64,000 nt of DNA from Candidatus Tectimicrobiota bacterium (GCA_016192455.1 JACPUC010000028.1:46260-110259), one strand, 5' to 3'. Shown: positions 1 through 64,000, numbered from the stretch's first letter. A program made the numbers and translations. The notes: generated from the sequence alone by a model not told the origin.

Positions 1-971
1 AGGTCGAGGGTCCGAGCCAGGAGACCGCCGCGGCGGAGTTCTACCGCCTGGGGCTGAGCCCGATGCTGCCGGTGTCGGCGGAGCACGGTCGCGGCGTGGG
101 CGATCTGCTCGATGCCGTCCTGGCGTTACTGCCGCGGGCGCCGACCCAGGAAGTCGTCGAACCTGAGGTCCGGCATCGCATCTGCGTCCTGGGGCGGCCC
201 AACGTCGGCAAGTCCTCGCTCATCAACTACCTGCTGCGGCAGCCGCGCCACCTCGTCGATCACCGTCCCGGCACGACGCATGACGCCATCGACACCATCA
301 TTCGCTACCACGGCTTGGAGTACCTCTTCATCGACACCGCGGGGATACGCCGCAAAGGGCGCGTCAGTCAGGCGGTGGAGAAGTTCAGCGTGGTAATGGC
401 CTTGAAGAGCCTGCGCCGGGCGGATATCGCCCTCCTCATGATCGACGCGGTGGAAGGGGTGACGGACCAGGACGCCACCATCGCCGGCTACGTCCACGAG
501 GCCGGCAAGGCGTGTATCGTCCTGGTAAACAAGTGGGACTCCATTGAACGAGATACCCATACCTTCCGCGGCTACGTCGACACCGTTCGAGAGCACCTGA
601 AGTTTTTCCCTGACGCGCCGGTGCTGACGATCTCCGCCAAAACGGGGCAGCGCGTCATGAAGATCTTCGCCGCGATCGAGCGCGTCGGGGCCGCCCATGA
701 GAAGCTGGTGCCGACCCCGGTGTTGAACGATGTGCTGCACGCCGCCTTGCAACGCCACCCCCTTCCCGTTCCGCGTGGTCAACCGGTGCGCTTCTACTAC
801 GCCACCCAGTGTGATGTCCGCCCTCCTACCTTCATCCTTTTTGTGAACAACCCGAAAGGGGTGCATTTCTCTTCGACGCGCTACGTCGTCAACCAGATCC
901 GCGAAGCCTTCGGGTTTGTCGGCACCCCCCTGCGCGTCATCTGGCGTCGCAGCCGTTCTGCAAAGAGGTGA
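1..971 (+). CDS. der: Ribosome biogenesis GTPase Der (EngA), 3' part; 5' end outside window
   Basis: Der is a double-GTPase protein that helps assemble the 50S ribosomal subunit. The reading frame is open from base 3 and begins inside the end of the first GTPase domain (VEGPSQETAAAEFYRLGL), so the gene starts upstream of the window. The second GTPase domain is complete: G1 GRPNVGKSS, G3 DTAG and G4 NKWD are all visible, followed by the C-terminal KH-like domain with its typical basic end (WRRSRSAKR). An internal ATG at base 63 is not the real start. Nothing looks degraded. The next gene is separated by an AT-rich stretch holding a possible promoter. Confidence 0.96.
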   Translation, partial: VEGPSQETAAAEFYRLGLSPMLPVSAEHGRGVGDLLDAVLALLPRAPTQEVVEPEVRHRICVLGRPNVGKSSLINYLLRQPRHLVDHRPGTTHDAIDTIIRYHGLEYLFIDTAGIRRKGRVSQAVEKFSVVMALKSLRRADIALLMIDAVEGVTDQDATIAGYVHEAGKACIVLVNKWDSIERDTHTFRGYVDTVREHLKFFPDAPVLTISAKTGQRVMKIFAAIERVGAAHEKLVPTPVLNDVLHAALQRHPLPVPRGQPVRFYYATQCDVRPPTFILFVNNPKGVHFSSTRYVVNQIREAFGFVGTPLRVIWRRSRSAKR

Positions 972-995
972 TGAAAGTTCTCTTTTTTTAAGTGC

Positions 996-1024
996 TTGAC
1001 ATATTTTTCTTCAAGTGTTACTGA
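996..1024 (+). promoter_or_regulatory. Possible sigma70-type promoter for the EF-G paralogue
   Basis: A consensus TTGACA at 996-1001 lies in an AT-rich patch within GC-rich DNA. A 17-base spacer leads to TACTGA at 1019-1024, a weak -10. The leader to the EF-G-like start would be about 230 bases. The -35 and the local composition support the call; the -10 does not. Confidence 0.35.
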
Positions 1025-1257
1025 TAGGCTCTGCGTCTACTTCGATCAACTGCCAAGCATCGAGCGCCGCCGGGACCCGCAGAGATCCTTACCCTCTCCC
1101 TTGCCCGCGTGGCTGGGATGATGTGTTGGGGAGGACTTGCAGGTTTTCCGCCACGGTTTCCTCGTTGCCAGGGGCGCGGGGTAGAGAGGCAGGTTCGCCG
1201 AGTCAGAATAACGGCACGAGGTCCAGTTGCTGGGTCGACGCAGAAAGGTGACGCTGT

Positions 1258-3342
1258 ATGAAGGTTCAACGGGTGGCGTTGCGCAATGTGGGACTCCTGG
1301 GCGATACGGGAAGCGGCAAGACCTCTCTGGCGGAGGCTCTCTTGTTCAGCGCCGGAGCGATCGAGCGCTTGGGGTCCGTGCTGGACGGCACCACCACCAT
1401 GGACTTCGATGCCGATGAACAGAAACGTTCACGATCCCTAAGCTCCGCGCTTGCAACCCTCTCCTGGAAGAAGACCAAGATCAACCTCATCGATACCCCG
1501 GGCGCTGGCAACTTCGTGGCCGACGCCTTCGCCTGTTTGCGGGTGCTGGACGCCGCCATCTTCGTCATCCATGCGGGATCAGGCGTGCGCGTGCAGACGC
1601 AACGGCTCTGGCAGGCGTGCAAAGAGCTGGGTGTGGTTCGTCTGGTTTACATCAATGCCATGGATGCGGAGCGCGCAGACTTCGACCAAATCATGAATGA
1701 TCTTACTGCAACTATTGAAGATAACTCAATTATTCCATTTCACCTCCCACTCGGCAAGGGGCCTGCGTTTGCTGGTGTAGTGGACGTGGTGCGGCAGCGC
1801 GGGCTGAGCTTTCAGGCCGGCGGGCGAGGCGAGGTGAAACCCTGTGAGGTGCCTGAGGCGCTCGCCGACAGCCTCGCGGCGACGCGCGAGCGGCTTACCG
1901 AAGCAGTGGCCGAGGCGGACGACGCACTGCTGGAAAAGTACCTCGAGGCGGGGACCTTAAATGACGACGAGCTGGTGGAAAGCCTGCGGGCGGCGGTACG
2001 CCAGGGGAGCGTGACGCCGGTGGTGTGTGGCGTCGCCACGCAGTGCCTGGGGGCGCAAGCACTGCTCGACCTCATCCTCGACTATCTCCCCGCCCCCAAC
2101 GAGCGGCCTCCGCTGCGCGGCGCCGCCCCGGGCAACGGCGCGGAGGTGCTGCGCCAGCCCATCGACGAGGCTCCCTTCTCAGCCCTCGTCTTCAAGACGA
2201 TGGCCGACCCTTACTCCGGCAAGCTGACGCTCTTCCGCGTCATGTCCGGCATCCTCACTCCGGACAAGGTCGTCTTGAACGCTAACACGGGCGAGAAGGA
2301 ACGCCTCGGCCAGCTCAATAACCTGCTCGGCAAGAACCAGCTCACCGTGACGCAGGTCAGCGCCGGAGACCTCGCGGTGGTGGCGAAGCTGAAGAGCACC
2401 ACCACCGGGCACACGCTCTGCGATGAGAAAGAGCCCATCCTCTACCCCGTCATCGAATTCCCCAAACCGGTCATCAGCATTGCCGTGGTGCCGAAATCGA
2501 AGGGCGACGAGGAGAAGGTGAGCAGCGGCCTGCGCCGCCTCAGCGAGGAGGACCTCACCCTGCAGTTCTCCGTTGATCACGAGAGCAAGCAGCTCGTCAT
2601 CTCCGGCATGGGGGAGGACCACCTGGACGTCGTCATCGACCGCTTGAAGCGCAAGTTCGGGGTGGAGGTGGAAGCGGAGGAGATGCAGGTGCCGTACCGC
2701 GAAACCATCCGCTCCAGCGTCAAGGTGCAGGGACGGCACAAGAAGCAGTCGGGCGGCCGCGGCCAGTTCGGCGATACCTGGCTGGAGATCGAACCGCGCG
2801 AGCGCGGCAGCGGTTTCGAGTTCGTCGACAAGATCGTCGGCGGGGCCATCCCGCGCCAGTACATCCCGTCGGTGGAGAAGGGCATCGTGGAGGCCATGAA
2901 GCGCGGCTCCCTGGCGGGGTTTCCGGTGGTGGACCTGACGGTCACCCTCTACGACGGCTCGTACCACTCCGTCGACTCGTCGGACATGGCCTTCCAGATC
3001 GCCGGCTCCATCGGCTTCAAGAAGGGAGTTGAGCAGGCAGACCCCGTGCTGCTCGAGCCCATCGTCAACATGGAGGTGTTCGTTCCCGAAGACGCCATGG
3101 GGGACGTGATCGGTGATTTGAATGCGAAGCGCGGCAAGGTCTTAGGCATGGACTCGCGCGGCAAGCTGCAAGTGATCCGGGCCCAGGTGCCGCTGGCCGA
3201 GGTCTTGAAGTATGCCACGGTGCTGAAGTCCATGACCGGTGATCGGGGCTCCTTCAGCATGGAGTTCTCTCACTACGAGATGCTGCCGCCGCACCTCTCC
3301 GAAAAGGTGATCGCCACCAGCAAGAAGCGGGGAGAGGCCTGA
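1258..3342 (+). CDS. Elongation factor G paralogue (EF-G-like GTPase, divergent G motifs)
   Basis: The 694-residue product has the domain order and length of EF-G: G domain, domain II, then domains III-V (typical RGRGQFGDTW and GGAIPRQYIPSVEKG segments). The ATG at 1258 follows an AAAGGTG ribosome site. The P-loop GDTGSGKT is intact (residues 15-22). Two catalytic motifs differ from EF-G: the G3 motif reads DTPGA (79-83) where canonical EF-G has DTPGH, and the G4 motif reads NAMD (133-136) where NKMD is expected. The effector region has KRSRSLSSALATLSW instead of the ERGITI type. This matches the second EF-G-like subfamily found in many bacteria beside a canonical fusA, not the main translocase. 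Its exact role is not known to me. Confidence 0.88.
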   Translation: MKVQRVALRNVGLLGDTGSGKTSLAEALLFSAGAIERLGSVLDGTTTMDFDADEQKRSRSLSSALATLSWKKTKINLIDTPGAGNFVADAFACLRVLDAAIFVIHAGSGVRVQTQRLWQACKELGVVRLVYINAMDAERADFDQIMNDLTATIEDNSIIPFHLPLGKGPAFAGVVDVVRQRGLSFQAGGRGEVKPCEVPEALADSLAATRERLTEAVAEADDALLEKYLEAGTLNDDELVESLRAAVRQGSVTPVVCGVATQCLGAQALLDLILDYLPAPNERPPLRGAAPGNGAEVLRQPIDEAPFSALVFKTMADPYSGKLTLFRVMSGILTPDKVVLNANTGEKERLGQLNNLLGKNQLTVTQVSAGDLAVVAKLKSTTTGHTLCDEKEPILYPVIEFPKPVISIAVVPKSKGDEEKVSSGLRRLSEEDLTLQFSVDHESKQLVISGMGEDHLDVVIDRLKRKFGVEVEAEEMQVPYRETIRSSVKVQGRHKKQSGGRGQFGDTWLEIEPRERGSGFEFVDKIVGGAIPRQYIPSVEKGIVEAMKRGSLAGFPVVDLTVTLYDGSYHSVDSSDMAFQIAGSIGFKKGVEQADPVLLEPIVNMEVFVPEDAMGDVIGDLNAKRGKVLGMDSRGKLQVIRAQVPLAEVLKYATVLKSMTGDRGSFSMEFSHYEMLPPHLSEKVIATSKKRGEA

Positions 3343-3450
3343 GGGAGCGCCGGGGAGTCTTGTGCCGCGCGCCGCGGCGCCGCCGCGTGGATGGTGGTTG
3401 GCGCAAGCATCGCCACCGCCAGCGGGCAGACGTGGAGAGGCGAGAGCAGC

Positions 3451-3759
3451 GTGATTAAAGCCGATCTCGTAGACACCGTGTACCAAAAGGTAGGTCTGTC
3501 ACGAAACGAGGCTGCCCATATCGTCGAGGTCATCTTCTCGGTTATGAAGGAAGCGCTGCGCAACGGTGAGGATGTGCAGGTTGTCGGTTTCGGCAACTTT
3601 AAGATTCGCCAGAAGAGGACGCGCGTCGGGCGGAATCCCAAGACCGGCGAGGAGATCATGATCACCTCGCGCAAGGTGCTCACCTTCAAACCCAGCAGAA
3701 ACCTGCGCGACATTGCGAACGGCAAGGTTGGCAGGCCCCATGAGGCGCCGCTGGCCTGA
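3451..3759 (+). CDS. ihfA: Integration host factor alpha subunit (HU/IHF family)
   Basis: This is a small DNA-bending protein of the HU/IHF family, about 102 residues if translation starts at GTG 3451. I chose that start because GGAGAGG lies about 10 bases upstream and the product then begins VIKADLVDTVYQKVGLS, as family members do. An upstream ATG at 3391 would add 20 non-conserved residues. The body carries the signatures GFGNFKIRQK, GRNPKTGEEI and the DNA-intercalating arm. The helical RDIANG end supports IHF-alpha over HU. It is followed by a MerR regulator, a neighbour pair common in Deltaproteobacteria and related groups. Confidence 0.93.
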   Translation: MIKADLVDTVYQKVGLSRNEAAHIVEVIFSVMKEALRNGEDVQVVGFGNFKIRQKRTRVGRNPKTGEEIMITSRKVLTFKPSRNLRDIANGKVGRPHEAPLA

Positions 3760-3897
3760 ACGCGCGGCGGCGTCGGCCGTTGCAACCATGCGGGTGGGTA
3801 ACGGTTGACAGAACCGAGGGGAGCTGACGTTCAGTGGTGAGGGTGCGGCCTCGGCGTCGCCCCGGACGACCAGTGCGGCAGGCTGCCGTGCCGCTGG

Positions 3898-4263
3898 ATG
3901 CCAGGAAACATGGCTAGTACTATCCCGGATAAGATGTTCTTCAAGATCGGCGAAGTCGCTGACATCACCGGCATCAAGCCCCATGTGCTGCGCTACTGGG
4001 AGTCCGAGTTCAAGCTCCTGAAGCCGGCGAAGAATAAGTCGGGGCAACGCATCTACCGCCGTCGCGATGTCGAGGTTGTGCAGCAGATCAAGCAGCTTCT
4101 CTACGAGGAGTCGTATACCATCGCAGGGGCGAAGAAGAAGATCGCGCGGCGCTTCGGCGAGGAAGTTGAGAATGGCAATGGCGCCGACCTCGCCGTGGCT
4201 CGTCGCGTTTTCCAGGAGGTGCGAGGAGAGCTAATGGAAATTCTAAGTATTTTAAAGAATTAG
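3898..4263 (+). CDS. MerR-family transcriptional regulator
   Basis: The 121-residue protein has an N-terminal MerR winged helix-turn-helix ([25 protein letters not shown]) and recognition residues around [15 protein letters not shown] short helical C-terminus ([16 protein letters not shown]) probably dimerises. It has no cysteine-rich metal-binding loop or large effector domain, so it belongs to the small MerR group found next to ihfA. ATG 3910 is an alternative start, with AGGAAA just before it. What it controls cannot be read from the sequence. Confidence 0.85.
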
Positions 4264-4340
4264 GAGAGTAAACTTAAGAAGTTCCTTTATAATTGTTCCG
4301 CATCCGCAGCCAGTATCGAGAGGTTCGCTCTCCGCTCCCC

Positions 4341-5162
4341 TCAGGGCCGCCCTCCGTCGCCCCCCGTAAGCTGGTGGCCCAGGTAGAACGTCCGCAGCTC
4401 AGCTTCCCAAGCGCGACTGCCGGAAGCCTCCCATTGGAACGGCAGATCGACGATCTCCCCCGCTTGGGTGATGCCGGGCGCGGCTTCGAGCGCGGCCCGC
4501 AGAATGCGCCGTTGCTCATCCGCCTCTCCAGGTCTCCCCACCGTATGCCCCATGGGGAAATCAAGGAAGGCAGCACGAGGCATCCGTACCAATGCCGCGA
4601 TGTCCCGCGCCAGCACCAGGCAAATGGTGGGAATCCCCCGCTCCTCGATGCCGCGCGCAACCAGACCCACGGTCTGGTGGCAGACGGGTCAAAGCGGCAG
4701 GAGGAGCACCAGGTCAGTGTGCTGCGCGGCGAGCTGCTTGGCGAGCTCTGGCGTGACGAGCTGCAGCAGCTTTGTGCGCTGGTAAAACTGCCCGGTGATG
4801 GAGAAGTGCCAGGGCGCAACCTCGCCGATCACCCCCTGAGTTTCCAGCTCGAGCAGGCGCGTCAAGGGGAAGATGCAGTTGATGTCCCGCTCGCCAACAT
4901 AGCGCACCGGCGCCGTATGCGCAAAGGTCAGCTCCTGCGGCGGGACCTGCCGAGGCAGGCGCACGACTCTGGGGTCGTTCTTGCTTTGCAGCGGCGTCTC
5001 ACCGTTGCAGTAGATGGCCGCGGTGCTGATCATCGCCACGCGACACTCGGCCAGCGGTTTCGTGAGCGCGGCCCAGGGAGCCTCGTCGTGCACCGACCAG
5101 GCATAGGGGCCATAGGTCTTCGTGAAGAGCTCATCCACGAGTTGCAGGTAGTTGAACGGCAC
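4341..5162 (-). CDS. PrdB/GrdB-family selenoprotein (D-proline/glycine reductase-type), in-frame UGA = Sec158
   Basis: The gene is read through one in-frame TGA at 4689-4691. With a GTG start at 5162 (AGGGG upstream) it gives 273 residues, Sec at 158 and Cys at 161 in a UPVCH motif. Clostridial PrdB, the selenoprotein subunit of D-proline reductase, has UGTCH at about residue 152. Flanking regions match PrdB: DINCIFPL before, ARGIEERGIPTICL after, and FPMGHTVGRP near the end. A perfect 8-bp hairpin with a GUG loop begins 10 nt past the UGA. The frame is open upstream to 5279, so a longer N-terminus is possible. No PrdA-like partner is adjacent, so the substrate is unknown; a reductase or redox role is inferred from family. 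Confidence 0.8.
4660..4678 (-). promoter_or_regulatory. Bacterial SECIS-like hairpin downstream of the PrdB-like UGA
   Basis: In the mRNA, ACCAGACC pairs perfectly with GGUCUGGU around a GUG loop. The loop starts 18 nt after the UGA and its first base is G. This fits the published bacterial SECIS pattern: loop about 16-37 nt from UGA, with G among the first two loop bases. Confidence 0.7.
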
Positions 5163-5448
5163 GGCGCGACATCCCCTGAGGTGAATGGAGTCCTCGGCGC
5201 TCTCCTTTCCGCTGACCAGAACGGCCTGGTCGAGAGTAGCCGGGGGTCGTATGGTAGCTCCCTTCCGGCAGCTTGCCAAGCGAAGTTCGCATCGTCGTCT
5301 TGCCCTACCTGGCGCCTATCGCTATGATCAGGGTGCGGATGGACACCTGCCCGGAACCGCGCCGACCGCGGAGTTCCTTCTCCTTCCCATTCCCTCGGCG
5401 CGACGCGCCGGTCGTAGGCGAGCGTCAGGGCTTTGAGGCGCAGTACGG
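5163..5448. other. Intergenic spacer between divergent genes
   Basis: The spacer separates the minus-strand selenoprotein from the plus-strand membrane protein and should hold promoters for both. It also contains the open but probably untranslated upstream extension of the selenoprotein frame (to 5279). No convincing promoter boxes or repeats were seen. Confidence 0.4.
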
Positions 5449-5886
5449 ATGAGCTCCACCGTCATGCTGTTCGTGCAGGGGTTCCATCTGCTCGCCGCCA
5501 TGGTGGTGGTGGGCGGCGTCATCTTCCTGCGCGCTCTGCTCATTCCAGCAACACGGCGGCTCGAGGCGCCCGCGGGAGATGTTCTCTTGCAACGCGTCCA
5601 TCGTCGCTTCCGCATCCTCCTCTGGGTTGCCATGCCCGTGCTTTTCGCCAGCGGCGTGTTCAACATGCTCGACAAGGCATTCAAGGGGATTCAGGCGCCG
5701 AGTTACATCGGGACCTTGGGTGTGAAGATCATGCTCGCTCTCCTCGTCTTCAGCATCCTCCTGCTGCTGACGCTGCCGGTCAGAAGCTTCGCACCCTTCC
5801 AGGCGCAGCGAGATCGCTGGCTCGTCATCTCCATCATCCTCGCGGTTCTCGTCGTCGGCCTGGCCGGTTACCTGCGGTTGATGTAG
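5449..5886 (+). CDS. Four-helix integral membrane protein, CopD-like
   Basis: The 145-residue protein consists almost entirely of four hydrophobic helices, at about residues 8-32, 55-72, 85-105 and 122-142. The helix 1 motif FHLLAAMVVVGGVIFLRAL, with a His near the membrane face, resembles the CopD/DUF2269-type membrane proteins that sometimes bind haem or copper. The helix-2 flank has RRFRILLWVAMPVLFASGVFN. ATG 5449 has a GAGG about ten bases upstream. Function is not assigned beyond a small CopD-like membrane protein; a haem or copper role is only suggested by family resemblance. Confidence 0.65.
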   Translation: MSSTVMLFVQGFHLLAAMVVVGGVIFLRALLIPATRRLEAPAGDVLLQRVHRRFRILLWVAMPVLFASGVFNMLDKAFKGIQAPSYIGTLGVKIMLALLVFSILLLLTLPVRSFAPFQAQRDRWLVISIILAVLVVGLAGYLRLM

Positions 5887-6191
5887 GGCGCTCCCCGCCT
5901 ACCCCGTTCGCCTTACCTTCCTGCCTCGGCGCCGCTTCACCTTGCCGGCCTGGCGCCGGGCGTGGCGGGGGTGGCATCCGGCGATTCCGCACCACGCTTC
6001 CTCGCCAGACTCGGGTTATTGCTCCAACGTAACAGGCGGCGCCTGAGAGAACTGCGGAGGCGGGAATAAGGTGCTGCGCATCAGTGTTATAGAACATCGG
6101 ATTGGCTGCAGCACCGGCAAACCCTGAACCCCACAGCCAGGCATGGCGCCAAAATTTCGGCATAGGGTCGAATCGAGGAGGAAAACGTATC

Positions 6192-6878
6192 ATGAGATCG
6201 AAGCGAACCATCTCCGCACTCCTGACATTGATCGCGCTGCTGCTGGTGGTGTCCCAGCCTGGCACAGCCGAGATGTTGTCGCCCCAGGCCACGCGGCAGG
6301 CTGAGAGGGTGCCGGTTGTTGCCATGCAGCCTGGTGCCACGCCAGCGCTGCAGGTAGCCCAAGGCATGAACCCCTGCGCCGCAAAAGCCAACCCTTGCGC
6401 CGCGAAGGCAAACCCCTGCGCCGCAAAAGCGAACCCCTGTGGGGCGGCGGCGAACCCCTGCGCCGCGAAGAGCGGTGGTCCCACGCCGATCCGCGCCGAC
6501 TCCATTCGTGACCATGGCAAGCTCGTCGCCATGGGGAAGGACTTGTGGAATGATCGCAAGCTCGGCACCTCCGGCCTTACCTGCATGAACTGCCACGTGA
6601 ACCATGCGCTGCTCAACCTCGACATGACGAAAGGCCGCTTCCCCCACTTCGTGAAGATGCCGAACGACATCGTGACGCTCGATCAGATGATCAACTTCTG
6701 CATGGTGAACCCCATGAAAGCCAAGCCTCTCGAGGCCAACAGCATCACCATGACCGCCATTGCGGCCTATTTCAACCAGCTCGTCGATGAGTACAACGCG
6801 AAGCCTGCCGCAGCCCCGGGCGCCAGCAAGGGCAAGGCGAAAACGAGCGGACCAGCCAACCCCTGCGCAGCCAAATAA
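6192..6878 (+). CDS. Exported monohaem cytochrome c with NPCAAKA heptad repeats
   Basis: Translation starts at ATG 6192, preceded by a strong GAGGAGG site; the frame is open further upstream but less plausibly. The 228-residue product has a signal peptide (residues 1-27), then five seven-residue units NPCAAKA/NPCGAAA/NPCAAKS (60-94), a c-type haem site CMNCH (131-135) and a final NPCAAK at the very C-terminus. The haem region (KDLWNDRKLGTSGLTCMNCH, then FPHFVKMPNDIVTLDQMINFCM) resembles SoxA-like and related periplasmic electron carriers. It should act in the periplasm. The repeated cysteines could bind metal or form disulfides; this is inference. No redox partner lies next to it. Confidence 0.8.
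   Translation: MRSKRTISALLTLIALLLVVSQPGTAEMLSPQATRQAERVPVVAMQPGATPALQVAQGMNPCAAKANPCAAKANPCAAKANPCGAAANPCAAKSGGPTPIRADSIRDHGKLVAMGKDLWNDRKLGTSGLTCMNCHVNHALLNLDMTKGRFPHFVKMPNDIVTLDQMINFCMVNPMKAKPLEANSITMTAIAAYFNQLVDEYNAKPAAAPGASKGKAKTSGPANPCAAK
6369..6473 (+). repeat. Coding tandem repeat: five 21-base units encoding NPCAAKA-like heptads
   Basis: Five consecutive 21-base units begin AACCCCTGCGCC or a near variant. The first three and the fifth encode NPCAAK plus A or S; the fourth encodes NPCGAAA. A sixth partial unit ends the gene at 6858-6875. Third-position differences show the array is not a very recent amplification. Confidence 0.9.
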
Positions 6879-6900
6879 CAGCCTGCGAAGCCGCACCTTT

Positions 6901-6923
6901 GGTGGGGGGCCTCGCCCCCCACC
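6901..6923 (+). terminator. Hairpin after the cytochrome gene, terminator-like
   Basis: GGTGGGGGGC pairs perfectly with GCCCCCCACC around a CTC loop, 22 bases after the stop codon. Only a short pyrimidine run (CTTT) follows, so it is a strong hairpin but an imperfect intrinsic terminator. It may instead be one of the dispersed GC-rich palindromes. Confidence 0.45.
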
Positions 6924-7661
6924 CTTTGCGCCCGCATCCCTCCTCTCACTCTCGTGGGTCAGACGCTTCGGGTTCACCCTGCCATCGTGGCGACAGATTC
7001 CCCGCCGCCGCACCGGGCCCGGTTCAGCCCACGCCTCCTTTTCCAGCGCCGCGCAGTCTGCCACGGCTGCTCCGCTCGGGTGCGCTCCCATTGACTGCAT
7101 GCAGGACTTGCCGGCCTGGCTGCGTGCGACGCGCGGACAGGCGTGAGCTGCCCTGCCGCGAGGTTGCGCCGCACCCTGGCGGTGCTCGGGGTGTTGGCCT
7201 TGGCTGGCTCGCGGTAGCTGCGGCGGCGGCTGTCGGCGCCCGCTGTCGGGGTGGCCAGCGCGATGAGGGCGATCGTCCGCCGCGGCCAGCCGCCAGCCGG
7301 GCCGACACTCCTCCCGTTCTCCATCTTCAACCGCCAGCTCCGCTTGCGCACGTCGTCTCCCGAGTCGCGCGCCACCTCGACACCCATGGGCACCACCTCT
7401 CGCGGCCCCGCCCCACAAGGTTCTTGACGCTTCCTGGCTATTGGCACATAGTGGCCATGTTGACGCAGTACCGTCTCCAGCGGTACAAGAGCCCTGTTGG
7501 CGGAGGTGTGACACATCTCGGTGCTGCGTCAGCTTGCCGAGGGGTGGTCAGTGTGTCCCTCGCGGTCGAGATAGAGTAGCGGACTTTGAACCCGCTGGAC
7601 GGACGGGTCATCCCGGAGACCGGGCTTGGTCTCGCATTCTACGAGGTGAGGGGGGTAGACG
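6924..7661. other. Gene-free stretch upstream of the NMT1-type binding protein
   Basis: About 740 bases with no reading frame that looks like a protein on either strand; the long frames present are Arg/Ala/Pro-rich artefacts. Near its right end is a good promoter-like sequence. Sequence upstream of 7400 carries no obvious repeat or RNA gene. Confidence 0.5.
7424..7452 (+). promoter_or_regulatory. Putative sigma70-type promoter for the solute-binding protein gene
   Basis: TTGACG at 7424-7429, a 17-base spacer, then CATAGT at 7447-7452 (four of six bases match TATAAT). It points at the binding-protein gene starting at 7662, leaving a leader of roughly 200 bases. Confidence 0.45.
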
Positions 7662-8675
7662 ATGAAGGCTATCGTCCAGGATGGCGCGAGGAAGAGACTT
7701 TTCAGAACGTTCATCGTTGTAGCTCTGTTTACAGTGTTCCTGGCGTCTCAGGTTGGCGCCGTGGACAAGGTGAAAGTCGCATATCTCCCTGCTCTTTCCT
7801 TCTCGCCGTTGTTCCTTGCCATCGAAAAAGGTTTCCTGAAAGAGCAAGGAATCGAGGCGGAAATGCTCGACATGGGCGGTGGCCAGCAAATGATGCTCGC
7901 CCTGGCGGCAGGCGAGATTCAAGTCGCTTCCGCCGCGGCGACCGCTGGATTCTACAACCTCATTGCCAAAGCCACCGACCTCAGGATTGTTGCGGATAAA
8001 GGGCAAATAAGTAAGCAGGAGAACTTCGTTCCAGTCGTCGTCAGAAAGGAGTTGTATGATTCCGGCGAGGTGCGCACGCCGAAAGACCTCATGAAGTTGA
8101 AGATCGCGCAGTTCAACAAGGCATCAATCAGTGAATTCGTACTTTGGAAGCTCATCGAACCGTATGGGAAGCGCTATCAGGATCTGAATCTCGTCTACCT
8201 CTTTCCTCCCCAGCAATACACCGCATTGAAAACAGGCGCGGTCCAGGCCGCCGTTACCGTTGAACCATGGGGATCGCGCATGGAGGCGGAAGGATTCGGA
8301 AAGATCCTCGAGCGTGGAACTTCGTGGCTTACGCGACCGGTCTTCCAGATCGCCGTGATCATGTATTCCGGCAAGTTCATCGGCTCCTCCCCGCAAGTGG
8401 CGCAACGCATGATGAACGCCTACGTTCGGGGCTTGAAGTACCACAATGCGAAAGGCTACGGCGACGCGGACGTGCAGATGGCTGTGAGCAAATGGACCAA
8501 GGTCGCCCCTGACGTCATCGGCAAAGCAATCCCCACGGTGTTCTCGAAAGACGGCCGCGTGGACGTGCCATCGTTGGATGAGCAACAGCGCTGGTTCCTC
8601 GCCATGGGCTATCTGAAAGAGCTGCTCCCCACTGAGAAATGGGTCGACATGAGCTTCGTCGACAAGGCGCAATGA
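7662..8675 (+). CDS. NMT1/SsuA-type ABC transporter periplasmic solute-binding protein
   Basis: The 337-residue protein has a signal peptide (basic start, hydrophobic 15-33, then VGAVDKVKVAYLP). The type II binding fold of the nitrate/sulfonate/taurine/thiamine-precursor family follows, with LSFSPLFLAIEKGFLKEQGIEAEM and TVEPWGSRM. A GAGGGGGG ribosome site lies before ATG 7662. No permease or ATPase is nearby, so it must use a transporter encoded elsewhere or act as an orphan receptor. A clear paralogue lies at 40744-41757: both share TVEPWG, FQIA..M.SGKFI and a long conserved C-terminus. The substrate is unknown. The hydrolase next downstream may act on the imported compound. Confidence 0.88.
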   Translation: MKAIVQDGARKRLFRTFIVVALFTVFLASQVGAVDKVKVAYLPALSFSPLFLAIEKGFLKEQGIEAEMLDMGGGQQMMLALAAGEIQVASAAATAGFYNLIAKATDLRIVADKGQISKQENFVPVVVRKELYDSGEVRTPKDLMKLKIAQFNKASISEFVLWKLIEPYGKRYQDLNLVYLFPPQQYTALKTGAVQAAVTVEPWGSRMEAEGFGKILERGTSWLTRPVFQIAVIMYSGKFIGSSPQVAQRMMNAYVRGLKYHNAKGYGDADVQMAVSKWTKVAPDVIGKAIPTVFSKDGRVDVPSLDEQQRWFLAMGYLKELLPTEKWVDMSFVDKAQ

Positions 8676-8989
8676 GCGCTGGCGAGCCCCCCGGCATGCG
8701 GCGTCCTGTCGGCAACCATGTTGCCTGGAGGGCGATCCGCAGGTCAGCCGCGGTTCGCAACCCCGGGGTGGAGGAAGACCACTGGCGTTCTCCTCCACCA
8801 GCAGGAGTGGCCTTCGAAACCACTCGCGGGTGATGACGCAAGAGAGCGGGCCGTGCGTGCTGCAAGAGGTGGTCGCCGCGCACCTGATCGCCACTCGGAG
8901 CACACATGGCGACCCGAGCGGAACGTCGGCCTATGAAACGGGGTGAAAAGGCAAACCCACGGCACCTCAAGAGACAAGGTGAAAAAATC
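8676..8989 (+). other. Intergenic leader with two consecutive hairpins before the isochorismatase-fold gene
   Basis: About 310 bases without a credible gene. A 9-bp stem (GGTGGAGGA with TCCTCCACC, 8767-8799) is followed by a 6-bp stem (GAGTGG with CCACTC, about 8805-8825). They could be a terminator for the binding-protein gene or a structured leader for the hydrolase; neither matches a riboswitch class I can recognise. Confidence 0.4.
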
Positions 8990-9649
8990 ATGAGTATCGC
9001 GCTCGATCCAGCCAAGACCGGTCTGTTGCTGGTGGATTATCAAAACGGCTTCCTGAGTCCGGAGGGAAGACTAGCTCAAGAAGGCGAAAACGTCGAACTC
9101 ATGCGCGCGATCATCGAACCAACCAAACGGCTTCTCGAGGACTGCCGGCAGGCGGGGATCGTCGATTTCTGGTCCATCCAGGAACATTACGCTGAAGACA
9201 AGGCGCGCGAGAAGCATAAGGTAACCCCGCACCTGAAGAAACGCAAGGCTCCTCCTTGCCTGCACGGCACCTGGGAGACGAAGATCATCGATGAACTGCA
9301 AGGTTATCTCAGCGATTCGAGCCAGGTCTTTGTAAAGAACAAGTGGAGCTGTTTCTTTAACACCAACCTGGAATTTCTCCTTCGCCGCTTAGATATTGAC
9401 ACCCTGCTGGTTTGCGGCGTTTCCACCTGCATCTGTGTTGAGACGACGGTGCGCGACGCCTACATGCGCGACTACGACGTCATCCTGGTGGAAGAGTGCA
9501 CCAGCCACTACGATCCTGAAGCCCACCGCGCCACCCTGAAGTTCATCAACCGCTTCGCCGGCATGACGGCGACCGTGGAGGATGTTCGCCGGATGCTGGC
9601 GCGCCACCCCCAGGAGGTGCTGGCCCCTGCCTCGTCGGCACGGTGCTGA
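8990..9649 (+). CDS. Isochorismatase-family cysteine hydrolase
   Basis: From ATG 8990 (AAGGTGA upstream) the product has 219 residues. It shows the isochorismatase/N-carbamoylsarcosine amidohydrolase fold with the catalytic triad: Asp in TGLLLVDYQNGF, Lys in VKNKWSCFF, and the nucleophile Cys in CGVSTCICVETT, preceded by the usual cis-peptide segment. Related enzymes hydrolyse amides such as nicotinamide, ureidoacrylate and N-carbamoylsarcosine. The frame is open upstream to 8906, but that part is not family-like. Its neighbour is a solute-binding protein. A link to the hydantoinase genes 40 kb away (N-carbamoyl product hydrolysis) is possible but not shown. Confidence 0.87.
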   Translation: MSIALDPAKTGLLLVDYQNGFLSPEGRLAQEGENVELMRAIIEPTKRLLEDCRQAGIVDFWSIQEHYAEDKAREKHKVTPHLKKRKAPPCLHGTWETKIIDELQGYLSDSSQVFVKNKWSCFFNTNLEFLLRRLDIDTLLVCGVSTCICVETTVRDAYMRDYDVILVEECTSHYDPEAHRATLKFINRFAGMTATVEDVRRMLARHPQEVLAPASSARC

Positions 9650-9821
9650 GGAACGGTGGTGGCGCTTCTCGCGTCGGCGTCGGCGGGGGATATGGAGAAG
9701 GAGCACGCCGCGAACGAGAGCGGCGCCACCGCATTTCACGGCTTCCCCGTCGAGAAGCTCCCCAGCAACAAGCGAAGGTTTCATTCTTACCCCTGGCCGT
9801 AGGGTGAGGAGAGCGCTCGGC

Positions 9822-10835
9822 ATGCTCTCGTGGAGGCGTCTGCGGCGATTGTTGCTGCCCAGCTCTCCGCCGCGTCGCCGGTGGGTGGCGACGCTCCTCC
9901 TCGCCTTCATCGCCACCGTCGGCTGGTCTACCGCCGCGAGCGCGGCGCAGGCTGCCGCACCCACCCCGCCAGCTCCTGCAGCTCAGGAACCGATGGTGGT
10001 CATCCCGGCCGGCCCCTTCATCATGGGGAGCACACGGTCCGAGCGCGACTACGGCTATCGCCTCGATGAGACACTCCACAACAGCGCGACGGCCCGCACC
10101 TATGGCTGGTTCGAAACAGAAACACGTCAAACTGTAGAGCTGCCAACCTACTCTATCGACCGCCTGCTCGTCACCAACGAGCAGTACCAGCGCTTCGTCA
10201 CAGGTGCGGCTCACCCCGCCCCCTTTGTCGATGAAGCAACCTGGAAGAGCTACGGCCTCATCCACCCGTACAAGACCGCGCAGCGGTTCCTCTGGCAGGA
10301 GACCTCCTTCCCCGTTGATCGCGGCAAGCACCCCGTGGTCCTCGTCAGCCATGCCGATGCCGCGGCCTTCTGCGCCTGGCGCGGCAAGCGGGAGGCCCGG
10401 CCCTTGCGCCTGCCAACCGAGGCGGAGTGGGAGAAGGCGGCGCGCGGCACGGACGGCCGCGCCTTCCCGTGGGGAAACGAGTTTGACCCAACGCGGCTGA
10501 ACAGCTTCGACCGGGGACCTTACGACACATTGCCGGTAGGAAGCTACCCGCGCGGGGTAAGCCCATACGGGGTGCACGATATGGCGGGGATGGTCTTCGA
10601 GTGGACGGCGACCGCCGGCGCGAGGCCGGGGACATTCATGGTGAAGGGAGGATCGTGGGATGACCTGCCCGGCGTCACGCGGAGCGCCGCCCGCCACGAT
10701 CGCCCGGCGGCCCTCAAGCACGTCCTGATCGGCTTCCGCTGCGCCGCCGAGGGCGCGGTGCGCGGCGCCCTGCCCAGCACCGCGACCGGCACGCCTGCCG
10801 GCGGCCCGCAGCCTCCGCCCTTGCCGCTACGTTAG
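9822..10835 (+). CDS. Exported SUMF1/formylglycine-generating-enzyme-domain protein
   Basis: Start ATG 9822 follows an AGGAGAG site and gives 337 residues with a twin-basic N-terminus and an alanine-rich signal peptide ending near residue 46. The rest is one SUMF1 domain: MVVIPAGPFIMGS at the front, LPTEAEWEKAARG in the middle, and VKGGSWDD with GFRCA at the end. True formylglycine-generating enzymes carry a pair of catalytic cysteines near the C-terminus. Here only the final GFRC cysteine is in place and the region after GGSW lacks the other, so sulfatase activation is unlikely. A structural or binding role in the periplasm is more plausible. No sulfatase is adjacent. Confidence 0.8.
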   Translation: MLSWRRLRRLLLPSSPPRRRWVATLLLAFIATVGWSTAASAAQAAAPTPPAPAAQEPMVVIPAGPFIMGSTRSERDYGYRLDETLHNSATARTYGWFETETRQTVELPTYSIDRLLVTNEQYQRFVTGAAHPAPFVDEATWKSYGLIHPYKTAQRFLWQETSFPVDRGKHPVVLVSHADAAAFCAWRGKREARPLRLPTEAEWEKAARGTDGRAFPWGNEFDPTRLNSFDRGPYDTLPVGSYPRGVSPYGVHDMAGMVFEWTATAGARPGTFMVKGGSWDDLPGVTRSAARHDRPAALKHVLIGFRCAAEGAVRGALPSTATGTPAGGPQPPPLPLR

Positions 10836-11332
10836 TCCGGGAACTCCTCGGGGATGTTATGGCGATGCAGCCCGCGTTTATCGGCTTCGTCTCTCCAGGC
10901 CTGGGCATCCCAGCCGTCTGGAACCTCTTTCGGCGATGAGATTTCGAGGACGTTCCCGTCGGGGTCCTCGAAGTAGGTGATCGTGGTCAGGTCCTCGATG
11001 TGCAGGTGAGGCCCCTTGAGCACCTTCACCCCCTTCTCGCGCAGCCATTCCGTCGCCTTCTCCACCGCCTCGGCGCTCTCCAGCTCAAACGCCACATGAT
11101 TCAGGCCCGGCCGCTGGCGGTGGTTGTCCGCTTTCTCCCCCGGCACCTGGTAGAGCGCAATGTTGTGGAAGAAGAGCTCCGCCTTGCCATGCTGACCCCA
11201 GTTCATCCAGACGACGCGGCCGGGCACCCGCCCCGCCGGCTTCAGACCGAGGATGTCGCGGTAGAACTTCTCGGAGCGCTCCAGGTCCGTCACATTGATG
11301 TTGACGTGAGCCAGCCCGAGAGGCTTGATCAT
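10832..11332 (-). CDS. VOC-family (glyoxalase/dioxygenase fold) protein
   Basis: The 166-residue protein starts at ATG 11332, which has GGAGGTG five bases upstream; a longer frame to 11362 lacks this. It contains one vicinal-oxygen-chelate unit pair: GLAHVNINVTDLERSEKFYRDILGLK at the start, LNHVAFEL in the middle and YFEDPDGNVLEI near the end. These supply the His/His/Glu metal ligands of the family. Members include glyoxalase I, extradiol dioxygenases and resistance proteins, so the reaction cannot be named. Its stop overlaps the convergent SUMF1 gene by four bases. Confidence 0.85.
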   Translation of the reverse strand: MIKPLGLAHVNINVTDLERSEKFYRDILGLKPAGRVPGRVVWMNWGQHGKAELFFHNIALYQVPGEKADNHRQRPGLNHVAFELESAEAVEKATEWLREKGVKVLKGPHLHIEDLTTITYFEDPDGNVLEISSPKEVPDGWDAQAWRDEADKRGLHRHNIPEEFPD

Positions 11333-11529
11333 CGGTTCACCTCCACTCGCCGGCGCCTGCATCCCTGGTCCCCAGCCGCAACGACGGGCTCTCCCGCCCC
11401 ACCTCGCGCGCCGAAAAAGACCGGTCCAGGCGACCTGCCGGCATTGTCTTCAGTAGATGATGGTCGTGGAAACGATAGGCAATGGCGTCCCCGGCGTCAA
11501 GCCGCGGCGCGGGCCGCGCAGATGCGCCT

Positions 11530-12342
11530 TCAGGCCATGGGATGGCGGCGCATGAAATCGAGGGTCACGCGGTTGAACTCGTCCGCCTGCTCCATGAGCG
11601 CCAGATGCCCGCCTTGCGGGAAGAGGTGGAACTCGGACCCCGGAATCAGCTCATGGACCCGCCGCGAATAGCTCGGCAGGGTGATCTGGTCCTCGGAGCC
11701 GACGGTCACCAACGTCGGGCAGGCAATCCGCCGCAGGCGATCGGCGGTGTCATGCAGGAGGTCCGCCTCGTACTGCCGGATGACCGGCGTGAGCGGCTGC
11801 GTCTCGAGCCGCTGGCGCGACCTCGCGATGGCCAGCTCCACCAGCTCCGGGTGGGCGTTCTGGAAGCTGGCGGAGAAGAGCCAGGTGGCGCTGTTGAGGG
11901 CCATGAGGTCGCGATCTCCGATCTCCAGGAGGCGCCTTCGCACCTGCATCTGAAAGCGCAGGTGCGGCAGGCGCGGACCGTCGGCATAGGTGCTGTGCAG
12001 GGCCAGGGTGTGCACCATCGCCGGCTCGTTCAGCGCCAGCTCCTGGCCGATGAGCGAGCCGAGGGAGAGGCCGCCGATGTGGGCGCGCTCGATGCCGACG
12101 GCGCGCATGAGGGCCGCCGTGTCCTCCGCCATGAGCCGCACGGTGTACGGCGTCTCCGGCGCGTCTGACAAGCCGATGCCGCGGTGATCGAAGATGAGGC
12201 AGCGGTGCTCTTTCGTGTAGTCGCGAAGCTGCAATGCCCAGAGCGTGTGGTCGCAGCCTGTTCCCATGATGAGGACGAGGGGCTCGCCTTCGCCGTGCAG
12301 CTCGTAGTACATGCGGATGCCATTCGCCTCGGCGTGCGGCAT
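11530..12342 (-). CDS. Alpha/beta-fold hydrolase
   Basis: From ATG 12342 (GGGAGGAA upstream) the product is 270 residues. The classical triad is visible: nucleophile Ser in GLSLGS, Asp in GSEDQITLP and His in GGHLAL near the C-terminus. The oxyanion region MGTGCDHTLW and FDHRGIGLSD are typical of the 3-oxoadipate enol-lactonase/proline iminopeptidase branch. A soluble esterase or lactonase role is likely, but the substrate is not readable. It lies divergently from the molybdenum hydroxylase gene and could be part of the same degradative function. Confidence 0.86.
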   Translation of the reverse strand: MPHAEANGIRMYYELHGEGEPLVLIMGTGCDHTLWALQLRDYTKEHRCLIFDHRGIGLSDAPETPYTVRLMAEDTAALMRAVGIERAHIGGLSLGSLIGQELALNEPAMVHTLALHSTYADGPRLPHLRFQMQVRRRLLEIGDRDLMALNSATWLFSASFQNAHPELVELAIARSRQRLETQPLTPVIRQYEADLLHDTADRLRRIACPTLVTVGSEDQITLPSYSRRVHELIPGSEFHLFPQGGHLALMEQADEFNRVTLDFMRRHPMA

Positions 12343-12650
12343 ACGTTCCTCCCGGCCCGTTCGCGGCCCAGCCGCCTCCACCACCGTCGCCACGCCGGCG
12401 GCGAAGCCCGGCGCCCACCTCCGTGACAGCTCTGCGTCTTATACCGTCCCGCGCCGGGCTCGGTCAAGGAAGGCCATCCGGCCGAGGTCGGTCCGGCCCG
12501 GCGCCGTAGCCGCGTTCCCCGAACAATCCCGCGTGCCGCCTCGCCATCGCGGCTGCCTTGACATGCAGAGCACGGCCATGAATACTTGCCCGCAGTGGTG
12601 CCGCCTCGCCCCCCCTGGCGGGTTGTCAAGTTTGCAGAAGGAGAGCCCCC

Positions 12651-14957
12651 ATGGCGTCGTACTCGGTGGTTGGCCAGCGCCAGCCCTGGAAGAACGCCCA
12701 GAGCCGCGCGCTGGGGATCGAACGCTATGCGGCGGACCTCAAGCTGGCGGGAATGCTGCATGCCAAGCTGCTGCGCAGCCCCGTGCCGCACGCCGCCATC
12801 CGCGCCATCGACACCAGCCGGGCAAAGCGCCTGCCGGGGGTGCGGGCGGTGCTCTGCGCCGGGGATATTCCGCGCGTCCTCTTCGGGCACTACGGCAACA
12901 TCATCCAGGATCAGCCGCTCCTGGCCTACGACCGCGTCCGCTTCATCGGCGAGCCGGTGGCTGCCGTGGCGGCCATCGATGCCGACATCGCCGAGGAGGC
13001 CTGCGACCTCATCGACGTTGAGTACGACGAGTTGCCCGCCCTCTTCGACCCCATCGCCGCCATGCAGCCCGGCGCCTTGCTCATCCATGAGCACGCGGAG
13101 CAGTACGCTATTTTCCGGCCGCTCATCCGGCAGGGGAATGTCTGTTCCACCACGATCATCACGCATGGTGACGTCGAGCAAGGCTTCGCCGCCGCCGAGC
13201 ACCTCTTCGAGCAGACGTACGAGACGCAGATGGCGCATCAGACCTATGTCGAGCCCCGCGCCCAGCTCGCGGCGGTCGAGCCCGATGGGCGCGTCACGGT
13301 CTGGACCTCCACGCAGGCCGCCTTCGTCGTGCGCGCCGAGCTGGCGCACGTGCTGCAGCTTCCCGTGTCACGCATCCGCGTCATCGCCACCAGCGTCGGC
13401 GGCAGCTTCGGCGCCAAGGGGAAGATGGACTGGGAGCCTTACTGCGTCCTCTTGTCGCAGGCCGCCGGCGCGCCGGTGCGCTTCGTCATGACGCGCGAGG
13501 AAGAGCTGAGCACCGCCACACCCCGGCACCCCTGCACCATCACGATCAAGTCGGGCGTGAAGCGCGACGGCACCATCATCGCGCGCGCGGTGAAGCTCGT
13601 CTACGATACCGGCGCCTATGCCAGCTTCGGTCCGGTGGTGGCCTCGGAGGGCGCCCAGCAGGCGCGCGGTCCCTACCGCATCCCGAACCTGCACCTGGAG
13701 TCCCACGCTGTCTACACGAACAAGGTGAGCGCCGCCTGCATGCGCTGCCACGGCACGCCGCAGCCGACCTTCGCCTTCGAGTCGCATATGGACAGCATTG
13801 CGGCCGAGCTCGGCATCGATCCTTTGGAGTTCCGCCTTCGCCACGCCGTGCAGGATGGCGACCTCCACACCACCGGCTTGCGGTACAAGGACATCGGCCT
13901 CATCGACACCCTGCACCAGCTTGAGGCGCACCACGACCCCGGCCGCCTGAGCCTGCCTCCAGGCCGCGGACGCGGCGTGGCGAGCGGCCAGTGGATGAGC
14001 GGCGGGCGGGCCTCCAGCGCCTTCGTGAAGCTCATCGAGGACGGCACCGTGCAGGTGCAGACCGGCGCGGTGGACGTGACCGGAGCAAATATCGTCATCG
14101 CCCAGGTGGCGGCGGAGGAGCTCGGCCTGCCCGTCGAGTCCGTCAACACCACCGCGGTGGACACCGAATTAAGCCCCTTCGACGCCGGCAGCTCCGGCAG
14201 CCGCATCGCCTACTGCATGGGGCATGCGGTCCGCGAAGCCGCGCAGGACGCGCGCCGGCAGGTCCTCGCCGTCGCCGCCAAACGGTTCGGCGTGGCGCCG
14301 CAGGAGCTGGTGCTACGTGACGGCGCCGTGCGGGTGGCGGCTGATCCGACGCGGCGGCTGCCGCTCGACGAGCTGGCGCGCTACAGCATGGTGGTCGGAG
14401 GCGGGCCCATCATCGGGCGCGGCTCCTTCGTCGGCCCGCCGTCGGAGTTCGATGCCAACCTGGTGCAGGGCCTCTGCTACAGCTCCGCGCAGGACTTCGC
14501 TTACGTCAGCCAGCTCGCCGAGGTGACGGTGGATCGGGAGACCGGGCAGGTGCGCGTGGAGAAGATCGTCTCCACCCACGACATCGGCTTCGCCATCAAC
14601 CCCATGAGCGTCGAGGGGCAGATCGAGGGGGGAGTGGCGCAGGGACTCGGCTACGCGCTGATGGAGGAGGTGCGCCTGCAGGAGGGCAGAGTGGTCTATC
14701 CGAGCCTGCTCGAGTACCGCCCCCCGACGGCCATGGATGTGCCGAAGATCGTCCCCGTGCTCGTCGAATCGCATCCCAGCAAGGGACCGTACGGGGCCAA
14801 GGGCATCGGCGAGCCGCCCATCATCCCCACCAGCGCCGCCATCGCCAACGCCATTCGCCACGCCACCGGCGTGCGGGTGACCGCGCTGCCGATGACCCCG
14901 GAGCGCGTCTGGCGGGCGTTGCAAGCGGCGTCGCCAGCCGCTTGGAGGGCAGGCTAG
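12651..14957 (+). CDS. Xanthine dehydrogenase/CO dehydrogenase-type molybdopterin-binding large subunit
   Basis: The 768-residue protein starts at ATG 12651 (AAGGAGA upstream) and matches the large subunit of molybdenum hydroxylases along its full length. It has the N-terminal hammerhead domain (LLRSPVPHAAIRAID) and Mo-cofactor-binding segments including GGSFGAKG. The active-site glutamate sits in GAKGIGEPP near the C-terminus. Such subunits act with an FAD subunit and a 2Fe-2S subunit, neither of which is next to it. It may pair with subunits encoded elsewhere. The substrate (a purine, aldehyde, CO or N-heterocycle) cannot be told; the QARGPYR signature argues against classical form I CO dehydrogenase (AYRCSFR loop not seen). 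Confidence 0.9.
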   Translation: MASYSVVGQRQPWKNAQSRALGIERYAADLKLAGMLHAKLLRSPVPHAAIRAIDTSRAKRLPGVRAVLCAGDIPRVLFGHYGNIIQDQPLLAYDRVRFIGEPVAAVAAIDADIAEEACDLIDVEYDELPALFDPIAAMQPGALLIHEHAEQYAIFRPLIRQGNVCSTTIITHGDVEQGFAAAEHLFEQTYETQMAHQTYVEPRAQLAAVEPDGRVTVWTSTQAAFVVRAELAHVLQLPVSRIRVIATSVGGSFGAKGKMDWEPYCVLLSQAAGAPVRFVMTREEELSTATPRHPCTITIKSGVKRDGTIIARAVKLVYDTGAYASFGPVVASEGAQQARGPYRIPNLHLESHAVYTNKVSAACMRCHGTPQPTFAFESHMDSIAAELGIDPLEFRLRHAVQDGDLHTTGLRYKDIGLIDTLHQLEAHHDPGRLSLPPGRGRGVASGQWMSGGRASSAFVKLIEDGTVQVQTGAVDVTGANIVIAQVAAEELGLPVESVNTTAVDTELSPFDAGSSGSRIAYCMGHAVREAAQDARRQVLAVAAKRFGVAPQELVLRDGAVRVAADPTRRLPLDELARYSMVVGGGPIIGRGSFVGPPSEFDANLVQGLCYSSAQDFAYVSQLAEVTVDRETGQVRVEKIVSTHDIGFAINPMSVEGQIEGGVAQGLGYALMEEVRLQEGRVVYPSLLEYRPPTAMDVPKIVPVLVESHPSKGPYGAKGIGEPPIIPTSAAIANAIRHATGVRVTALPMTPERVWRALQAASPAAWRAG

Positions 14958-15305
14958 GCGGGCATAGGAGGAAGCCGCAAGCTCACGCCGTTAGCCCTCG
15001 GCGAAAGAGCACCTCCGTGGCAGCCGGGAATGCCGAACCTCTCCACCGGCCTGCCGGGAGCCGGTGCCGCTTGGCGCGCTACGCGGCCGACGGCAACCTC
15101 GCCCGGCGGCTCTGAAGCCACTCGCTACAGCGTATCTCCGTAGGGGCGGTTCGCGAACCGCCCCTACCATCTCCGCGGCGCCCGGCAGGTCCGCCCGCGG
15201 GCCCGAAATACCGTGCCTCATGGAAGCGCGCCGATCGAAACCCCTCACCAGCCCTCCTCAGCCGTACCAAGATATCCAGCCAAACCTCGATGACAGGACC
15301 GCACC
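14958..15305. other. Intergenic region containing a GC-rich palindromic repeat
   Basis: About 350 bases between the hydroxylase and a small frame. The only structure seen is the perfect palindrome at 15140-15167. Frames crossing it give the artefactual GSRTAPT peptide seen at other copies of this repeat. Confidence 0.5.
15140..15167. repeat. Perfect 28-base palindrome, dispersed repeat family A
   Basis: GTAGGGGCGGTTCG is followed directly by its exact reverse complement. Near-identical copies lie at 36226-36249 and 36417-36443. Confidence 0.85.
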
Positions 15306-15497
15306 ATGACCTCCAAACCGCTCAACAGCCTCTTGGACATCGAGCCCCTGCTGCAGCGGCAGCTCCGCGATCCCGGCGGAGAGATCATCGAGATCCACTG
15401 GCAGAACGGCCCCCTGGTCGCCAGGCTGAAGGTCATGGAAACCAGGCAGGGAGACCCCGGCCTCAAGTATGCCATGCTAATTGACGATCAGATGTAA
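15306..15497 (+). CDS. Small hypothetical protein, 63 residues
   Basis: ATG 15306 has AGGA seven bases upstream, and the frame ends in TAA before the convergent methyltransferase gene. The peptide is compact and balanced (LLDIEPLLQRQLRDPGG, then IIEIHWQNGPLVARLKVMET), unlike the Arg/Pro-rich noise frames around it, so it may be real. I recognise no domain. It lies alone between the hydroxylase and the methyltransferase. Confidence 0.45.
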   Translation: MTSKPLNSLLDIEPLLQRQLRDPGGEIIEIHWQNGPLVARLKVMETRQGDPGLKYAMLIDDQM

Positions 15498-15628
15498 GAG
15501 GGTATCCTTCCGCCCCAAGCTCCTCTGCTGAAAAGCGCCTTCGGGGGATGTCCGCGGCGGTCTTCCCGGTCGCTGCCCGTGCGTCCCTTGGCGCGGCAGG
15601 AGTCCGTGGGTGTCGGGCACACGCGGGG

Positions 15629-17086
15629 CTACCCCCCCGTCGGCGGATGCAGCAGGGCGGGGCCGGGGCGCAACCGCACCAGGCATTCGACGTGGTAGGT
15701 CTGCGGGAAGAGATCGAGGGGCTGGACCTCGATGACCTCGTAGCCGAGGGCCGCGAGGGCCTTCAGATCACGCGCCAGGGTCGGCGGGCTGCAGGAGACG
15801 TAGAGCAGCTCGCGGGCGGGAAAGCGGGGCAGCAGCTCAATGACCTTCGGGTGGCAGCCGCTGCGCGGCGGATCGAGCACGACGAGCGACGCTTTCAGCC
15901 CCTCGGCCCAGAGCTTGCGCAGCATCTTCTCCGCCAGGCCGCTGCGGAAGCTACAGTTCAGCAGGCCGTTGCGGCGGGCGTTCATCTGCCCGTCGAGAAT
16001 GGCGGAGTAGGCGCTTTCGACCCCCAGCACCGCGGCGCAGCGTTGCGCCAGCGGCAGCGACAGGCCGCCGCAGCCGGCGTAGAGGTCGAGAATCAGATCG
16101 TCCGGGCGCGGGTTCAGCCACTGCACCACCAGGTCCATGAGCAGGCCGGCCTGGCGGGTATTGGTCTGGAAGAAGGTCTCGGGCAGGAGCTCGTAGCTCA
16201 GCCCGCGAACACTCTCGCGCATGGTCTGCGGGCCGTGGATGTGGTGCGAGTCGCGGCCGAAGTGCTCGTCCCACGGGCGGCGCATGACGTTGAACCAAAT
16301 CGAGGCGCCCTCCGGCAGCGCCGCGATGAGCGGCTGCCAGCGCTGCCGCTGCTCCGCCGCGGCGAGTTCCGGCACGGCCACCCCGAGCATCGCCATGGGG
16401 TGCCCCGTGCCGACGCCGAGGCGCAGCATAAGGTGGCCGAACGACTCGTGCGGCGGCGTGTCCGGGCCGTCGCCGAGCATCCGCGTCAGCGCCGCGTTGA
16501 GGGCGGGGATCAGGGCGTTCGCGCGCGCATCAAGAATGGCGCAGGCGTCGATGGCGATTTGCTGGCGGTTCGTCTGGTAGGGAGCCTTGCCGCGCCCGCC
16601 GCGAGCGACAGCGCCGCCGCCGGCGCTTCGCCCCACCAGGGAGAGCGACACCGCGCCGGCCCGCCGCATGAGGTGGAAGACCATCTTATTGCGGTACCCA
16701 AGCGTTTCTTGGGCGCCGATGATCGGGCGCAGGGGAAGGTTCTCCAGCCCGCCGATCTTCTCCAGGGCCTCGGCAACCTCGGCCTGCTTGTTGGCAAGCT
16801 GGGCCGCGTAGGAGAGGTGCTGGAGCTGGCAGCCGCCGCAGCGGGCGTAGTACGGGCAGGGAGGCTCGACGCGATCAGGCGCCGCCTCCAGGACCTCCTC
16901 CAGCTCGGCGGTGGCGTACTGCCGCTTGCGCCTCAGCACGCGCGCCCTGACGCGCTCGCCCGGAACAGAGCGGGGAACGAAGACGACGAAGCCGTCGTGG
17001 CGCCCTACCCCCTCGCCTCCGTAAGAGAGGCGCTCGATCCGTAGGTCGAGGAGCTGATCTTGCTGCACCGCGGGCATCCTGGTCAT
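15629..17086 (-). CDS. rlmD: RlmD/TrmA-type RNA (uracil-5-)-methyltransferase
   Basis: The 485-residue protein has the full layout of the RumA/RlmD group: an N-terminal TRAM RNA-binding domain (LRIERLSYGGEGVGRHDGFVVF), the 4Fe-4S site CPYYARCGGCQ, the AdoMet-binding segment DLYAGCGGLSLPLA, and the catalytic pair DPPRSG and YVSCSPPTLARD. It would place a 5-methyl group on uridine in 23S rRNA (U1939-type) or a related site. Bacteria without a clear RlmC/RlmD split often carry one such gene, so the exact target is uncertain. ATG 17077 is an alternative start. Confidence 0.88.
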   Translation of the reverse strand: MTRMPAVQQDQLLDLRIERLSYGGEGVGRHDGFVVFVPRSVPGERVRARVLRRKRQYATAELEEVLEAAPDRVEPPCPYYARCGGCQLQHLSYAAQLANKQAEVAEALEKIGGLENLPLRPIIGAQETLGYRNKMVFHLMRRAGAVSLSLVGRSAGGGAVARGGRGKAPYQTNRQQIAIDACAILDARANALIPALNAALTRMLGDGPDTPPHESFGHLMLRLGVGTGHPMAMLGVAVPELAAAEQRQRWQPLIAALPEGASIWFNVMRRPWDEHFGRDSHHIHGPQTMRESVRGLSYELLPETFFQTNTRQAGLLMDLVVQWLNPRPDDLILDLYAGCGGLSLPLAQRCAAVLGVESAYSAILDGQMNARRNGLLNCSFRSGLAEKMLRKLWAEGLKASLVVLDPPRSGCHPKVIELLPRFPARELLYVSCSPPTLARDLKALAALGYEVIEVQPLDLFPQTYHVECLVRLRPGPALLHPPTGG

Positions 17087-17419
17087 CGCGGCCTCTTCGA
17101 GCTTCTCTCCAGATCTTCCGCGGCGGGGAGGCGATTTCCTGCACGCCTACTGTGTCGTAAGAGGAGCAGCTCGCCTCGCAAGGGGACGGCCGACGCCCCC
17201 CTCGCGGCAGCGATGCCGGCTCGGATCAAGGGGAACGGCAGGAGGAGCCGCGACGCCCACCCCGCACGCAGCGGGGCGACCGCAACGGCGCGACGCGAGG
17301 CGATGGAGCGTCTTCCCGGCGCGCTCCCCCGCCCTTTTCTAAGCATTGCAGCGGACGAGGCGCACGGCGACAGCGGGCTGAGGCAAAAGAGGTGAAGAAC
17401 GGACGACGGCGGATCGTTC
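17087..17419. other. Intergenic region, no feature seen
   Basis: About 330 bases between two minus-strand genes. Frames here are short and Arg/Ala-rich. No promoter, repeat or RNA gene was recognised. Confidence 0.4.
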
Positions 17420-18058
17420 TCAACTATAGGTTGAGATCACCTTGTACTGCTTCCTCTTCAGGGCGTCCACGATCGTGGCGAGGTTCTTTCCCTTAATGCG
17501 GAAATAGTAGATGCGCCGCTCGAGATCCTCGTCCGGAGACATGCCGACGCTCAAGACCTCACTCCCCTCCTGAGAGATCGTCGCGGAGACATCCTCGAAG
17601 GCGCCCTTGCGGTTGCCGAGAATGAGGTCAATCCGCTCGCTGCCGCTGATGATGCGCATCATCTCGATGAAGACGTCGAGGATATCAGACTCGGTGATGA
17701 TGCCGACAAGCTCGTCGTGCTCGACCACCGGCAGGCAACCGATACTATGATTGCGCATGAGGCGGGCCGCGTCCTCGATGTACATGTCCGGCGAGGCGGT
17801 GATGACCCTCTGGGTCATGATCTCCTGCACCGAAATTTCCTTCGTCAGGAAGTAGATCTCCTTCTCGTGACTATTGGAGTTCAGCGGCATGAGCGCCATC
17901 CGCAGGTCCCGGTCGGTCAGCACGCCGAGGAGCGTCTTCCCTTCCACGACCGGGAGATGATGGATGCCATGCACCCTGATCAACTCCAAAGCTTCGCCGA
18001 TCGTCCCCTGGGGGGTGATCGTCACTAACTGACGTTGCATGTTGCGCTCAACGATCAT
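17420..18058 (-). CDS. CBS-pair and ACT-domain protein (AcuB-like)
   Basis: The 212-residue protein has two CBS motifs (about 1-60 and 75-130: GVLTDRDLRMAL and GIITESDILDVFIEMM) followed by an ACT-like ligand-binding domain (about 140-212: DVSATISQEGSEVLSVGM). This order is that of AcuB-type proteins, which sense adenine nucleotides or amino acids. It is cytosolic with no membrane segment. The partner it regulates is not visible from the neighbours. The start ATG 18058 gives MIVERNM, the expected first strand. Confidence 0.85.
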   Translation of the reverse strand: MIVERNMQRQLVTITPQGTIGEALELIRVHGIHHLPVVEGKTLLGVLTDRDLRMALMPLNSNSHEKEIYFLTKEISVQEIMTQRVITASPDMYIEDAARLMRNHSIGCLPVVEHDELVGIITESDILDVFIEMMRIISGSERIDLILGNRKGAFEDVSATISQEGSEVLSVGMSPDEDLERRIYYFRIKGKNLATIVDALKRKQYKVISTYS

Positions 18059-18481
18059 AACCTGCCCTCTACGCGAAGGGACGCTCTCTTGTGTGCCTGC
18101 TGACCAGCGCGCCTATTTTACTCGAAACGCTGGGAAGATTCAAACCGGCAAGGTCCCCCCTCAAGGCGCCCCGAGCGGGGCTGCGCGGCCGCAGCCGAGC
18201 GCGCCTCGGGAAGCAGTCGAAAAGGCCGCGCGCCGGAGTCCGCAGGGGCCTTGAGGGCATGCCGCGGGAACGGGCCTTGCCTCGCACTACCGCAAAGGGT
18301 GACGGCGCAATGCACGGGTCCGACGGGTCTGTCGGGCCGTTCTATTACACACGATTCTCATGGCCTCCGTCAATCCGCGCCGCGCAACCGAGTCTCTGGC
18401 GCCCCGTGGTGGAAACGGAGGTCGCGCAAGCCCACCGCCTCAGTCTCACCCTGTAGGCCAAGTCGGCAAGGGGGACGTACC
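18059..18481. other. Intergenic region between divergent genes
   Basis: About 420 bases. A GC-rich inverted segment (CGAGCGGGGCTGCGCGGCCG area, 18165-18210) is present, but no copy elsewhere was noticed. It probably contains promoters for the CBS gene and the exported protein. Confidence 0.35.
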
Positions 18482-18898
18482 ATGATCATGCGGACAACGC
18501 TCATCCTGGGTCTCCTGGTTGGCATCGTGATGGTGCTGGGAGCCGCGCGCGGCGCCGGACCGCGAAGCGCCGCGGCGCAGCAACCGGCGGCCATGCCCCG
18601 GATCATCGAAAGCGGGCCGACCGGCGACGGCTACCAGTGGTCCATCGGACGCGCCACGGAGGGCGGGCCGCGACGCTTCCAAGCGCTGGAGCGGACCCCG
18701 GAGGGAATGGTCTGGCGCACCGAACCGGCGCACCCGGAAGTCCTCGAGCCGACGGAAGCCGGCCGCTACCGTGAGTTCCTCCCCTACCTCTTCGGCGCTG
18801 ATGGGTTGCGGGTGGTGGTGCCGGCCTCCCCGTTGTCGCGGCCTGGGACTCGGCCTGGGGCTGTGGTTGACCCGCTGCCAACCCCAGCGGGCCGGTGA
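18482..18898 (+). CDS. Hypothetical exported protein
   Basis: From ATG 18482 the product is 138 residues with a clear signal peptide (MIMRTTLILGLLVGIVMVLGAARGAG, cleaved after AAAQ or nearby). A short soluble domain follows, with GYQWSIGRATEGGPRRFQALERTPEGMVWR and a proline-rich end. I recognise no family. The frame stays open upstream to 18251, but that part is not protein-like. It is followed at 53 bases by a membrane protein that may be co-transcribed. Confidence 0.55.
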   Translation: MIMRTTLILGLLVGIVMVLGAARGAGPRSAAAQQPAAMPRIIESGPTGDGYQWSIGRATEGGPRRFQALERTPEGMVWRTEPAHPEVLEPTEAGRYREFLPYLFGADGLRVVVPASPLSRPGTRPGAVVDPLPTPAGR

Positions 18899-18951
18899 GG
18901 TCCTCGCTGCGGCGCCCGCCGGCAATCCCCCTGCCAACCGGTGAGGTGGGG

Positions 18952-19398
18952 ATGCGCTACTTCCTTGGCTTTGCCGTGGTCTTCATGGCGCGCCTGGCGT
19001 ACAGCGGTCTCGTGCATGGGCCGCTCTTCCTGCACCGCTTTGTCTACCGCGTCCACGCCGAGCAGATGCGCATGAACCCCAGTTTCAGCGCCCTGGTTCT
19101 GGCGGAGCTCCTCATTTCCCTGTTGCTCGTGCTGGCCTACCACCTCTGGAGAGGGCGGGGAGCCGCGGTTGGTGGGGGGGCGGGCCTCGGCAAGGGGGCG
19201 CTTTTCGGCGGCGTGGCGGGGCTCTACCTGTACCTGCCGCAGAACCTCCTCACTTACCTCCTGTTCGTGCCCTTCAATGCCTCCATGTTCTGGTCCTGGT
19301 TCCTCGCCGGGCTGGGAAGCTGCGTCCTGAGCGGCCTGCTGCTGGCGGCGCTCTGGCCTGCGGCGCAGCCACCCCCGGTTCAGCCGGGTCGGGCGTAA
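18952..19398 (+). CDS. Hypothetical integral membrane protein
   Basis: The 148-residue product starts at ATG 18952 with GAGGTGGGG directly upstream; a GTG at 18895 overlapping the previous stop is an alternative. Four hydrophobic helices are visible (about 1-15, 43-62, 82-100 and 108-135). The second half has LYLPQNLLTYLLFVPFNASMFWSWFLAGLGS. I recognise no domain. It probably forms a small unit with the exported protein in front of it. Confidence 0.6.
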   Translation: MRYFLGFAVVFMARLAYSGLVHGPLFLHRFVYRVHAEQMRMNPSFSALVLAELLISLLLVLAYHLWRGRGAAVGGGAGLGKGALFGGVAGLYLYLPQNLLTYLLFVPFNASMFWSWFLAGLGSCVLSGLLLAALWPAAQPPPVQPGRA

Positions 19399-19602
19399 GA
19401 GGAGCGCCGGCGTCGCCGCGGCTCAACGTTCCCCCGCCGCTTCAGGGTGCCTGCCGAGCACCTCCCTTGCGAGAATCTCCTGGCCAACGTAGGATGAGGC
19501 GCGATGGCGCCAGGCGCCATGTCGCGGCAGCAGAAGGCGAACGGCCTGCCGCGCGCAGCCTGGCGCACGAGCCCAGCACCCGATGCAGAGCAGGATTACC
19601 TC

Positions 19603-20097
19603 ATGCCTCGAGACAGCCTGACGTTGAAACTTGGCGACAGTGCTCCGGATTTCACTCTGCCGGCCGAGAATGAGGAGCGCATCCAGCTCTCCTCGTATCG
19701 GCGGGACAAGCCGTTGCTCCTCTTCTTCTTCCGGGGCACCTGGTGAAAAAGCTGTCAGAAGCAGATGGTCGGTCTGCGGGAAGCATCCAGCCTCTTTCAG
19801 CAGCAGCAGGTGCGGCTCCTCGGCGTCGTCGGGGAGCGCCTGGCGCGCCTTCAAGCCCACGTGGCGAAGTCGCCCCTCCCCTTCCGGCTCCTCGCAGATG
19901 CTGATGGGAGCACGCTGAAGACCTACGGGGTGTTTCACAAAGATGGCCTCGCGGGCCGCAAAGTCGCGTACCCCGCCGTCTTCCTCCTCGATGGCGAGGG
20001 GATCATCCGCCTCATCTCCGTCGGCAGCACCCCGCGGGAGCGGCCGCCGGTGAAGCTCCTGCTGCAGGCCGTCGCCATGCTGACGCCGGCGGCGTAG
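19603..20097 (+). CDS. Selenocysteine-containing peroxiredoxin/AhpC-TSA-like protein (UxxC)
   Basis: The frame runs through one TGA at 19744-19746. Starting at ATG 19603 (AGGA seven bases upstream) the product is 164 residues with a thioredoxin-fold peroxiredoxin domain. It has LGDSAPDFTLPAENEERIQLSSYR, the strand LLLFFFRGTW, then U48-K-S-C51-QKQM where homologues have a Cys active site after GTW, and VAYPAVFLLDGEGIIR near the end. Protein similarity runs evenly on both sides of the TGA and the frame is unbroken, so this is not a pseudogene. A bSECIS-like hairpin follows the UGA. It should reduce peroxides or act as a thiol/selenol oxidoreductase. Some family members with CxxC at this position are named SelL-related or Prx-like. 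Confidence 0.85.
19761..19777 (+). promoter_or_regulatory. Bacterial SECIS-like hairpin of the peroxiredoxin-like gene
   Basis: GCAGAU pairs with GUCUGC (five Watson-Crick pairs and one U-G) around a GGUCG loop. The loop starts 20 nt past the UGA and begins GG, as in characterised bacterial SECIS elements. Confidence 0.72.
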
Positions 20098-20179
20098 CAA
20101 CAGCCGCGGCCTCTCCGGCAAGGGCCTGGGCGGGACACGACGGCCCGGCAGCCGCCGCGCCTTTCGACCCTGAGCAGTT

Positions 20180-20995
20180 ATGCGCCTAATCTTCCTGCTC
20201 CTCAGCCAGCTTGCCGTGGGTGGCAGCGCCGTGATGCTGGCCGTGCCACAAAAACCTCAGCTCATGAGCTTCTTCCGCTTCGCCAGCGGCCTCTTCCTCT
20301 TCCTCGCGGGCTTGGCGCTGCTGTCGGCTCCGAGGTTCTACGCGAGGGAGACCTGGACCCTCGCCGGGCTGGCGGAGTGGCGCTCCCGTGAAGTCCTGCT
20401 CATGCTGCTCTTCGGCATCGGCCACTTGCTGTACGGCCGTCGGCTGCGGGGCCGCCAAAGGGGGAGCCTGCCCGGGATCCTGAGCGTCGTCGCCGCCGTG
20501 GGCATCTTGGCGGTCATCAGCGAGGTGTTCGGCAGCAGCCCGCCGGAATCGTCCGCCGCCGTGAATCTGGCGCTGCTTGCCAGGTACCTGCTGTCGAGCG
20601 CGACGTTGGGCGCCGTCTTCACCGGCATGCTCTTCGGTCACTGGTACCTCAACGTCCCGGGGCTGGAAGTTGAACCGTACCGGCGCATCATCGCCGCTCT
20701 CCTGGTCTGCCTGGCGCTGCAGGCGGGTCTGGATGTCGCCGTCTTTTCCGGCTGGATGCTCGGCGGCGGCTCCGGCCCCGCGGCCTCGGGCGCCGAGGCG
20801 TTCCGCTGGTACCTGTTCTGGGGACGTTGGATCATCGGCCTCCTGGGAGGTTGGCTCATCGCCTTCATGGCCTGGTGGGTGCTGCGGAACAGGGCGACCC
20901 AGGCGGCGACCGGGCTCCTCTACGTGGGAGTGCTCCTCGTTCTCGCCGGCGAGCTGATCGGTCACTTCCTGGTGGTCATTGCCATGGCTAGGTGA
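20180..20995 (+). CDS. Hypothetical polytopic membrane protein
   Basis: The 271-residue protein has about eight hydrophobic helices, the first at residues 1-20 and the last near 245-265. Conserved-looking polar spots lie inside helices, for example LFGHWYLNVPGLEVEPYRR and WYLFWGRWIIGLLGGW. This suggests a cofactor-binding or transport protein, but I do not recognise the family. It starts at ATG 20180, 82 bases after the selenoprotein stop, and could share its transcript. Confidence 0.65.
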   Translation: MRLIFLLLSQLAVGGSAVMLAVPQKPQLMSFFRFASGLFLFLAGLALLSAPRFYARETWTLAGLAEWRSREVLLMLLFGIGHLLYGRRLRGRQRGSLPGILSVVAAVGILAVISEVFGSSPPESSAAVNLALLARYLLSSATLGAVFTGMLFGHWYLNVPGLEVEPYRRIIAALLVCLALQAGLDVAVFSGWMLGGGSGPAASGAEAFRWYLFWGRWIIGLLGGWLIAFMAWWVLRNRATQAATGLLYVGVLLVLAGELIGHFLVVIAMAR

Positions 20996-21149
20996 GTGGG
21001 GCGCCGCGGCTGCCGCGTCGATCCGAGGGTGCGCCACCGCCGCAGTCCTGGCGAGGACCAGCCCGCCGCCGCGCAGGTGGCCGCGGCACGCACTCCGCCG
21101 CCTGTCGCACGCAGCAAGCAGACCGCCGCACTGCCGGGAGGAAGGCGCC

Positions 21150-21551
21150 ATGGCCTCGCAGCTACACAGCAGCAACCACCCAGAGAAAGACGACCTTACC
21201 CTTTACCAGCACCTCTTCGGAGGCGCCTATGGACGCCACGTGTATGAGCGCGTGCAGATGGGACAGGGGGACCTCGTCCCTTACATCCACACGTTCGTGA
21301 TCCGAGAGATGTGGATGCGTCCCGGCCTCGACCTGAAAACAAAGATGCTCGTCGCCATCGGCATGTTCCTGGCGCTGCATCGTGAAGAGGTGAAATTCTT
21401 CGTGGTGGGAGCTCTCGTCCACGGCGCCAGCCGCCAGGAAATCGAAGAGGTCGTCATCCTCTCGGCGGTGGAGGCCGGCTTCCCCGCCGCGTTGCGCGGC
21501 TCGTCGTGGGTCTCGGAGGCTCTGTCCGAGTACGAGCGTCTCGAGGGCTGA
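21150..21551 (+). CDS. Carboxymuconolactone decarboxylase (CMD)-family protein
   Basis: From ATG 21150 (GGGAGGAAG upstream) the product is 133 residues and all-helical. It has the CMD core RPGLDLKTKMLVAIGMFLALHREEVKFFVVGALVHGASRQEIEEVVILSA. The paired cysteines of AhpD-type peroxidases are absent, so it is closer to gamma-carboxymuconolactone decarboxylase-like members of unknown substrate. It overlaps no neighbour; coaE begins 84 bases later on the same strand. Confidence 0.82.
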   Translation: MASQLHSSNHPEKDDLTLYQHLFGGAYGRHVYERVQMGQGDLVPYIHTFVIREMWMRPGLDLKTKMLVAIGMFLALHREEVKFFVVGALVHGASRQEIEEVVILSAVEAGFPAALRGSSWVSEALSEYERLEG

Positions 21552-21634
21552 GGGGCGTCGCCAGGGGGCATCCTCCGCGTCACACCACCCTTTGGCAGAA
21601 CCCCGCGCCAACCTTGCCCAGCGGAGTCAGCCAG

Positions 21635-22255
21635 ATGCTGGTCGTTGGACTCACCGGCGGCGTCGCCAGCGGCAAGAGCACCGTCTCCGCCATGCTCCTG
21701 CGGCCCGGCGCGCACCTCATCGATGCCGACCTGATCGCCCGTGAGATCGTAGCCCCAGGCATGCCAGCCCTTGCCGCCATCCGCGCCCGCTTCGGCCCCG
21801 AGGTGCTGCGGCCCGACGGCAGCCTGGATCGGGCTCGGCTCGGCCACCTCGTCTTCACCGATGCAGCGCAGCGCGAGGCCCTCAACCGCCTCACCCATCC
21901 CTACATCCTGGCGGCGGAGAATGAGCGTATCGCCACGATCCGGGCGACGCACCCGACCTCCATCGTCCTCCTCGATGCCGCTCTGCTCATTGAAGCGCGG
22001 GCCTACCAGCGGGTCGAGCGCCTCATCGTGGTGTGGGTGGATCACGCCACGCAGGTGCAGCGCTTGATGGTGCGTGACGGTCTCGGCGCCGCGGCGGCGG
22101 AGCAGCGCATTGCGGCACAGATGCCGCTCAACGAAAAGCTCGCCTATGCCGATTACATTATCGACAACCGCGGCGACCGCGCCGCCACGCAGGCGCAGGT
22201 GGAGCAAATCTGGACGCTGCTGGAGCGCGAACGCGACGCCAGGAGAGAGGTCTGA
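21635..22255 (+). CDS. coaE: Dephospho-CoA kinase
   Basis: CoaE performs the last step of coenzyme A synthesis, phosphorylating the 3'-OH of dephospho-CoA. The 206-residue product starts at ATG 21635, where the P-loop begins at once (MLVVGLTGGVASGKST). It then shows HLIDADLIAREIV, NRLTHPYI, VLLDAALLIEA and DYIIDNRGD, all typical. The longer upstream frame is not family-like. Its place in front of rho is common in Deltaproteobacteria. Confidence 0.94.
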   Translation: MLVVGLTGGVASGKSTVSAMLLRPGAHLIDADLIAREIVAPGMPALAAIRARFGPEVLRPDGSLDRARLGHLVFTDAAQREALNRLTHPYILAAENERIATIRATHPTSIVLLDAALLIEARAYQRVERLIVVWVDHATQVQRLMVRDGLGAAAAEQRIAAQMPLNEKLAYADYIIDNRGDRAATQAQVEQIWTLLERERDARREV

Positions 22256-22766
22256 GCCAAGTGAAAAGATTGCGCGCCAGGGGGAAACAGGCGAGACGCC
22301 GCCGCCAGCGCGGCAAAAACCGCCAGCCCAGCGACAGATTTCTCTTGACAACTGTTGAGGACCTCTTTACATTTCACCATAACCTGATATCAAGGCTTAG
22401 CCCCTGCTTCCGAAGCGAATCAACCCCATCAGCCCAAGCATCTCACAGCCAACGTCGCGTTGGGGGCATGACCGGCGTAGCCCAACGCCTCCTCTTGGCG
22501 TACACTCCTGGAGCCGCACGAACGCTTGTGGCGCGAGCCCGACGATGCAGCCGCGTGCCGCGCTCTCGCCGCACGGTACCGGAGAGAGAGCCCTCTGGCC
22601 TTTGCGGGGGACTCCTCGCTGAGTACCTCTGCGCCACTTGATACAGTCAACCAGGTGAACACCTAACCACCCGCCAGTCGAACCCCGCGGTCAGACTGAG
22701 ATGTCTATGTCGTCTGCACGACCTCGCCCCCCTGACGCAACCGAGCCGCCCACCAAGGAGCTCATG
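22256..22766 (+). other. Long rho leader region
   Basis: About 510 bases between coaE and rho with no credible gene. It contains a strong promoter at 22345-22373, leaving a leader of about 390 bases. Rho genes in other bacteria are autoregulated by Rho-dependent termination in a long leader, so this may be such a region; no leader peptide could be identified with confidence. Confidence 0.5.
22345..22373 (+). promoter_or_regulatory. Sigma70-type promoter upstream of rho
   Basis: A perfect TTGACA at 22345-22350, a 17-base spacer and TACATT at 22368-22373 (four of six matches). Confidence 0.58.
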
Positions 22767-24014
22767 ATGAATATCAATGAACTCAAGGAACTCACGATCT
22801 CCGAACTGCACGCCATCGCCAAGGAGGTGCGCCTCGAAGGCATCTCAACGCTGCGCAAACAGGAGCTTATCTTCAAGATTCTCGAGGCGCAGGCGGAGAA
22901 GAACGGTTTCATCTTCAGCGAAGGCGTGCTCGAAATCCTCCCCGACGGCTTTGGCTTCCTGCGCGCCCCAACGTACAACTACCTTCCCGGCCCCGACGAC
23001 ATCTACGTTTCGCCATCCCAAATCCGCAAGTTCGATCTCCGCACCGGCGATACAATTTCCGGCCAGGTCCGGCCTCCCAAGGAGTCGGAACGCTACTTCG
23101 CGCTGTTAAAAGTTGAGGGGATCAACTACGAGCCTCCCGACCAGATTCGGGACAAGATGTTGTTCGACAACCTCACCCCCCTCTACCCCCAGCAACGGAT
23201 CAAGCTCGAAACCCCGGAGGGCAATCTCTCCACCCGCATCATGGACCTGTTGGCGCCGATCGGAAAGGGACAGCGCGGCCTCATCGTCTCTCCCCCGCGC
23301 ACCGGCAAGACGATGCTCTTGCAGGCCATCGCGCACAGCATCGCCGTCAATCATCCCGAGATCATCCTCATCGTCCTGCTCATCGACGAGCGTCCCGAAG
23401 AGGTCACCGACATGCAGCGCTCCGTGAAGGGCGAGGTCATCAGCTCGACCTTCGACGAGCCGCCGCAGCGCCATGTGCAGGTCGCCGAGATGGTCATCGA
23501 GAAGGCCAAGCGGCTCGTCGAGCACCGCCGCGATTGCGTCATCCTTCTTGACAGCATCACCCGCCTGGCGCGCGCCTACAACACCGTGGTGCCGCCGAGC
23601 GGCAAGGTGCTCTCCGGCGGCGTCGACTCAAACGCCCTGCAGCGGCCCAAGCGCTTCTTCGGCGCGGCCCGCAACATCGAGGAGGGGGGCAGCCTGACGA
23701 TCATCGCCACCTCCCTCATCGACACCGGCAGCCGCATGGACGACGTGATCTTCGAGGAGTTCAAGGGCACCGGCAACATGGAAATCCACCTCGACCGGCG
23801 CCTCGTCGACAAGCGCGTCTTCCCGGCCTTTGACGTGCACCGCTCCGGCACCCGCAAGGAAGAGCTGCTCCTCTCGGAGCGCGAGCTCAATCGCGTCTGG
23901 CTGCTGCGCAAGGTGCTCAGCCAGCTCAATGTGGTCGATGCGATGGAGCTGCTGCTGGAGAAGATGTCGGAGACCGAGAACAATGACGATTTCTTGAACT
24001 CCATGAACAGCTAG
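22767..24014 (+). CDS. rho: Transcription termination factor Rho
   Basis: Rho is the hexameric RNA helicase that ends transcription. ATG 22767, six bases after AAGGAG, gives 415 residues starting [18 protein letters not shown], as in homologues; starts at 22764 and 22701 are possible but less likely. The cold-shock-like RNA-binding domain ([28 protein letters not shown]) is followed by the ATPase with Walker [13 protein letters not shown], Walker [16 protein letters not shown] and the Q-loop/R-loop segment. It is complete. Confidence 0.97.
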
Positions 24015-24384
24015 CCGCCCGCACCCCTCGCGCGTCCTCCTGCCGCTTCTTCCGCGCCCTCGAGCCCGCGCCCCCGCCGCGGCTGCCGCGGCCTGAACCG
24101 AGTATCCCCCAGGAGGGATAGCCGGGCGTATGGGGGCCGGCGGCGGAGCGAAACGCCCCCCGCCTCTCCTTGCGGCGTCGAGCACACTCCGCCCCCGAAG
24201 GGCTGGAAGCCGCGCGGCGCCTTTGCAAAATGAGCAGCTCAGATGTATACTACATCGGCGGTGGTGTGATCCGCCCCGCCGCCGGCAGCACCTGCGAGGC
24301 GAGGGTGCGCCAGGTATGCACGAACGGTCCTGGAGTACGGTTTAGACGAGTGGACAGTGTCAACGTTGTTGATGAGGACGAGGC
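24015..24384. other. Intergenic region rho-rpmE
   Basis: About 370 bases with no gene. A small hairpin (TATCCC/GGGATA around CCAGGA, near 24103-24120) lies about 90 bases past rho, and a strong promoter precedes rpmE at 24223-24251. Confidence 0.45.
24223..24251 (+). promoter_or_regulatory. Sigma70-type promoter for rpmE-prfA-prmC
   Basis: TTGCAA at 24223-24228, an exact 17-base spacer and TATACT at 24246-24251 (five of six matches). The transcript would start about 130 bases before rpmE. Confidence 0.6.
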
Positions 24385-24654
24385 ATGAAGTCAGACATTC
24401 ATCCTGCGTACGTGGAAGCGACGATCACCTGCTCGTGCGGTGAAGTCATCCAGACGCGCTCAACGGTAGCAAAGCTGCACGTCGAGATTTGCTCGAAGTG
24501 TCATCCTTTCTTCACGGGAAAGCAGAAGATCATTGACACCTCCGGCCGCGTCGAGCGGTTCCAAACGAAGTACCGGAATATCCCCCGCCGCAGCAGCAAA
24601 CCCAAGAAGGGAGAAGCCGTCGGAGAAGCCACCGCCTTGCCGGCCGGCTCCTAA
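24385..24654 (+). CDS. rpmE: 50S ribosomal protein L31
   Basis: The 89-residue protein begins [20 protein letters not shown] and carries the zinc-binding cysteines of the C+ form (CSC and CSKC), then [20 protein letters not shown], the family signature. About 15 non-conserved residues follow the usual end. The zinc-binding form is the one used in zinc sufficiency in species that have two types. It heads a probable operon with prfA. Confidence 0.95.
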
Positions 24655-24708
24655 GGCGGCGCACCCGGTCCCGGAGCATCCCTCCACAGGCGTCCGCCGT
24701 GGTGATCT

Positions 24709-25779
24709 ATGTTGAAGAAATTGACCGCCATAGAGCGGCGGTACGATGAGGTCTGCCAGCTTCTCAGCAACTCCGCCACCCTCAGCGATCGCGCCGCCTA
24801 CCAGAAACTCTCCAGGGAACACGCCCACCTCCACAAGATCGTGGAGCAGGGGCAGCGCTGCCGCTCCATCCTGAAACGGCTGCAGGATGACGACGCCTTG
24901 CTGCACGACCCCGATTTGGACGGCGAGCTCGAGGCGCTGGCGCGCGATGAAATGAAGTCACTCCGCGAGCAGCTCGAGCAAGCCGAGGCGCAACTCAAGT
25001 TCCTCCTCTTGCCCAAGGACCCGAACGAGGAGAAGAACGTCATCCTCGAAATCCGCGCCGGCACGGGCGGCGAGGAGGCGGCGCTGTTCGCGGCCGACCT
25101 CTTCCGCATGTACTGCCGCTACGCCGAATCGCACCGCTGGCGCGTGGAGATTCTCAGCTCCAGCAGCAGCGCCACGGGTGGTTTCAAGGAGGTCATCGCC
25201 CTGGTCGAAGGGCCCGGTGCGTTCAGCGCCCTGAAGTTCGAGAGCGGCACCCACCGGGTGCAGCGGGTGCCGGAAACCGAAGCGCAGGGTCGTATCCACA
25301 CCTCCGCCGCCACGGTGGCGATTCTGCCGGAAGCCGAGGAGGTGGAGGTGCAGATCAACCCGAACGACGTGCGCGTCGATGTGTTCCGCTCCTCGGGACC
25401 GGGAGGGCAAAGCGTCAACACTACCGACTCCGCGGTGCGCGTCACGCACCTGCCGACGGGCATCGTGGTGAGCTGCCAGGACGAGAAATCGCAGCATAAG
25501 AACCGGGCGCGCGCCATGCAGGTGCTGCGGGCCCGCCTCCTCGATCGGCAGCAGCAAGAGATGGAGCAGGAGCGCGCCATGGTCCGCCGCGTGCAGGTCG
25601 GCAGCGGCGACCGCAGCGAACGCATCCGCACCTACAACTACCCGCAGAACCGCGTCACCGACCATCGCATCAACCTCACGCTCTACCAGCTCGACCGCGT
25701 CCTGGAGGGAGGGCTCGATGGGATCGTCGAGGAGCTGCAACTGGCGGACCAGCAGGAGCGCCTGAAGGTATCGGTCTGA
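24709..25779 (+). CDS. prfA: Peptide chain release factor 1
   Basis: RF1 recognises UAA and UAG and releases the nascent chain. The 356-residue product contains the catalytic GGQ loop ([25 protein letters not shown]), the [23 protein letters not shown] segment of RF1/RF2 and no UGA-specific RF2 frameshift signal. The GGQ glutamine is the usual target of PrmC, encoded next. UGA is also a selenocysteine codon in this genome, so RF1's lack of UGA recognition means the competing factor is RF2, which is not in the window. Confidence 0.96.
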
Positions 25780-25872
25780 GAGCACCCCGCTCCTTCTCCC
25801 CGGCGCTCGAGCTTCCCTTCCCAGGACCGCCCCCTCGGCAACGCTCGGGGGCACTACTCCGGCAGGCGCACC

Positions 25873-26841
25873 ATGCCGCGCGCCCACCATACCGACTCCC
25901 TGACGCTTCGTCAGGTGGTGGCGCAGGCCACGACCCGGCTTCTCCAGGCAGGGGTGAGCGACACGCCGCGGCTCGACGCCGAGATTCTCTTTGCCCATCT
26001 GCTTCGCCGTCCACGGGAGTTCCTCTACCGGGAGGCCGACTGGCGGCCGGCACAGCCCCTGCTCACTGATTACGAGGATCTCCTGCGGCGGCGCCTCGCC
26101 CATGAGCCGGTGGCCTACATCACGGGCAAACGCGAGTTCTGGTCCATGACCTTCCGGGTCACCCCGGACGTTCTCATTCCCAGGCCGGAGACCGAGCGGC
26201 TCGTCGAGAGCCTCCTCGAAGCGGCTGCGGTCCACGCCGGCCGCGGCGTGCCATTGCGACTGCTGGACGTGGGAACCGGCAGCGGGATCATCGCCATCAG
26301 CGCCGCCCGCGAGCTGCCGGCCTGGCAGGTTGTGGCCCTTGACGCCAGCCGCGCGGCGCTGCGCCTCGCCCAGGAGAATGCGCGCCGCCTCATTCCCGAA
26401 CGCGCCGTCGCGGTGCTGGCGGCGGACGTGTTTGCCTTGCCGTTCGCGGCGCAGCCCTTCGCGATGGTCGCCGCGAACCTGCCGTACGTGGCAACGGCGG
26501 AGGTGGCCCTGCTCCCCCGCGAGGTGCACGACTACGAGCCGCGGTCCGCCCTCGACGGCGGTCCGGACGGCCTGCGTTGCATCAGCGCGCTGCTCGGGCA
26601 GGCGCCGCGCCTCCTCATTGACGGTGGCAGCCTGCACCTCGAGGTGGGCCTCGGGCAGGTCCCGGCGCTGCGGCGCCTGATCGAGGGGATGCCCTGGCTC
26701 TCCCTGGCGAAGGTGCTCCCCGATCTCGCCGGCATCGAGCGCGTGGCGGTGCTGCGGTACGCACAGAGCCTCGAGGCGCGAACGAGGCAACCGGCGGAGC
26801 GCTCCCCGGCGCGCCAACACGCTGCTGCCGCGCCGTCCTGA
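25873..26841 (+). CDS. prmC: Release-factor glutamine methyltransferase PrmC (HemK)
   Basis: PrmC methylates the Gln of the GGQ motif in release factors. The 322-residue protein has the N-terminal helical domain (TRLLQAGVSDTPRLDAEILFAHLL) and the AdoMet-binding LLDVGTGSGIIAIS. The catalytic motif reads ANLPYVAT, whereas most PrmC proteins have NPPY; NLPY occurs in some lineages and keeps the Asn and the Tyr. The ending DGLRCISALL fits the family. The C-terminus has about 20 extra residues. Confidence 0.92.
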   Translation: MPRAHHTDSLTLRQVVAQATTRLLQAGVSDTPRLDAEILFAHLLRRPREFLYREADWRPAQPLLTDYEDLLRRRLAHEPVAYITGKREFWSMTFRVTPDVLIPRPETERLVESLLEAAAVHAGRGVPLRLLDVGTGSGIIAISAARELPAWQVVALDASRAALRLAQENARRLIPERAVAVLAADVFALPFAAQPFAMVAANLPYVATAEVALLPREVHDYEPRSALDGGPDGLRCISALLGQAPRLLIDGGSLHLEVGLGQVPALRRLIEGMPWLSLAKVLPDLAGIERVAVLRYAQSLEARTRQPAERSPARQHAAAAPS

Positions 26842-26850
26842 GAGGCAGGT

Positions 26851-26893
26851 CCCCATGGGCCTTCGGCCCACCCGCGAAGAGATGAACATGGGG
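26851..26893. repeat. Dispersed repeat family B, copy 1
   Basis: CCCCATGGGCCTTCGGCCC, about a dozen variable bases, then ATGAACATGGGG. A near-identical copy is at 36077-36120. The ends (CCCCATG and CATGGGG) are inverted repeats of each other and an inner GGGCC/GGCCC hairpin is present. Confidence 0.85.
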
Positions 26894-27014
26894 TTTACAG
26901 AGAGCAACCGTCTCTCATGTTGAAGGGATCGGCATCCTTGGTGCAGGGGCACCGCTTGCTGCGCCCCAGCGCGGCGGCTCAGAGGGGGGCGCGACTCGGA
27001 GGGAGCGACTGAGT

Positions 27015-27038
27015 GGGCGGGGCAAGCCCCGCCCCTAC
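27015..27038. repeat. GC-rich palindrome followed by CCCTAC, family C
   Basis: GGGCGGGGC-AA-GCCCCGCCC followed by CTAC. The shorter copy at 36364-36384 shares the core CGGGGCAAGCCCCG and the CCCTAC tail. Confidence 0.8.
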
Positions 27039-27203
27039 GGCTCTGCACATCCTGTCCGCTGTAAGACGCGCGGTGGCAAACCTCCAATGTCGTGAAATGA
27101 ATCAGTTGGGGGTTCTTTTCCCGAGGCTCGGGCGCTCGCCGCGACGAGACCAACGAAGTGCTCCCCGCCACGCTTTCGCAGCCGCGCAGAAGGGCGGAGC
27201 GCC

Positions 27204-28469
27204 ATGGAGTGCATCGAGATCACCGGGGGCCGGCGGCTCTGCGGCGAGGTGCAGGTGAGCGGCGCCAAGAACGCCGCCCTGCCGCTCATCGCCGCCACCC
27301 TCCTCATGCCCGGCCGGCACGCCCTGCGCAACGTGCCGCGCCTGCGGGATGTCACGACCATCGCCACCTTGCTGGAAGGCTTCGGCGTCGCCATCACCCG
27401 TCAGGATGAGACGCTCTTCCTCGATACGCGCCACCTCCGGCACGCCGAAGCCCCCTACGATCTGGTACGCACGATGCGCGCCTCGATCCTCGTGCTCGGC
27501 CCCCTTCTGGCCCGTCTGGGACGCGCCCGCGTGTCGCTCCCCGGCGGCTGCGCCATCGGCGCCCGCCCCGTAGACCAGCACCTCAAGGGGCTGGCGGCGA
27601 TGGGAGCGGAGATTGCGCTGCGCCATGGCTATATTGAAGCCTCCGCGTCGCGACTGCGGGGCGTCCATTTCACCTTTGACATCGCCACCGTCACCGGCAC
27701 CGAGAACCTCCTCATGGCGGCCGCCCTGGCGGAGGGGACGACGGTCCTCGAAAACGCCGCCCGCGAACCCGAGGTGCAAAACCTCGCCGCTGGGCTGCGG
27801 CGCATGGGCTGCGCCATCGAGGGGGATGGGACGCCGCGCCTGTGCATCGAAGGGCGCCGCGAGTTGCGCGAGCTCGACATCGACATCATCCCGGATCGCG
27901 TCGAAGCCGGCACCCTCCTCATCGCGGCGGCGATCACCGGCGGAACCGTGACGGTACGCGGCTGCCGCGCCGAGCACCTTGGCGCTCTGCTCGAGAAGCT
28001 CGAAGCCACGGGCGCGCGCCTGGCGTGCGGGCACGACGGGGTGAGCGTAACCGCGCCCGAACGGCTGCGGCCGGTGGACATCACCACGCTCCCCTACCCC
28101 GGCTTCCCCACCGACCTGCAGGCGCAGGCGATGGCCCTGCTCTCGCTGGCGGCGGGAGACAGCGTCATCACCGAGACGGTGTTCGAGAACCGCCTCCTGC
28201 ACACCGCCGAGCTGCGACGCATGGGGGCGAACATTCGCGTCGACGGGCGCACCGCCTGCGTGCGCGGCGTGCCGCGCTTGGAGGGCGCGACGGTCATGGC
28301 GACCGACCTGCGCGCCAGCGCCTGCCTCGTGCTGGCCGGGCTGGCGGCGGCGAACTCCACCCGGGTGCTCAGGGTCTACCATCTCGATCGCGGCTACGAG
28401 CGCCTCGACGAGAAACTGGCCAAGCTCGGCGCCGATATCCGCCGCGTGCGCATCCCGCAGGGCTACTGA
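27204..28469 (+). CDS. murA: UDP-N-acetylglucosamine 1-carboxyvinyltransferase
   Basis: MurA transfers enolpyruvate from PEP to UDP-GlcNAc, the first committed step of peptidoglycan synthesis. The 421-residue protein has the substrate-binding start GGRRLCGEVQVSGAKNAALPLIAATLL. The PEP-reactive Cys sits in GGCAIGARPVDQHL, so it should be fosfomycin-sensitive. The C-terminal signature RASACLVLAGLAA is also present. The ATG at 27204 has GGCGGAGCG upstream. It begins the murA-his gene block. Confidence 0.95.
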   Translation: MECIEITGGRRLCGEVQVSGAKNAALPLIAATLLMPGRHALRNVPRLRDVTTIATLLEGFGVAITRQDETLFLDTRHLRHAEAPYDLVRTMRASILVLGPLLARLGRARVSLPGGCAIGARPVDQHLKGLAAMGAEIALRHGYIEASASRLRGVHFTFDIATVTGTENLLMAAALAEGTTVLENAAREPEVQNLAAGLRRMGCAIEGDGTPRLCIEGRRELRELDIDIIPDRVEAGTLLIAAAITGGTVTVRGCRAEHLGALLEKLEATGARLACGHDGVSVTAPERLRPVDITTLPYPGFPTDLQAQAMALLSLAAGDSVITETVFENRLLHTAELRRMGANIRVDGRTACVRGVPRLEGATVMATDLRASACLVLAGLAAANSTRVLRVYHLDRGYERLDEKLAKLGADIRRVRIPQGY

Positions 28470-28533
28470 GCGCGCCGGGCGTCACTGGGGTCGGCAGCGG
28501 AAACCACGCCGGGGGGAAGCCGCGAGGCGGACG

Positions 28534-29835
28534 ATGCGCTGGATCGAAACCACAACACAGGATGCGCGCAAGGCGCTGCGCCGCCTCCTCGAGCGCGGGG
28601 CGGCGTGCCCGCCCGAGGTGGAGGCGGCGGTGCACGACATCATCGCAACGGTGCGGCGCCGCGGCGATGCGGCCCTGCTGCGCTACACGCGCCAGTTTGA
28701 CGGCTGGCGCCCGCGCGCCGAGAGCCTGCGCGTCTCGCCCGACGAGGTGGAGGCCGCCTACGCCGCGGTGGGCAAGCGCGACCTGGCCGTGCTGCGCCAG
28801 GCGGCGCGGAATATCCGCCGCTTCCACCAGCGGCAGGGCCAGCGCTCCTGGATGATGAAGGCCGCCGACGGCGTGCGCCTCGGCATGCGGGTTGCGCCCA
28901 TCGAGCGCGTCGGGGTGTACGTGCCGGGAGGCCAGGCCGCCTACCCGTCGTCGGTCCTCATGAACCTCATCCCCGCGGCCGTGGCCGAGGTTCCCCGACG
29001 CAGCATGTGCGTGCCCGCGCCGCAGGGCCGCCTCAACCCCTACGTCCTCGTCGCCGCCGACCTGGCCGGGGCGCATCAGGTGTTCAAGATCGGCGGCGCC
29101 CAGGCCATCGCCGCCCTAGCGTACGGCACCCGCACGGTGCCGCGGGTGGATAAGATCGTCGGACCGGGCAACCTCTACGTTGCCACGGCGAAGCGCCTGG
29201 TGTACGGTCAGGTTGATATCGACATGATCGCCGGGCCGAGCGAGATCGTCGTGGTGGCCGACAGTTCTGCCAGCGCCCGCTACGTCGCGGCCGACCTGCT
29301 TTCCCAGGCCGAGCACAGCGGCAACGAGATGGCGGCGCTCCTCACCCCGGCGCGCGGGCTGGCCGAAGCAGTGCGGGGGGAGCTGGCCGGGCAGCTTCGT
29401 CGCCTGCCGCGGCGGCGGGAAGCAGCGCGCTCCCTGTCGCGCTTCGGCGCCCTCGTCGTCACGAGATCGCTGCGGGAGGCCTACGAGCTGGTGAACGAGC
29501 TGGCCCCGGAGCACGTCATCCTGGCGGTGCGCGACACCGAGGAGGGCCTTGCGGCGGTGCGCCACGCCGGCGCCATCTTCCTGGGCCACTACAGCCCGGA
29601 GACCATCGGCGACTACATGGCCGGTCCGAACCACGTGCTGCCGACGAACGGCACGGCGCGCTTCTTCTCGCCGCTGCAGGTGGAGCAGTTCCAGAAGAAG
29701 ACGAGCGTCATCGCATACACGCGCGAGGGCCTGCGGCGGCTCGCCGCCCCCGTGATGCGCTTCGCCGAGATCGAAGGGCTGACGGCTCACGCCGAGGCGG
29801 TGCGGGTGCGGCTGAGCGATTCCGAGAACCTGTGA
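28534..29835 (+). CDS. hisD: Histidinol dehydrogenase
   Basis: HisD oxidises L-histidinol to histidine in two NAD-dependent steps using a zinc ion. The 433-residue protein shows the IERVGVYVPGG, GPGNLYVATAKRLVYG and ADLLSQAEHSGN motifs, and the zinc/catalytic segment HAGAIFLGHYSPETIGDYMAGPNHVLPT. All expected key residues are visible. In many relatives hisG lies between murA and hisD; here it does not. Confidence 0.96.
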   Translation: MRWIETTTQDARKALRRLLERGAACPPEVEAAVHDIIATVRRRGDAALLRYTRQFDGWRPRAESLRVSPDEVEAAYAAVGKRDLAVLRQAARNIRRFHQRQGQRSWMMKAADGVRLGMRVAPIERVGVYVPGGQAAYPSSVLMNLIPAAVAEVPRRSMCVPAPQGRLNPYVLVAADLAGAHQVFKIGGAQAIAALAYGTRTVPRVDKIVGPGNLYVATAKRLVYGQVDIDMIAGPSEIVVVADSSASARYVAADLLSQAEHSGNEMAALLTPARGLAEAVRGELAGQLRRLPRRREAARSLSRFGALVVTRSLREAYELVNELAPEHVILAVRDTEEGLAAVRHAGAIFLGHYSPETIGDYMAGPNHVLPTNGTARFFSPLQVEQFQKKTSVIAYTREGLRRLAAPVMRFAEIEGLTAHAEAVRVRLSDSENL

Positions 29836-29856
29836 AGGGTGGAGCGTCGGGGAAGG

Positions 29857-30969
29857 ATGCACGGTTCCATGCAACGAACTCCTATCTGCCGCTACGCGCG
29901 GCCGCGCATCGCCGCCATGTCGGCCTACTCCCTGAAGCAGCGCCCCTGCCGCGTGCGCTTGAACGCCAATGAGCTCGGCTACCCCCTGCCCGAGGAGCTG
30001 CGCGAGCTGCTCATGGAGAGACTGCGCCGGGTGGAGCTGCACCGCTACCCCGACCCCGAAGCCAGCGAGCTGCGCGAGACGTTGGCGCGGTTCCATGACC
30101 TCGAAAGCTCCAACATCCTGGTAGGGAACGGCTCGGATGAGTTCATCACGTTGGTGCTGGCCGCTTTTGCGGAGCCGCCGGCCAGGGTTTTGGCGCCGAT
30201 CCCTACCTTCAGCGTCTACCACATGGCCGCAACCATCCTGGGACACGAGGCGCTGGAGGTGCCGCTGACGAAGGACTGGCATCTCGACGCGGAGCGCATG
30301 CTCGACGCGGTCCGGAGGTATCGGCCGGCCGTCACCTTCCTCAGCTCTCCGAACAACCCCACGGGCAACTTGTTCGACGAAGCAGTCATGCGCGCCATCG
30401 TCACGGAGAGCCCGGGGATCGTGGTGCTGGATGAAGCCTACGGCGTGTACGGAGCGCGCACTTACCTGCCCTGGCTGGACGAGTATCCCAACGTCCTGGT
30501 GCTGAAAACGATGTCCAAGGTAGGTCTGGCGGGAACGCGCCTGGGTTTTCTCGTGGGCCGGCGGGAGGCCATCCACGAGGTGAACAAGGTGCGCCCCCCC
30601 TACAACGTCAACGCCATGACGCAGGCGGTGGTGGGCCTCGTGCTGGAGCGCTACGAGCTGGTGGCGCCGCTCATCGCGGCGGTCATCGAGGAGCGGCGGC
30701 GTCTATCGGCCTGGTTGGGCAAGCAGCCGGGAGTGACCGCCTTCCCGTCGGATGCGAACTTCATCCTCTTCCGCGTGCACCCTGATGCGACCTGGGGCGA
30801 TGCCGTCCGGCTCCACGAGGCGCTCATGGACCGGGAGGTGCTGCTGCGCGCCTTTCCCGGCCACCCGCTCCTGCACGACTGCCTGCGGGTGACCATCGGC
30901 CAGCCGCAGGAGAACGCCGCCTTCCGGGAAGCGCTCACCGTACTGCTGGCAAGCGGCAGGGAGGGGTGA
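29857..30969 (+). CDS. hisC: Histidinol-phosphate aminotransferase
   Basis: HisC is the PLP-dependent enzyme that makes histidinol phosphate. The protein starts around residue MHGSMQ; GTG 29839 and ATG 29869 are alternatives and the ribosome site does not decide among them. Motifs include RLNANELGYPLP, GNGSDEFITLVLAAF, SSPNNPTGNLFD, LDEAYGVY and the PLP lysine in LKTMSKVGLAGTRLGFLVG. The gene follows hisD within about 20 bases, so it is part of the operon. Confidence 0.94.
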   Translation: MHGSMQRTPICRYARPRIAAMSAYSLKQRPCRVRLNANELGYPLPEELRELLMERLRRVELHRYPDPEASELRETLARFHDLESSNILVGNGSDEFITLVLAAFAEPPARVLAPIPTFSVYHMAATILGHEALEVPLTKDWHLDAERMLDAVRRYRPAVTFLSSPNNPTGNLFDEAVMRAIVTESPGIVVLDEAYGVYGARTYLPWLDEYPNVLVLKTMSKVGLAGTRLGFLVGRREAIHEVNKVRPPYNVNAMTQAVVGLVLERYELVAPLIAAVIEERRRLSAWLGKQPGVTAFPSDANFILFRVHPDATWGDAVRLHEALMDREVLLRAFPGHPLLHDCLRVTIGQPQENAAFREALTVLLASGREG

Positions 30970-31065
30970 CGGGGTGCGCTGGAGAGGCGCGCGCCGCGCT
31001 CCGGCGCAGGGCCAGGGAGCACAGGGCAGCGGCAACGACGCAACGATCACCATGGGGGAGTCACC

Positions 31066-31653
31066 ATGGGGCGGGTAGCGGAGATCACGAGAACGACGCA
31101 GGAGACGGACATCCAGGTGCGGCTCGACCTCGACGGCAGCGGCAAATACGATGTGCAGACGGGCATCCCGTTCCTCAACCACATGCTGGAGCAGTTCGCG
31201 CGGCACGGCTTCTTCGATCTCAGCCTGCGGGCCGCGGGCGACCTCGAGGTGGACAGCCACCACACCGTCGAGGATGTCGGCATCTGCCTGGGCCAGGCGC
31301 TGGCGCAGGCGAGCGGCGATCGCCGCGGCATCCGGCGCTTCGGCGAGGCGCGCGTGCCCCTCTCCGAGACGCTCGTCTCCGTCGTCCTCGACCTCTGCGG
31401 GCGGCCGTACCTCGTCCTGCGGGGCGATCTGCCGGAGACCACGATCGGCGCCTTCCGCACGGGGCTGGTGGTCGATTTCTTCAAGGCGTTCACGGACCAC
31501 GCCGGGCTGACCCTGCACGTGGTGATCGACCATGGGCGGAACGCCCACCATATCGTCGAGTGCCTCTTCAAGGCCGTGGCCCGGGCGCTCGATGCGGCGA
31601 CGCGGCCCGACGAGCGCCTCGCCGGGGTGCTCTCCACGAAAGGCGTGTTGTAA
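31066..31653 (+). CDS. hisB: Imidazoleglycerol-phosphate dehydratase
   Basis: The 195-residue protein carries the repeated metal-binding histidine signatures of this Mn-dependent dehydratase: HHTVEDVGICLG in the first half and HGRNAHHIVECLFK in the second, with FLNHMLEQFARHGFFDL. There is no fused phosphatase domain, so it is the monofunctional bacterial form. ATG 31066 has a GGGGGAG ribosome site. A separate histidinol phosphatase must be encoded elsewhere. Confidence 0.96.
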   Translation: MGRVAEITRTTQETDIQVRLDLDGSGKYDVQTGIPFLNHMLEQFARHGFFDLSLRAAGDLEVDSHHTVEDVGICLGQALAQASGDRRGIRRFGEARVPLSETLVSVVLDLCGRPYLVLRGDLPETTIGAFRTGLVVDFFKAFTDHAGLTLHVVIDHGRNAHHIVECLFKAVARALDAATRPDERLAGVLSTKGVL

Positions 31654-31781
31654 GTCGTGAACGAGCGCCGGGGTGACGGCGCTTGCCGATCGACGCGCGG
31701 CAGAAGGCCGCGTCGCCCGGCCGCGCGGCTTCATGATTCGCCTTGCCGGTGTCGTTTCGCAATGAGCTGAGGACCTCTCCC

Positions 31782-32525
31782 ATGCTGGCGGTGGTTGACT
31801 ACGAGATGGGCAACCTGCGCAGCGTCGCCAAGGCCTTCGAGCGGCTCGGCCAGGCCGTCGAGGTGACCAGCGACCCCCAGCGCCTGCTGGCGGCCGAGGG
31901 CATCGTGCTGCCCGGCGTCGGCGCCTTCGGCGACTGCATGGGGAACCTCGAGCGGCACGGCCTGGTGGACCCCCTGCGCCGCCTCATCGCCGCCGGCCGG
32001 CCCTACCTCGGCATCTGCCTGGGGCTGCAGGTCCTCTTCGAGTGGAGCGAGGAATCCTCGAACGCCGCGGGCCGCGCCGGCCTGGGCGTGCTGCCCGGCG
32101 TCGTGCGCCGCTTCCCAAGCGGGCTGAAGGTTCCCCACATGGGCTGGAACCAGGTCCGCTTCACGCGCACGCCGCCCCTCTTCGACGGCATTGCGGACGA
32201 CTCGTACTTCTATTTCGTCCACTCCTACTACGCTGTGCCAGCCGACGACTCGGTGGTGGCCGCCCGCACCGACTACGGAGAGGCGTTCGTCTCGGCCGTC
32301 TGGCGGCAGCGCCTCTTCGCCGTGCAGTTCCACCCCGAGAAGAGCCAACAGCTCGGCCTGCGCGTGCTGGAGAACTTCGCCGCCTTCTGCCGGCAGGCCG
32401 CGGCGACGACGCGGCTGCACAACCGGCCGGGAAACGGCCACAGCGGGGAGTGGCGTGCCGACGTGAGCCGGACGAGCGTCAGCAAGGACGACGGGGCCCA
32501 GGATGCAGATTTACCCCGCCATTGA
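31782..32525 (+). CDS. hisH: Imidazole glycerol phosphate synthase glutaminase subunit
   Basis: HisH hydrolyses glutamine and passes ammonia to HisF. From ATG 31782 the product is 247 residues. It has the catalytic Cys in YLGICLGLQVLFE and the His-Glu pair in VQFHPEKSQQLG. Homologues end near ENFAAFC; here about 35 extra polar residues follow, and they run 23 bases into the hisA start. The extension may come from loss of an upstream stop codon and is probably disordered. Confidence 0.94.
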   Translation: MLAVVDYEMGNLRSVAKAFERLGQAVEVTSDPQRLLAAEGIVLPGVGAFGDCMGNLERHGLVDPLRRLIAAGRPYLGICLGLQVLFEWSEESSNAAGRAGLGVLPGVVRRFPSGLKVPHMGWNQVRFTRTPPLFDGIADDSYFYFVHSYYAVPADDSVVAARTDYGEAFVSAVWRQRLFAVQFHPEKSQQLGLRVLENFAAFCRQAAATTRLHNRPGNGHSGEWRADVSRTSVSKDDGAQDADLPRH

Positions 32526-33234
32526 TCTGCGCGGCGGCAAGTGCGTGCGGCTCGTGCAAGGGGATCCGCAACGGCAAACGGTCTTCTCCGACGACCCGGC
32601 CGCCATGGCGCTGCACTGGCGGCAGGCCGGCGCCACCTACCTGCACGTCGTGGACCTCGACGGCGCCTTCGACGGCTCCAGCGCGCAGCTCGCCACCATC
32701 GCCGCGATCGTTGAGGCCGCCGCCATCCCCGTCCAGGTCGGCGGCGGCCTGCGCAGCCTCGACGCCGTGCGCGACCTCTTCGCGGCGGGCGCCAGCCGGG
32801 CGATCATCGGCACGGCGGCGGTGCGGCAGCGCGACTTCCTGGAGCGGCTCTGCGAGGCTTTCCCCGGCCGCATCGCCGTCGGCATCGATGCGCGCAACGG
32901 CAAGGTGGCGGTGCGCGGCTGGCAGGAGATGACCGAGATCGCCGCGACGACCCTGGCGGAAGGTCTCGCCGGGCTGCCCCTGGCGGCGCTCATCTGCACG
33001 GACATCGCCACCGACGGCATGCTGCAGGGGCCGAACCTGGCGGCGCTGCGGCAGATGGCCGAAGCGGCGCCCTGCCCCATCATCGCCTCGGGAGGCGTCT
33101 CGACCATCGAGGACGTGCGCGCCCTGCGCCGGCTCGAACCACTCGGCATCGCCGGGGCGATCATCGGCAAAGCGCTCTATACCGGCGCTCTGACTCTCGC
33201 GGCGGCCCTCGCGGCGGCGGTGCAGGATCGGTAG
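32503..33234 (+). CDS. hisA: ProFAR isomerase
   Basis: HisA opens the ribose of ProFAR to PRFAR on a (beta/alpha)8 barrel. The 243-residue protein has the first catalytic Asp in YPAIDLRGGKCVRLVQGD and the second in ICTDIATDGMLQGPN, with phosphate-binding loops VGGGLRS and ASGGVSTIEDV. The ATG at 32503 lies inside the end of hisH, which suggests coupled translation. Confidence 0.96.
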   Translation: MQIYPAIDLRGGKCVRLVQGDPQRQTVFSDDPAAMALHWRQAGATYLHVVDLDGAFDGSSAQLATIAAIVEAAAIPVQVGGGLRSLDAVRDLFAAGASRAIIGTAAVRQRDFLERLCEAFPGRIAVGIDARNGKVAVRGWQEMTEIAATTLAEGLAGLPLAALICTDIATDGMLQGPNLAALRQMAEAAPCPIIASGGVSTIEDVRALRRLEPLGIAGAIIGKALYTGALTLAAALAAAVQDR

Positions 33235-33303
33235 GAAACGCCCGCCGCCTGGCCCGTTGGCCCAAATGCCCTGGCGGGCGGAGAAACAGCACGAGGTCCC
33301 GTA

Positions 33304-34149
33304 ATGCTTGCCAAGCGCATCATCCCCTGCCTGGACGTGAAGGCCGGCCGCGTGGTCAAGGGGATCAACTTCCTCGGCCTGCGGGACGCCGGGGATCCGG
33401 TCGAGGCGGCGGCGCTCTACGACGCGCAGGGCGCCGATGAGCTGACCTTCCTCGACATCACCGCCTCGCACGAGCAGCGCGACATCATGATCGACGTGGT
33501 GCGCCGGACGGCCGAGCAGGTCTTCATTCCGCTGACGGTGGGAGGCGGCATCGGCTCCCTCGAGGCGATCCGCGGCCTGCTGCTGGCGGGGGCCGACAAG
33601 GTCTCCATCAACACCGCGGCGGTGCGCGACCCCCAGTTCGTGCGGCGGGCGGCGGAGCGCTTCGGCACGCAGTGCATCGTGGTGGCGATCGACGCGAAGC
33701 GGCGCGCCGCAACCCCCAGCGGCGGGGCGAGCCAGGATGGGCCGACCGCGCCGCAGCAGCAGGGCGAGGCAGGGTGGGAGGTCTACACGCATGGGGGACG
33801 CATCCCCACCGGCCTCGATGCGCTGGCTTGGGCGCACCGCGTCGTCGAGCTGGGGGCGGGCGAGATTCTCCTCACGAGCATGGACCGCGACGGCACGAAG
33901 ATCGGCTACGACCTCGAGCTCACCCGCGCCATCGCGGATGCCGTCAGCGTGCCGGTGATCGCCTCGGGCGGCGTCGGCACGGCCGAGCACCTGCTGGCGG
34001 GGATTCGCGAGGGACACGCCGATGCGGTGCTGGCGGCGTCGATCTTCCACTACGGCGAGTATACCATCGGCGACGTGAAGCGCTTCTTGCATGCCGCCGG
34101 GGTGCCGGTTCGCCTGACCGCGGAGTCGGCCTCCCCCGCCGGCCCCTAG
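33304..34149 (+). CDS. hisF: Imidazole glycerol phosphate synthase cyclase subunit
   Basis: HisF is the barrel subunit that cyclises PRFAR with ammonia delivered by HisH. The protein starts [20 protein letters not shown], with catalytic Asp11, and the second catalytic Asp is in VVAIDAK (residue 130). At 281 residues it is about 25 longer than usual. The surplus is a Gln/Gly/Pro-rich insertion at about 134-156, exactly in the loop before [10 protein letters not shown], plus a short tail. The core motifs are intact, so activity is expected. Confidence 0.95.
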
Positions 34150-34184
34150 GCGCCCCCGTCGCGACAGGAAGCGAGAGACCGCAG

Positions 34185-34892
34185 ATGCCTGAACGCCTTA
34201 CCCTAGCCTTCGATGCCCGGGGCTTGGTCCCCGGCATCATCCAGGACGCGGAGAACGGCCAGGTGCTGATGCTCGCCTACGTCAATGGCGAGGCCCTGGC
34301 CAAGATGCTGGAGACCGGCGAGACGCACTTCTGGAGCCGCTCGCGCCAGATTCTCTGGCACAAAGGGGAGACCTCGGGGCATATCCAGAAGGTCCATGCC
34401 ATCTTCCGCGACTGCGATGCGGACACGCTGCTCATCCAGGTGCACCAGACCGGCGTGGCCTGCCACCTCGGCACGCGGAGTTGCTTCACGCACCGCGTCG
34501 AGGACGGCCGCGCGGAGCCGGCGCCGCTCTTCGCCCCGCCTGCCGCGCCGCCCTCCGAGGCCGAGGGGGACATCCTGCGCCGGCTCTACGACGTGGTGCA
34601 GGACCGCAAGCAGAGCCGCCCGGAGGAGTCTTACGTGGCGAGCCTGTTCGCCAAAGGGCAGGACCGCATCCTGAAGAAGATCGCGGAAGAAGCCGGCGAG
34701 CTGATGCTGGCCTCGAAGAATGGCGCGCCCGATGCGATCATCGCCGAGCTGGCCGATCTCTGGTTCCACAGTCTCATCGTGCTGGGGCATCACAACCTCG
34801 AGCCGCGGGCGGTGCTCGATGAGCTGCGGCGGCGCTTCGGCGTCTCCGGCCTGGTCGAGAAGGCGCAGCGCGGCGAACACGGAGCTGCCTGA
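34185..34892 (+). CDS. hisI: Bifunctional phosphoribosyl-AMP cyclohydrolase / phosphoribosyl-ATP pyrophosphatase
   Basis: From ATG 34185 the 235-residue product contains HisI (residues 1-110: [17 protein letters not shown], then the metal site [26 protein letters not shown]). HisE is fused after a Pro/Ala linker (about 125-235: [37 protein letters not shown]). It catalyses steps 2 and 3 of histidine synthesis. With hisD, C, B, H, A and F, every step is covered here except hisG (and the histidinol phosphatase). Confidence 0.95.
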
Positions 34893-34937
34893 GGAGGCGC
34901 CTTTGCGCGCCGCGAGCGGCCGCGAAAGGTGATCACC

Positions 34938-35888
34938 ATGGCTGAGCCGGGCGACCGATCGCCGCAGCCGAATCCCCCGCCTCCGCCCCCTGAGCATCCC
35001 GCGCCTGCGAATCCCGGCACGCCGCAAGCTTCCTCGAATGATCCCTCCCGGGCGCCAATCGTCTGGACGGCCGAGGCTCGGCAGCGCGTCGAGAACGCCC
35101 CGGCTTTCGTGCGCGCCGGCATCCTGAAGCTCACCGAGCTGCGGGCGCGGGAGCGCGGTCTGCGCGCCATCACCTCGGAGTTCCTCACCGAAATCCGCAA
35201 CGAGTCGATGCTGCGCGTCTCGAAGAGCATCAAGAAGTTCGGCTTCGAGGAGCTGAGCCTGGAGGCCTTCGAGGTGGCGAAGGAGAAGATGCGGCGCCAC
35301 CCGCGCAAGGTGGAGGTGATCGGCGAGATTCAAGAGTTCCTGGCGCAGCGCACGGAACGCAACCAGGAGATCATGGAAAAGTTCGCCCGTTACCTGGAGA
35401 TCGTGCCGAAGCAGGGCATCCCCTGGACGATGGAAGCGCTGCGGCGCCTGGAGGTGATGCCGCCCTTCGCGCGGCGGATGGCGAAGGAGGCGGTGGAAGA
35501 ACAGGCCCGCAAGAGCCGCGAGGTGGTGATCTCCTCGACATTCCTTGCAAAGGTCCTGAATGAACTGCTGCCCGACGCCCGTCGGTTCATGTCAGCGCTC
35601 GGCGGGGCTCTTCCCAATGCAGGTGGCGTGGGCGATGCGAGCGGAGCGCCAGCATCGGAAGAGGCGGCGCCCGACGCGAAGCACCTGGCCCCTCTGGAAT
35701 CCCTCCCCATCACCATGCCCTGGGAAGAGGAGCCTCTGCGGCGCGTGCGGCGCGTGCCGCTCGATTTCATCAGGGAGCGGCTCATCCGGCGCGTCGAGGC
35801 CTACGCCCGGCGCCAGGACACCCCCACCGTCACCCTGGCGCACTTCACGACCGCCAGGTTCCTGCCTGACGACGAAGAGCCTTCTTGA
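34938..35888 (+). CDS. PCP_red-domain protein (repeated)
   Basis: ATG 34938 has AAAGGTGAT upstream. The 316-residue protein starts with a Pro-rich, probably disordered segment (about 1-40). At least two PCP_red-type helical units follow: WTAEARQRVENAPAFVRAGI (about 47-95) and WTMEALRRLEVMPPFARRMA (about 160-210). A similar but weaker segment lies between them. This domain was named from the B subunit of light-independent protochlorophyllide reductase but also occurs in non-phototrophs, where its role is not established. The third domain at the C-terminus (RRVRRVPLDFIRERLIRRVE) resembles the same fold. It follows hisI by 45 bases and shares its strand. Confidence 0.78.
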   Translation: MAEPGDRSPQPNPPPPPPEHPAPANPGTPQASSNDPSRAPIVWTAEARQRVENAPAFVRAGILKLTELRARERGLRAITSEFLTEIRNESMLRVSKSIKKFGFEELSLEAFEVAKEKMRRHPRKVEVIGEIQEFLAQRTERNQEIMEKFARYLEIVPKQGIPWTMEALRRLEVMPPFARRMAKEAVEEQARKSREVVISSTFLAKVLNELLPDARRFMSALGGALPNAGGVGDASGAPASEEAAPDAKHLAPLESLPITMPWEEEPLRRVRRVPLDFIRERLIRRVEAYARRQDTPTVTLAHFTTARFLPDDEEPS

Positions 35889-36028
35889 CGCCCTTCCCCT
35901 CGGCACCGGAGAGTCCGGCAGCATCGCCGCCGTCCCAGCCTGGTTGCTTTCGTGGCGCGCCGGTTCTCCCTCACCCCTGAGGCGACGTTCCGTCTCCAGG
36001 AGCTGCCGATGACGAAAGCGCCGGCATG

Positions 36029-36058
36029 AAAAAAACTGCCGGGCCCATCACCCGGCAG
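36029..36058 (-). terminator. Intrinsic terminator for the minus-strand PCP_red/Mrp operon
   Basis: On the minus strand CTGCCGGG pairs with CCCGGCAG around a seven-base loop and is followed directly by seven T. It lies about 500 bases beyond the PCP_red gene, with palindromic repeats in between. On the plus strand it follows the other PCP_red gene but has no T tract. Confidence 0.65.
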
Positions 36059-36076
36059 CTCGTTTCCGAAGCAATT

Positions 36077-36120
36077 CCCCATGGGCCTTCGGCCCGCTGG
36101 CGACGAGATGAACATGGGGG
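36077..36120. repeat. Dispersed repeat family B, copy 2
   Basis: CCCCATGGGCCTTCGGCCC, a short variable middle, then ATGAACATGGGG, as at 26851-26893. The copies share both ends and the middle GAAGAGATG/GACGAGATG. Confidence 0.85.
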
Positions 36121-36225
36121 AGGCTCGGCGGCGCCGTTTCCAGAACGGCGCCGACCATTCCTTGGTACGCGCCGGGGTACGCGCCAGTCTGTCGGAGGAG
36201 AGAACCGTGGATGATCGCCGCTGGG

Positions 36226-36249
36226 AGGGGCGGTTCGCGAACCGCCCCT
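36226..36249. repeat. Dispersed palindrome family A, copy 2
   Basis: AGGGGCGGTTCG followed by its exact reverse complement, then ACG. Same core as 15140-15167. Confidence 0.85.
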
Positions 36250-36290
36250 ACGCCTGACCTCACACGTACGCGCAGGGTCGAGCCTTGTAG

Positions 36291-36310
36291 GGGCAGGGCG
36301 TGCCCTGCCC
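36291..36310. repeat. GC-rich palindrome, family C-like variant
   Basis: GGGCAGGGC-GT-GCCCTGCCC, preceded by TAG. Same design as the CGGGGCAAGCCCCG palindromes with a different stem. Confidence 0.75.
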
Positions 36311-36363
36311 GCCCGCACCTCACCTCATCACATCCGTGCGGGATCGTGCCGGCGGGGGAAGGA

Positions 36364-36384
36364 CGGGGCAAGCCCCGCCCCTAC
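36364..36384. repeat. GC-rich palindrome family C, copy 2
   Basis: CGGGGC-AA-GCCCCG followed by CCCCTAC, as at 27015-27038. Confidence 0.75.
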
Positions 36385-36416
36385 CTCACCTCACGCGTGC
36401 GGGTCGGGCCGGATGG

Positions 36417-36443
36417 TGGGGGCGATTCGCGAACCGCCCCTAC
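36417..36443. repeat. Dispersed palindrome family A, degenerate copy 3
   Basis: GGGGGCGATTCG followed by CGAACCGCCCCTAC. The left arm differs from copy 1 at two positions; the right arm and the TAC tail are unchanged. Confidence 0.75.
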
Positions 36444-36561
36444 GAGATGCTCCGTGCGCCTTCGTCGTGCTCATTGCTGGCGCGCCCCTCGGCGGCCCAA
36501 GTTCAACGCCGAAGGGCAGCGGTCATGTTCTAAGGCACGCGCTCCGCCCGCTACCCCCGTC

Positions 36562-37029
36562 TCACATGCCGAACTGCGAGCGCGCCTCATCCATCACCTT
36601 GGCGGTGATGCGCGTCTCGCCGCGCTGGCGGGCGAACTCCTCGATACCGCTCTTCGCCATCGGCCGCACGAAGCTGGGGATGCGCTGGAGGCGCTCGGCG
36701 GCCTCATCGGTCCACACCGGCGCGCCCTGCTGGGAGGCGGTCTCGCCTGGGGCCTCCATGTCGCCCGCCAGCTCCTTCTCGCGCAGCATGCCGCTGATCG
36801 GACACTTGCCGGACGCCGCCGCGGCTCCGTCGGCGGCCGGCTGCGTGCCGGCAACCCCAAGCTGCACATCCATCGACCTCAGCAAGTGCGTCTCGCCGGG
36901 GTTCGTGAGCATGCCGAAGCGCGCCTTGCAAGTGGGACAAGCGAGGATGATCGTCAGCGAGTCGCGGCGCGGCCCCTCAAGGTCGGCCAGGCGCATCTGC
37001 TCATCGCACTGCAAACAAAGGAACTTCAT
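36562..37029 (-). CDS. Zinc-ribbon protein with C-terminal PCP_red domain
   Basis: The 155-residue protein starts MKFLCLQCDEQM and has a second CxxC (ACPTCKARFG), giving a zinc ribbon over about residues 1-45. The C-terminal half carries a PCP_red unit (VWTDEAAERLQRIPSFVRPMAKSGIEEFARQRGETRIT). Its ATG overlaps the stop of the upstream Mrp/NBP35 ATPase by four bases (ATGA), so the two are translationally coupled and probably work together. The plus-strand gene at 34938 encodes a second PCP_red protein, so three genes around one locus share this theme. Confidence 0.8.
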   Translation of the reverse strand: MKFLCLQCDEQMRLADLEGPRRDSLTIILACPTCKARFGMLTNPGETHLLRSMDVQLGVAGTQPAADGAAAASGKCPISGMLREKELAGDMEAPGETASQQGAPVWTDEAAERLQRIPSFVRPMAKSGIEEFARQRGETRITAKVMDEARSQFGM

Positions 37030-37967
37030 GGAAGGTCTCCATGTTGGGTGGCGGGTGCGGTCGTCGTCGAAGGCTGCTCCACCTCAACCAAGCCGGCCTC
37101 GATCAGCCGGGCAACGCTGGTGATCGCTCGTGACGCGGGCGCTTCAGGATGCTCGAGAAGGAAGGGGCGCCCGGCATCGCTGGCGGCTCCGAGACGGGGA
37201 TCGAAGGGGATGCCGCCGAGGTACGGGACACCGTGCCGCGCCGCCAACATCACCGCACTCTCGCTGCTGCTAAAGAGCGGTCCAATCTCGCCGCACCCCT
37301 GGCAGACGTAGCCAGCCATGTTCTCCACCACACCCAGCACTCTTCGCTTTACAACCTCCGTGGCCATCGTGATGGACTTGCCGACGATGAACTGCGACAT
37401 CTCCGATGGGATGGTGACGACCACCGCGGCGGCAGACTCGGGCAGCAGGCTGCTGACGTTCTGCAGGCGATCCGTGCCGGGCGGCAGGTCGATGAGCAGG
37501 AAGTCGAGCTCACCCCAGGCGGCCTCGGTGAGGAAGTGGCGCAGCGTGTTGACCTCGAGGTTGCCGCGCCACATGTAGGTCTCCCGCGGCGGTCCTTCCC
37601 AAGTCACGGGCGTGGCGTCGCCCGCCAGGAAGAGGTCCATGCTCAACACCTTGATGCCCTGGCTGCTGCGGGCGGGTTCCAACCCCTGCGCCGCGGCGGG
37701 GAAGCGCTGCTGGCGCACCCCCAGCATGGCGGCGATGGACGGGCCGTTGAGGTCGCCGTCCAGCACACCCACCCGCCGGCCGGCGGCGGCGAACGCCAGG
37801 GCGAGATTGGCCGTCAGCAGGCTCTTTCCCACGCCTCCTTTGCCGCTCATCACCGCAACCACCCAGCGGACGCGGGCGAGACGGTCGAGGAGCCGCTTCT
37901 GTTGCTCCGCCACCTGGGCGGCAATGTTCGAGCCCCCGTCACCTTGCAGGTCAAAGTAGCTTTTCAT
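37026..37967 (-). CDS. Mrp/NBP35-family P-loop ATPase (iron-sulfur carrier type)
   Basis: The product, about 313 residues from ATG 37967 (an ATG at 37979 is possible), has the deviant Walker A of the MinD/Mrp/NBP35 group: VVAVMSGKGGVGKSLLTANLA. LDGDLNGPSI, DLPPGTDR and a central CxxC pair in GYVCQGCGEIG follow. The cysteines bind a bridging 4Fe-4S cluster in NBP35-type carriers, which hand clusters to target proteins. The coupled zinc-ribbon PCP_red protein is a candidate client or partner. No N-terminal ferredoxin-like extension is present. Confidence 0.86.
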   Translation of the reverse strand: MKSYFDLQGDGGSNIAAQVAEQQKRLLDRLARVRWVVAVMSGKGGVGKSLLTANLALAFAAAGRRVGVLDGDLNGPSIAAMLGVRQQRFPAAAQGLEPARSSQGIKVLSMDLFLAGDATPVTWEGPPRETYMWRGNLEVNTLRHFLTEAAWGELDFLLIDLPPGTDRLQNVSSLLPESAAAVVVTIPSEMSQFIVGKSITMATEVVKRRVLGVVENMAGYVCQGCGEIGPLFSSSESAVMLAARHGVPYLGGIPFDPRLGAASDAGRPFLLEHPEAPASRAITSVARLIEAGLVEVEQPSTTTAPATQHGDLP

Positions 37968-38129
37968 TACCGAGAGCATCCCCAGCAAGAACAGTGAAGA
38001 GCATGCAGGAGTCACAGCCCTGCCCGACCAGGAGCGCCTCTGGGCCCTCGTGGCCGCGCCCCGGCCGCGGTCGCCGCGCCGCCGCGCCTGAAGCTGGGGT
38101 GGGAGCGCGGCCCTCCTCCTCGACTCGAA

Positions 38130-38158
38130 TTGACAAGCGCGGTCGGCTATATTATAAG
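38130..38158 (+). promoter_or_regulatory. Strong sigma70-type promoter for tRNA-Ala
   Basis: TTGACA at 38130-38135, a 17-base spacer and TATAAG at 38153-38158 (five of six). The tRNA begins about 40 bases downstream. Confidence 0.68.
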
Positions 38159-38200
38159 CGAACGATCGCGCCGGGGTTCAACCCCCTTCTGGATGCGTGT

Positions 38201-38276
38201 GGGGACGTAGCTCAGCTGGGAGAGCGCTGGAATCGCACTCCAGAGGTCGAGGGTTCGAATCCCTTCGTCTCCACCA
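38201..38276 (+). tRNA. tRNA-Ala (anticodon CGC)
   Basis: A 76-base cloverleaf with encoded CCA end. The acceptor GGGGACG pairs with CGTCTCC and includes the G3-U70 pair that identifies alanine tRNA. The anticodon stem CTGGA/TCCAG encloses loop ATCGCAC with anticodon CGC at 34-36, reading GCG codons. The T arm has the TTCGAAT loop and the D arm has AGCTCAGCTGGGAGAGC. Confidence 0.97.
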
Positions 38277-38575
38277 GAACCTACACTGAGGTGCGGGATT
38301 CCCACCCTGCCGACCTCGAGCCGACGCGCCCGCTTCGCCAGGCCATCAGGCAGCTCCCCGCTCCTTCCCCTCCCTCGTCGAGAACTCAAGGTGGTTTTCC
38401 TGTACGGGGGCTTCCCTCTTCATCTCCCCCGGGATAATCCCACGCCGCCTACGCGAGCCGCCACGCAGCGCGCGAGGAAGGGGCGTGGCCGGAAACACCG
38501 GTCCCCACAGGAACCCTTCCCGCTGGTTCCCCTTTTCACGCAGCAAATCAGTCCGCGACCTCGTGAGACATCCCC
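38277..38575. other. Intergenic region after tRNA-Ala
   Basis: About 300 bases with no gene or recognisable repeat. No integrase or direct repeat of the tRNA 3' end was seen, so there is no sign of an integrated element here. Confidence 0.45.
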
Positions 38576-38785
38576 TTAGCCGGAGACGAGCTTGTAGCCG
38601 AGTTCCACCACCTTCGCCTTCAGATGTTGCAACGTCTCCGCCTTGTCGTACGTCACCTGCGCTTGTTTGCGCTCCAGGGAGACCTTGATGGTGCCGGCGC
38701 CGGTGACCGAGGCAAGCCCCTCGGTGACGCGCTTCACGCAATGCTCGCAGGTCATGCCTTCAATGCCGAGAACCGCTGTTGCCAT
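38576..38785 (-). CDS. Heavy-metal-associated (HMA) domain protein, copper-chaperone-like
   Basis: The 69-residue protein is one HMA domain with the CxxC metal site in GIEGMTCEHCVKRVTEGL and the usual beta-alpha-beta-beta-alpha-beta pattern (VSLERKQAQVTYD, VVELGYKLVSG). It resembles CopZ/Atx1 copper chaperones, which carry Cu(I) to P-type ATPases. ATG 38785 has GGAGAGGAAG upstream. A copper-type P1B ATPase end is found at the far edge of the window (63626), not beside it, so a functional link is only possible. Confidence 0.88.
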   Translation of the reverse strand: MATAVLGIEGMTCEHCVKRVTEGLASVTGAGTIKVSLERKQAQVTYDKAETLQHLKAKVVELGYKLVSG

Positions 38786-38894
38786 CTTCTTCCTCTCCTG
38801 CGCCCGCCAGCCGCGAACAATTGGGTGAGAGCGCCAAACCGCGGGCCGTGCGCCCTCCCCCTTGCACGCTCACGCAGACGCGCCCGCCGCGGCG

Positions 38895-40289
38895 CTATGG
38901 CTCGCTGAGCGCCTCGAGATCAAGGTTCTCCCAGAGCCGCCGCGGCACCTCGGCCCGCGCCGGAAAGGGCGCCTCCACGGTCTTCGTGGCGTCGATGAGC
39001 ACCTTGGTGTTGAGGCCGTTCGGCTCGGCGCGGCTGCGGATGGTATACCCCGACACCTCCAGGACGTTGGTGTAGACATCGTTGATGAAGCAGAAGTCCA
39101 GGCTCGGCTTGGTGCGCGTCGCCACGGCCCAGAGCACCTCGTCGGTGTTATGGATGTCGATGTCTTCATCCACGACGATGACGTAGGTGGGCCGGAAGGC
39201 CGCGCCAAGCGCGGCAAGTCCCGCCTGCTTCGCCAGCCCGTCGAACTCGGTGCGGATTTTCAGCACCGCCATGCCGACGTTCAGGAAGCGCACGTCGAGG
39301 AGCTGCGGGATCAGCTCCTTCACCTTCTGGTAAAGCGCGATCGGGCGCAGGTCGATGGGACCGCGCGGCAGGCGGATATCCGCCATGGGGATGTTCTGGT
39401 AGCGGGCGTCGCGGCGGTGCGTGATCGCGGTGATCTCCAGCACCGGGCTCTGCCGCTGCAGGCCGTAGTACTTGTGGTACTCGCCGAAGGGGGCCTCAGG
39501 CTCGCGGTGATGGGGTGGGACGACCCCTTCAATAACGATCTCGGCATACGCCGGCACGTAGAGGTCCACCGTCTCGCACTTCACCACCTCGAGCGGCTCC
39601 TGCAGGAGGCCGCCGATAAGTCCATACTCATTGCAAATGCCGGTCGGCGCCGAGGACGGGCCGGCAAAGACCGACCCCATGAACACCGCCGGGTGGTGAC
39701 CGAGGAAGACCGCCACCTCCATCGGCTCGTCGGCTTGCTCGCGCAGGTAGTAGATGTGTTTCGTCTCGATGCTGTCACCCAGGAAGAAGAAGCCGAGCCG
39801 CCGTTTCTCCCCCTTGTACATGAGGCGATAGACGCCGCAGTTCTGTTTGCCGGTCTCCGGATTCTTCACTGTGGTGATGCCGGCGGTGATGTAGGGAGCC
39901 GCGTCGAGCTCCGCATGCTTGACGATGGGCAGCATACCGATGTCAATGTCGTCCCCCTTTAGGATCACATCCTTGATCGGACCCGACTCCACGATGCGCG
40001 GCGGAATCGGGGCCGCCAGCCGCCGCACGATCTCATCCCGCAACTTCGCCTCCGGCGTGGCGAAGGCGATCGACTGCTTGCGCAGAGTATCGACGAGACG
40101 GCTGGAGACGATGGGGAAGCGCGAGCCTTTCACCTTCTCGCAGTAGACCACCGGCCAGCGGTTCTCCGCCTGCAGCTTACGGGCGATGGCCACCGGACCG
40201 AACTCCGGATCAACCTCCCGGCGCACGCGAAACACTTCCTCCGGCGCGCGTTCCTCCAAATCCTCCAGGAATGAGCGCAAGTCCTTCAT
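38895..40289 (-). CDS. UbiD-family (prenylated-FMN) decarboxylase
   Basis: The 464-residue protein matches UbiD along its length. MKDLRSFLEDLEE leads into the prFMN-binding and catalytic regions, including PEAPFGEYHKYYG (Glu of the active site), TGICNEYGLIGGLLQEPLEVVKCETVDLYVPAYAEIVIEG and VVDEDIDIHN. Members reversibly decarboxylate aromatic or unsaturated acids and need UbiX-made cofactor; no ubiX is in the window. ATG 40289 has AAAGGATG upstream. Its neighbour on the plus strand is a solute-binding protein, which may deliver a substrate. Confidence 0.92.
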   Translation of the reverse strand: MKDLRSFLEDLEERAPEEVFRVRREVDPEFGPVAIARKLQAENRWPVVYCEKVKGSRFPIVSSRLVDTLRKQSIAFATPEAKLRDEIVRRLAAPIPPRIVESGPIKDVILKGDDIDIGMLPIVKHAELDAAPYITAGITTVKNPETGKQNCGVYRLMYKGEKRRLGFFFLGDSIETKHIYYLREQADEPMEVAVFLGHHPAVFMGSVFAGPSSAPTGICNEYGLIGGLLQEPLEVVKCETVDLYVPAYAEIVIEGVVPPHHREPEAPFGEYHKYYGLQRQSPVLEITAITHRRDARYQNIPMADIRLPRGPIDLRPIALYQKVKELIPQLLDVRFLNVGMAVLKIRTEFDGLAKQAGLAALGAAFRPTYVIVVDEDIDIHNTDEVLWAVATRTKPSLDFCFINDVYTNVLEVSGYTIRSRAEPNGLNTKVLIDATKTVEAPFPARAEVPRRLWENLDLEALSEP

Positions 40290-40743
40290 CGGTTGGGCAT
40301 CCTTTCAACCGTCAGACACCTGACCTGCCGCGGATCACACCGCTGCTCCCCGGCTGCCGCGGTTCTCCTGGCCCCGCTCGCCGCGGCATCGGGCGCACGG
40401 CGCGGATAACTCGGTTCATGCAGGTTCCGCAGTGATGCTCCCCTCCAGGCGGCGACCCTGCACGCCCCTGCGCCAGATGCCGGCGCCGCTTGCCGATCCG
40501 TCGCCACCGACCGCGCGAGGCCCTCCCGCGGGCGCGCCGCGGCCGCGGCCGAGTGGCCGTGCGGCGTGCCAGGGGGCTTGCATCAAGCGCGGAATGGTCT
40601 ATAGTGCAGAGCTGCTGAGGAAAATGCAAATGGGGGCGGAGACCACGCGCCGTCGCCGGGAATCCCAGGGCGGGAGGAAGAGCTGCGACGGCCTGCGCTC
40701 ACGGAACCGGTTCACCCCGGAGAAGGTAAGGAGGAGGAGAGCA
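40290..40743. other. Intergenic region upstream of a solute-binding protein
   Basis: About 450 bases between divergent genes. The frame extending upstream from the binding protein (to 40432) is Arg-rich and has no signal-peptide-like start, so it is not coding. No clear promoter could be chosen. Confidence 0.4.
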
Positions 40744-41757
40744 ATGTCTCGGGCAAGGGGCTATCAACGCCTCATTCTGCTTCTCGTCAGCATGGTGCTT
40801 GCGGGCAGCCTGCTCGCCCCGCCGGCGCGGGGAGCCGATACGGTCGAGCAGGGGTACATGCCGTTCATCTCATTCGCGCCGCTCTTCGTCGGCATCGAGA
40901 AGGGCTTCTACACCGAGCTGGGCATCGAGCTGAAAATGACGCGCTTCGCCGATGGCAGCAAGATGATCGCGCCCCTGGGGCGGGGCGATCTCGATGTCGC
41001 CTCGGGTTCGCCCACGGCCGGCCTTTACAACGCCATCGCCTCCGGCCTGAAGTTCCGCATCGTCGCCGACAAGGGGCAGGTGCGCAAGGGCGAGCCGGGG
41101 TTCGTCCCCCTCGTGGTGCGCAAGGACCTCTTCGACTCGGGTCGGGTGAAGAAGCTGGCGGACATCAAGGGGCTGGTGATCGGTCAGATCACGAAGGGCG
41201 CCATCAGCGAGTATAGCCTGATGCGCATGGCCAAGGTGGCGGGGCTGAGCTTCGAGGAGCTTAACCAAAACCAAAAGTACCTCTCGCCCCCGAAGCAGTA
41301 CCAGGCCTTGAAGACCAAAGCGATCGATCTGGCCTCCACGGTGGAGCCATGGGGCACCAGTTCCGTGCTCGACGGCGATGGGGTCATCCTGGCAACGAGT
41401 CTGGAATGGCTCGATCGCGACGTTTTCCAGATCGCCACCATGATGTTCTCCGGCAAGTTCATCGCCGAGCGCCGTCCGGTGGCCCAGCGCTGGGTGAATG
41501 CCTACGTCAAGAGCATCCAGTACATGAACAAGCAAGGCATTGCTTCCGAGTCGATTGTGCCGATTATCAACAAGTGGACGAAAGCCGGCGACCAGATGAT
41601 CAAGAAGTCCATCCCTCCCCGCTTCGCGGATGATGGCAGCGTCGATAAGCCATCACTCGAGCTGTCGCAGGACTTCTACTTCGAGCGCGGCCTGATGAAG
41701 CAGAAGATCTCGATGGACGAGGCGGTTGACCTGAGCTTCGTGCGCAACGTCAAGTAA
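40744..41757 (+). CDS. NMT1/SsuA-type ABC transporter periplasmic solute-binding protein (paralogue)
   Basis: ATG 40744 is preceded by AGGAGGAGAG. The 337-residue product has a signal peptide (SRARGYQRLILLLVSMVLAGSLLAPPARG) and the same fold as the protein at 7662-8675, with shared stretches FAPLFVGIEKGF, TVEPWG, VFQIATMMFSGKFI and a similar C-terminus. Identity is well above chance but not high, so they probably bind different ligands. No permease or ATPase genes adjoin it. The divergent UbiD gene could be functionally related. Confidence 0.88.
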   Translation: MSRARGYQRLILLLVSMVLAGSLLAPPARGADTVEQGYMPFISFAPLFVGIEKGFYTELGIELKMTRFADGSKMIAPLGRGDLDVASGSPTAGLYNAIASGLKFRIVADKGQVRKGEPGFVPLVVRKDLFDSGRVKKLADIKGLVIGQITKGAISEYSLMRMAKVAGLSFEELNQNQKYLSPPKQYQALKTKAIDLASTVEPWGTSSVLDGDGVILATSLEWLDRDVFQIATMMFSGKFIAERRPVAQRWVNAYVKSIQYMNKQGIASESIVPIINKWTKAGDQMIKKSIPPRFADDGSVDKPSLELSQDFYFERGLMKQKISMDEAVDLSFVRNVK

Positions 41758-42026
41758 CGGCGACCCCAGCGGGCGCGGAGGGATCTTCCTCCCGACCTCG
41801 AAGAGAAGTCCCTGGCGCCCCTCTCTCCGCGTGGGGGGGCGCAGCTCCCTGCCGCTTCGGCCCCCATCTGGTCATGGATTCCACTTCCGCGAGATATGAA
41901 GAGGGGGGCTGCATCGTTCAGCCCCCCACGCCGCCACAGTACGGCTGATGAAACCGCGGGCAGTCCACCACCCTGGCTCATCCATCTTCCTCTCACGCCG
42001 CAGGAGCGGACCGCTGAGATCGCTTC
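41758..42026. other. Intergenic region between convergent genes
   Basis: About 270 bases between a plus-strand and a minus-strand solute-binding protein gene; it contains the hairpin at 41903-41927. Confidence 0.5.
41903..41927. terminator. Hairpin between convergent binding-protein genes
   Basis: GGGGGGCTG pairs with CAGCCCCCC around a seven-base loop. It sits between convergent genes and could end transcription from both sides, but neither side has a T run. Confidence 0.45.
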
Positions 42027-43202
42027 CTACGGGTTGACGATTTCAAACTTGCCGTTCCGAACCTCGAGAATCAGCGCCTTGCGTTTGCCGTCGCCGTCTT
42101 CGTTGATGCTCATGGTGCCGCTCAGCACCGGGTGGTCCTTGAGGTTTTGCCAGCAATCGCGCACCTTCACGCGGTCGCTCTCCAGGTCTTTCGGATCGAG
42201 GGTGGCGCCGGATTTTTCGATGCAGTTCTTGTAAATCCACATCGTTTCGTACTGGAAGATCGCCACGAAGTGCGGGCGGCGATGGAACGGATCGAGATCG
42301 ACGTACCTCTTCACCCAGGCGGCGATCTTCGGATCGGGGCTGTCCAGCCACAATCCCGCCGCAATGATGGTCCCCTCGGTGGCCTTGCCGCCGAGTTCGA
42401 TGAAGGTCGGCACCGCGAGCGGCTGCGGACCCCAAAACGACTGTTGCATGCCCTGGCGCCGCACTTCCCGAGCCACGCCGGCGCCCTCGTTTTGCAACGC
42501 CGCGATCACAATACCACCGGGATTGAGCTGCTTGACCTTGGTGACGTGGGCGCTGAAATCGACGTTGCCACTTTGGAAACTCACCGTATCAAGAAGCTCT
42601 ACGTTCAGTATTTTCAGCAAGGAAGGCACCACGATCGTGCCGTTGGCCTTGCTGACGATGTCCTTGTTATCAACGAAGATCGCCACGCTCTTGATCTTGT
42701 TCTTCTTCACCCAATACTCAAGGGCCGGCCAGGCGCTGTCCGCCTCGAGAGTCGTGTTCCGGAAAGCCCAGGGGCGATTCTTCGCGCCGATCCCAGGCGC
42801 CGAGGAGGCCGAGCTGACGATCGGCACCTGGGCCCGGTTGGCGATCGGAAAGGTGACGAGCGTGCAACTGCTCAGCAGCGGACCGGCAAGCGCGAAGACC
42901 TTGTCGCGCTCGATGAGCCGGCGCACCACGTTGATGCATTCGTCCGGCTTGCTGGCGTCGTCGTAATGGATGACGCGCAGCTTCTTGCCCTTGATGCCGC
43001 CCGCGGCGTTGATGTCCTCCACCGCCATGTCGGTGGCGATGCGCTGCTGCCGACCATACTCACCGGCCGGGCCGGAAACGGACAACGGCACGCCGATGAC
43101 CACTTCATGGCTACTCGCCTGGGCGCTGGCCTGCGGCAGCATGACCAGGCCGAGAGCCGCCGCCACCATGACGACGCGTGTTACGAACCGACTGTACCGC
43201 AT
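42027..43202 (-). CDS. LivJ/Peripla_BP_6-type solute-binding protein
   Basis: From ATG 43202 (AGAGGGGGG six bases upstream; ATG 43208 also possible) the product is 391 residues. A signal peptide (RFVTRVVMVAAALGLVMLPQASAQA) is followed by the type I periplasmic fold of the branched-chain amino acid receptor group: VVIGVPLSVSGPAGEYGRQQRIATDMAVEDINAAGG. This family binds many small molecules, including amides, aromatic acids and peptides. It is orphan here. The transporter at 56-61 kb has its own receptor of the same family, so two Liv-type receptors may share one channel. Confidence 0.87.
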   Translation of the reverse strand: MRYSRFVTRVVMVAAALGLVMLPQASAQASSHEVVIGVPLSVSGPAGEYGRQQRIATDMAVEDINAAGGIKGKKLRVIHYDDASKPDECINVVRRLIERDKVFALAGPLLSSCTLVTFPIANRAQVPIVSSASSAPGIGAKNRPWAFRNTTLEADSAWPALEYWVKKNKIKSVAIFVDNKDIVSKANGTIVVPSLLKILNVELLDTVSFQSGNVDFSAHVTKVKQLNPGGIVIAALQNEGAGVAREVRRQGMQQSFWGPQPLAVPTFIELGGKATEGTIIAAGLWLDSPDPKIAAWVKRYVDLDPFHRRPHFVAIFQYETMWIYKNCIEKSGATLDPKDLESDRVKVRDCWQNLKDHPVLSGTMSINEDGDGKRKALILEVRNGKFEIVNP

Positions 43203-43714
43203 GCTCATCCCCCCTCTGGCGCGCATTGAAACTCCATCGTTCACGAGCTGAATATCACATATCCCGTTGGAAATTCCCCAGCAGTCCTCCCGAATGGTTA
43301 CACGACGTTGTGCCTTATGTCAACCCATCGCTCGTCCATGATTACCTCGAGCTCCACGGCTCGCCGTGGCCGGCAAGGCGTCGGACGTCCTGCTCGGACA
43401 CTTCGCGTACCTCATCCTGACTCGCGTCGGTGACTCGGGGAGAGGGAACTTTTGCGCTGAAATCGTGGAACACCATGAGGGGCAATGAGTTACTTAACTA
43501 TCTCGAAACCGCGCCGCAGCCATTTAGCATGGTTCGCGTGAGGTGTGCGGCCTCGCATCGGCACTGCCCAGCGCGAGGGCTACCCTCGTGCCATGCCCGC
43601 CAGCCCCCTGTCGCCGAGGATCGGCGGAGGGGCTGGTGCGCGGCTGGCAAAGATATTGGCTCGCCCGCCGTCACGCGGCGCCCTTGCTTCGCGGCTCAGT
43701 TCTTCAGCCGCGGC
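43203..43714. other. Intergenic region with possible promoter for the LivJ-type gene
   Basis: About 510 bases. On the minus strand TTGACA (43318-43323) is the only good -35; the -10 region 17 bases away is weak (TAACCA). Nothing else was recognised. Confidence 0.35.
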
Positions 43715-44455
43715 TCACTTCGCCACCCCAGCTCGCCGGCGCAACAGAAGGCCACGGCGTGCCGCAGCCAGCGCTCCCGTGGCCCACTCCATCATAGCCC
43801 TCCCCCACCAGGTCCAGGCACGTATCCCCAGGAGCAGCAGGAGGATGGCGCCGTATTTCGCCGGCGAGCTGATGTCCGACTTCACCAGCAAAAGGAAGTG
43901 CAGCACCCCCAGGAAGCCGATCACGTAGATCAGGCGATGGAGCTGCAGCCAGCGCTTGCCGAGGCGCCTGATCATCTTCTTCGTGGAGGTGACGGCAAGC
44001 GGCACCAGGAGGGTGAACGCGGTTGCGCCGATCGTGATGTACGGCCGCTTCGTCACATCCTCGAGGATCATCCGCCAGGCGAAGAACTGGTCGAGCACGA
44101 GGTACGATGCCGCATGCAGGCAGGCATAGGTGAAGGCGAAGAGGCCCAGCATGCGCCGGTAGCGGATGAGCCAGGTCCAGCCGCTGAGGCGCCGGGCCGG
44201 TGTGATCGCCAGGGTGATGAGAAGGAAGCGGAGCGCCCAGCGGCCGTTGCGGGCGATGATCGCAGTGATGGGATTGGCCCCCAGGTTGGCGCTCCACGCA
44301 TCCCAGGCAAGAAGCGCCAGGGGCGCCAGGCAGGCGAGAAACAGGGTAGGCTTCAGGAGCCAGAGCAGGCGTTGCGGCGCCGTCACGCTGTCACCTCGGA
44401 TCACCACCATGCTCGACAGAATACTGGGGAATACGGCAGGAGCTCCGGGCGGCAT
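43715..44455 (-). CDS. msrQ: MsrQ haem-binding membrane subunit of methionine sulfoxide reductase
   Basis: The 246-residue protein has six hydrophobic helices of the ferric-reductase-like type with His ligands (YACLHAASYLVL, KRWLQLHRLIYVIGFLGVLHF). MsrQ passes electrons from the quinone pool to MsrP to repair oxidised methionine in the periplasm. Its ATG overlaps the msrP stop (ATGA), showing coupled translation. Homologues are about 200 residues; the extra N-terminus of about 40 suggests that ATG 44410 may also be used. Confidence 0.9.
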   Translation of the reverse strand: MPPGAPAVFPSILSSMVVIRGDSVTAPQRLLWLLKPTLFLACLAPLALLAWDAWSANLGANPITAIIARNGRWALRFLLITLAITPARRLSGWTWLIRYRRMLGLFAFTYACLHAASYLVLDQFFAWRMILEDVTKRPYITIGATAFTLLVPLAVTSTKKMIRRLGKRWLQLHRLIYVIGFLGVLHFLLLVKSDISSPAKYGAILLLLLGIRAWTWWGRAMMEWATGALAAARRGLLLRRRAGVAK

Positions 44456-45441
44456 CAGTAGTTCTTCGTCAGGTCCATGCCGGAGTAAAGCTTCGCCACC
44501 TCGTCTCCGTAGCCGTTGAACATCAACGTCGGGCGCTTCAGGAACTCCCCCAGGCGGCGCTCGCGCTTCTGGCTCCAGCGCGGATGATCGACGTTGGGGT
44601 TGACGTTCGAGTAGAAGCCATACTCCTGCGGCGCCTGCATGTTCCAGCTCGTCGGCGGCGGCTGCTCGATGAAGCGCATGGCCACGATAGACTTGATGCT
44701 CTTGAAACCGTACTTCCAGGGGACGACGAGACGGATGGGCGCGCCGTTCTGGTTTGGCAGCACCTTGCCGTAAAGCCCCACCGACAGGATCGTCAGGGGA
44801 TGGGTGGCCTCATCCAGGCGCAGCCCTTCGCGGTAAGGCCACTCGAGCACCGACCCGAAGAGCGACGGACGCTGCCCCGGCATCTGCGCCGCATCCAGCA
44901 GCGTCTCGAAGGCGATATACTTCGCCTTCGAGGTGGGGCCGAATCGTTTCACCACCTCCTTCAGGGGAAACCCCACCCAGGGGATGACCATCGACCAGGC
45001 CTCCACACAGCGCAGACGGTAGATGCGCTCCTCAAGCGCATTGGGTTTGATCAGGTCGTCCAGGTCGTAGACGCCGGGCTTTTCGCACTCCCCACTCACC
45101 TTGATTGTCCAGGGCCGAGCCTTCAACGATCCCGCATGGCTCGCTGGATCACCCTTGTCGGTCCCGAACTCATAGAAATTGTTATACGTGGTGATGTCCT
45201 TGTAGGCGTTGAGCTTTTCGCTCGTGCTGTAGGGACTCTTCGCCAGCGGCTCAAGCTTCCCGCCGGTCGGCGCCGACGCATCGGCGCGCGCCGCGGCCGA
45301 ACCGAGCAGCAGCGGCGTCGCCGATGCCGCTGCGGCGGCGAGGGCCGCACCGCGCAGGAATCGGCGCCGATCCCAGAACAACTTTTCGTCGGTGATCTCG
45401 CTCGACCTCACCTCCGAAGGCTTCCTTACCTTGATCAACAT
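44455..45441 (-). CDS. msrP: MsrP, molybdopterin-dependent methionine sulfoxide reductase catalytic subunit
   Basis: Start ATG 45441 gives 328 residues; upstream frame is not family-like. The twin-arginine signal RRRFLRG (about 27-33) targets the folded Mo enzyme to the periplasm. The molybdenum ligand Cys is in [20 protein letters not shown]. Other family features are [51 protein letters not shown] and PHW-like end [17 protein letters not shown]. With msrQ it repairs periplasmic methionine sulfoxides. Confidence 0.94.
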
Positions 45442-46115
45442 GGTGCGTACCCTCATGCGAAAGCAAACGTGGCGGCAAGACCCCTCCAAACTCGGGAGAC
45501 CCGTTCCCGCCACCTGATGGGAGTTGCAATCCTGACGCGCCGGAGCGCCAGCAGCCCTCCAGCTCCAGCGCCGCCCCGCTCCTCTCCGCCGGGACAGGAC
45601 GCCGTCGCGCCGCAGGGGCCGCCTCACAGCTACCCCCAACCGAGGCACGCCGCCGCCTCTGCGCGGCTCACGGAACTGCCCCTGGCGCGCCGCGCCCCCG
45701 ATCGCCTCCAGCCAACACCCTTCCTTGCCAGTATAAAACGAGAAGAGCACCAATGAAATTCCATTTTCTCTGTGACTATTGGCAAAACCGCGCCTGACAT
45801 AGGGAAGCGAACACTACCAGCCAGGCGCTGCCGCCGACTTTAGTAGTCCCCTGCCCAAAGCACCAGTGGGGAGAGGCCCGGGCCGTTCGACTGCTCTTCC
45901 CGCGGCGGCCGAACCCTGCTCTCAAAGCATCGCTTTCCGCCACCTCTTGGTGTAGAATTTGCTCCCTAGAGCCGAGCAACCGCGACGCGATTCTGGTCGC
46001 GCGGAGTGGCTCGGTGCCGCGCCACCTGCGCAGGCGGCGAATCTCTGAAGAATGCACAGGTCTCCCCATGCGCCTGACCGGCAAGCCAGATCCCGCCAAT
46101 GTCACGTCTTTCTTC
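45442..46115. other. Intergenic region between msrP and tRNA-Arg
   Basis: About 670 bases without a gene; both long frames here are Arg/Ala-rich. A TAGAAT hexamer near 45950 might be the -10 of the tRNA promoter, but no partner -35 is convincing. Confidence 0.4.
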
Positions 46116-46192
46116 GCGCCAGTAGCTCAGCAGGACAGAGCAGCGGACTTCTAATCCGCAGGTCGCAGGTTCGAGCCCTGCCTGGCGCGCCA
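46116..46192 (+). tRNA. tRNA-Arg (anticodon UCU)
   Basis: A 77-base cloverleaf with encoded CCA. Acceptor GCGCCAG pairs with CTGGCGC, the anticodon stem GCGGA/TCCGC encloses CTTCTAA with anticodon TCT reading AGA, and the T arm reads GCAGG-TTCGAGC-CCTGC. It reads a rare codon in a GC-rich genome. Confidence 0.96.
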
Positions 46193-46352
46193 ATTTAACT
46201 TATTGAAGAAAAGTAAGTTGTGGGATCGTGGGAAGGAACTGCCTGGTAGCTATTAGGCTTTTGCAGCGGTGCGCGCCGCATTTGCGCCGCGTCCGTGCAT
46301 GCGGCCGGCCAAGAGGCACGGTGAAGTTCCCCCGAAAGCGGGGGAACTTCAG
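46193..46352. other. Intergenic region between tRNA-Arg and the grdB-like gene, with hairpin
   Basis: Contains a 13-bp hairpin directly behind the stop of the minus-strand selenoprotein gene. Confidence 0.5.
46322..46351 (-). terminator. Hairpin just after the grdB-like stop codon
   Basis: TGAAGTTCCCCCG pairs perfectly with CGGGGGAACTTCA around a four-base loop; it begins two bases after the TGA stop. No T run follows, so it may be a 3' stabilising hairpin rather than an intrinsic terminator. Confidence 0.5.
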
Positions 46353-47684
46353 TCACACGGGGGCAACCCAGTCAAAGATGCGCGGCGCCTGGACTTCGGT
46401 TGTCAGCGCTTGGGTTGCCACCTCCACGAGGGCGCGGCGGAATTTTCGCTCCTCCTCTTCAGGCAAGTCGGGATTGCCGACCGGATGGGTGATGCCGGCG
46501 CCTCTGATGATGCGTGGCGCACCCACCATCATGGCCACGGAGGTCAGGGTGGCGATGAGTGCGGTCGGCAGGCCGTTGGCCTCCAGCTCCTTCGCCATCG
46601 CTGCCCCGCAGCGCACCCCGGTGCCTCACGTGGCGGTGAGGATGACGCCGTGCACGCCGTGGGCGCGCAGTTCCTGCGCGATGCCACGGGCCATCGCTTG
46701 CGCCTTCTCGAGGTAGGTGGCGCAGCCGGCGGTGGTGTAGAGTCGATCATGCAGCGCGCCGATGGCCCCCGCCCGCTCCAGCTCCCGCAGTACGTCGAGC
46801 GGCACGAGGCGATTCGGGTTGTCGAGCGCATGCGTCTTGTCATAGCCGGCGTGGATCGTTTCGTATCTTCCGGCCTCGAACTGGTCCTCCCGCCCGATCT
46901 CATAGGAGGCGTAGCGGCTCGACCGCAGGGACGGCAGGTGATCAGGGTTGCCGCGCGGCACCAGGCCGCTCTCCGTCACCAGGGCGAGGCGCGCCCGCCG
47001 CAGATCGGCCAGCGGGGGAGCGCAGGTCACGAGAGGAGGCGGCTGGAAGGGGACCTCCGTCTTGAACGCTTCTCCCGCCAGCTTGCGCAGGAGCATGGTG
47101 ACAGCGCGCTGCGAGGCGAGCTCGGTCTGGGGGACGTTGACGCGGACGCCGCGCGGCAGGCAGCCCTCCGCCTCGCCGCCGAGGAGGGCTTCCCCCCGTC
47201 CCAGCCGCAACGCCAGGGCCGCCATGGTGGTCAGCGCCTGCCGCATGGACGAGGCGCTGGGACCGGTGCGGACGATGGCGAGGGAACGTGAGCGCCGAAA
47301 GAACTCAGCGGCGGGGTTCTCTTCATGCAGCCCGGTAAGGGCAGGAATCCCGAAGCGCTCATGCACCGCCGTGCACATGGCACCGCAGGCCAACCCGTAG
47401 CGCCCGGCGTTGAAGGCCGGCCCGGCGATGAAGAGCGCGGCATCGCAGGCCTGCATGAGTTCGAGGGCACAACGCACCGCGCGCTCCTCCTGCTCGGCCA
47501 CATAGTTGTCGCCGCAGATGATCGTGGCGACAATCCGCGCCTGCTGGCCGAGCTTCTCCTGCAAGGAGACTCCGGGGCCGACGGGACCTTCCCGCAGCCG
47601 CGGCTCGAGATGCGCCTGCGATTCGCCTCCAAGCTGCCCGAAGAACTGGTTCAGGTAGTGCACGATCCTGATGGGCGGGCTCAC
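46353..47684 (-). CDS. GrdB-like selenoprotein (glycine/sarcosine/betaine reductase component B family), in-frame UGA = Sec353
   Basis: Read through TGA at 46626-46628, the gene gives 443 residues from GTG 47684 (AAGGGGG eight bases upstream), close to the length of GrdB (about 436). The active-site segment is VILTAT-U353-GTGVRC359. Clostridial GrdB reads UGTCTRC, so the Cys three residues after Sec is replaced by Gly356 while the second Cys remains. Other family features are present: IVHYLNQFFGQLGGE at the start, AALFIAGPAFNAGRYG, ALDNPNRLVPLDVL and PRIIRGAGITHPVGNP. It is the last gene of a probable operon hyuA-hyuB-grdE-grdB. No GrdA, GrdC or GrdD accompanies it, so a standard glycine-type reductase is not encoded here. 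The exact reaction is unknown. Confidence 0.82.
46599..46613 (-). promoter_or_regulatory. Bacterial SECIS-like hairpin of the grdB-like gene
   Basis: CGCUGC pairs perfectly with GCAGCG around a GGG loop. The loop begins 18 nt after the UGA and starts with G. Confidence 0.68.
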
Positions 47685-47720
47685 CGTGCGTGCCCCCTTA
47701 TTTCACGTAGACGGGTGCGA

Positions 47721-47774
47721 GGGAGCCGCGCCCCCTCGCGCTCCCCTATTACGCAAGCTGCCGCGCAGCTTGCG
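47721..47774 (-). other. Two hairpins in the grdE-grdB spacer
   Basis: On the minus strand a perfect 10-bp stem with a three-base loop (47752-47774, CGCAAGCTGC and its complement) is followed by a 6-bp GGGAGC/GCTCCC stem (47721-47745). The spacer is 105 bases. They may mark an RNA-processing or attenuation site between the two genes. Confidence 0.5.
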
Positions 47775-47789
47775 GCGAGATCGTAGCTC

Positions 47790-49049
47790 TCACAGTGGCA
47801 CAGCGCGCAGCCGGGTGAAGCCGAGGGAGCTGTTGCTGTTGGGGATGTAGGAGATGGAGACAGTGGTTGCGGCATGCGGGTCGCCGTTGATGGCGGCGAA
47901 GGTGTCCCCTCCCAGGAGGCGCGAGGCCGCCGGCAGGTGGACGCGCTCCTCGATGTTGCCGGCGCTGACGATGGCGTCGGCGGCCGCCCGCAGGTCGATG
48001 AGCGGCAGACCCTCTCCCGCTTCGTTGAGCTGTTCGCTGTCGATGAGGACGGTTTTCACGCCGGCACGCTCGCAGGCCTCGCAGTGTTCCATCAGGTCGT
48101 AGTCGCCGGCGCCGGCCGCCTCCTTGGTCATCACCACCCCGTCCGCCCGCAGCGTCTGCCGCAGCAGGCGCGCCGCCAAGCGGGCCGCGCGCTGCTTGTC
48201 CTCCAGGCGGACCGGCTGCGGGGCGAGCACCAGGCCGCGGAAGTCGAGCTGCTCGCCGTGCAGCCGCAGGAGATCCTCGACGAGTGGATGGCGTTGGTAG
48301 GAGTAGGTGTTGTTCTTTACTCCCGGAGGCATGTCGTAGTGGAACGAGACGACCGCGCCATCGAGCATCTCCGTCGGTTGCAAGAGGAACGGCAGGGCCT
48401 CCCGGATGCGCGCGCCGTAAACGAAGGTCTCGCGCAGGTCGCCGATGCCGTGGAGGAGGCAGAGGTAGGCCACCTTGGGGAGCGGAGAGGCGAGGGCGCC
48501 GTCGCCACTGCGAGGGTAGGTCTCGCGCCGCGGCGCGGGATTGCCGAGCGCCAGGCGGGCAAGGTAGACCGCCGCCCGCAGACCCGCCGCGCGCACGGCC
48601 CGGCAGTAGGCGAGCTTGTTCATGCCGGCGGCCGGCCTGGTGCGCAGGACGACCTGGTGCAGATCGGCAAGGGGGGTGAGCTGGCGGGTTTCGGCATGCA
48701 GGTCGAGGAGGCCGCCGACAACGCCGGCCATCTCTCCCGTTTCAACCACGGCGACGCCGCGCAGCACCCTGGTCACGCCTTCCCCCACCAACCCCGGCGG
48801 CGCCACCCAGGAGGGGAAATAGGACCCATCCTCCTTAACGCAGGGCTCGCAGATGTCAAGGACGTTGAGGATGCGCGACCCATCCCCCGGCGCGGCCAGC
48901 TCGACGCGCACCTCGGCGAGACCGCTGCGCTCTTCAAGGTGGCGCTCGAGTTCGGCGCGGTCGATGACGAGCGTCGTTCCCCGCAAGCAGGAGGCGGGGC
49001 CGAAGCAAACCGCCTCGATCGGGTAGAGCTGCTTCTCTAGCGTCAGCAT
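47790..49049 (-). CDS. GrdE-like glycine/sarcosine/betaine reductase component B proprotein homologue
   Basis: From ATG 49049 (AGGGAAGAG upstream) the 419-residue product starts MLTLEKQLYPIEAVCFGPASCLRGTTLVI, as in GrdE. CVKEDGSYFPS, ALPFLLQPTEMLDGAVVSFHYD and the C-terminal VSISYIPNSNSSLG follow. In clostridial GrdE the chain is cut before a Cys in NNTC (about residue 242) to form a pyruvoyl group. Here the segment reads KNNTYSY, with Tyr249 in place of the Cys. The pyruvoyl cofactor therefore probably cannot form in the known way. The gene starts 26 bases after hyuB stops and precedes grdB. Confidence 0.8.
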   Translation of the reverse strand: MLTLEKQLYPIEAVCFGPASCLRGTTLVIDRAELERHLEERSGLAEVRVELAAPGDGSRILNVLDICEPCVKEDGSYFPSWVAPPGLVGEGVTRVLRGVAVVETGEMAGVVGGLLDLHAETRQLTPLADLHQVVLRTRPAAGMNKLAYCRAVRAAGLRAAVYLARLALGNPAPRRETYPRSGDGALASPLPKVAYLCLLHGIGDLRETFVYGARIREALPFLLQPTEMLDGAVVSFHYDMPPGVKNNTYSYQRHPLVEDLLRLHGEQLDFRGLVLAPQPVRLEDKQRAARLAARLLRQTLRADGVVMTKEAAGAGDYDLMEHCEACERAGVKTVLIDSEQLNEAGEGLPLIDLRAAADAIVSAGNIEERVHLPAASRLLGGDTFAAINGDPHAATTVSISYIPNSNSSLGFTRLRAVPL

Positions 49050-49075
49050 GAGGCTCTTCCCTGGCAACCGGGGAC

Positions 49076-50824
49076 TCAGGCGCGGCGCGTCCACTTGCGC
49101 AGCGCCTCCGTGGCCGGCAGATCGACGTTCAAAGTGAGCGGGTCAATGACCACCCCGTACAGCTCGCGCGCCGCCGCCGGGGTCACGTAGCCATTCGCCA
49201 CGTCGTCCGCGACCAGCTCGATGGCGCGCTCGAAGGGATCGCCGAAGCCTCCCCCGCCGCTCGAGGCGACTTCGAGCACGTCGCCGCTGCGCAGTTCGTA
49301 GAGGGCGTTGACGTCGATCTCCCGCTCCGTCCCATCCGGGCGTCGCAGGCTCAGGTGCGAGAGGACGCCGCCGCGGCCGCCGGCCAGGCCCGGCGGCGTG
49401 GTCTCGGGGCGCAGGCCCCCGCCGGCGGTGGCGCAAAGCACCTGGTCCGTCTCCATGCGCCAAATCGCCCTCGTCCCCAGCCCGCCCCGCCACTTGCCGG
49501 CGCCGCCGCTGTCCGGACGGTATTCATAGAGAAGCTGGGTGTACGGGTAAACAAACTCGAAGAGCTCGGGGTCCGCCGCACGTGCTCCGCCGGAGGAGCT
49601 GATGGGGCCGATGTGCCCCCAGCCATCGTAGCCCTCCGTCGCGCCCGACCCCGGCTTGCACTGGTTGCTCAAGCTCGCCGTCCAGCGGCCGGTGCGGGGA
49701 TTGTAGGCCGTCTTCATGGGGCCGCACCAGCGGCCCCAGGGGGCCTGCACCTGGCTGGGCACGGCTTGCGCCAGGGCCAGCCAGCCGGCCTCGACCAGGG
49801 CGGCGCAGGTGACGAGGGTGCAGCCGCTGGTGGCGGCGGGCGGACGCGGGTTGGTGACGGTCCCGTCGCGGGAGATGACGGAGACGGGCGCGGTCGAGCC
49901 GGCCGTCACCGGCACCTCATCCTGGAGCGACGAGAAGAGGGCGATGTAGGTGCAGGAGGTGGTGTTCGACAGCGGGCTGTTCACGTAGCCCTTCACTTGG
50001 GGGTCGGATTCGGAGTAGTCGAAGGTGATCGCGTCCTCGTTGACGGTGAGGGTCAGGCGGACGCCGACGAGGCGGTCCTTGACGATGCCGTCGTGATCCA
50101 AGAACCGCTCCGCCTTGTAGACGCCGTTCGGGATGCGGCGGATTTCGCGCCGCATCTGCTCCTCGGTACCTTTCAGGTAGGTCTCGATGGCCGTCCCGAC
50201 CAACGCCATGCCGAACTTCGCGGCCAGCCCCTGGAGTCGGCGCTCACCCACCACGCAGGCGCCGATCTGGCACTGCAGGTCGCCCTCGACGATGTCCGCC
50301 AGGCGGATGTTGAGGAGGAGGAACTCCCACAGATCGCTGCGCCGCACTCCCCCCTCGTACAGCTTTACGGGAGGGATGCGGATGCCTTCCTCCCAGACGT
50401 TGCTGGCCTCCGGGTTGTACCCCGACGATCCCTTCGCCCCCACGTCGGCGTGGTGCCCGCGCGTCATCACCCAGAAGGCGACGTCGCCGGCGACCATGAC
50501 CGGTTTGGCGACGGTGAAGTCGGGAAGGTGATTGTTGCCGTGGAAGGGGTCGTTGAGGAGGTAGACGTCGCCGTCGCGGATTTCCTCCCGAAAGCGCGCC
50601 GCGATGGCATCCATGGCGAACGGCGTCGATCCCATGAGAACGGGGATGAACGCCGTTTGGGCGACGAGGCGCCCCTGGCGGTCGAAGATGGCGGTGATGA
50701 AGTCACGCACCTCGCTGAAGATCGGCGAGCGCGAGGTGCGCAGCATGCTCTCGGCCATCTCGCGGGTCACCGTCTGCAAGGTGCTGACAATCAGCGCCAA
50801 CTGAATGGGGTCTGGCTTGGTCAT
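49076..50824 (-). CDS. hyuB: Hydantoinase B / 5-oxoprolinase B-type subunit (HyuB)
   Basis: The 582-residue protein from ATG 50824 overlaps the hyuA stop (ATGA). It has the HyuB start DPIQLALIVSTLQTVTREMAESMLRTSRSPIFSEVRDFITAIFD and metal- or substrate-region segments LNDPFHGNNHLPDFTV and MTRGHHADVGAKGSSGYN. The tail is rich in Gly (LEVASSGGGGFGDPFERA). HyuA and HyuB together carry out ATP-dependent opening of a cyclic amide such as hydantoin, N-methylhydantoin or 5-oxoproline; relatives also include acetone and acetophenone carboxylase subunits. The exact substrate is not readable. Confidence 0.92.
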   Translation of the reverse strand: MTKPDPIQLALIVSTLQTVTREMAESMLRTSRSPIFSEVRDFITAIFDRQGRLVAQTAFIPVLMGSTPFAMDAIAARFREEIRDGDVYLLNDPFHGNNHLPDFTVAKPVMVAGDVAFWVMTRGHHADVGAKGSSGYNPEASNVWEEGIRIPPVKLYEGGVRRSDLWEFLLLNIRLADIVEGDLQCQIGACVVGERRLQGLAAKFGMALVGTAIETYLKGTEEQMRREIRRIPNGVYKAERFLDHDGIVKDRLVGVRLTLTVNEDAITFDYSESDPQVKGYVNSPLSNTTSCTYIALFSSLQDEVPVTAGSTAPVSVISRDGTVTNPRPPAATSGCTLVTCAALVEAGWLALAQAVPSQVQAPWGRWCGPMKTAYNPRTGRWTASLSNQCKPGSGATEGYDGWGHIGPISSSGGARAADPELFEFVYPYTQLLYEYRPDSGGAGKWRGGLGTRAIWRMETDQVLCATAGGGLRPETTPPGLAGGRGGVLSHLSLRRPDGTEREIDVNALYELRSGDVLEVASSGGGGFGDPFERAIELVADDVANGYVTPAAARELYGVVIDPLTLNVDLPATEALRKWTRRA

Positions 50825-52932
50825 CGGGAGGCCCCTCGGAGGCGGGCAAGGAGATCGTCGAGCGATGCTCCCGCCTGCAAGAGCAAGAAGTTGCCGTACT
50901 CGTCCACCTGCGCCTGGAAGGCCGGACTGATGACGATGCTGGTGGTCGGCAGCTCGATGATGGCGGGACCCTCGAGGCAATTGCCGTACTCGAGCCGCAC
51001 GCCGTCGTAGACGGGCGTGAGGGTGGGGGTGGGATCGAAGAAGACCTGCCGCCGTTCGATCAACGCCGCCGTCGCCTCCCGGCCCCGCCGCGGCAGGCTC
51101 TTGAAGCGCGGCTTCTCCGTCATCCCCTCGGCGGTGAGGCGCACGGTGATGACCTCCATGGGCACCTTGGGCAGATGGTAGCCGAAGAGGGCGTCGTGGC
51201 GGTGATGGAACAGGGCGGCCACCCGCCGCAGCTCCTCCTCCGTCACCGGCGCGTCGCCGTGGGGGAGGTCGATCTCGACTTCGTTGAATTGCCCCTCGTA
51301 GCGCATCTCGAACGACACCGTCAGGCGCATCCTCGCCTCCGCCACCCCCTCGGTGCGGAGCATCGCCGTGCCCTCCGCGGTCATGGCCGCCAGGGTCTCG
51401 TTGAGGCGGGCGACGTTCACCTCCGACAGCCGGCCCGGCATGGAGCGCACGAACTGGTGCTTCAGATCGGCCATCAGCATGCCGGCGCCGCAGAAGAGCG
51501 CCGATTCCTTCGGCACGATGATGAGGGAGATGTTAAGCTCGCGCGCCAAGGGTTCGGCGTGCAGCGGCCCCGCCCCTCCCGCGACCACCAAGGCGAACTC
51601 CCGCGGGTCGTGGCCGCGGCGCACCGACAGGAGGCGCATGGCCATCGCCATGGTGGTGTTGACGACCTTGTAGATGCCCCAGGCGGCCTCCTCGACGGTG
51701 AGTCCCAGGGGGCGCGCCGTGTGCTCCGCGATGGCGGCGCGGGCGCGGGCGGCATCGAGCAGCAGCTCGCCGCCGAAGAAGCGCTCCGGGTTGAGGTAGC
51801 CGAGCACCAGGTCGGCATCGGTGACGGTTGGCTTCTCGCCCCCGAAGGCGTAGCAGGCGGGACCGGGCATGGCGCCGGCGCTGGCCGGGCCGACGCGCAG
51901 CACGCCCGCGCCGTCCACCCAGGCGATGCTCCCGCCGCCGGCGCCGACCGTGTGGATGTCGAGGCTCTGCGCGGCGATCCGGTGCCCCCCCACCTCGGCC
52001 GCCGTGGTCAGCGACATCCTGCCGTGGTGGACCAGGGAGACATCGAAGCTCGTCCCCCCCATGTCGATGGTCATGAGCTCTTGCAGTCCGTGCTGTCGGC
52101 CATAGAACAGCCCGGCGACGGGACCCGCCGCGGGACCCGACAGGAGCGTCTGCACCGCCAGGCGCTGCGACACCCGCGGCGCCACCACGCCGCCGTTCGA
52201 TTGCATCAGCCGCAGCTCGCCGCGGAACCCCGCCGCCGCCAGGCGCTCCACGAGGTCGTCCAGGTAGGCGCTCAACACCGGCCCCACGGCCGCGTTCAGC
52301 ACCACCGTGCTGGTGCGCTCATAGGCCCGCACCTGGGGCAGAATGGCGCTCGAGACCGAGAGGTAGCACGTCGGCAGGACTTCGCGACACAGCTCGTGGA
52401 GTCGCTCCTCGTGGGTGGAATTGAGGAACGAGAAGAGGAGGCTGATGGCGACCGCCTCGACGCCGCGCCGGCGGAACTGCTCGAGCGCCTCCCTGGCGCA
52501 GGTCTCATCCAGCGGCAGCACGACGGCGCCGTCGCGGTCGACGCGCTCGCGCATGCCGGCGATGAGCGAGCGCGGCACCACCGGAGGCGGCGGGTTCACC
52601 TTGGCATAGTAGTAGGTCTCGCGCAGGCCGCGCCGCATCGCCAGGAGGTCCCGAAAGCCATCGGTAGTCAGCAGGGCGGTGCGGGCCAAGCGGCCCGTCA
52701 ACACGGCATTGGTGGTGATGGTGGTGCCGTGGACGATGAGGCTGACGCTGCCGAGAAAGGTGGGGAGATCGCTGCCGAAGGTTGCGGCGGCCTTCCCCAG
52801 GCCGTCGATCACCGCCTTGGCGGGGGATTCCGGAGTGCTGAGCACCTTGAAGAGCCGGCTCTGGCCCTGCTCGTCCATGACCACGAAATCGGTGAACGTC
52901 CCCCCGACATCGATTCCAACCTTGACTCGCAT
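50821..52932 (-). CDS. hyuA: Hydantoinase A / 5-oxoprolinase A-type ATP-binding subunit (HyuA)
   Basis: From ATG 52932 (GAGGGTGACC upstream) the product has 703 residues, the family length. It opens with VKVGIDVGGTFTDFVVMDEQG, the ASKHA-type phosphate loop, and includes TLLSGPAAGPVAGLFYG, TIDMGGTSFDVSLVHHG and DIHTVGAGGGSIAW. It is the first gene of the operon. A -35/-10 pair with a 16-bp palindrome in its spacer lies about 140 bases upstream, next to the divergent TetR gene, so repression by that regulator is likely. Confidence 0.94.
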   Translation of the reverse strand: MRVKVGIDVGGTFTDFVVMDEQGQSRLFKVLSTPESPAKAVIDGLGKAAATFGSDLPTFLGSVSLIVHGTTITTNAVLTGRLARTALLTTDGFRDLLAMRRGLRETYYYAKVNPPPPVVPRSLIAGMRERVDRDGAVVLPLDETCAREALEQFRRRGVEAVAISLLFSFLNSTHEERLHELCREVLPTCYLSVSSAILPQVRAYERTSTVVLNAAVGPVLSAYLDDLVERLAAAGFRGELRLMQSNGGVVAPRVSQRLAVQTLLSGPAAGPVAGLFYGRQHGLQELMTIDMGGTSFDVSLVHHGRMSLTTAAEVGGHRIAAQSLDIHTVGAGGGSIAWVDGAGVLRVGPASAGAMPGPACYAFGGEKPTVTDADLVLGYLNPERFFGGELLLDAARARAAIAEHTARPLGLTVEEAAWGIYKVVNTTMAMAMRLLSVRRGHDPREFALVVAGGAGPLHAEPLARELNISLIIVPKESALFCGAGMLMADLKHQFVRSMPGRLSEVNVARLNETLAAMTAEGTAMLRTEGVAEARMRLTVSFEMRYEGQFNEVEIDLPHGDAPVTEEELRRVAALFHHRHDALFGYHLPKVPMEVITVRLTAEGMTEKPRFKSLPRRGREATAALIERRQVFFDPTPTLTPVYDGVRLEYGNCLEGPAIIELPTTSIVISPAFQAQVDEYGNFLLLQAGASLDDLLARLRGASR

Positions 52933-53068
52933 GGTCACCCTCGACTTCGCTCCCCACCCCTTGCCGCCGAGCGCCCGAGATGGCGACGCCTGATCGCCGC
53001 GTCCGACACCCCGAACTTTTTCCCTCAACCTTTCTGCTTGACACAGAGACGCGCTTTAGGTAGAAGGG

Positions 53069-53098
53069 ATTTTAGACCGACCAGTCGGTCAATGTAAA
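53069..53098 (-). promoter_or_regulatory. hyuA operon promoter (minus strand)
   Basis: Minus-strand TTTACA (53093-53098) and TAAAAT (53069-53074, five of six) are separated by 18 bases. The palindromic operator fills 16 of those 18, so a bound repressor would block RNA polymerase directly. Confidence 0.62.
53075..53090. promoter_or_regulatory. Perfect palindromic operator, probable TetR-family binding site
   Basis: GACCGAC-CA-GTCGGTC is an exact inverted repeat. Its form (7-bp arms, 2-base centre) and place beside a divergent tetR gene are typical of TetR-family operators. Confidence 0.72.
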
Positions 53099-53266
53099 GC
53101 CGAAAAGGCACCCTGAGCTGCTGCGCCCCTGACCCGTGAGGCGCTGCTGGAGACGCTTCCCAGGCGCGGCGCCCCCCCTCGGGAGCGACACGCGTAGGAG
53201 AACGCCAGCGCGCAGTAATTGCCGCCACCTCGCAGCTCCTCGGCCGTATGAACGAGAGGCGCAGCC

Positions 53267-53923
53267 ATGCCGCGGGTACAATCAAAAACGGACATCCTTG
53301 AGCGGCGACGACAGATCGCCCAGGCGGCATCGCGTGTCTTCAGCGAGAAGGGGTATGACGCCTGCACCCTGGATGACATTGCAGGGCTCCTGGACCTAAA
53401 GAAACCGTCCCTCTACTACTATATCAAGAGCAAAAAAGAGATCCTCTCCATCGTCCTCGATTTCGCCATTTCCGAGGTCTCCAGCAATCTCGAAGCCATT
53501 TGCCAATCGCAGGTGGATCCGGCTGAGAAACTTCAACGCGCGGTGGCGAATCATTTGAATACCCTGATCCGCCACTTCCACCCCGTCCGCGTGTACCATA
53601 ATGAACGCAAGGCCGTCTCCGCCAGCTACCTTTCAACCTACATTGCCAAACGTAAAAACTACGAGGTGATGTTTAAAGGTATCCTGCGCGAGGGAGTGCA
53701 AAAGAAACTCTTTTCGGTAAAGGATACCCGACTGACGACTTTTATGATTCTCGGCATGTGCAATTGGATCACGCAATGGTATCGACCCGGCGGGCCGCAC
53801 ACTCTTCCCGAAATTATTGGAGAGTTTACTGCCTTCATCCTCAGGGGCTTGGGATTAACGGGCAGAGCTGAAGACACCAATCGAAGAAGGCGAGGACGCA
53901 ACGATGGACTACGATCTTCCTGA
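53267..53923 (+). CDS. TetR/AcrR-family transcriptional regulator
   Basis: The 218-residue protein has the N-terminal TetR helix-turn-helix (RRRQIAQAASRVFSEKGYDACTLDDIAGLLDLKKPSLYYYIKSKKEIL) and a helical ligand domain with a TetR_C-like end. It lies back to back with hyuA across a region carrying a perfect palindrome, so it probably represses both itself and the hyu-grd operon. On its own strand it overlaps the acyl-CoA dehydrogenase gene by 20 bases, so it is co-transcribed with the acyl-CoA genes. TetR proteins with acyl-CoA genes often sense an acyl-CoA; that is inference here. Confidence 0.92.
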   Translation: MPRVQSKTDILERRRQIAQAASRVFSEKGYDACTLDDIAGLLDLKKPSLYYYIKSKKEILSIVLDFAISEVSSNLEAICQSQVDPAEKLQRAVANHLNTLIRHFHPVRVYHNERKAVSASYLSTYIAKRKNYEVMFKGILREGVQKKLFSVKDTRLTTFMILGMCNWITQWYRPGGPHTLPEIIGEFTAFILRGLGLTGRAEDTNRRRRGRNDGLRSS

Positions 53924-55061
53924 CGAGTTGAAGCTCCTCCAACAAACGATCCGCCGCGTCGTCTCCGAGCATATGATCCCCCTCGAGCCGATTACCCCCG
54001 AGGATGAGGACATTCCCGCCGATTTGCGGGCCAAGCTGGAGCAGATGGCGAAGGATCAAGGGTTGTGGTTGCTCTTCATTCCTGCAGAGTATGGTGGCGC
54101 TGGCCTCAGCATCTTTGGGCAGGTTATCGTCTGGGAAGAGGTCTCGAAAACGGTCCTCATTCCATTCCGCAAAGATAGTATTTTCGGTCCGGAAGGGTGC
54201 TCCATTCTCTTCCTCTGCAACGACCAGCAGAAAGAACGCTACCTGTATCCCGTCATTCGGGGCGAGCGGGTGCCCTGTTTTGCCACCAGTGAACCCAACG
54301 CAGGTTCCGATCCTTCAGCCATGACCACCACGGCGGTGAAGGACGGCTCGAGCTACCTCCTCAACGGCAAGAAGACCTGGGTTACAAGTGGCGATAAGGC
54401 CGATTTCGTTCAGGTTGTCGCCGTCACCGACCCCGCCAAACGTCAGCGCGGCGGCATCACTGCCTTTCTGGTAGACATGGATACTCCAGGGTTGACGATT
54501 ACCGGCAAGTTCGAGCTGATGATGGAAGATCGTCCGAACGAGTTCACCTTCGAGAACTGCCGCGTGCCGGAAGCCAACATCCTCGGCGAGATAGGCCAGG
54601 GGTTTGTGATCAGCCAGACCTGGATCACCATGGGTCGGCTCCGTCAAGGGGCAAAGGCGCTCGGCGTGGCGCAGCGCTGCCTTGATATGGCCATCGAGTA
54701 TGCGAAGCACCGCGTCACCTTCGGGAAACCGATCGCCACCCGCCAGGCGGTTCAGTTCATGATCGCCGATTCTGAAGTTGAGCTTCATGCGGCGCGCCTC
54801 ATGGTGTACCACGCCGCCCAGAAGCTCGACAAGGGAGAGGATGCCCGCCACGAGGTGTACATCGCCAAGCTCTACGCCAACGAGATGGTCGGCCGGGTTG
54901 TCGATCGCGCCTTGCAGATTCACGGCGCGATGGGGTTAAGCAAGGAGCTGCCGCTGGAACGCTGGTATCGAGACGTGCGCAGCCGCCGCATCACGGAAGG
55001 TCCGTCGGAGATCATGCGGTGGGTGATCGCGCGCAAGCTTCTGGGCAGGGTTTCCGACTAG
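53904..55061 (+). CDS. Acyl-CoA dehydrogenase
   Basis: The 385-residue flavoprotein starts at ATG 53904 inside the end of tetR. Family motifs are present: FIPAEYGGAGLS, CFATSEPNAGSDPSAMTTTAV (FAD and acyl-CoA contacts), GKKTWVTSGDKADF, the helical C-terminal domain with RVTFGKPIATRQAVQFMIAD, and the catalytic glutamate in ITEGPSEIMRWVIARKLL. It introduces a C=C bond beside the CoA thioester, which the following crotonase would hydrate. Chain-length or branched specificity cannot be told from sequence alone. Confidence 0.92.
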   Translation: MDYDLPDELKLLQQTIRRVVSEHMIPLEPITPEDEDIPADLRAKLEQMAKDQGLWLLFIPAEYGGAGLSIFGQVIVWEEVSKTVLIPFRKDSIFGPEGCSILFLCNDQQKERYLYPVIRGERVPCFATSEPNAGSDPSAMTTTAVKDGSSYLLNGKKTWVTSGDKADFVQVVAVTDPAKRQRGGITAFLVDMDTPGLTITGKFELMMEDRPNEFTFENCRVPEANILGEIGQGFVISQTWITMGRLRQGAKALGVAQRCLDMAIEYAKHRVTFGKPIATRQAVQFMIADSEVELHAARLMVYHAAQKLDKGEDARHEVYIAKLYANEMVGRVVDRALQIHGAMGLSKELPLERWYRDVRSRRITEGPSEIMRWVIARKLLGRVSD

Positions 55062-55164
55062 CGGCCTCGCCCCCGACACCCAGCCGCGCTACGTACGGCC
55101 GGGCGGGCAACCGTGAACTGCAAATCCAGGCGGCGGGTCCTCATTCCTGAAGAGGAAGGCAACC

Positions 55165-55980
55165 GTGGCATACGAGAACATCAGGATCGAAACACAAGAC
55201 AAAATCACCACCATCACCCTGAACCGACCCGAGCAACGCAATGCCCTGAGCCCCGATTTGCACCGCGAGATGGATCGCGCGCTTGATGATCTCGCCGTTG
55301 ACGAGGCAACGCGGGTCGTTGTCTTGACCGGCGAGGGAAAAGCCTTCTGTGCCGGGCAGGACCTGAAAAAGTTCTTCGCGGAGACGTATGATGATCCGCT
55401 GAAATCGAAGCACCTCACGGCCATCGCCATGCGCTGGGGTCGCAAGCTGCGCCTCTTCCCCCGCCCGACGATCGCCCGGGTGAACGGCTTTTGTTTCGGC
55501 GCCGGGCTGCGCATCATGGGCTTGTGCGACTTTGCCATCGCGGACGAGGCGGCGATCTTCGGTCTCTCCGAAATCAACTTCGGCATCATTCCGGCCGGCG
55601 GCGCGTCGAAAGTGCCGATTGACCTCCTCTCCCACCGTGATGCCCTCTACCTCATTTTGACGGGAGACCGCATCGACGGGAAAGAGGCCGAGCGCATGCG
55701 GCTGATCAACCGCGCCGTTCCGGCCGACCAGCTTAACGGGGCGGTACGGCAGTTGGCCGACAAGCTCCTGCAAAAGAACCCCGTGGCGCTCACCGTGGCC
55801 AAGGAAGTCTTCTGGCGCGACAAGTATATGGAGTACGACGAGGCGGTTGATTGGGAGCTGGCCAAGTTTCAGGAGATGTCGAAGCTCGAGAAAGGAGAAT
55901 GGGTGCAACAGGGCGTCGCGCAGTTTGTGAAAGGAGAGTACAAGCCCGGCTTTGAAGCCTACAAGCGCAAGGAGGAATAG
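55165..55980 (+). CDS. Enoyl-CoA hydratase/isomerase-family protein (hydroxycinnamoyl-CoA hydratase-lyase-like)
   Basis: The 271-residue crotonase-fold protein has the oxyanion-hole segments GEGKAFCAGQDLKKFF and ARVNGFCFGAGLRIMGLCDFAIA, and FGLSEINFGIIPAGGASKVPIDLL. The SEINFGIIPAGGASK region, with no second catalytic Glu of the classical hydratase (GxLGT type), resembles p-hydroxycinnamoyl-CoA hydratase/lyases (feruloyl-CoA type). It could act as a hydratase or hydratase/aldolase on the product of the preceding dehydrogenase. It has AAGAGGAAGG before its start. Confidence 0.86.
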   Translation: MAYENIRIETQDKITTITLNRPEQRNALSPDLHREMDRALDDLAVDEATRVVVLTGEGKAFCAGQDLKKFFAETYDDPLKSKHLTAIAMRWGRKLRLFPRPTIARVNGFCFGAGLRIMGLCDFAIADEAAIFGLSEINFGIIPAGGASKVPIDLLSHRDALYLILTGDRIDGKEAERMRLINRAVPADQLNGAVRQLADKLLQKNPVALTVAKEVFWRDKYMEYDEAVDWELAKFQEMSKLEKGEWVQQGVAQFVKGEYKPGFEAYKRKEE

Positions 55981-56106
55981 CGGAGCAAGGATCCCAGTGC
56001 GGCAGCGCAGAAAGAAACGTGGTCGTCGATTAACCCGCGGTGCAAGTTTGCATGTGGGGTACCCTGCCTGGCAAGTGGTCCCGCATTGCAGGAGGGGGGT
56101 TCAGTG

Positions 56107-57309
56107 ATGAAGGGAAAAGAGTTACGGCTCATCGTCGTTGTGGTGTTGGCGGTGCTCGTGCTCACTGGTTGGAGCGTGCCGAATCTTCAGGCCCAAAACA
56201 CCATCCAGATTGGCCTCCTCACCGAGTTCACCCTGCCCTTCCTGGCGGAATTCAGCAAGAACCAGCAGAAGGCGTTCGACATGGCGCTCGAGGAGGTCAA
56301 TGCTGCTGGTGGCGTCATGGGAAAAAAGCTTGAGCTGGTGACGGAAGAGGTCGGCGGCGGGCTGGACCAGGTTACTGCCGGGGCGGAGAAGCTCATCAGT
56401 CGCAAGCAAGTGCCGCTGATGATCAGCACTCAGTTCAGCACCTTCACCCTGGCGTTGCAGAAGATTACCGAAGCCTACAAGGTCCCCCTCCTTGTCCCGA
56501 TCTCCGGCTCCGATAAGATCACCGAGCAGAACTTGAAGTATACCTTCCGCATTTCGGCGCGCACCGGCATCGCATACGCCGGCATGATGGTGGAGTTCCT
56601 GAAGCGCTACGCCAAGCCGAAGAAAGTGGCGATCTTTTACGAGCAAGGGGGCTATGGGTCTGATTTTGGCCGCAAGGCCAAACTCCTGGTCGAGCAAGCG
56701 GGGTGGGAGATCGTCATGTTCGAGGGCTACAACCCGCGCGCCATCGACTTCAAGCCGCTGCTCACCAAAGCCAAGTCCATTCAGCCTGACGCCATCATGG
56801 TGGCAAACTTTTTCCTCGACGCCGTACTCATGATCCGCCAGGCAAAAGAGATCAACCTCAACACCCTGTGGATCGGCTCGCCGGGGTTCGGTTTTCCCCA
56901 GTTCCTTTCCAAGGACGGCGCCGGCAAAGATGCCGAGTACATCTTCTCCATTCAGCAGTGGAACCCTAACGTGCCCTGGCCGGGTGCGAAAGAGTTTGCC
57001 GAGAAGTTCCGCAAGCGGTACAACATTGATCCCGATTGGAATATCTCCCAACCCTACTACGCCATCCACTTCGTTGCCGACGTGCTGAAACGGGCAGGGT
57101 CGCTCGATCGCGAGAAGATCCGCGCCGCTCTCGTTGCCACGGACATCAAGGAGAGCATGTACGGGCCGATCAAGTTTGACGAACAGGGACAAAACCTGCA
57201 TCCGGTGCTGGTCGCCCAGGTGCAGAACACGCAGTACGTCATTGTCTACCCGACCGACCTCGCCCGTGGCAAGCCGAACCTGACGATTCCACCATGGGAT
57301 AAGCGCTGA
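56107..57309 (+). CDS. LivJ-type ABC transporter solute-binding protein
   Basis: The 400-residue product starts at ATG 56107 (AGGAGGGG upstream; GTG 56104 also possible). It has a signal peptide (LRLIVVVVLAVLVLTGWSVPNLQA) and the Peripla_BP_6 fold: IQIGLLTEFTLPFLAEFSKNQQKAFDMALEEVNAAGGVMG. ISRKQVPLMISTQFSTFTLALQKI and YEQGGYGSDFGRKAKL follow. It lies directly upstream of the two permeases and two ATPases that complete a Liv-type importer. The ligand is likely a small amide, amino acid or aromatic compound; the catabolic neighbours suggest it feeds them. Confidence 0.9.
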   Translation: MKGKELRLIVVVVLAVLVLTGWSVPNLQAQNTIQIGLLTEFTLPFLAEFSKNQQKAFDMALEEVNAAGGVMGKKLELVTEEVGGGLDQVTAGAEKLISRKQVPLMISTQFSTFTLALQKITEAYKVPLLVPISGSDKITEQNLKYTFRISARTGIAYAGMMVEFLKRYAKPKKVAIFYEQGGYGSDFGRKAKLLVEQAGWEIVMFEGYNPRAIDFKPLLTKAKSIQPDAIMVANFFLDAVLMIRQAKEINLNTLWIGSPGFGFPQFLSKDGAGKDAEYIFSIQQWNPNVPWPGAKEFAEKFRKRYNIDPDWNISQPYYAIHFVADVLKRAGSLDREKIRAALVATDIKESMYGPIKFDEQGQNLHPVLVAQVQNTQYVIVYPTDLARGKPNLTIPPWDKR

Positions 57310-57524
57310 GCAAGCGCGCCTCACTCCGCACCCTCATCGCCGTTGGCCGTTCGGGCGCTGCGAGGCAAGGGGGGCGCAGGTTCGCCGGCAAGAACGGCGT
57401 CCGCGCTCCCCTCCCTCCGGCGTTCCCGTCCCGGCCCTGTGGCTGATCGCGGTATCGCGACGAGTGCCGGCCGCGGCGTGGCGGCGGGAGTGCGGGGGGG
57501 GCGCGGAGAGAAACTAGGCTCGCC

Positions 57525-58388
57525 GTGATTGTCCTGCAAGTCCTCATCAATGGGTTGCTTACCGGCGGCATCTATTCGCTCATCAGCGTCGGCTTGGCGC
57601 TGATCCTGGGCACGATGCGCATCATCAACATCTTCCACGGCGAGTTGTTGATGATGGCGATGTACTTGACGTACTGGCTCTATCTCTACATTCATCTCGA
57701 TCCATACGTCAGTGTGCTGATTACGGCTCCGGTGCTCTTCGGCTTCGGCTATGTCATGCAGCGCGTGCTGATAAACCGCGTTCTGGCGCAGCCCGAAGTC
57801 AATCAAGTGCTGTTAACGCTGGGTATCTCCATGGCCTTGATCAATCTATTCCAGCTCTTCTTTTCACCAACATACCGGCAGGTGCGGACAGGGTATTCGA
57901 CGGCGGTTTTGGCTTTTGCTGATGTGAGGATCAGTATTCCCTATACTATCTCTTTTATGCTTGCTTTCGCCTTCACGTTCCTTCTCTATAGCTTTCTCAT
58001 CCGCACGTTCCCAGGGAAGGCTATTCGGGCAACGGCGCAGGATCGTCAGGCTGCGGTCATGATGGGCGTCAACATTGCGACGGTGAACGCGATCTCCTTC
58101 GGCATCGGGGCCGCGCTGGCGGCCGCCGCCGGCTCGCTCCTGGTCCCCATCTACTACATTTTTCCCGGCGTCGGCTTTCCTTTTGCGATCAAGGCTTTTG
58201 TGGTAGTCGTGTTAGGGGGCATGGGGAGTGTTGTGGGAGCGGCGTTGGGCGGAATCATTTTCGGCGTGGTCGAAGCCTTGGGTTCCTTCTTTATCTCGAC
58301 ACGCTACACCGATGCCATCGGCCTGCTGATTTTCATCGTCATCCTTCTGGTGCGCCCCGCCGGCCTCTTTGGGAGGTCGCGCGTATGA
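57525..58388 (+). CDS. Liv-type ABC transporter permease (LivH-like)
   Basis: The 287-residue membrane protein begins at GTG 57525. It has eight or so hydrophobic helices and the LivH signatures LINGLLTGGIYSLISVGLALILGTMRIINIFHGELLMM and FVVVVLGGMGSVVGAALGGIIFGVVEALGSFFIS. It forms the channel together with the next gene. Its last bases overlap the livM-like start (ATGA). Confidence 0.93.
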   Translation: MIVLQVLINGLLTGGIYSLISVGLALILGTMRIINIFHGELLMMAMYLTYWLYLYIHLDPYVSVLITAPVLFGFGYVMQRVLINRVLAQPEVNQVLLTLGISMALINLFQLFFSPTYRQVRTGYSTAVLAFADVRISIPYTISFMLAFAFTFLLYSFLIRTFPGKAIRATAQDRQAAVMMGVNIATVNAISFGIGAALAAAAGSLLVPIYYIFPGVGFPFAIKAFVVVVLGGMGSVVGAALGGIIFGVVEALGSFFISTRYTDAIGLLIFIVILLVRPAGLFGRSRV

Positions 58389-59398
58389 AGGCAGCCTCCC
58401 TGTCGCGGCGCAGCGCTGGACGGATGCAAGGGCGTCGGTTCACTCCCATGAATCTGCTGATAACCATGCCGCTTATCCTACTTCTCCTGCTCGGCGTTCC
58501 CTGGCTCGTGAGCAGCCCCTATTTCCTGGACATCGTCATCCTGATGCTGATGTACATGTTGCTGGGGATGAGCTGGAATCTTTTGGGAGGATTCGCCGGC
58601 CAGATCTCACTCGGTCATGCAATCTTCTTTGGCCTGGGTGCGTATTGCTACGGCTTTCTCATTAACCAGCACCTGACGTCGGTCTGGATCGCTCTTGCCA
58701 GCGGAGCGCTGGCGGCAACCGTGGCCTCGATCCCCATCGGCATCCTCTGTTTTCGCCTGCGGGGTCCCTATTTCGTCCTCGTTACCCTGGCCGCCGCCGA
58801 GGTGGTCAGAATCCTCGCCGTCAACCTCGTCGACCTAACGCAAGGAGCCGAAGGGATGGTGATCACCCCCGCCTTCGGCATCAGCAAGACGCCGTACTAC
58901 TACCTGGCCCTGGCCTTCGTCCTCCTTGAGTTGATCACCATGGTCGTGCTCTGCAGTTCCCGCTTCGGTTACTACTACATGGCGGTGCGCGAGGATGAGG
59001 ACACGGCGCTGGCGATCGGGGTGAATCCGCTGATCCATAAACTCTGGGCCTTTGGCATCAGCGCCTTCTTCGCCGGTCTGACCGGCGCCTTCTATGCGAG
59101 TTACCGCCACGTCATTGATCCGTCAGTAGTCCTCTCTCTCGAACGTTCCGTCGACATCCTTCTCGGGCCGCTCGTCGGCGGCATTGGAACCTTGGCCGGC
59201 CCCTTGGTCGGCGCGGTTATCATGGTCAGCGTCAATGAAGGGTTGCGCTCTCTCTTGGGCGGCGCGTACCTGGTGGCCTACGGCCTCATTCTGGTCGTCA
59301 TCGTGCTCTTCTTCCCCAGCGGCGTCCTGGGGGTGACCCAACGGTTTTTCACCCGCGAAGCGGGCGGTGAGGCAGGCAAGGCCGATGAAGCTGCTTGA
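58385..59398 (+). CDS. Liv-type ABC transporter permease (LivM-like)
   Basis: The 337-residue permease overlaps the previous stop by four bases. It has the LivM features LGMSWNLLGGFAGQISLGHAIFFGLGAYCYGFL, RGPYFVLVTLAAAEVVRILAVNLVDLTQGAEGM and VGGIGTLAGPLVGAVIMVSVNEGLRSLLGG. ATG 58448 is an alternative start without the extra basic N-terminus. Confidence 0.92.
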   Translation: MKAASLSRRSAGRMQGRRFTPMNLLITMPLILLLLLGVPWLVSSPYFLDIVILMLMYMLLGMSWNLLGGFAGQISLGHAIFFGLGAYCYGFLINQHLTSVWIALASGALAATVASIPIGILCFRLRGPYFVLVTLAAAEVVRILAVNLVDLTQGAEGMVITPAFGISKTPYYYLALAFVLLELITMVVLCSSRFGYYYMAVREDEDTALAIGVNPLIHKLWAFGISAFFAGLTGAFYASYRHVIDPSVVLSLERSVDILLGPLVGGIGTLAGPLVGAVIMVSVNEGLRSLLGGAYLVAYGLILVVIVLFFPSGVLGVTQRFFTREAGGEAGKADEAA

Positions 59399-60110
59399 AG
59401 TGCGGGACGTCCAGAAGCATTTCGGCGGGCTTGCGGCCATTCACGGCGTGTCGCTGTCGGTCGATGCCGGGGAGATCGTCAGCATCATCGGTCCCAACGG
59501 CGCCGGCAAGACAACCCTCTTCAACCTCATCAGTGGGTTCGAGCGTCCTGACGCGGGCACCATCTTCTTCAACGGTAACGAGATCAGCGGTCTGTCTCCG
59601 CACCAGATTTGCCGCAGGGGCATCGCCCGAACGTTTCAACTCGTCAAGCCTTTCCATAACCTGACGGTATGGGAGAACGTCATGGTGGCCGGCTTGATGA
59701 GGTTGAGCAAGCGCGACGCCGCACGCCAGGCCGATCGCATCCTGGCCCGGCTGCACCTGAGCGACCGCGCCGACCAGCGGGCGCGCAACCTGACCATCGG
59801 CGCCAAGAAGCGTCTGGAGGTGGCGCGCGCCCTCGCCACCCAGCCGCACTTCATCCTCCTCGACGAGGTCGTTGCCGGTCTCAACCAGCGCGAGACCGCC
59901 GACATGAGTGCCATCATCCGCGACCTGCGCCAGGAAGGCATCTCCACGGTGGCGGCGGTCGAGCACGTCATGCAGATGGTGATGAGCGTCTCCGACCGCA
60001 TCTACGTGCTGAACTACGGCGAATGCATCGCCGAAGGACGGCCGGACGAAATTCGCCGCAATCCCCATGTTCTCGAGGCCTACCTTGGAAGCGACGGTGC
60101 TCTCCGTTGA
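59385..60110 (+). CDS. Liv-type ABC transporter ATP-binding protein (LivG-like)
   Basis: ATG 59385 overlaps the permease stop by 14 bases. The 241-residue ATPase has Walker A IIGPNGAGKTTLFN and Q-loop RTFQLVKPFHNLTVWENV. The signature segment reads NLTIGAKKRLEVARAL, where LPYGQQRRLEIARAL is usual, and the Walker B reads ILLDEVVAGLNQRE, where DEPAAGL is usual (Val for Pro). The key Glu and the lysine of the P-loop are present, so ATPase activity is expected. Confidence 0.91.
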   Translation: MKLLEVRDVQKHFGGLAAIHGVSLSVDAGEIVSIIGPNGAGKTTLFNLISGFERPDAGTIFFNGNEISGLSPHQICRRGIARTFQLVKPFHNLTVWENVMVAGLMRLSKRDAARQADRILARLHLSDRADQRARNLTIGAKKRLEVARALATQPHFILLDEVVAGLNQRETADMSAIIRDLRQEGISTVAAVEHVMQMVMSVSDRIYVLNYGECIAEGRPDEIRRNPHVLEAYLGSDGALR

Positions 60111-60843
60111 TGGGATAGACGTAGCGTACGGCGTCGGATTCCCGACCCTGCGCAACGTCTCGCTGCGCTTGCCCGAGGGGGAGATCATCGCCCTGGTGGG
60201 GAGCAACGGCGCCGGCAAGACCACGCTCCTCAATACCATCTCCGGATTGCTGCGGCCCTCGCGCGGCGGCATCAGGCTGCGCGATACCCCCCTCCACCTC
60301 CTCCCTCCCCATGAAGTGGCCGAGCTCGGCATCGCCCACGTGCCGGAAGGCCGCAAGCTCTTTCCCATGATGACGGTGGAAGAGAACCTGCACATGGGCG
60401 CCTATACGCGGCGTTCCCGGCCGCACCTGGCCGCCATGATCGAATCCGTCTACGATCTCTTCCCGGTGCTGCGGGACCGGCGGCGTCAGTACGCCCGCAC
60501 CCTCAGCGGCGGCGAGCAGCAGATGGTGGCGATCGGCCGCGGCTTGATGTCGATGCCCGAGATCATCATGTTCGATGAACCCTCCCTCGGCCTGGCGCCG
60601 CTGATCGTGCGCGAGATGTTCGAGGTCATCAAGCGCGTCAACGCCGAGGGGAAGACTGTCTTCCTGGTGGAACAGAACGTGCGCTTTGCCCTTGGCATCT
60701 GCCACTATGCCTACATTCTCGAACAAGGGCAGATCATCGGCAGCGGCAAGGGGCAAGACCTCCTGAACGACGAGTTCATTCAAACCTCGATCTTGGGGAC
60801 GGGGTTGTCGAACTCCGGGATGGACAGTCAGGCCGACGCCTGA
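60067..60843 (+). CDS. Liv-type ABC transporter ATP-binding protein (LivF-like)
   Basis: The 258-residue ATPase completes the importer. Walker A VGSNGAGKTTLLN, signature RTLSGGEQQMVAIGRGLM and Walker B IIMFDEPSLGLAP are all canonical, with EGRKLFPMMTVEENL typical of LivF. The ATG at 60067 overlaps livG by 44 bases; GTG 60097, closer to the first conserved strand VLSVDGIDVAYG, is a likely alternative start. Confidence 0.91.
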   Translation: MFSRPTLEATVLSVDGIDVAYGVGFPTLRNVSLRLPEGEIIALVGSNGAGKTTLLNTISGLLRPSRGGIRLRDTPLHLLPPHEVAELGIAHVPEGRKLFPMMTVEENLHMGAYTRRSRPHLAAMIESVYDLFPVLRDRRRQYARTLSGGEQQMVAIGRGLMSMPEIIMFDEPSLGLAPLIVREMFEVIKRVNAEGKTVFLVEQNVRFALGICHYAYILEQGQIIGSGKGQDLLNDEFIQTSILGTGLSNSGMDSQADA

Positions 60844-60956
60844 GGCTCACATCGAGGCGGCTGCTTCCGGCGCGGCGTTCTTCCGGTCGCGCCGGCCGTC
60901 GCGAAGAGGCCACGGTTGCCCCGGGGTCGGGCAGCCTCCCCCCATGGGATCACAAT

Positions 60957-62369
60957 ATGGATGAGCGTCTGCGCGCCTTGATGTTCCCCCGCTCGATCGC
61001 CGTGATTGGGGCCTCGGCCAATCTCGCCACCATCGGCGGGCGCCCCCTGCGCCTGCTGCGCAAGCACGGCTTCAAGGGAAACCTCTACCCGGTGAACCCG
61101 AAGTACGCGGAGATCGACGGCCTGCGCTGCTACCCCTCCATCGGCGCGGTGGGCGAGGCGATCGATTGCGCCCTCATCGCCTTGGGACGCGACCAGGTCA
61201 TCCCGGCGCTGGAAGCGTGCGCCGCGGCGGGAGTGCGCGCGGCCACGGTCTTCTCGAGCGGCTTCGCGGAGGTGGGCGGCGAGGGTACCCGCCTGCAACA
61301 GGAGATGACCAACCTCGCCCGCCGCACCGGCCTGCGCATCAACGGCCCGAACGGCATGGGCGTGATGAACTTCAAGGAGGGCGTGGTGGCGACGTTCTCC
61401 AATTCCGCCGAGCTGGAGCGGGTGCGGCCCGGCAACCTCGCCCTGGTGGCGCAGAGCGGCGGCCTGGCCGGAGCCTTGCTCGACCGCTCCCACGAGCTCG
61501 GCCTGGGCGTGAGCCACGTCGTCTCCACCGGCAACGAGGCCGACGTGGAGGCGAGCGAGTACCTCGAGTACCTCGTCGAGGACCCAGCCACCGAGGTGGT
61601 CGGGGCCTACATCGAGGGATTTCGCAACGTGGAACGGTTAGGCCGGGTCTGCGAGCGCGCGGCGCAGAAGCGCAAACCGATCATCGTGCTGAAGGCCGGC
61701 AGCTCCACGATCGGGAGGGAGATGGCGGCCTCGCATACCGCCGCCGCCACGGGCTCCGACGACATCTACAACACCTTCTTCCGCCGCCACGGCATTATCC
61801 GCGTCGCTGACCTCGACGAGCTCATGGGCACGGCCTCCCTGCTGACACGCTACCGGCACGCCGCCGGCACGCGCCTGGGGGTCTTTTCCGCCTCGGGCGG
61901 AGCCGCGGTGCTCATCGCCGACGAGTGCGCGCGGCACGGCATCGAGCTGCCACCGCTCGCCCGGGAGACACAGCAGGCGCTCGCCCCGCTCGTGGGCGCC
62001 TTCTCCACCCTGATGAATCCCTTTGACCCCACGGGACAGAGCTACAACGATCCCAGTCTGGTCAAGACGACCTTTGAAATCTTTCTCCGAGACCCGAATT
62101 TCGATTGGATTCTCTTCCTCATACCCACGGTGGCCCTGCGCATGGCCGACCTCTTCGTCGACTACCTCCTCGACACCGCGCCGCAAACGAGCAAGCCGGT
62201 GCTGGTCTACTGCATCGGAGGGTCCCTGTCGAGCCCGGTCTTCACGGCCTTGCGCGACAGTCCCCTGCCCTACTACCGGTCGCTCCGCACCTGCTTCCAG
62301 GCCTTGGCGGCCGCCCTGCGCTACCAAGACTTCCTCGGCAAGCGGCAGCACGCGAAGGGGTTGCGATGA
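60957..62369 (+). CDS. NDP-forming acyl-CoA synthetase alpha-type protein
   Basis: The 470-residue protein has the CoA-binding domain (MFPRSIAVIGASANLATIGGRPLRLLRKHGF), the succinyl-CoA synthetase-like flavodoxin fold (ALVAQSGGLAGALLD) and the phosphorylated-His segment in EMAASHTAAATGSDD. It corresponds to the alpha part of ADP-forming acetate/acyl-CoA synthetases; no ATP-grasp beta part follows. The beta subunit may be encoded elsewhere, or this lone alpha protein does another job. It ends in an ATGA overlap with the LLM gene, so they are co-translated. Confidence 0.88.
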   Translation: MDERLRALMFPRSIAVIGASANLATIGGRPLRLLRKHGFKGNLYPVNPKYAEIDGLRCYPSIGAVGEAIDCALIALGRDQVIPALEACAAAGVRAATVFSSGFAEVGGEGTRLQQEMTNLARRTGLRINGPNGMGVMNFKEGVVATFSNSAELERVRPGNLALVAQSGGLAGALLDRSHELGLGVSHVVSTGNEADVEASEYLEYLVEDPATEVVGAYIEGFRNVERLGRVCERAAQKRKPIIVLKAGSSTIGREMAASHTAAATGSDDIYNTFFRRHGIIRVADLDELMGTASLLTRYRHAAGTRLGVFSASGGAAVLIADECARHGIELPPLARETQQALAPLVGAFSTLMNPFDPTGQSYNDPSLVKTTFEIFLRDPNFDWILFLIPTVALRMADLFVDYLLDTAPQTSKPVLVYCIGGSLSSPVFTALRDSPLPYYRSLRTCFQALAAALRYQDFLGKRQHAKGLR

Positions 62370-63385
62370 TGGATGTGAAATTTGGAGCTAGCTTCGTTCC
62401 CTGTCAGCCCGATGAGCTGGCGCGGCTCTGCGTCACCGCCGAGGACGCAGGCTACGACCGCCTCGGCCTCGTCGATTCGCAGAGCATCTACCGCGAGCTG
62501 TGGGTGAGTTGCACCGTGGCGGCCAGCCACACCACGCGCATCAAGGTGGGGCCGCGCGTCACCAATCCGATCACCCGCCACCTCTCCGTCACCGCCAGCG
62601 CCGCCGCCACCTTGGAGGAGCTGGCGCCGGGGCGCATCTTCCTCGGCCTCGGCAGCGGCGACAGCGCCCTGGGCAACATCGGCCTGCGGGCGGCTTCCCT
62701 GAGCGAGATGGAGGAAGCGATTCACGCCGCGCGCGCCTTGATGACCGGCTCGGCGGCCGCCTACCACGGCCGGAGCTGCGCCATGCCCTGGTCGCGCCGC
62801 GCCGTGCCGATCTACATGTCCGCTCACGGGCCGAAGTCCCTGCGCCTGGCCGGGCGGGTTGCCGATGGGGTGGTGATCGGCACCGGGCTAAATAGGGAGG
62901 CGGTCGCCTACAGCCTGGAGATGATCCAGCAGGGCGCCGAGGAGGGCGGCCGCCGCCTGGCCGACCTCGACCTCTGGTGGCTCTCCACTTGCAACCTGGC
63001 GGCCAGCCGGGTGGCCGCCATCGCCGAGGTGCGCATGCTGCTGGCGGCAAACGCGCACGTGCTGCCGAATCAAGTGCGCAACCCCGCCCTCGTGCCGCCG
63101 CGCTACAGTGAGGCAATCGCCACCCTGGCGCGCGAGTATGTCATCTCCGAGCACCTCATGCCCGGCGCCGCGCGCACGAACGTGCAACTCGTGCAGCGGC
63201 TCGGCCTCGAGGACTACCTCGCCGAGCGCTTCGGCATCGTCGGCACGCCCGACGACTGCCTGCGCCAGATCGAGCGCGCCCTGAACGCCGGGGCCAATCA
63301 GTTGTGGATGAGCATCTACTTTCCGCACCGGCAGAGCTTCATGGAGCGCTGGGGGAGGGAGATCATCGCGCGGTTCCAGGGATGA
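62366..63385 (+). CDS. LLM-class flavin/F420-dependent oxidoreductase
   Basis: From ATG 62366 the 339-residue TIM-barrel protein has the luciferase-like family features: LCVTAEDAGYDRLGLVDSQSIYRELW, RIKVGPRVTNPITRHLSVTASAAATLEELAPGRIFLGLGSG and the C-terminal FGIVGTPDDCLRQIERALNAGANQLWM. Several members use F420 and others FMN. Its family includes methylene-tetrahydromethanopterin reductase-like and monooxygenase-type enzymes. It is the last plus-strand gene of the catabolic island. Confidence 0.88.
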   Translation: MMDVKFGASFVPCQPDELARLCVTAEDAGYDRLGLVDSQSIYRELWVSCTVAASHTTRIKVGPRVTNPITRHLSVTASAAATLEELAPGRIFLGLGSGDSALGNIGLRAASLSEMEEAIHAARALMTGSAAAYHGRSCAMPWSRRAVPIYMSAHGPKSLRLAGRVADGVVIGTGLNREAVAYSLEMIQQGAEEGGRRLADLDLWWLSTCNLAASRVAAIAEVRMLLAANAHVLPNQVRNPALVPPRYSEAIATLAREYVISEHLMPGAARTNVQLVQRLGLEDYLAERFGIVGTPDDCLRQIERALNAGANQLWMSIYFPHRQSFMERWGREIIARFQG

Positions 63386-63625
63386 CGGAGCGGCGGGTGG
63401 CGATGTCGCCGCGGGAGGAGTCGCGGAGGGAGCGCTTCCACGGGCCGCTGAGCGCCGCACCATGCTTGCCGCCAACGCCAGCAACGCCAGTGTCTCCTGA
63501 GCTGAAACCCTGCTCTCCACCTTCAACACATGAATCCTGATCGCAGGCTCAGAGCTTGCGGTTTCAGCCTGCAAGGAAGGTGGCGTAGTTGACGGCGGAG
63601 GATTGCGCCGGCGCTCAGATTGGTC
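63386..63625. other. Intergenic region with interleaved inverted repeats
   Basis: Between convergent genes. GCTGAAACC (63501-63509) pairs with GGTTTCAGC (63560-63568), and CCACCTTC (63517-63524) with GAAGGTGG (63576-63583), in the order A-B-A'-B'. GCAGGCT (63543-63549) also pairs with AGCCTGC (63566-63572), competing with the first. Confidence 0.5.
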
Positions 63626-64000
63626 TCACACGACGAACCCGGCCTTGATGATCTCCTCTCGGATCGCCTCCTTGTCCAGCCATTCCTTCTCATACGTCAC
63701 GGTTACGTACTTTTCCGCGGCATCGCCGGTCACCGTGTCCGCGCCGCGCTTCATGAGCGCCTCGCGGATGGTCTGGATGCAGCCCTCGCAGTGGATGCTC
63801 GGCACCGGGATGGTGGTTTTCTCCAGGGCACGCGAGCTTTTCCGCGCCGCCGGCAGCAACCGGCCGCCGAAGGAGTTGAGGAGCACGGTCGTGACGCTCG
63901 CCGCCATCGCCAGCATGGCCATGGCGGGATGCACGATGCCCGTCACCGCCGCCGGCACGCCGAGGCCGTTGAAGAGGAAGGCGAGGACGACGTTCTGCAC
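63626..64000 (-). CDS. Copper-type P1B ATPase C-terminus with an appended HMA domain; 5' end outside window
   Basis: The frame is open to the window edge. It starts in the last membrane helices of a P1B ATPase (NVVLAFLFNGLGVPAAVTGIVHPAMAMLAMAASVTTVLLNSFGGRLLP), whose final-helix motifs (Asn in the first, MAxSS-like in the second) are typical of Cu(I) exporters. An HMA domain follows at the very C-terminus (about 65-124: VPSIHCEGCIQTIREALMKRG, metal site CEGC). In most CopA proteins HMA domains are N-terminal; the C-terminal place is unusual. The front of the protein, including the phosphorylation site, is outside. Confidence 0.85.
   Translation of the reverse strand: MQNVVLAFLFNGLGVPAAVTGIVHPAMAMLAMAASVTTVLLNSFGGRLLPAARKSSRALEKTTIPVPSIHCEGCIQTIREALMKRGADTVTGDAAEKYVTVTYEKEWLDKEAIREEIIKAGFVV

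Follow-up and report, generated by a model that had tools for sequence, protein, structure and literature searches.

Gene organization of the hyuAB-grdEB locus

The window analysed in this study, a 64,000-nucleotide stretch of a Candidatus Tectimicrobiota genome (GCA_016192455.1), contains four consecutive minus-strand genes, hyuA, hyuB, grdE and grdB (Table 1). Their identities and positions, proposed in an earlier note from the sequence alone, were borne out by gene calls and by Pfam and NCBIfam searches. The same was true of the ATGA overlap between hyuA and hyuB, seen as TCAT on the plus strand, and of the 26 bases from the end of hyuB to the start of grdE. Absent from that description was a 105-bp gap between grdE and grdB with two strong hairpins inside. 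No intrinsic terminator was found in the gap, and the hairpins were present as a single copy within the window when searched as a repeat family. Such a gap could break off transcription, which is a point against coupling of the two gene pairs. Arguing for coupling are the tight spacing, the common strand and a promoter-like site (weak by itself) upstream of hyuA only, with a palindrome between its two hexamers next to a divergent TetR gene, and from this layout we infer that hyuAB and grdEB are co-transcribed. No riboswitch or other Rfam element was detected in the operon. The only such element nearby was a tRNA-Arg (TCT) gene (46116-46192, plus strand), which lies on the strand opposite to grdB, about 160 bases past its end, and represents a possible integration site.

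Table 1. Coordinates of the genes and predicted elements of the locus, counted from the first base of the window
Feature	Position	Strand	Description
Divergent TetR-family regulator	53267..53923	+	TetR_N and TetR_C_24 (Pfam)
Candidate promoter TTTACA-18-TAAAAT	53069..53098	minus	Consensus scan; 1 found against 0.7 expected, weak alone
Palindrome GACCGACCAGTCGGTC, candidate TetR operator	53075..53090		Between the -35 and -10 hexamers
hyuA	52932..50821	minus	703 aa; ATP-binding subunit of ATP-dependent amidohydrolase
hyuB	50824..49076	minus	582 aa; metal-site subunit
grdE-like	49049..47790	minus	419 aa; component B alpha subunit
Two hairpins in the grdE-grdB gap	47690..47789	minus	MFE -46.2 kcal/mol, z -2.07
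grdB-like selenoprotein	47684..46353	minus	443 aa; component B beta subunit; GTG start
Final stop of grdB	46355-46353	minus	
In-frame UGA (Sec)	46626-46628	minus	Within grdB; motif TATUGTGVRCG

For the palindrome upstream of hyuA, the exact sequence GACCGACNNGTCGGTC occurred once in the window, against 0 expected. The TetR gene leads a plus-strand gene row (53267-62369) that includes an acyl-CoA dehydrogenase, a branched-chain-type ABC transporter and an acyl-CoA synthetase. A p-hydroxycinnamoyl-CoA hydratase/lyase in this row scored 318 bits against a cut-off of 276. The predicted operator is possibly common to the hyuAB-grdEB operon and the divergent hydroxycinnamate-type operon. Because the TetR gene heads a row of this content, a regulator common to the operon and aromatic-acid breakdown is possible.

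HyuAB resembles ATP-dependent ring-opening amidohydrolases

Pfam searches assigned Hydant_A_N, Hydantoinase_A and Hydant_A_C domains (PF05378, PF01968 and PF19278) to HyuA and Hydantoinase_B (PF02538, 495 bits) to HyuB. The top solved relatives of HyuA were the caprolactamase subunit CapA (6yra, 484 bits) and an N-methylhydantoinase (7hk5, 458 bits), and the same two structures matched HyuB with 333 and 232 bits, respectively. In alignments, HyuA retained the residues corresponding to Asp11 and Asp295 of the CapA ATP site, and D41, H99, D102 and H124 of HyuB were identical to the four metal ligands of CapB (reference residues from PMC8453981). Given these solved relatives and the retained ATP and metal residues, HyuAB is probably an active ATP-dependent ring-opening hydrolase. 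It shares both subunits, the ATP-site aspartates and the metal ligands with the known enzymes of this type (N-methylhydantoinase, caprolactamase CapAB and 5-oxoprolinase), but it is sited beside grdEB and falls below the caprolactamase equivalog cut-off of 1000 bits (693 and 395 bits). The genome encodes 20 HyuA genes, and the nearest among eight paralogues compared was 46% identical to the HyuA of the operon.

GrdE and GrdB form a divergent component B

The paired grdE and grdB products matched Gly_reductase (PF09338, 313 bits) and GRDB (PF07355, 433 bits), respectively. GrdB cleared only the general model TIGR01918 (462 bits against a cut-off of 65) and failed all substrate-specific cut-offs, scoring 413 of the required 602 bits for glycine, 472 of 800 for sarcosine (GrdF) and 439 of 775 for betaine. 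The top NCBIfam model for GrdE was the sarcosine subunit GrdG, at 217 bits against a cut-off of 780; one Clostridium GrdB and GrdE likewise scored under the sarcosine cut-offs. An identity as FarEB was rejected, with GrdE at 146 bits against the FarE equivalog cut-off of 675. No sequence relative of GrdB was found in the PDB.

Two conserved GrdE cysteines have been tied to processing and the pyruvoyl group, and a Schiff base with the amine has been described for glycine and sarcosine, whereas FarE and the betaine subunit GrdI are without those cysteines (PMC10838667). A cysteine pair (GNC-VSAC) was present in 52 of 112 aligned GrdE sequences, and its conservation leads us to infer that these columns are the processing cysteines. 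The window GrdE has Tyr and Gly at these positions, both cysteines are also absent from the two other GrdE copies of the genome (contigs C5 and C31), and the first is absent from a Brevibacillus locus with the top betaine score. Since GrdB stays under all three substrate-specific thresholds and GrdE is devoid of the Cys pair, a free-amine substrate is less likely for the window GrdEB.

The pair nevertheless shares with glycine, sarcosine and betaine component B (GrdE/GrdB, GrdG/GrdF and GrdI/GrdH) the protein family, the Sec position, the U-x5-C context and the paired alpha and beta genes. Besides the scores and the missing GrdE cysteines, it differs in that its GrdB retains one of the two CxxC cysteines and forms a deep separate branch with the C5 copy. 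In a tree of 122 GrdB sequences, these two proteins (56% identity) joined with an SH-aLRT of 95 and were not part of the large clade that holds the clostridial-type glycine reductases; the join is tentative because both branches are long.

The internal UGA of GrdB is read as selenocysteine; together with its context it recurs at all GrdB loci that fit the motif, in dozens of relatives. Genes for Sec decoding are present as well, namely a tRNA-Sec that exceeds the Rfam gathering score (75.5 bits) and SelB (366 bits, cut-off 242). The hairpin following the UGA, a candidate SECIS, has a 6-bp stem whose energy was not under that of shuffled sequences (z 0.89). Other selenoprotein-like frames were noted in the same genome: a PrdB-like protein of about 295 aa with the motif CFPLUPACH (L017:15600-16487, minus strand) and, downstream of the C5 grdEB, a frame with the motif GDUGSC resembling the UGSC selenoprotein family (L016:14908-15570, plus strand). 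Many short PrdB-like matches with one TGA were observed in the phylum of a Rokuibacteriota genome (G059).

GrdA and GrdC are encoded elsewhere in the genome

The earlier note had regarded GrdA, GrdC and GrdD as missing. None of them adjoins the operon, and no GrdD was found in the genome assembly (4.46 Mb, 88% complete) with either PF02504 or NF040747; GrdA and GrdC, on the other hand, are both encoded on contig C1. The GrdA gene (C1:114841-115269) has its own in-frame TGA (motif CFVUTAAG), and GrdC lies directly upstream. Both proteins passed their equivalog cut-offs (GrdA, NF040748, 198 against 130 bits; GrdC, NF040746, 646 against 450 bits). A new, non-standard reductase can thus no longer be argued from missing partners, and the alternative named in the same note, a normal reductase with its partners elsewhere and matching expression, is largely borne out at the level of gene content, with grdD as the exception. 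Since no PF02504 match whatever was obtained, PlsX also seems absent or unassembled in this genome. Two further full GrdEB pairs, on contigs C31 and C5, bring the GrdB copies to three, and these three substrate modules would share the one GrdA/GrdC locus.

GrdD was also absent, at the cut-off, from 14 of 16 comparison genomes, nine of which have GrdA and GrdC within the loci examined; Coprothermobacter platensis (L041) and one delta-proteobacterial bin (L036) were the two that had it. Among 71 grdC genes, 34 had a grdD within 4 kb, nearly all in Bacillota and a few in other anaerobes. The grdC loci without a nearby grdD came from Rokuibacteriota, Chloroflexota, most deltaproteobacterial bins, Paenibacillaceae and Nealsonbacteria, several of the 71 stopping too near a contig end to be judged. 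The active-site cysteine of GrdC (Cys277) and one histidine (His446) were conserved in all 70 sequences compared, with or without GrdD. With GrdD missing from 14 of the 16 genomes and from many grdC loci, the GrdD-less Grd set is not peculiar to this genome and is common outside clostridial-type fermenters (L014:10353-11852 and the 71 grdC loci).

Additional component B operons that use shared A and C proteins are documented. In the farACEB fluoroacetate reductase of Cloacibacillus porcorum, an additional grdE/grdB-type pair likewise occupies an operon that has no grdA, grdC or grdD. That system has Sec in GrdB and a GrdE-type subunit without the processing cysteines, and it is thought to use GrdA and GrdC encoded elsewhere in the genome (PMC10838667). 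It differs in that the far operon has no hyuAB but includes a radical SAM gene along with a transporter, and the window GrdE is far under the FarE cut-off. The operon is best understood as adding one more substrate module to a reductase of known type whose components A and C are encoded elsewhere, and not as a new machine.

Is hyuAB coupled to grdEB?

In a survey of grdB neighbourhoods, of the kind suggested by the earlier note, the arrangement was seen in the window only. Among 125 distinct grdB sites, HyuA or HyuB was found within 6 kb of grdB in no other case; 82 of these sites had at least 4.5 kb of upstream sequence, so that the pairing stands at one of 82 loci. No conserved hyuAB-grdEB operon was present in the 80 GrdB loci of a first survey, in 32 regions from the phylum of the Rokuibacteriota genome or in another 20 taken from two further phyla. 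The sole HyuA in the first survey (L064) lay more than 5 kb from grdA. Closer relatives were not available in the samples: outside the own genome, GrdE identity reached at most 41% across three samples with 1181 genomes in total, and at most 36% in a broad sample of 386 genomes. The conservation test is therefore weak rather than negative, since true orthologues with a closer GrdE are absent from the sampled genomes. No description of a hyuAB-grdEB pairing was found in the literature searched, a search that had most subscription journals outside it. With the pairing in none of the 81 other loci and 20 HyuA copies in the genome, a functional coupling of HyuAB and GrdEB is plausible but unproven.

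The same two observations also fit an incidental neighbourhood, in which an ordinary HyuAB, one of about 20, precedes an orphan component B pair by chance, perhaps through a rearrangement beside the tRNA-Arg directly downstream of the operon, with the two enzymes serving separate pathways. The closest grdEB, the C5 pair, also has no hyuAB nearby. Such incidental neighbourhood is unlikely in our judgement, if well worth considering. It would have to produce same-strand genes with an ATGA overlap, a 26-base spacing and a single candidate promoter upstream of hyuA, and a rough estimate puts chance adjacency at about 1% (3 grdEB loci x 20 hyuAB over about 4400 genes, same strand), for a site that was chosen after the fact. 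Furthermore, apart from the own C5 copy, the loci behind the lack of conservation share no more than 51% GrdB identity with the window.

Creatinine-type and other pathways

The logic of anaerobic creatinine breakdown, invoked in the earlier note, gained one element and lost another. In this pathway, HyuAB would open N-methylhydantoin to N-carbamoylsarcosine, the C31 amidase would release sarcosine, and a sarcosine reductase composed of the window or C31 GrdEB with GrdA and GrdC would follow. An amidase-like gene (L015:7345-8175, plus strand), whose top solved relatives are the N-carbamoylsarcosine amidohydrolases 26st (136 bits) and 1nba (127 bits), was indeed found 49 bp upstream of the C31 grdE-grdB pair, and no such neighbour occurred at the other 124 grdB sites. 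The HyuA match to N-methylhydantoinase and the sarcosine models that top the lists for both GrdE and GrdB fit this route as well. Clostridium sp. FS41 is known to have it (PMC4417704), and it has been annotated in Tissierella creatinophila (PMC5364220); in the present case, a hydantoinase-type pair, an N-carbamoylsarcosine-amidase-like gene and a sarcosine-type component B likewise meet in one genome. In FS41, too, the component B cluster is apart from A and C; that strain, however, has only the HyuB-type subunit gene, with an ATP-independent enzyme, and its GrdC and GrdD are fused (PMC4417704), whereas the present genome lacks GrdD and has its genes at scattered sites. Plain sarcosine reduction is argued against because the GrdE cysteines linked to the pyruvoyl group and amine binding are missing from all three copies in the genome. 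The window pair is far under the sarcosine cut-offs, a shortfall that the Clostridium pair mentioned above also shows, and the HyuA match to CapA is no worse than that to N-methylhydantoinase. Taken together, we regard this route as improbable.

A new ureido-acid reductase would be another way of joining the enzymes. HyuAB would convert a hydantoin-type ring into an N-carbamoyl (ureido) acid, GrdEB would cut its C-N bond directly with release of a urea, and the GrdD-less GrdA and GrdC would pass the acetyl group to a thiol; we consider this quite improbable. The version of the earlier note, a reductase or transferase acting on the ring-opened product directly and without GrdA, GrdC and GrdD, agrees with the absence of all three genes from the operon but is very hard to maintain, given that GrdA and GrdC with intact Sec or Cys are encoded in the genome and that known systems share A and C among several component B modules (PMC10838667).

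A proposed role for the operon

We slightly favour the reading that the operon provides one of the three GrdEB modules of a glycine/sarcosine/betaine-reductase-type selenoenzyme, along with a HyuAB that would probably make the substrate ready for it. The gene identities, the Sec codon, the GrdA and GrdC genes, the active-site residues and the missing GrdE cysteine pair can be read from the sequence; a single pathway for HyuAB and GrdEB, the succession of reactions and a substrate lacking a free amine are proposals. HyuA would activate a lactam, imide or hydantoin with ATP, and the metal site of HyuB would convert the activated ring into a carboxylate. The Sec of GrdB would then attack the carbon next to the carboxylate and expel the leaving group; possible substrates that lack a free amine would be N-carbamoyl acids or other alpha-substituted acetates. 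The resulting Se-carboxyalkyl group would pass to the GrdA selenoprotein encoded on contig C1 and on to the active-site cysteine of GrdC. Because GrdD is absent, the group may finally be handed to CoA or a different thiol and not to phosphate.

The occurrence of GrdA/GrdC/GrdE/GrdB sets without GrdD in many phyla raises the question of how the complex releases the acetyl group in these organisms. In the locus described here, a Grd-type component B module has an ATP-driven ring-opening enzyme as its neighbour, in a bacterium other than the amino-acid-fermenting anaerobes in which such reductases were studied. If the coupling is true, cyclic amides would be substrates of selenium-dependent reductive cleavage.
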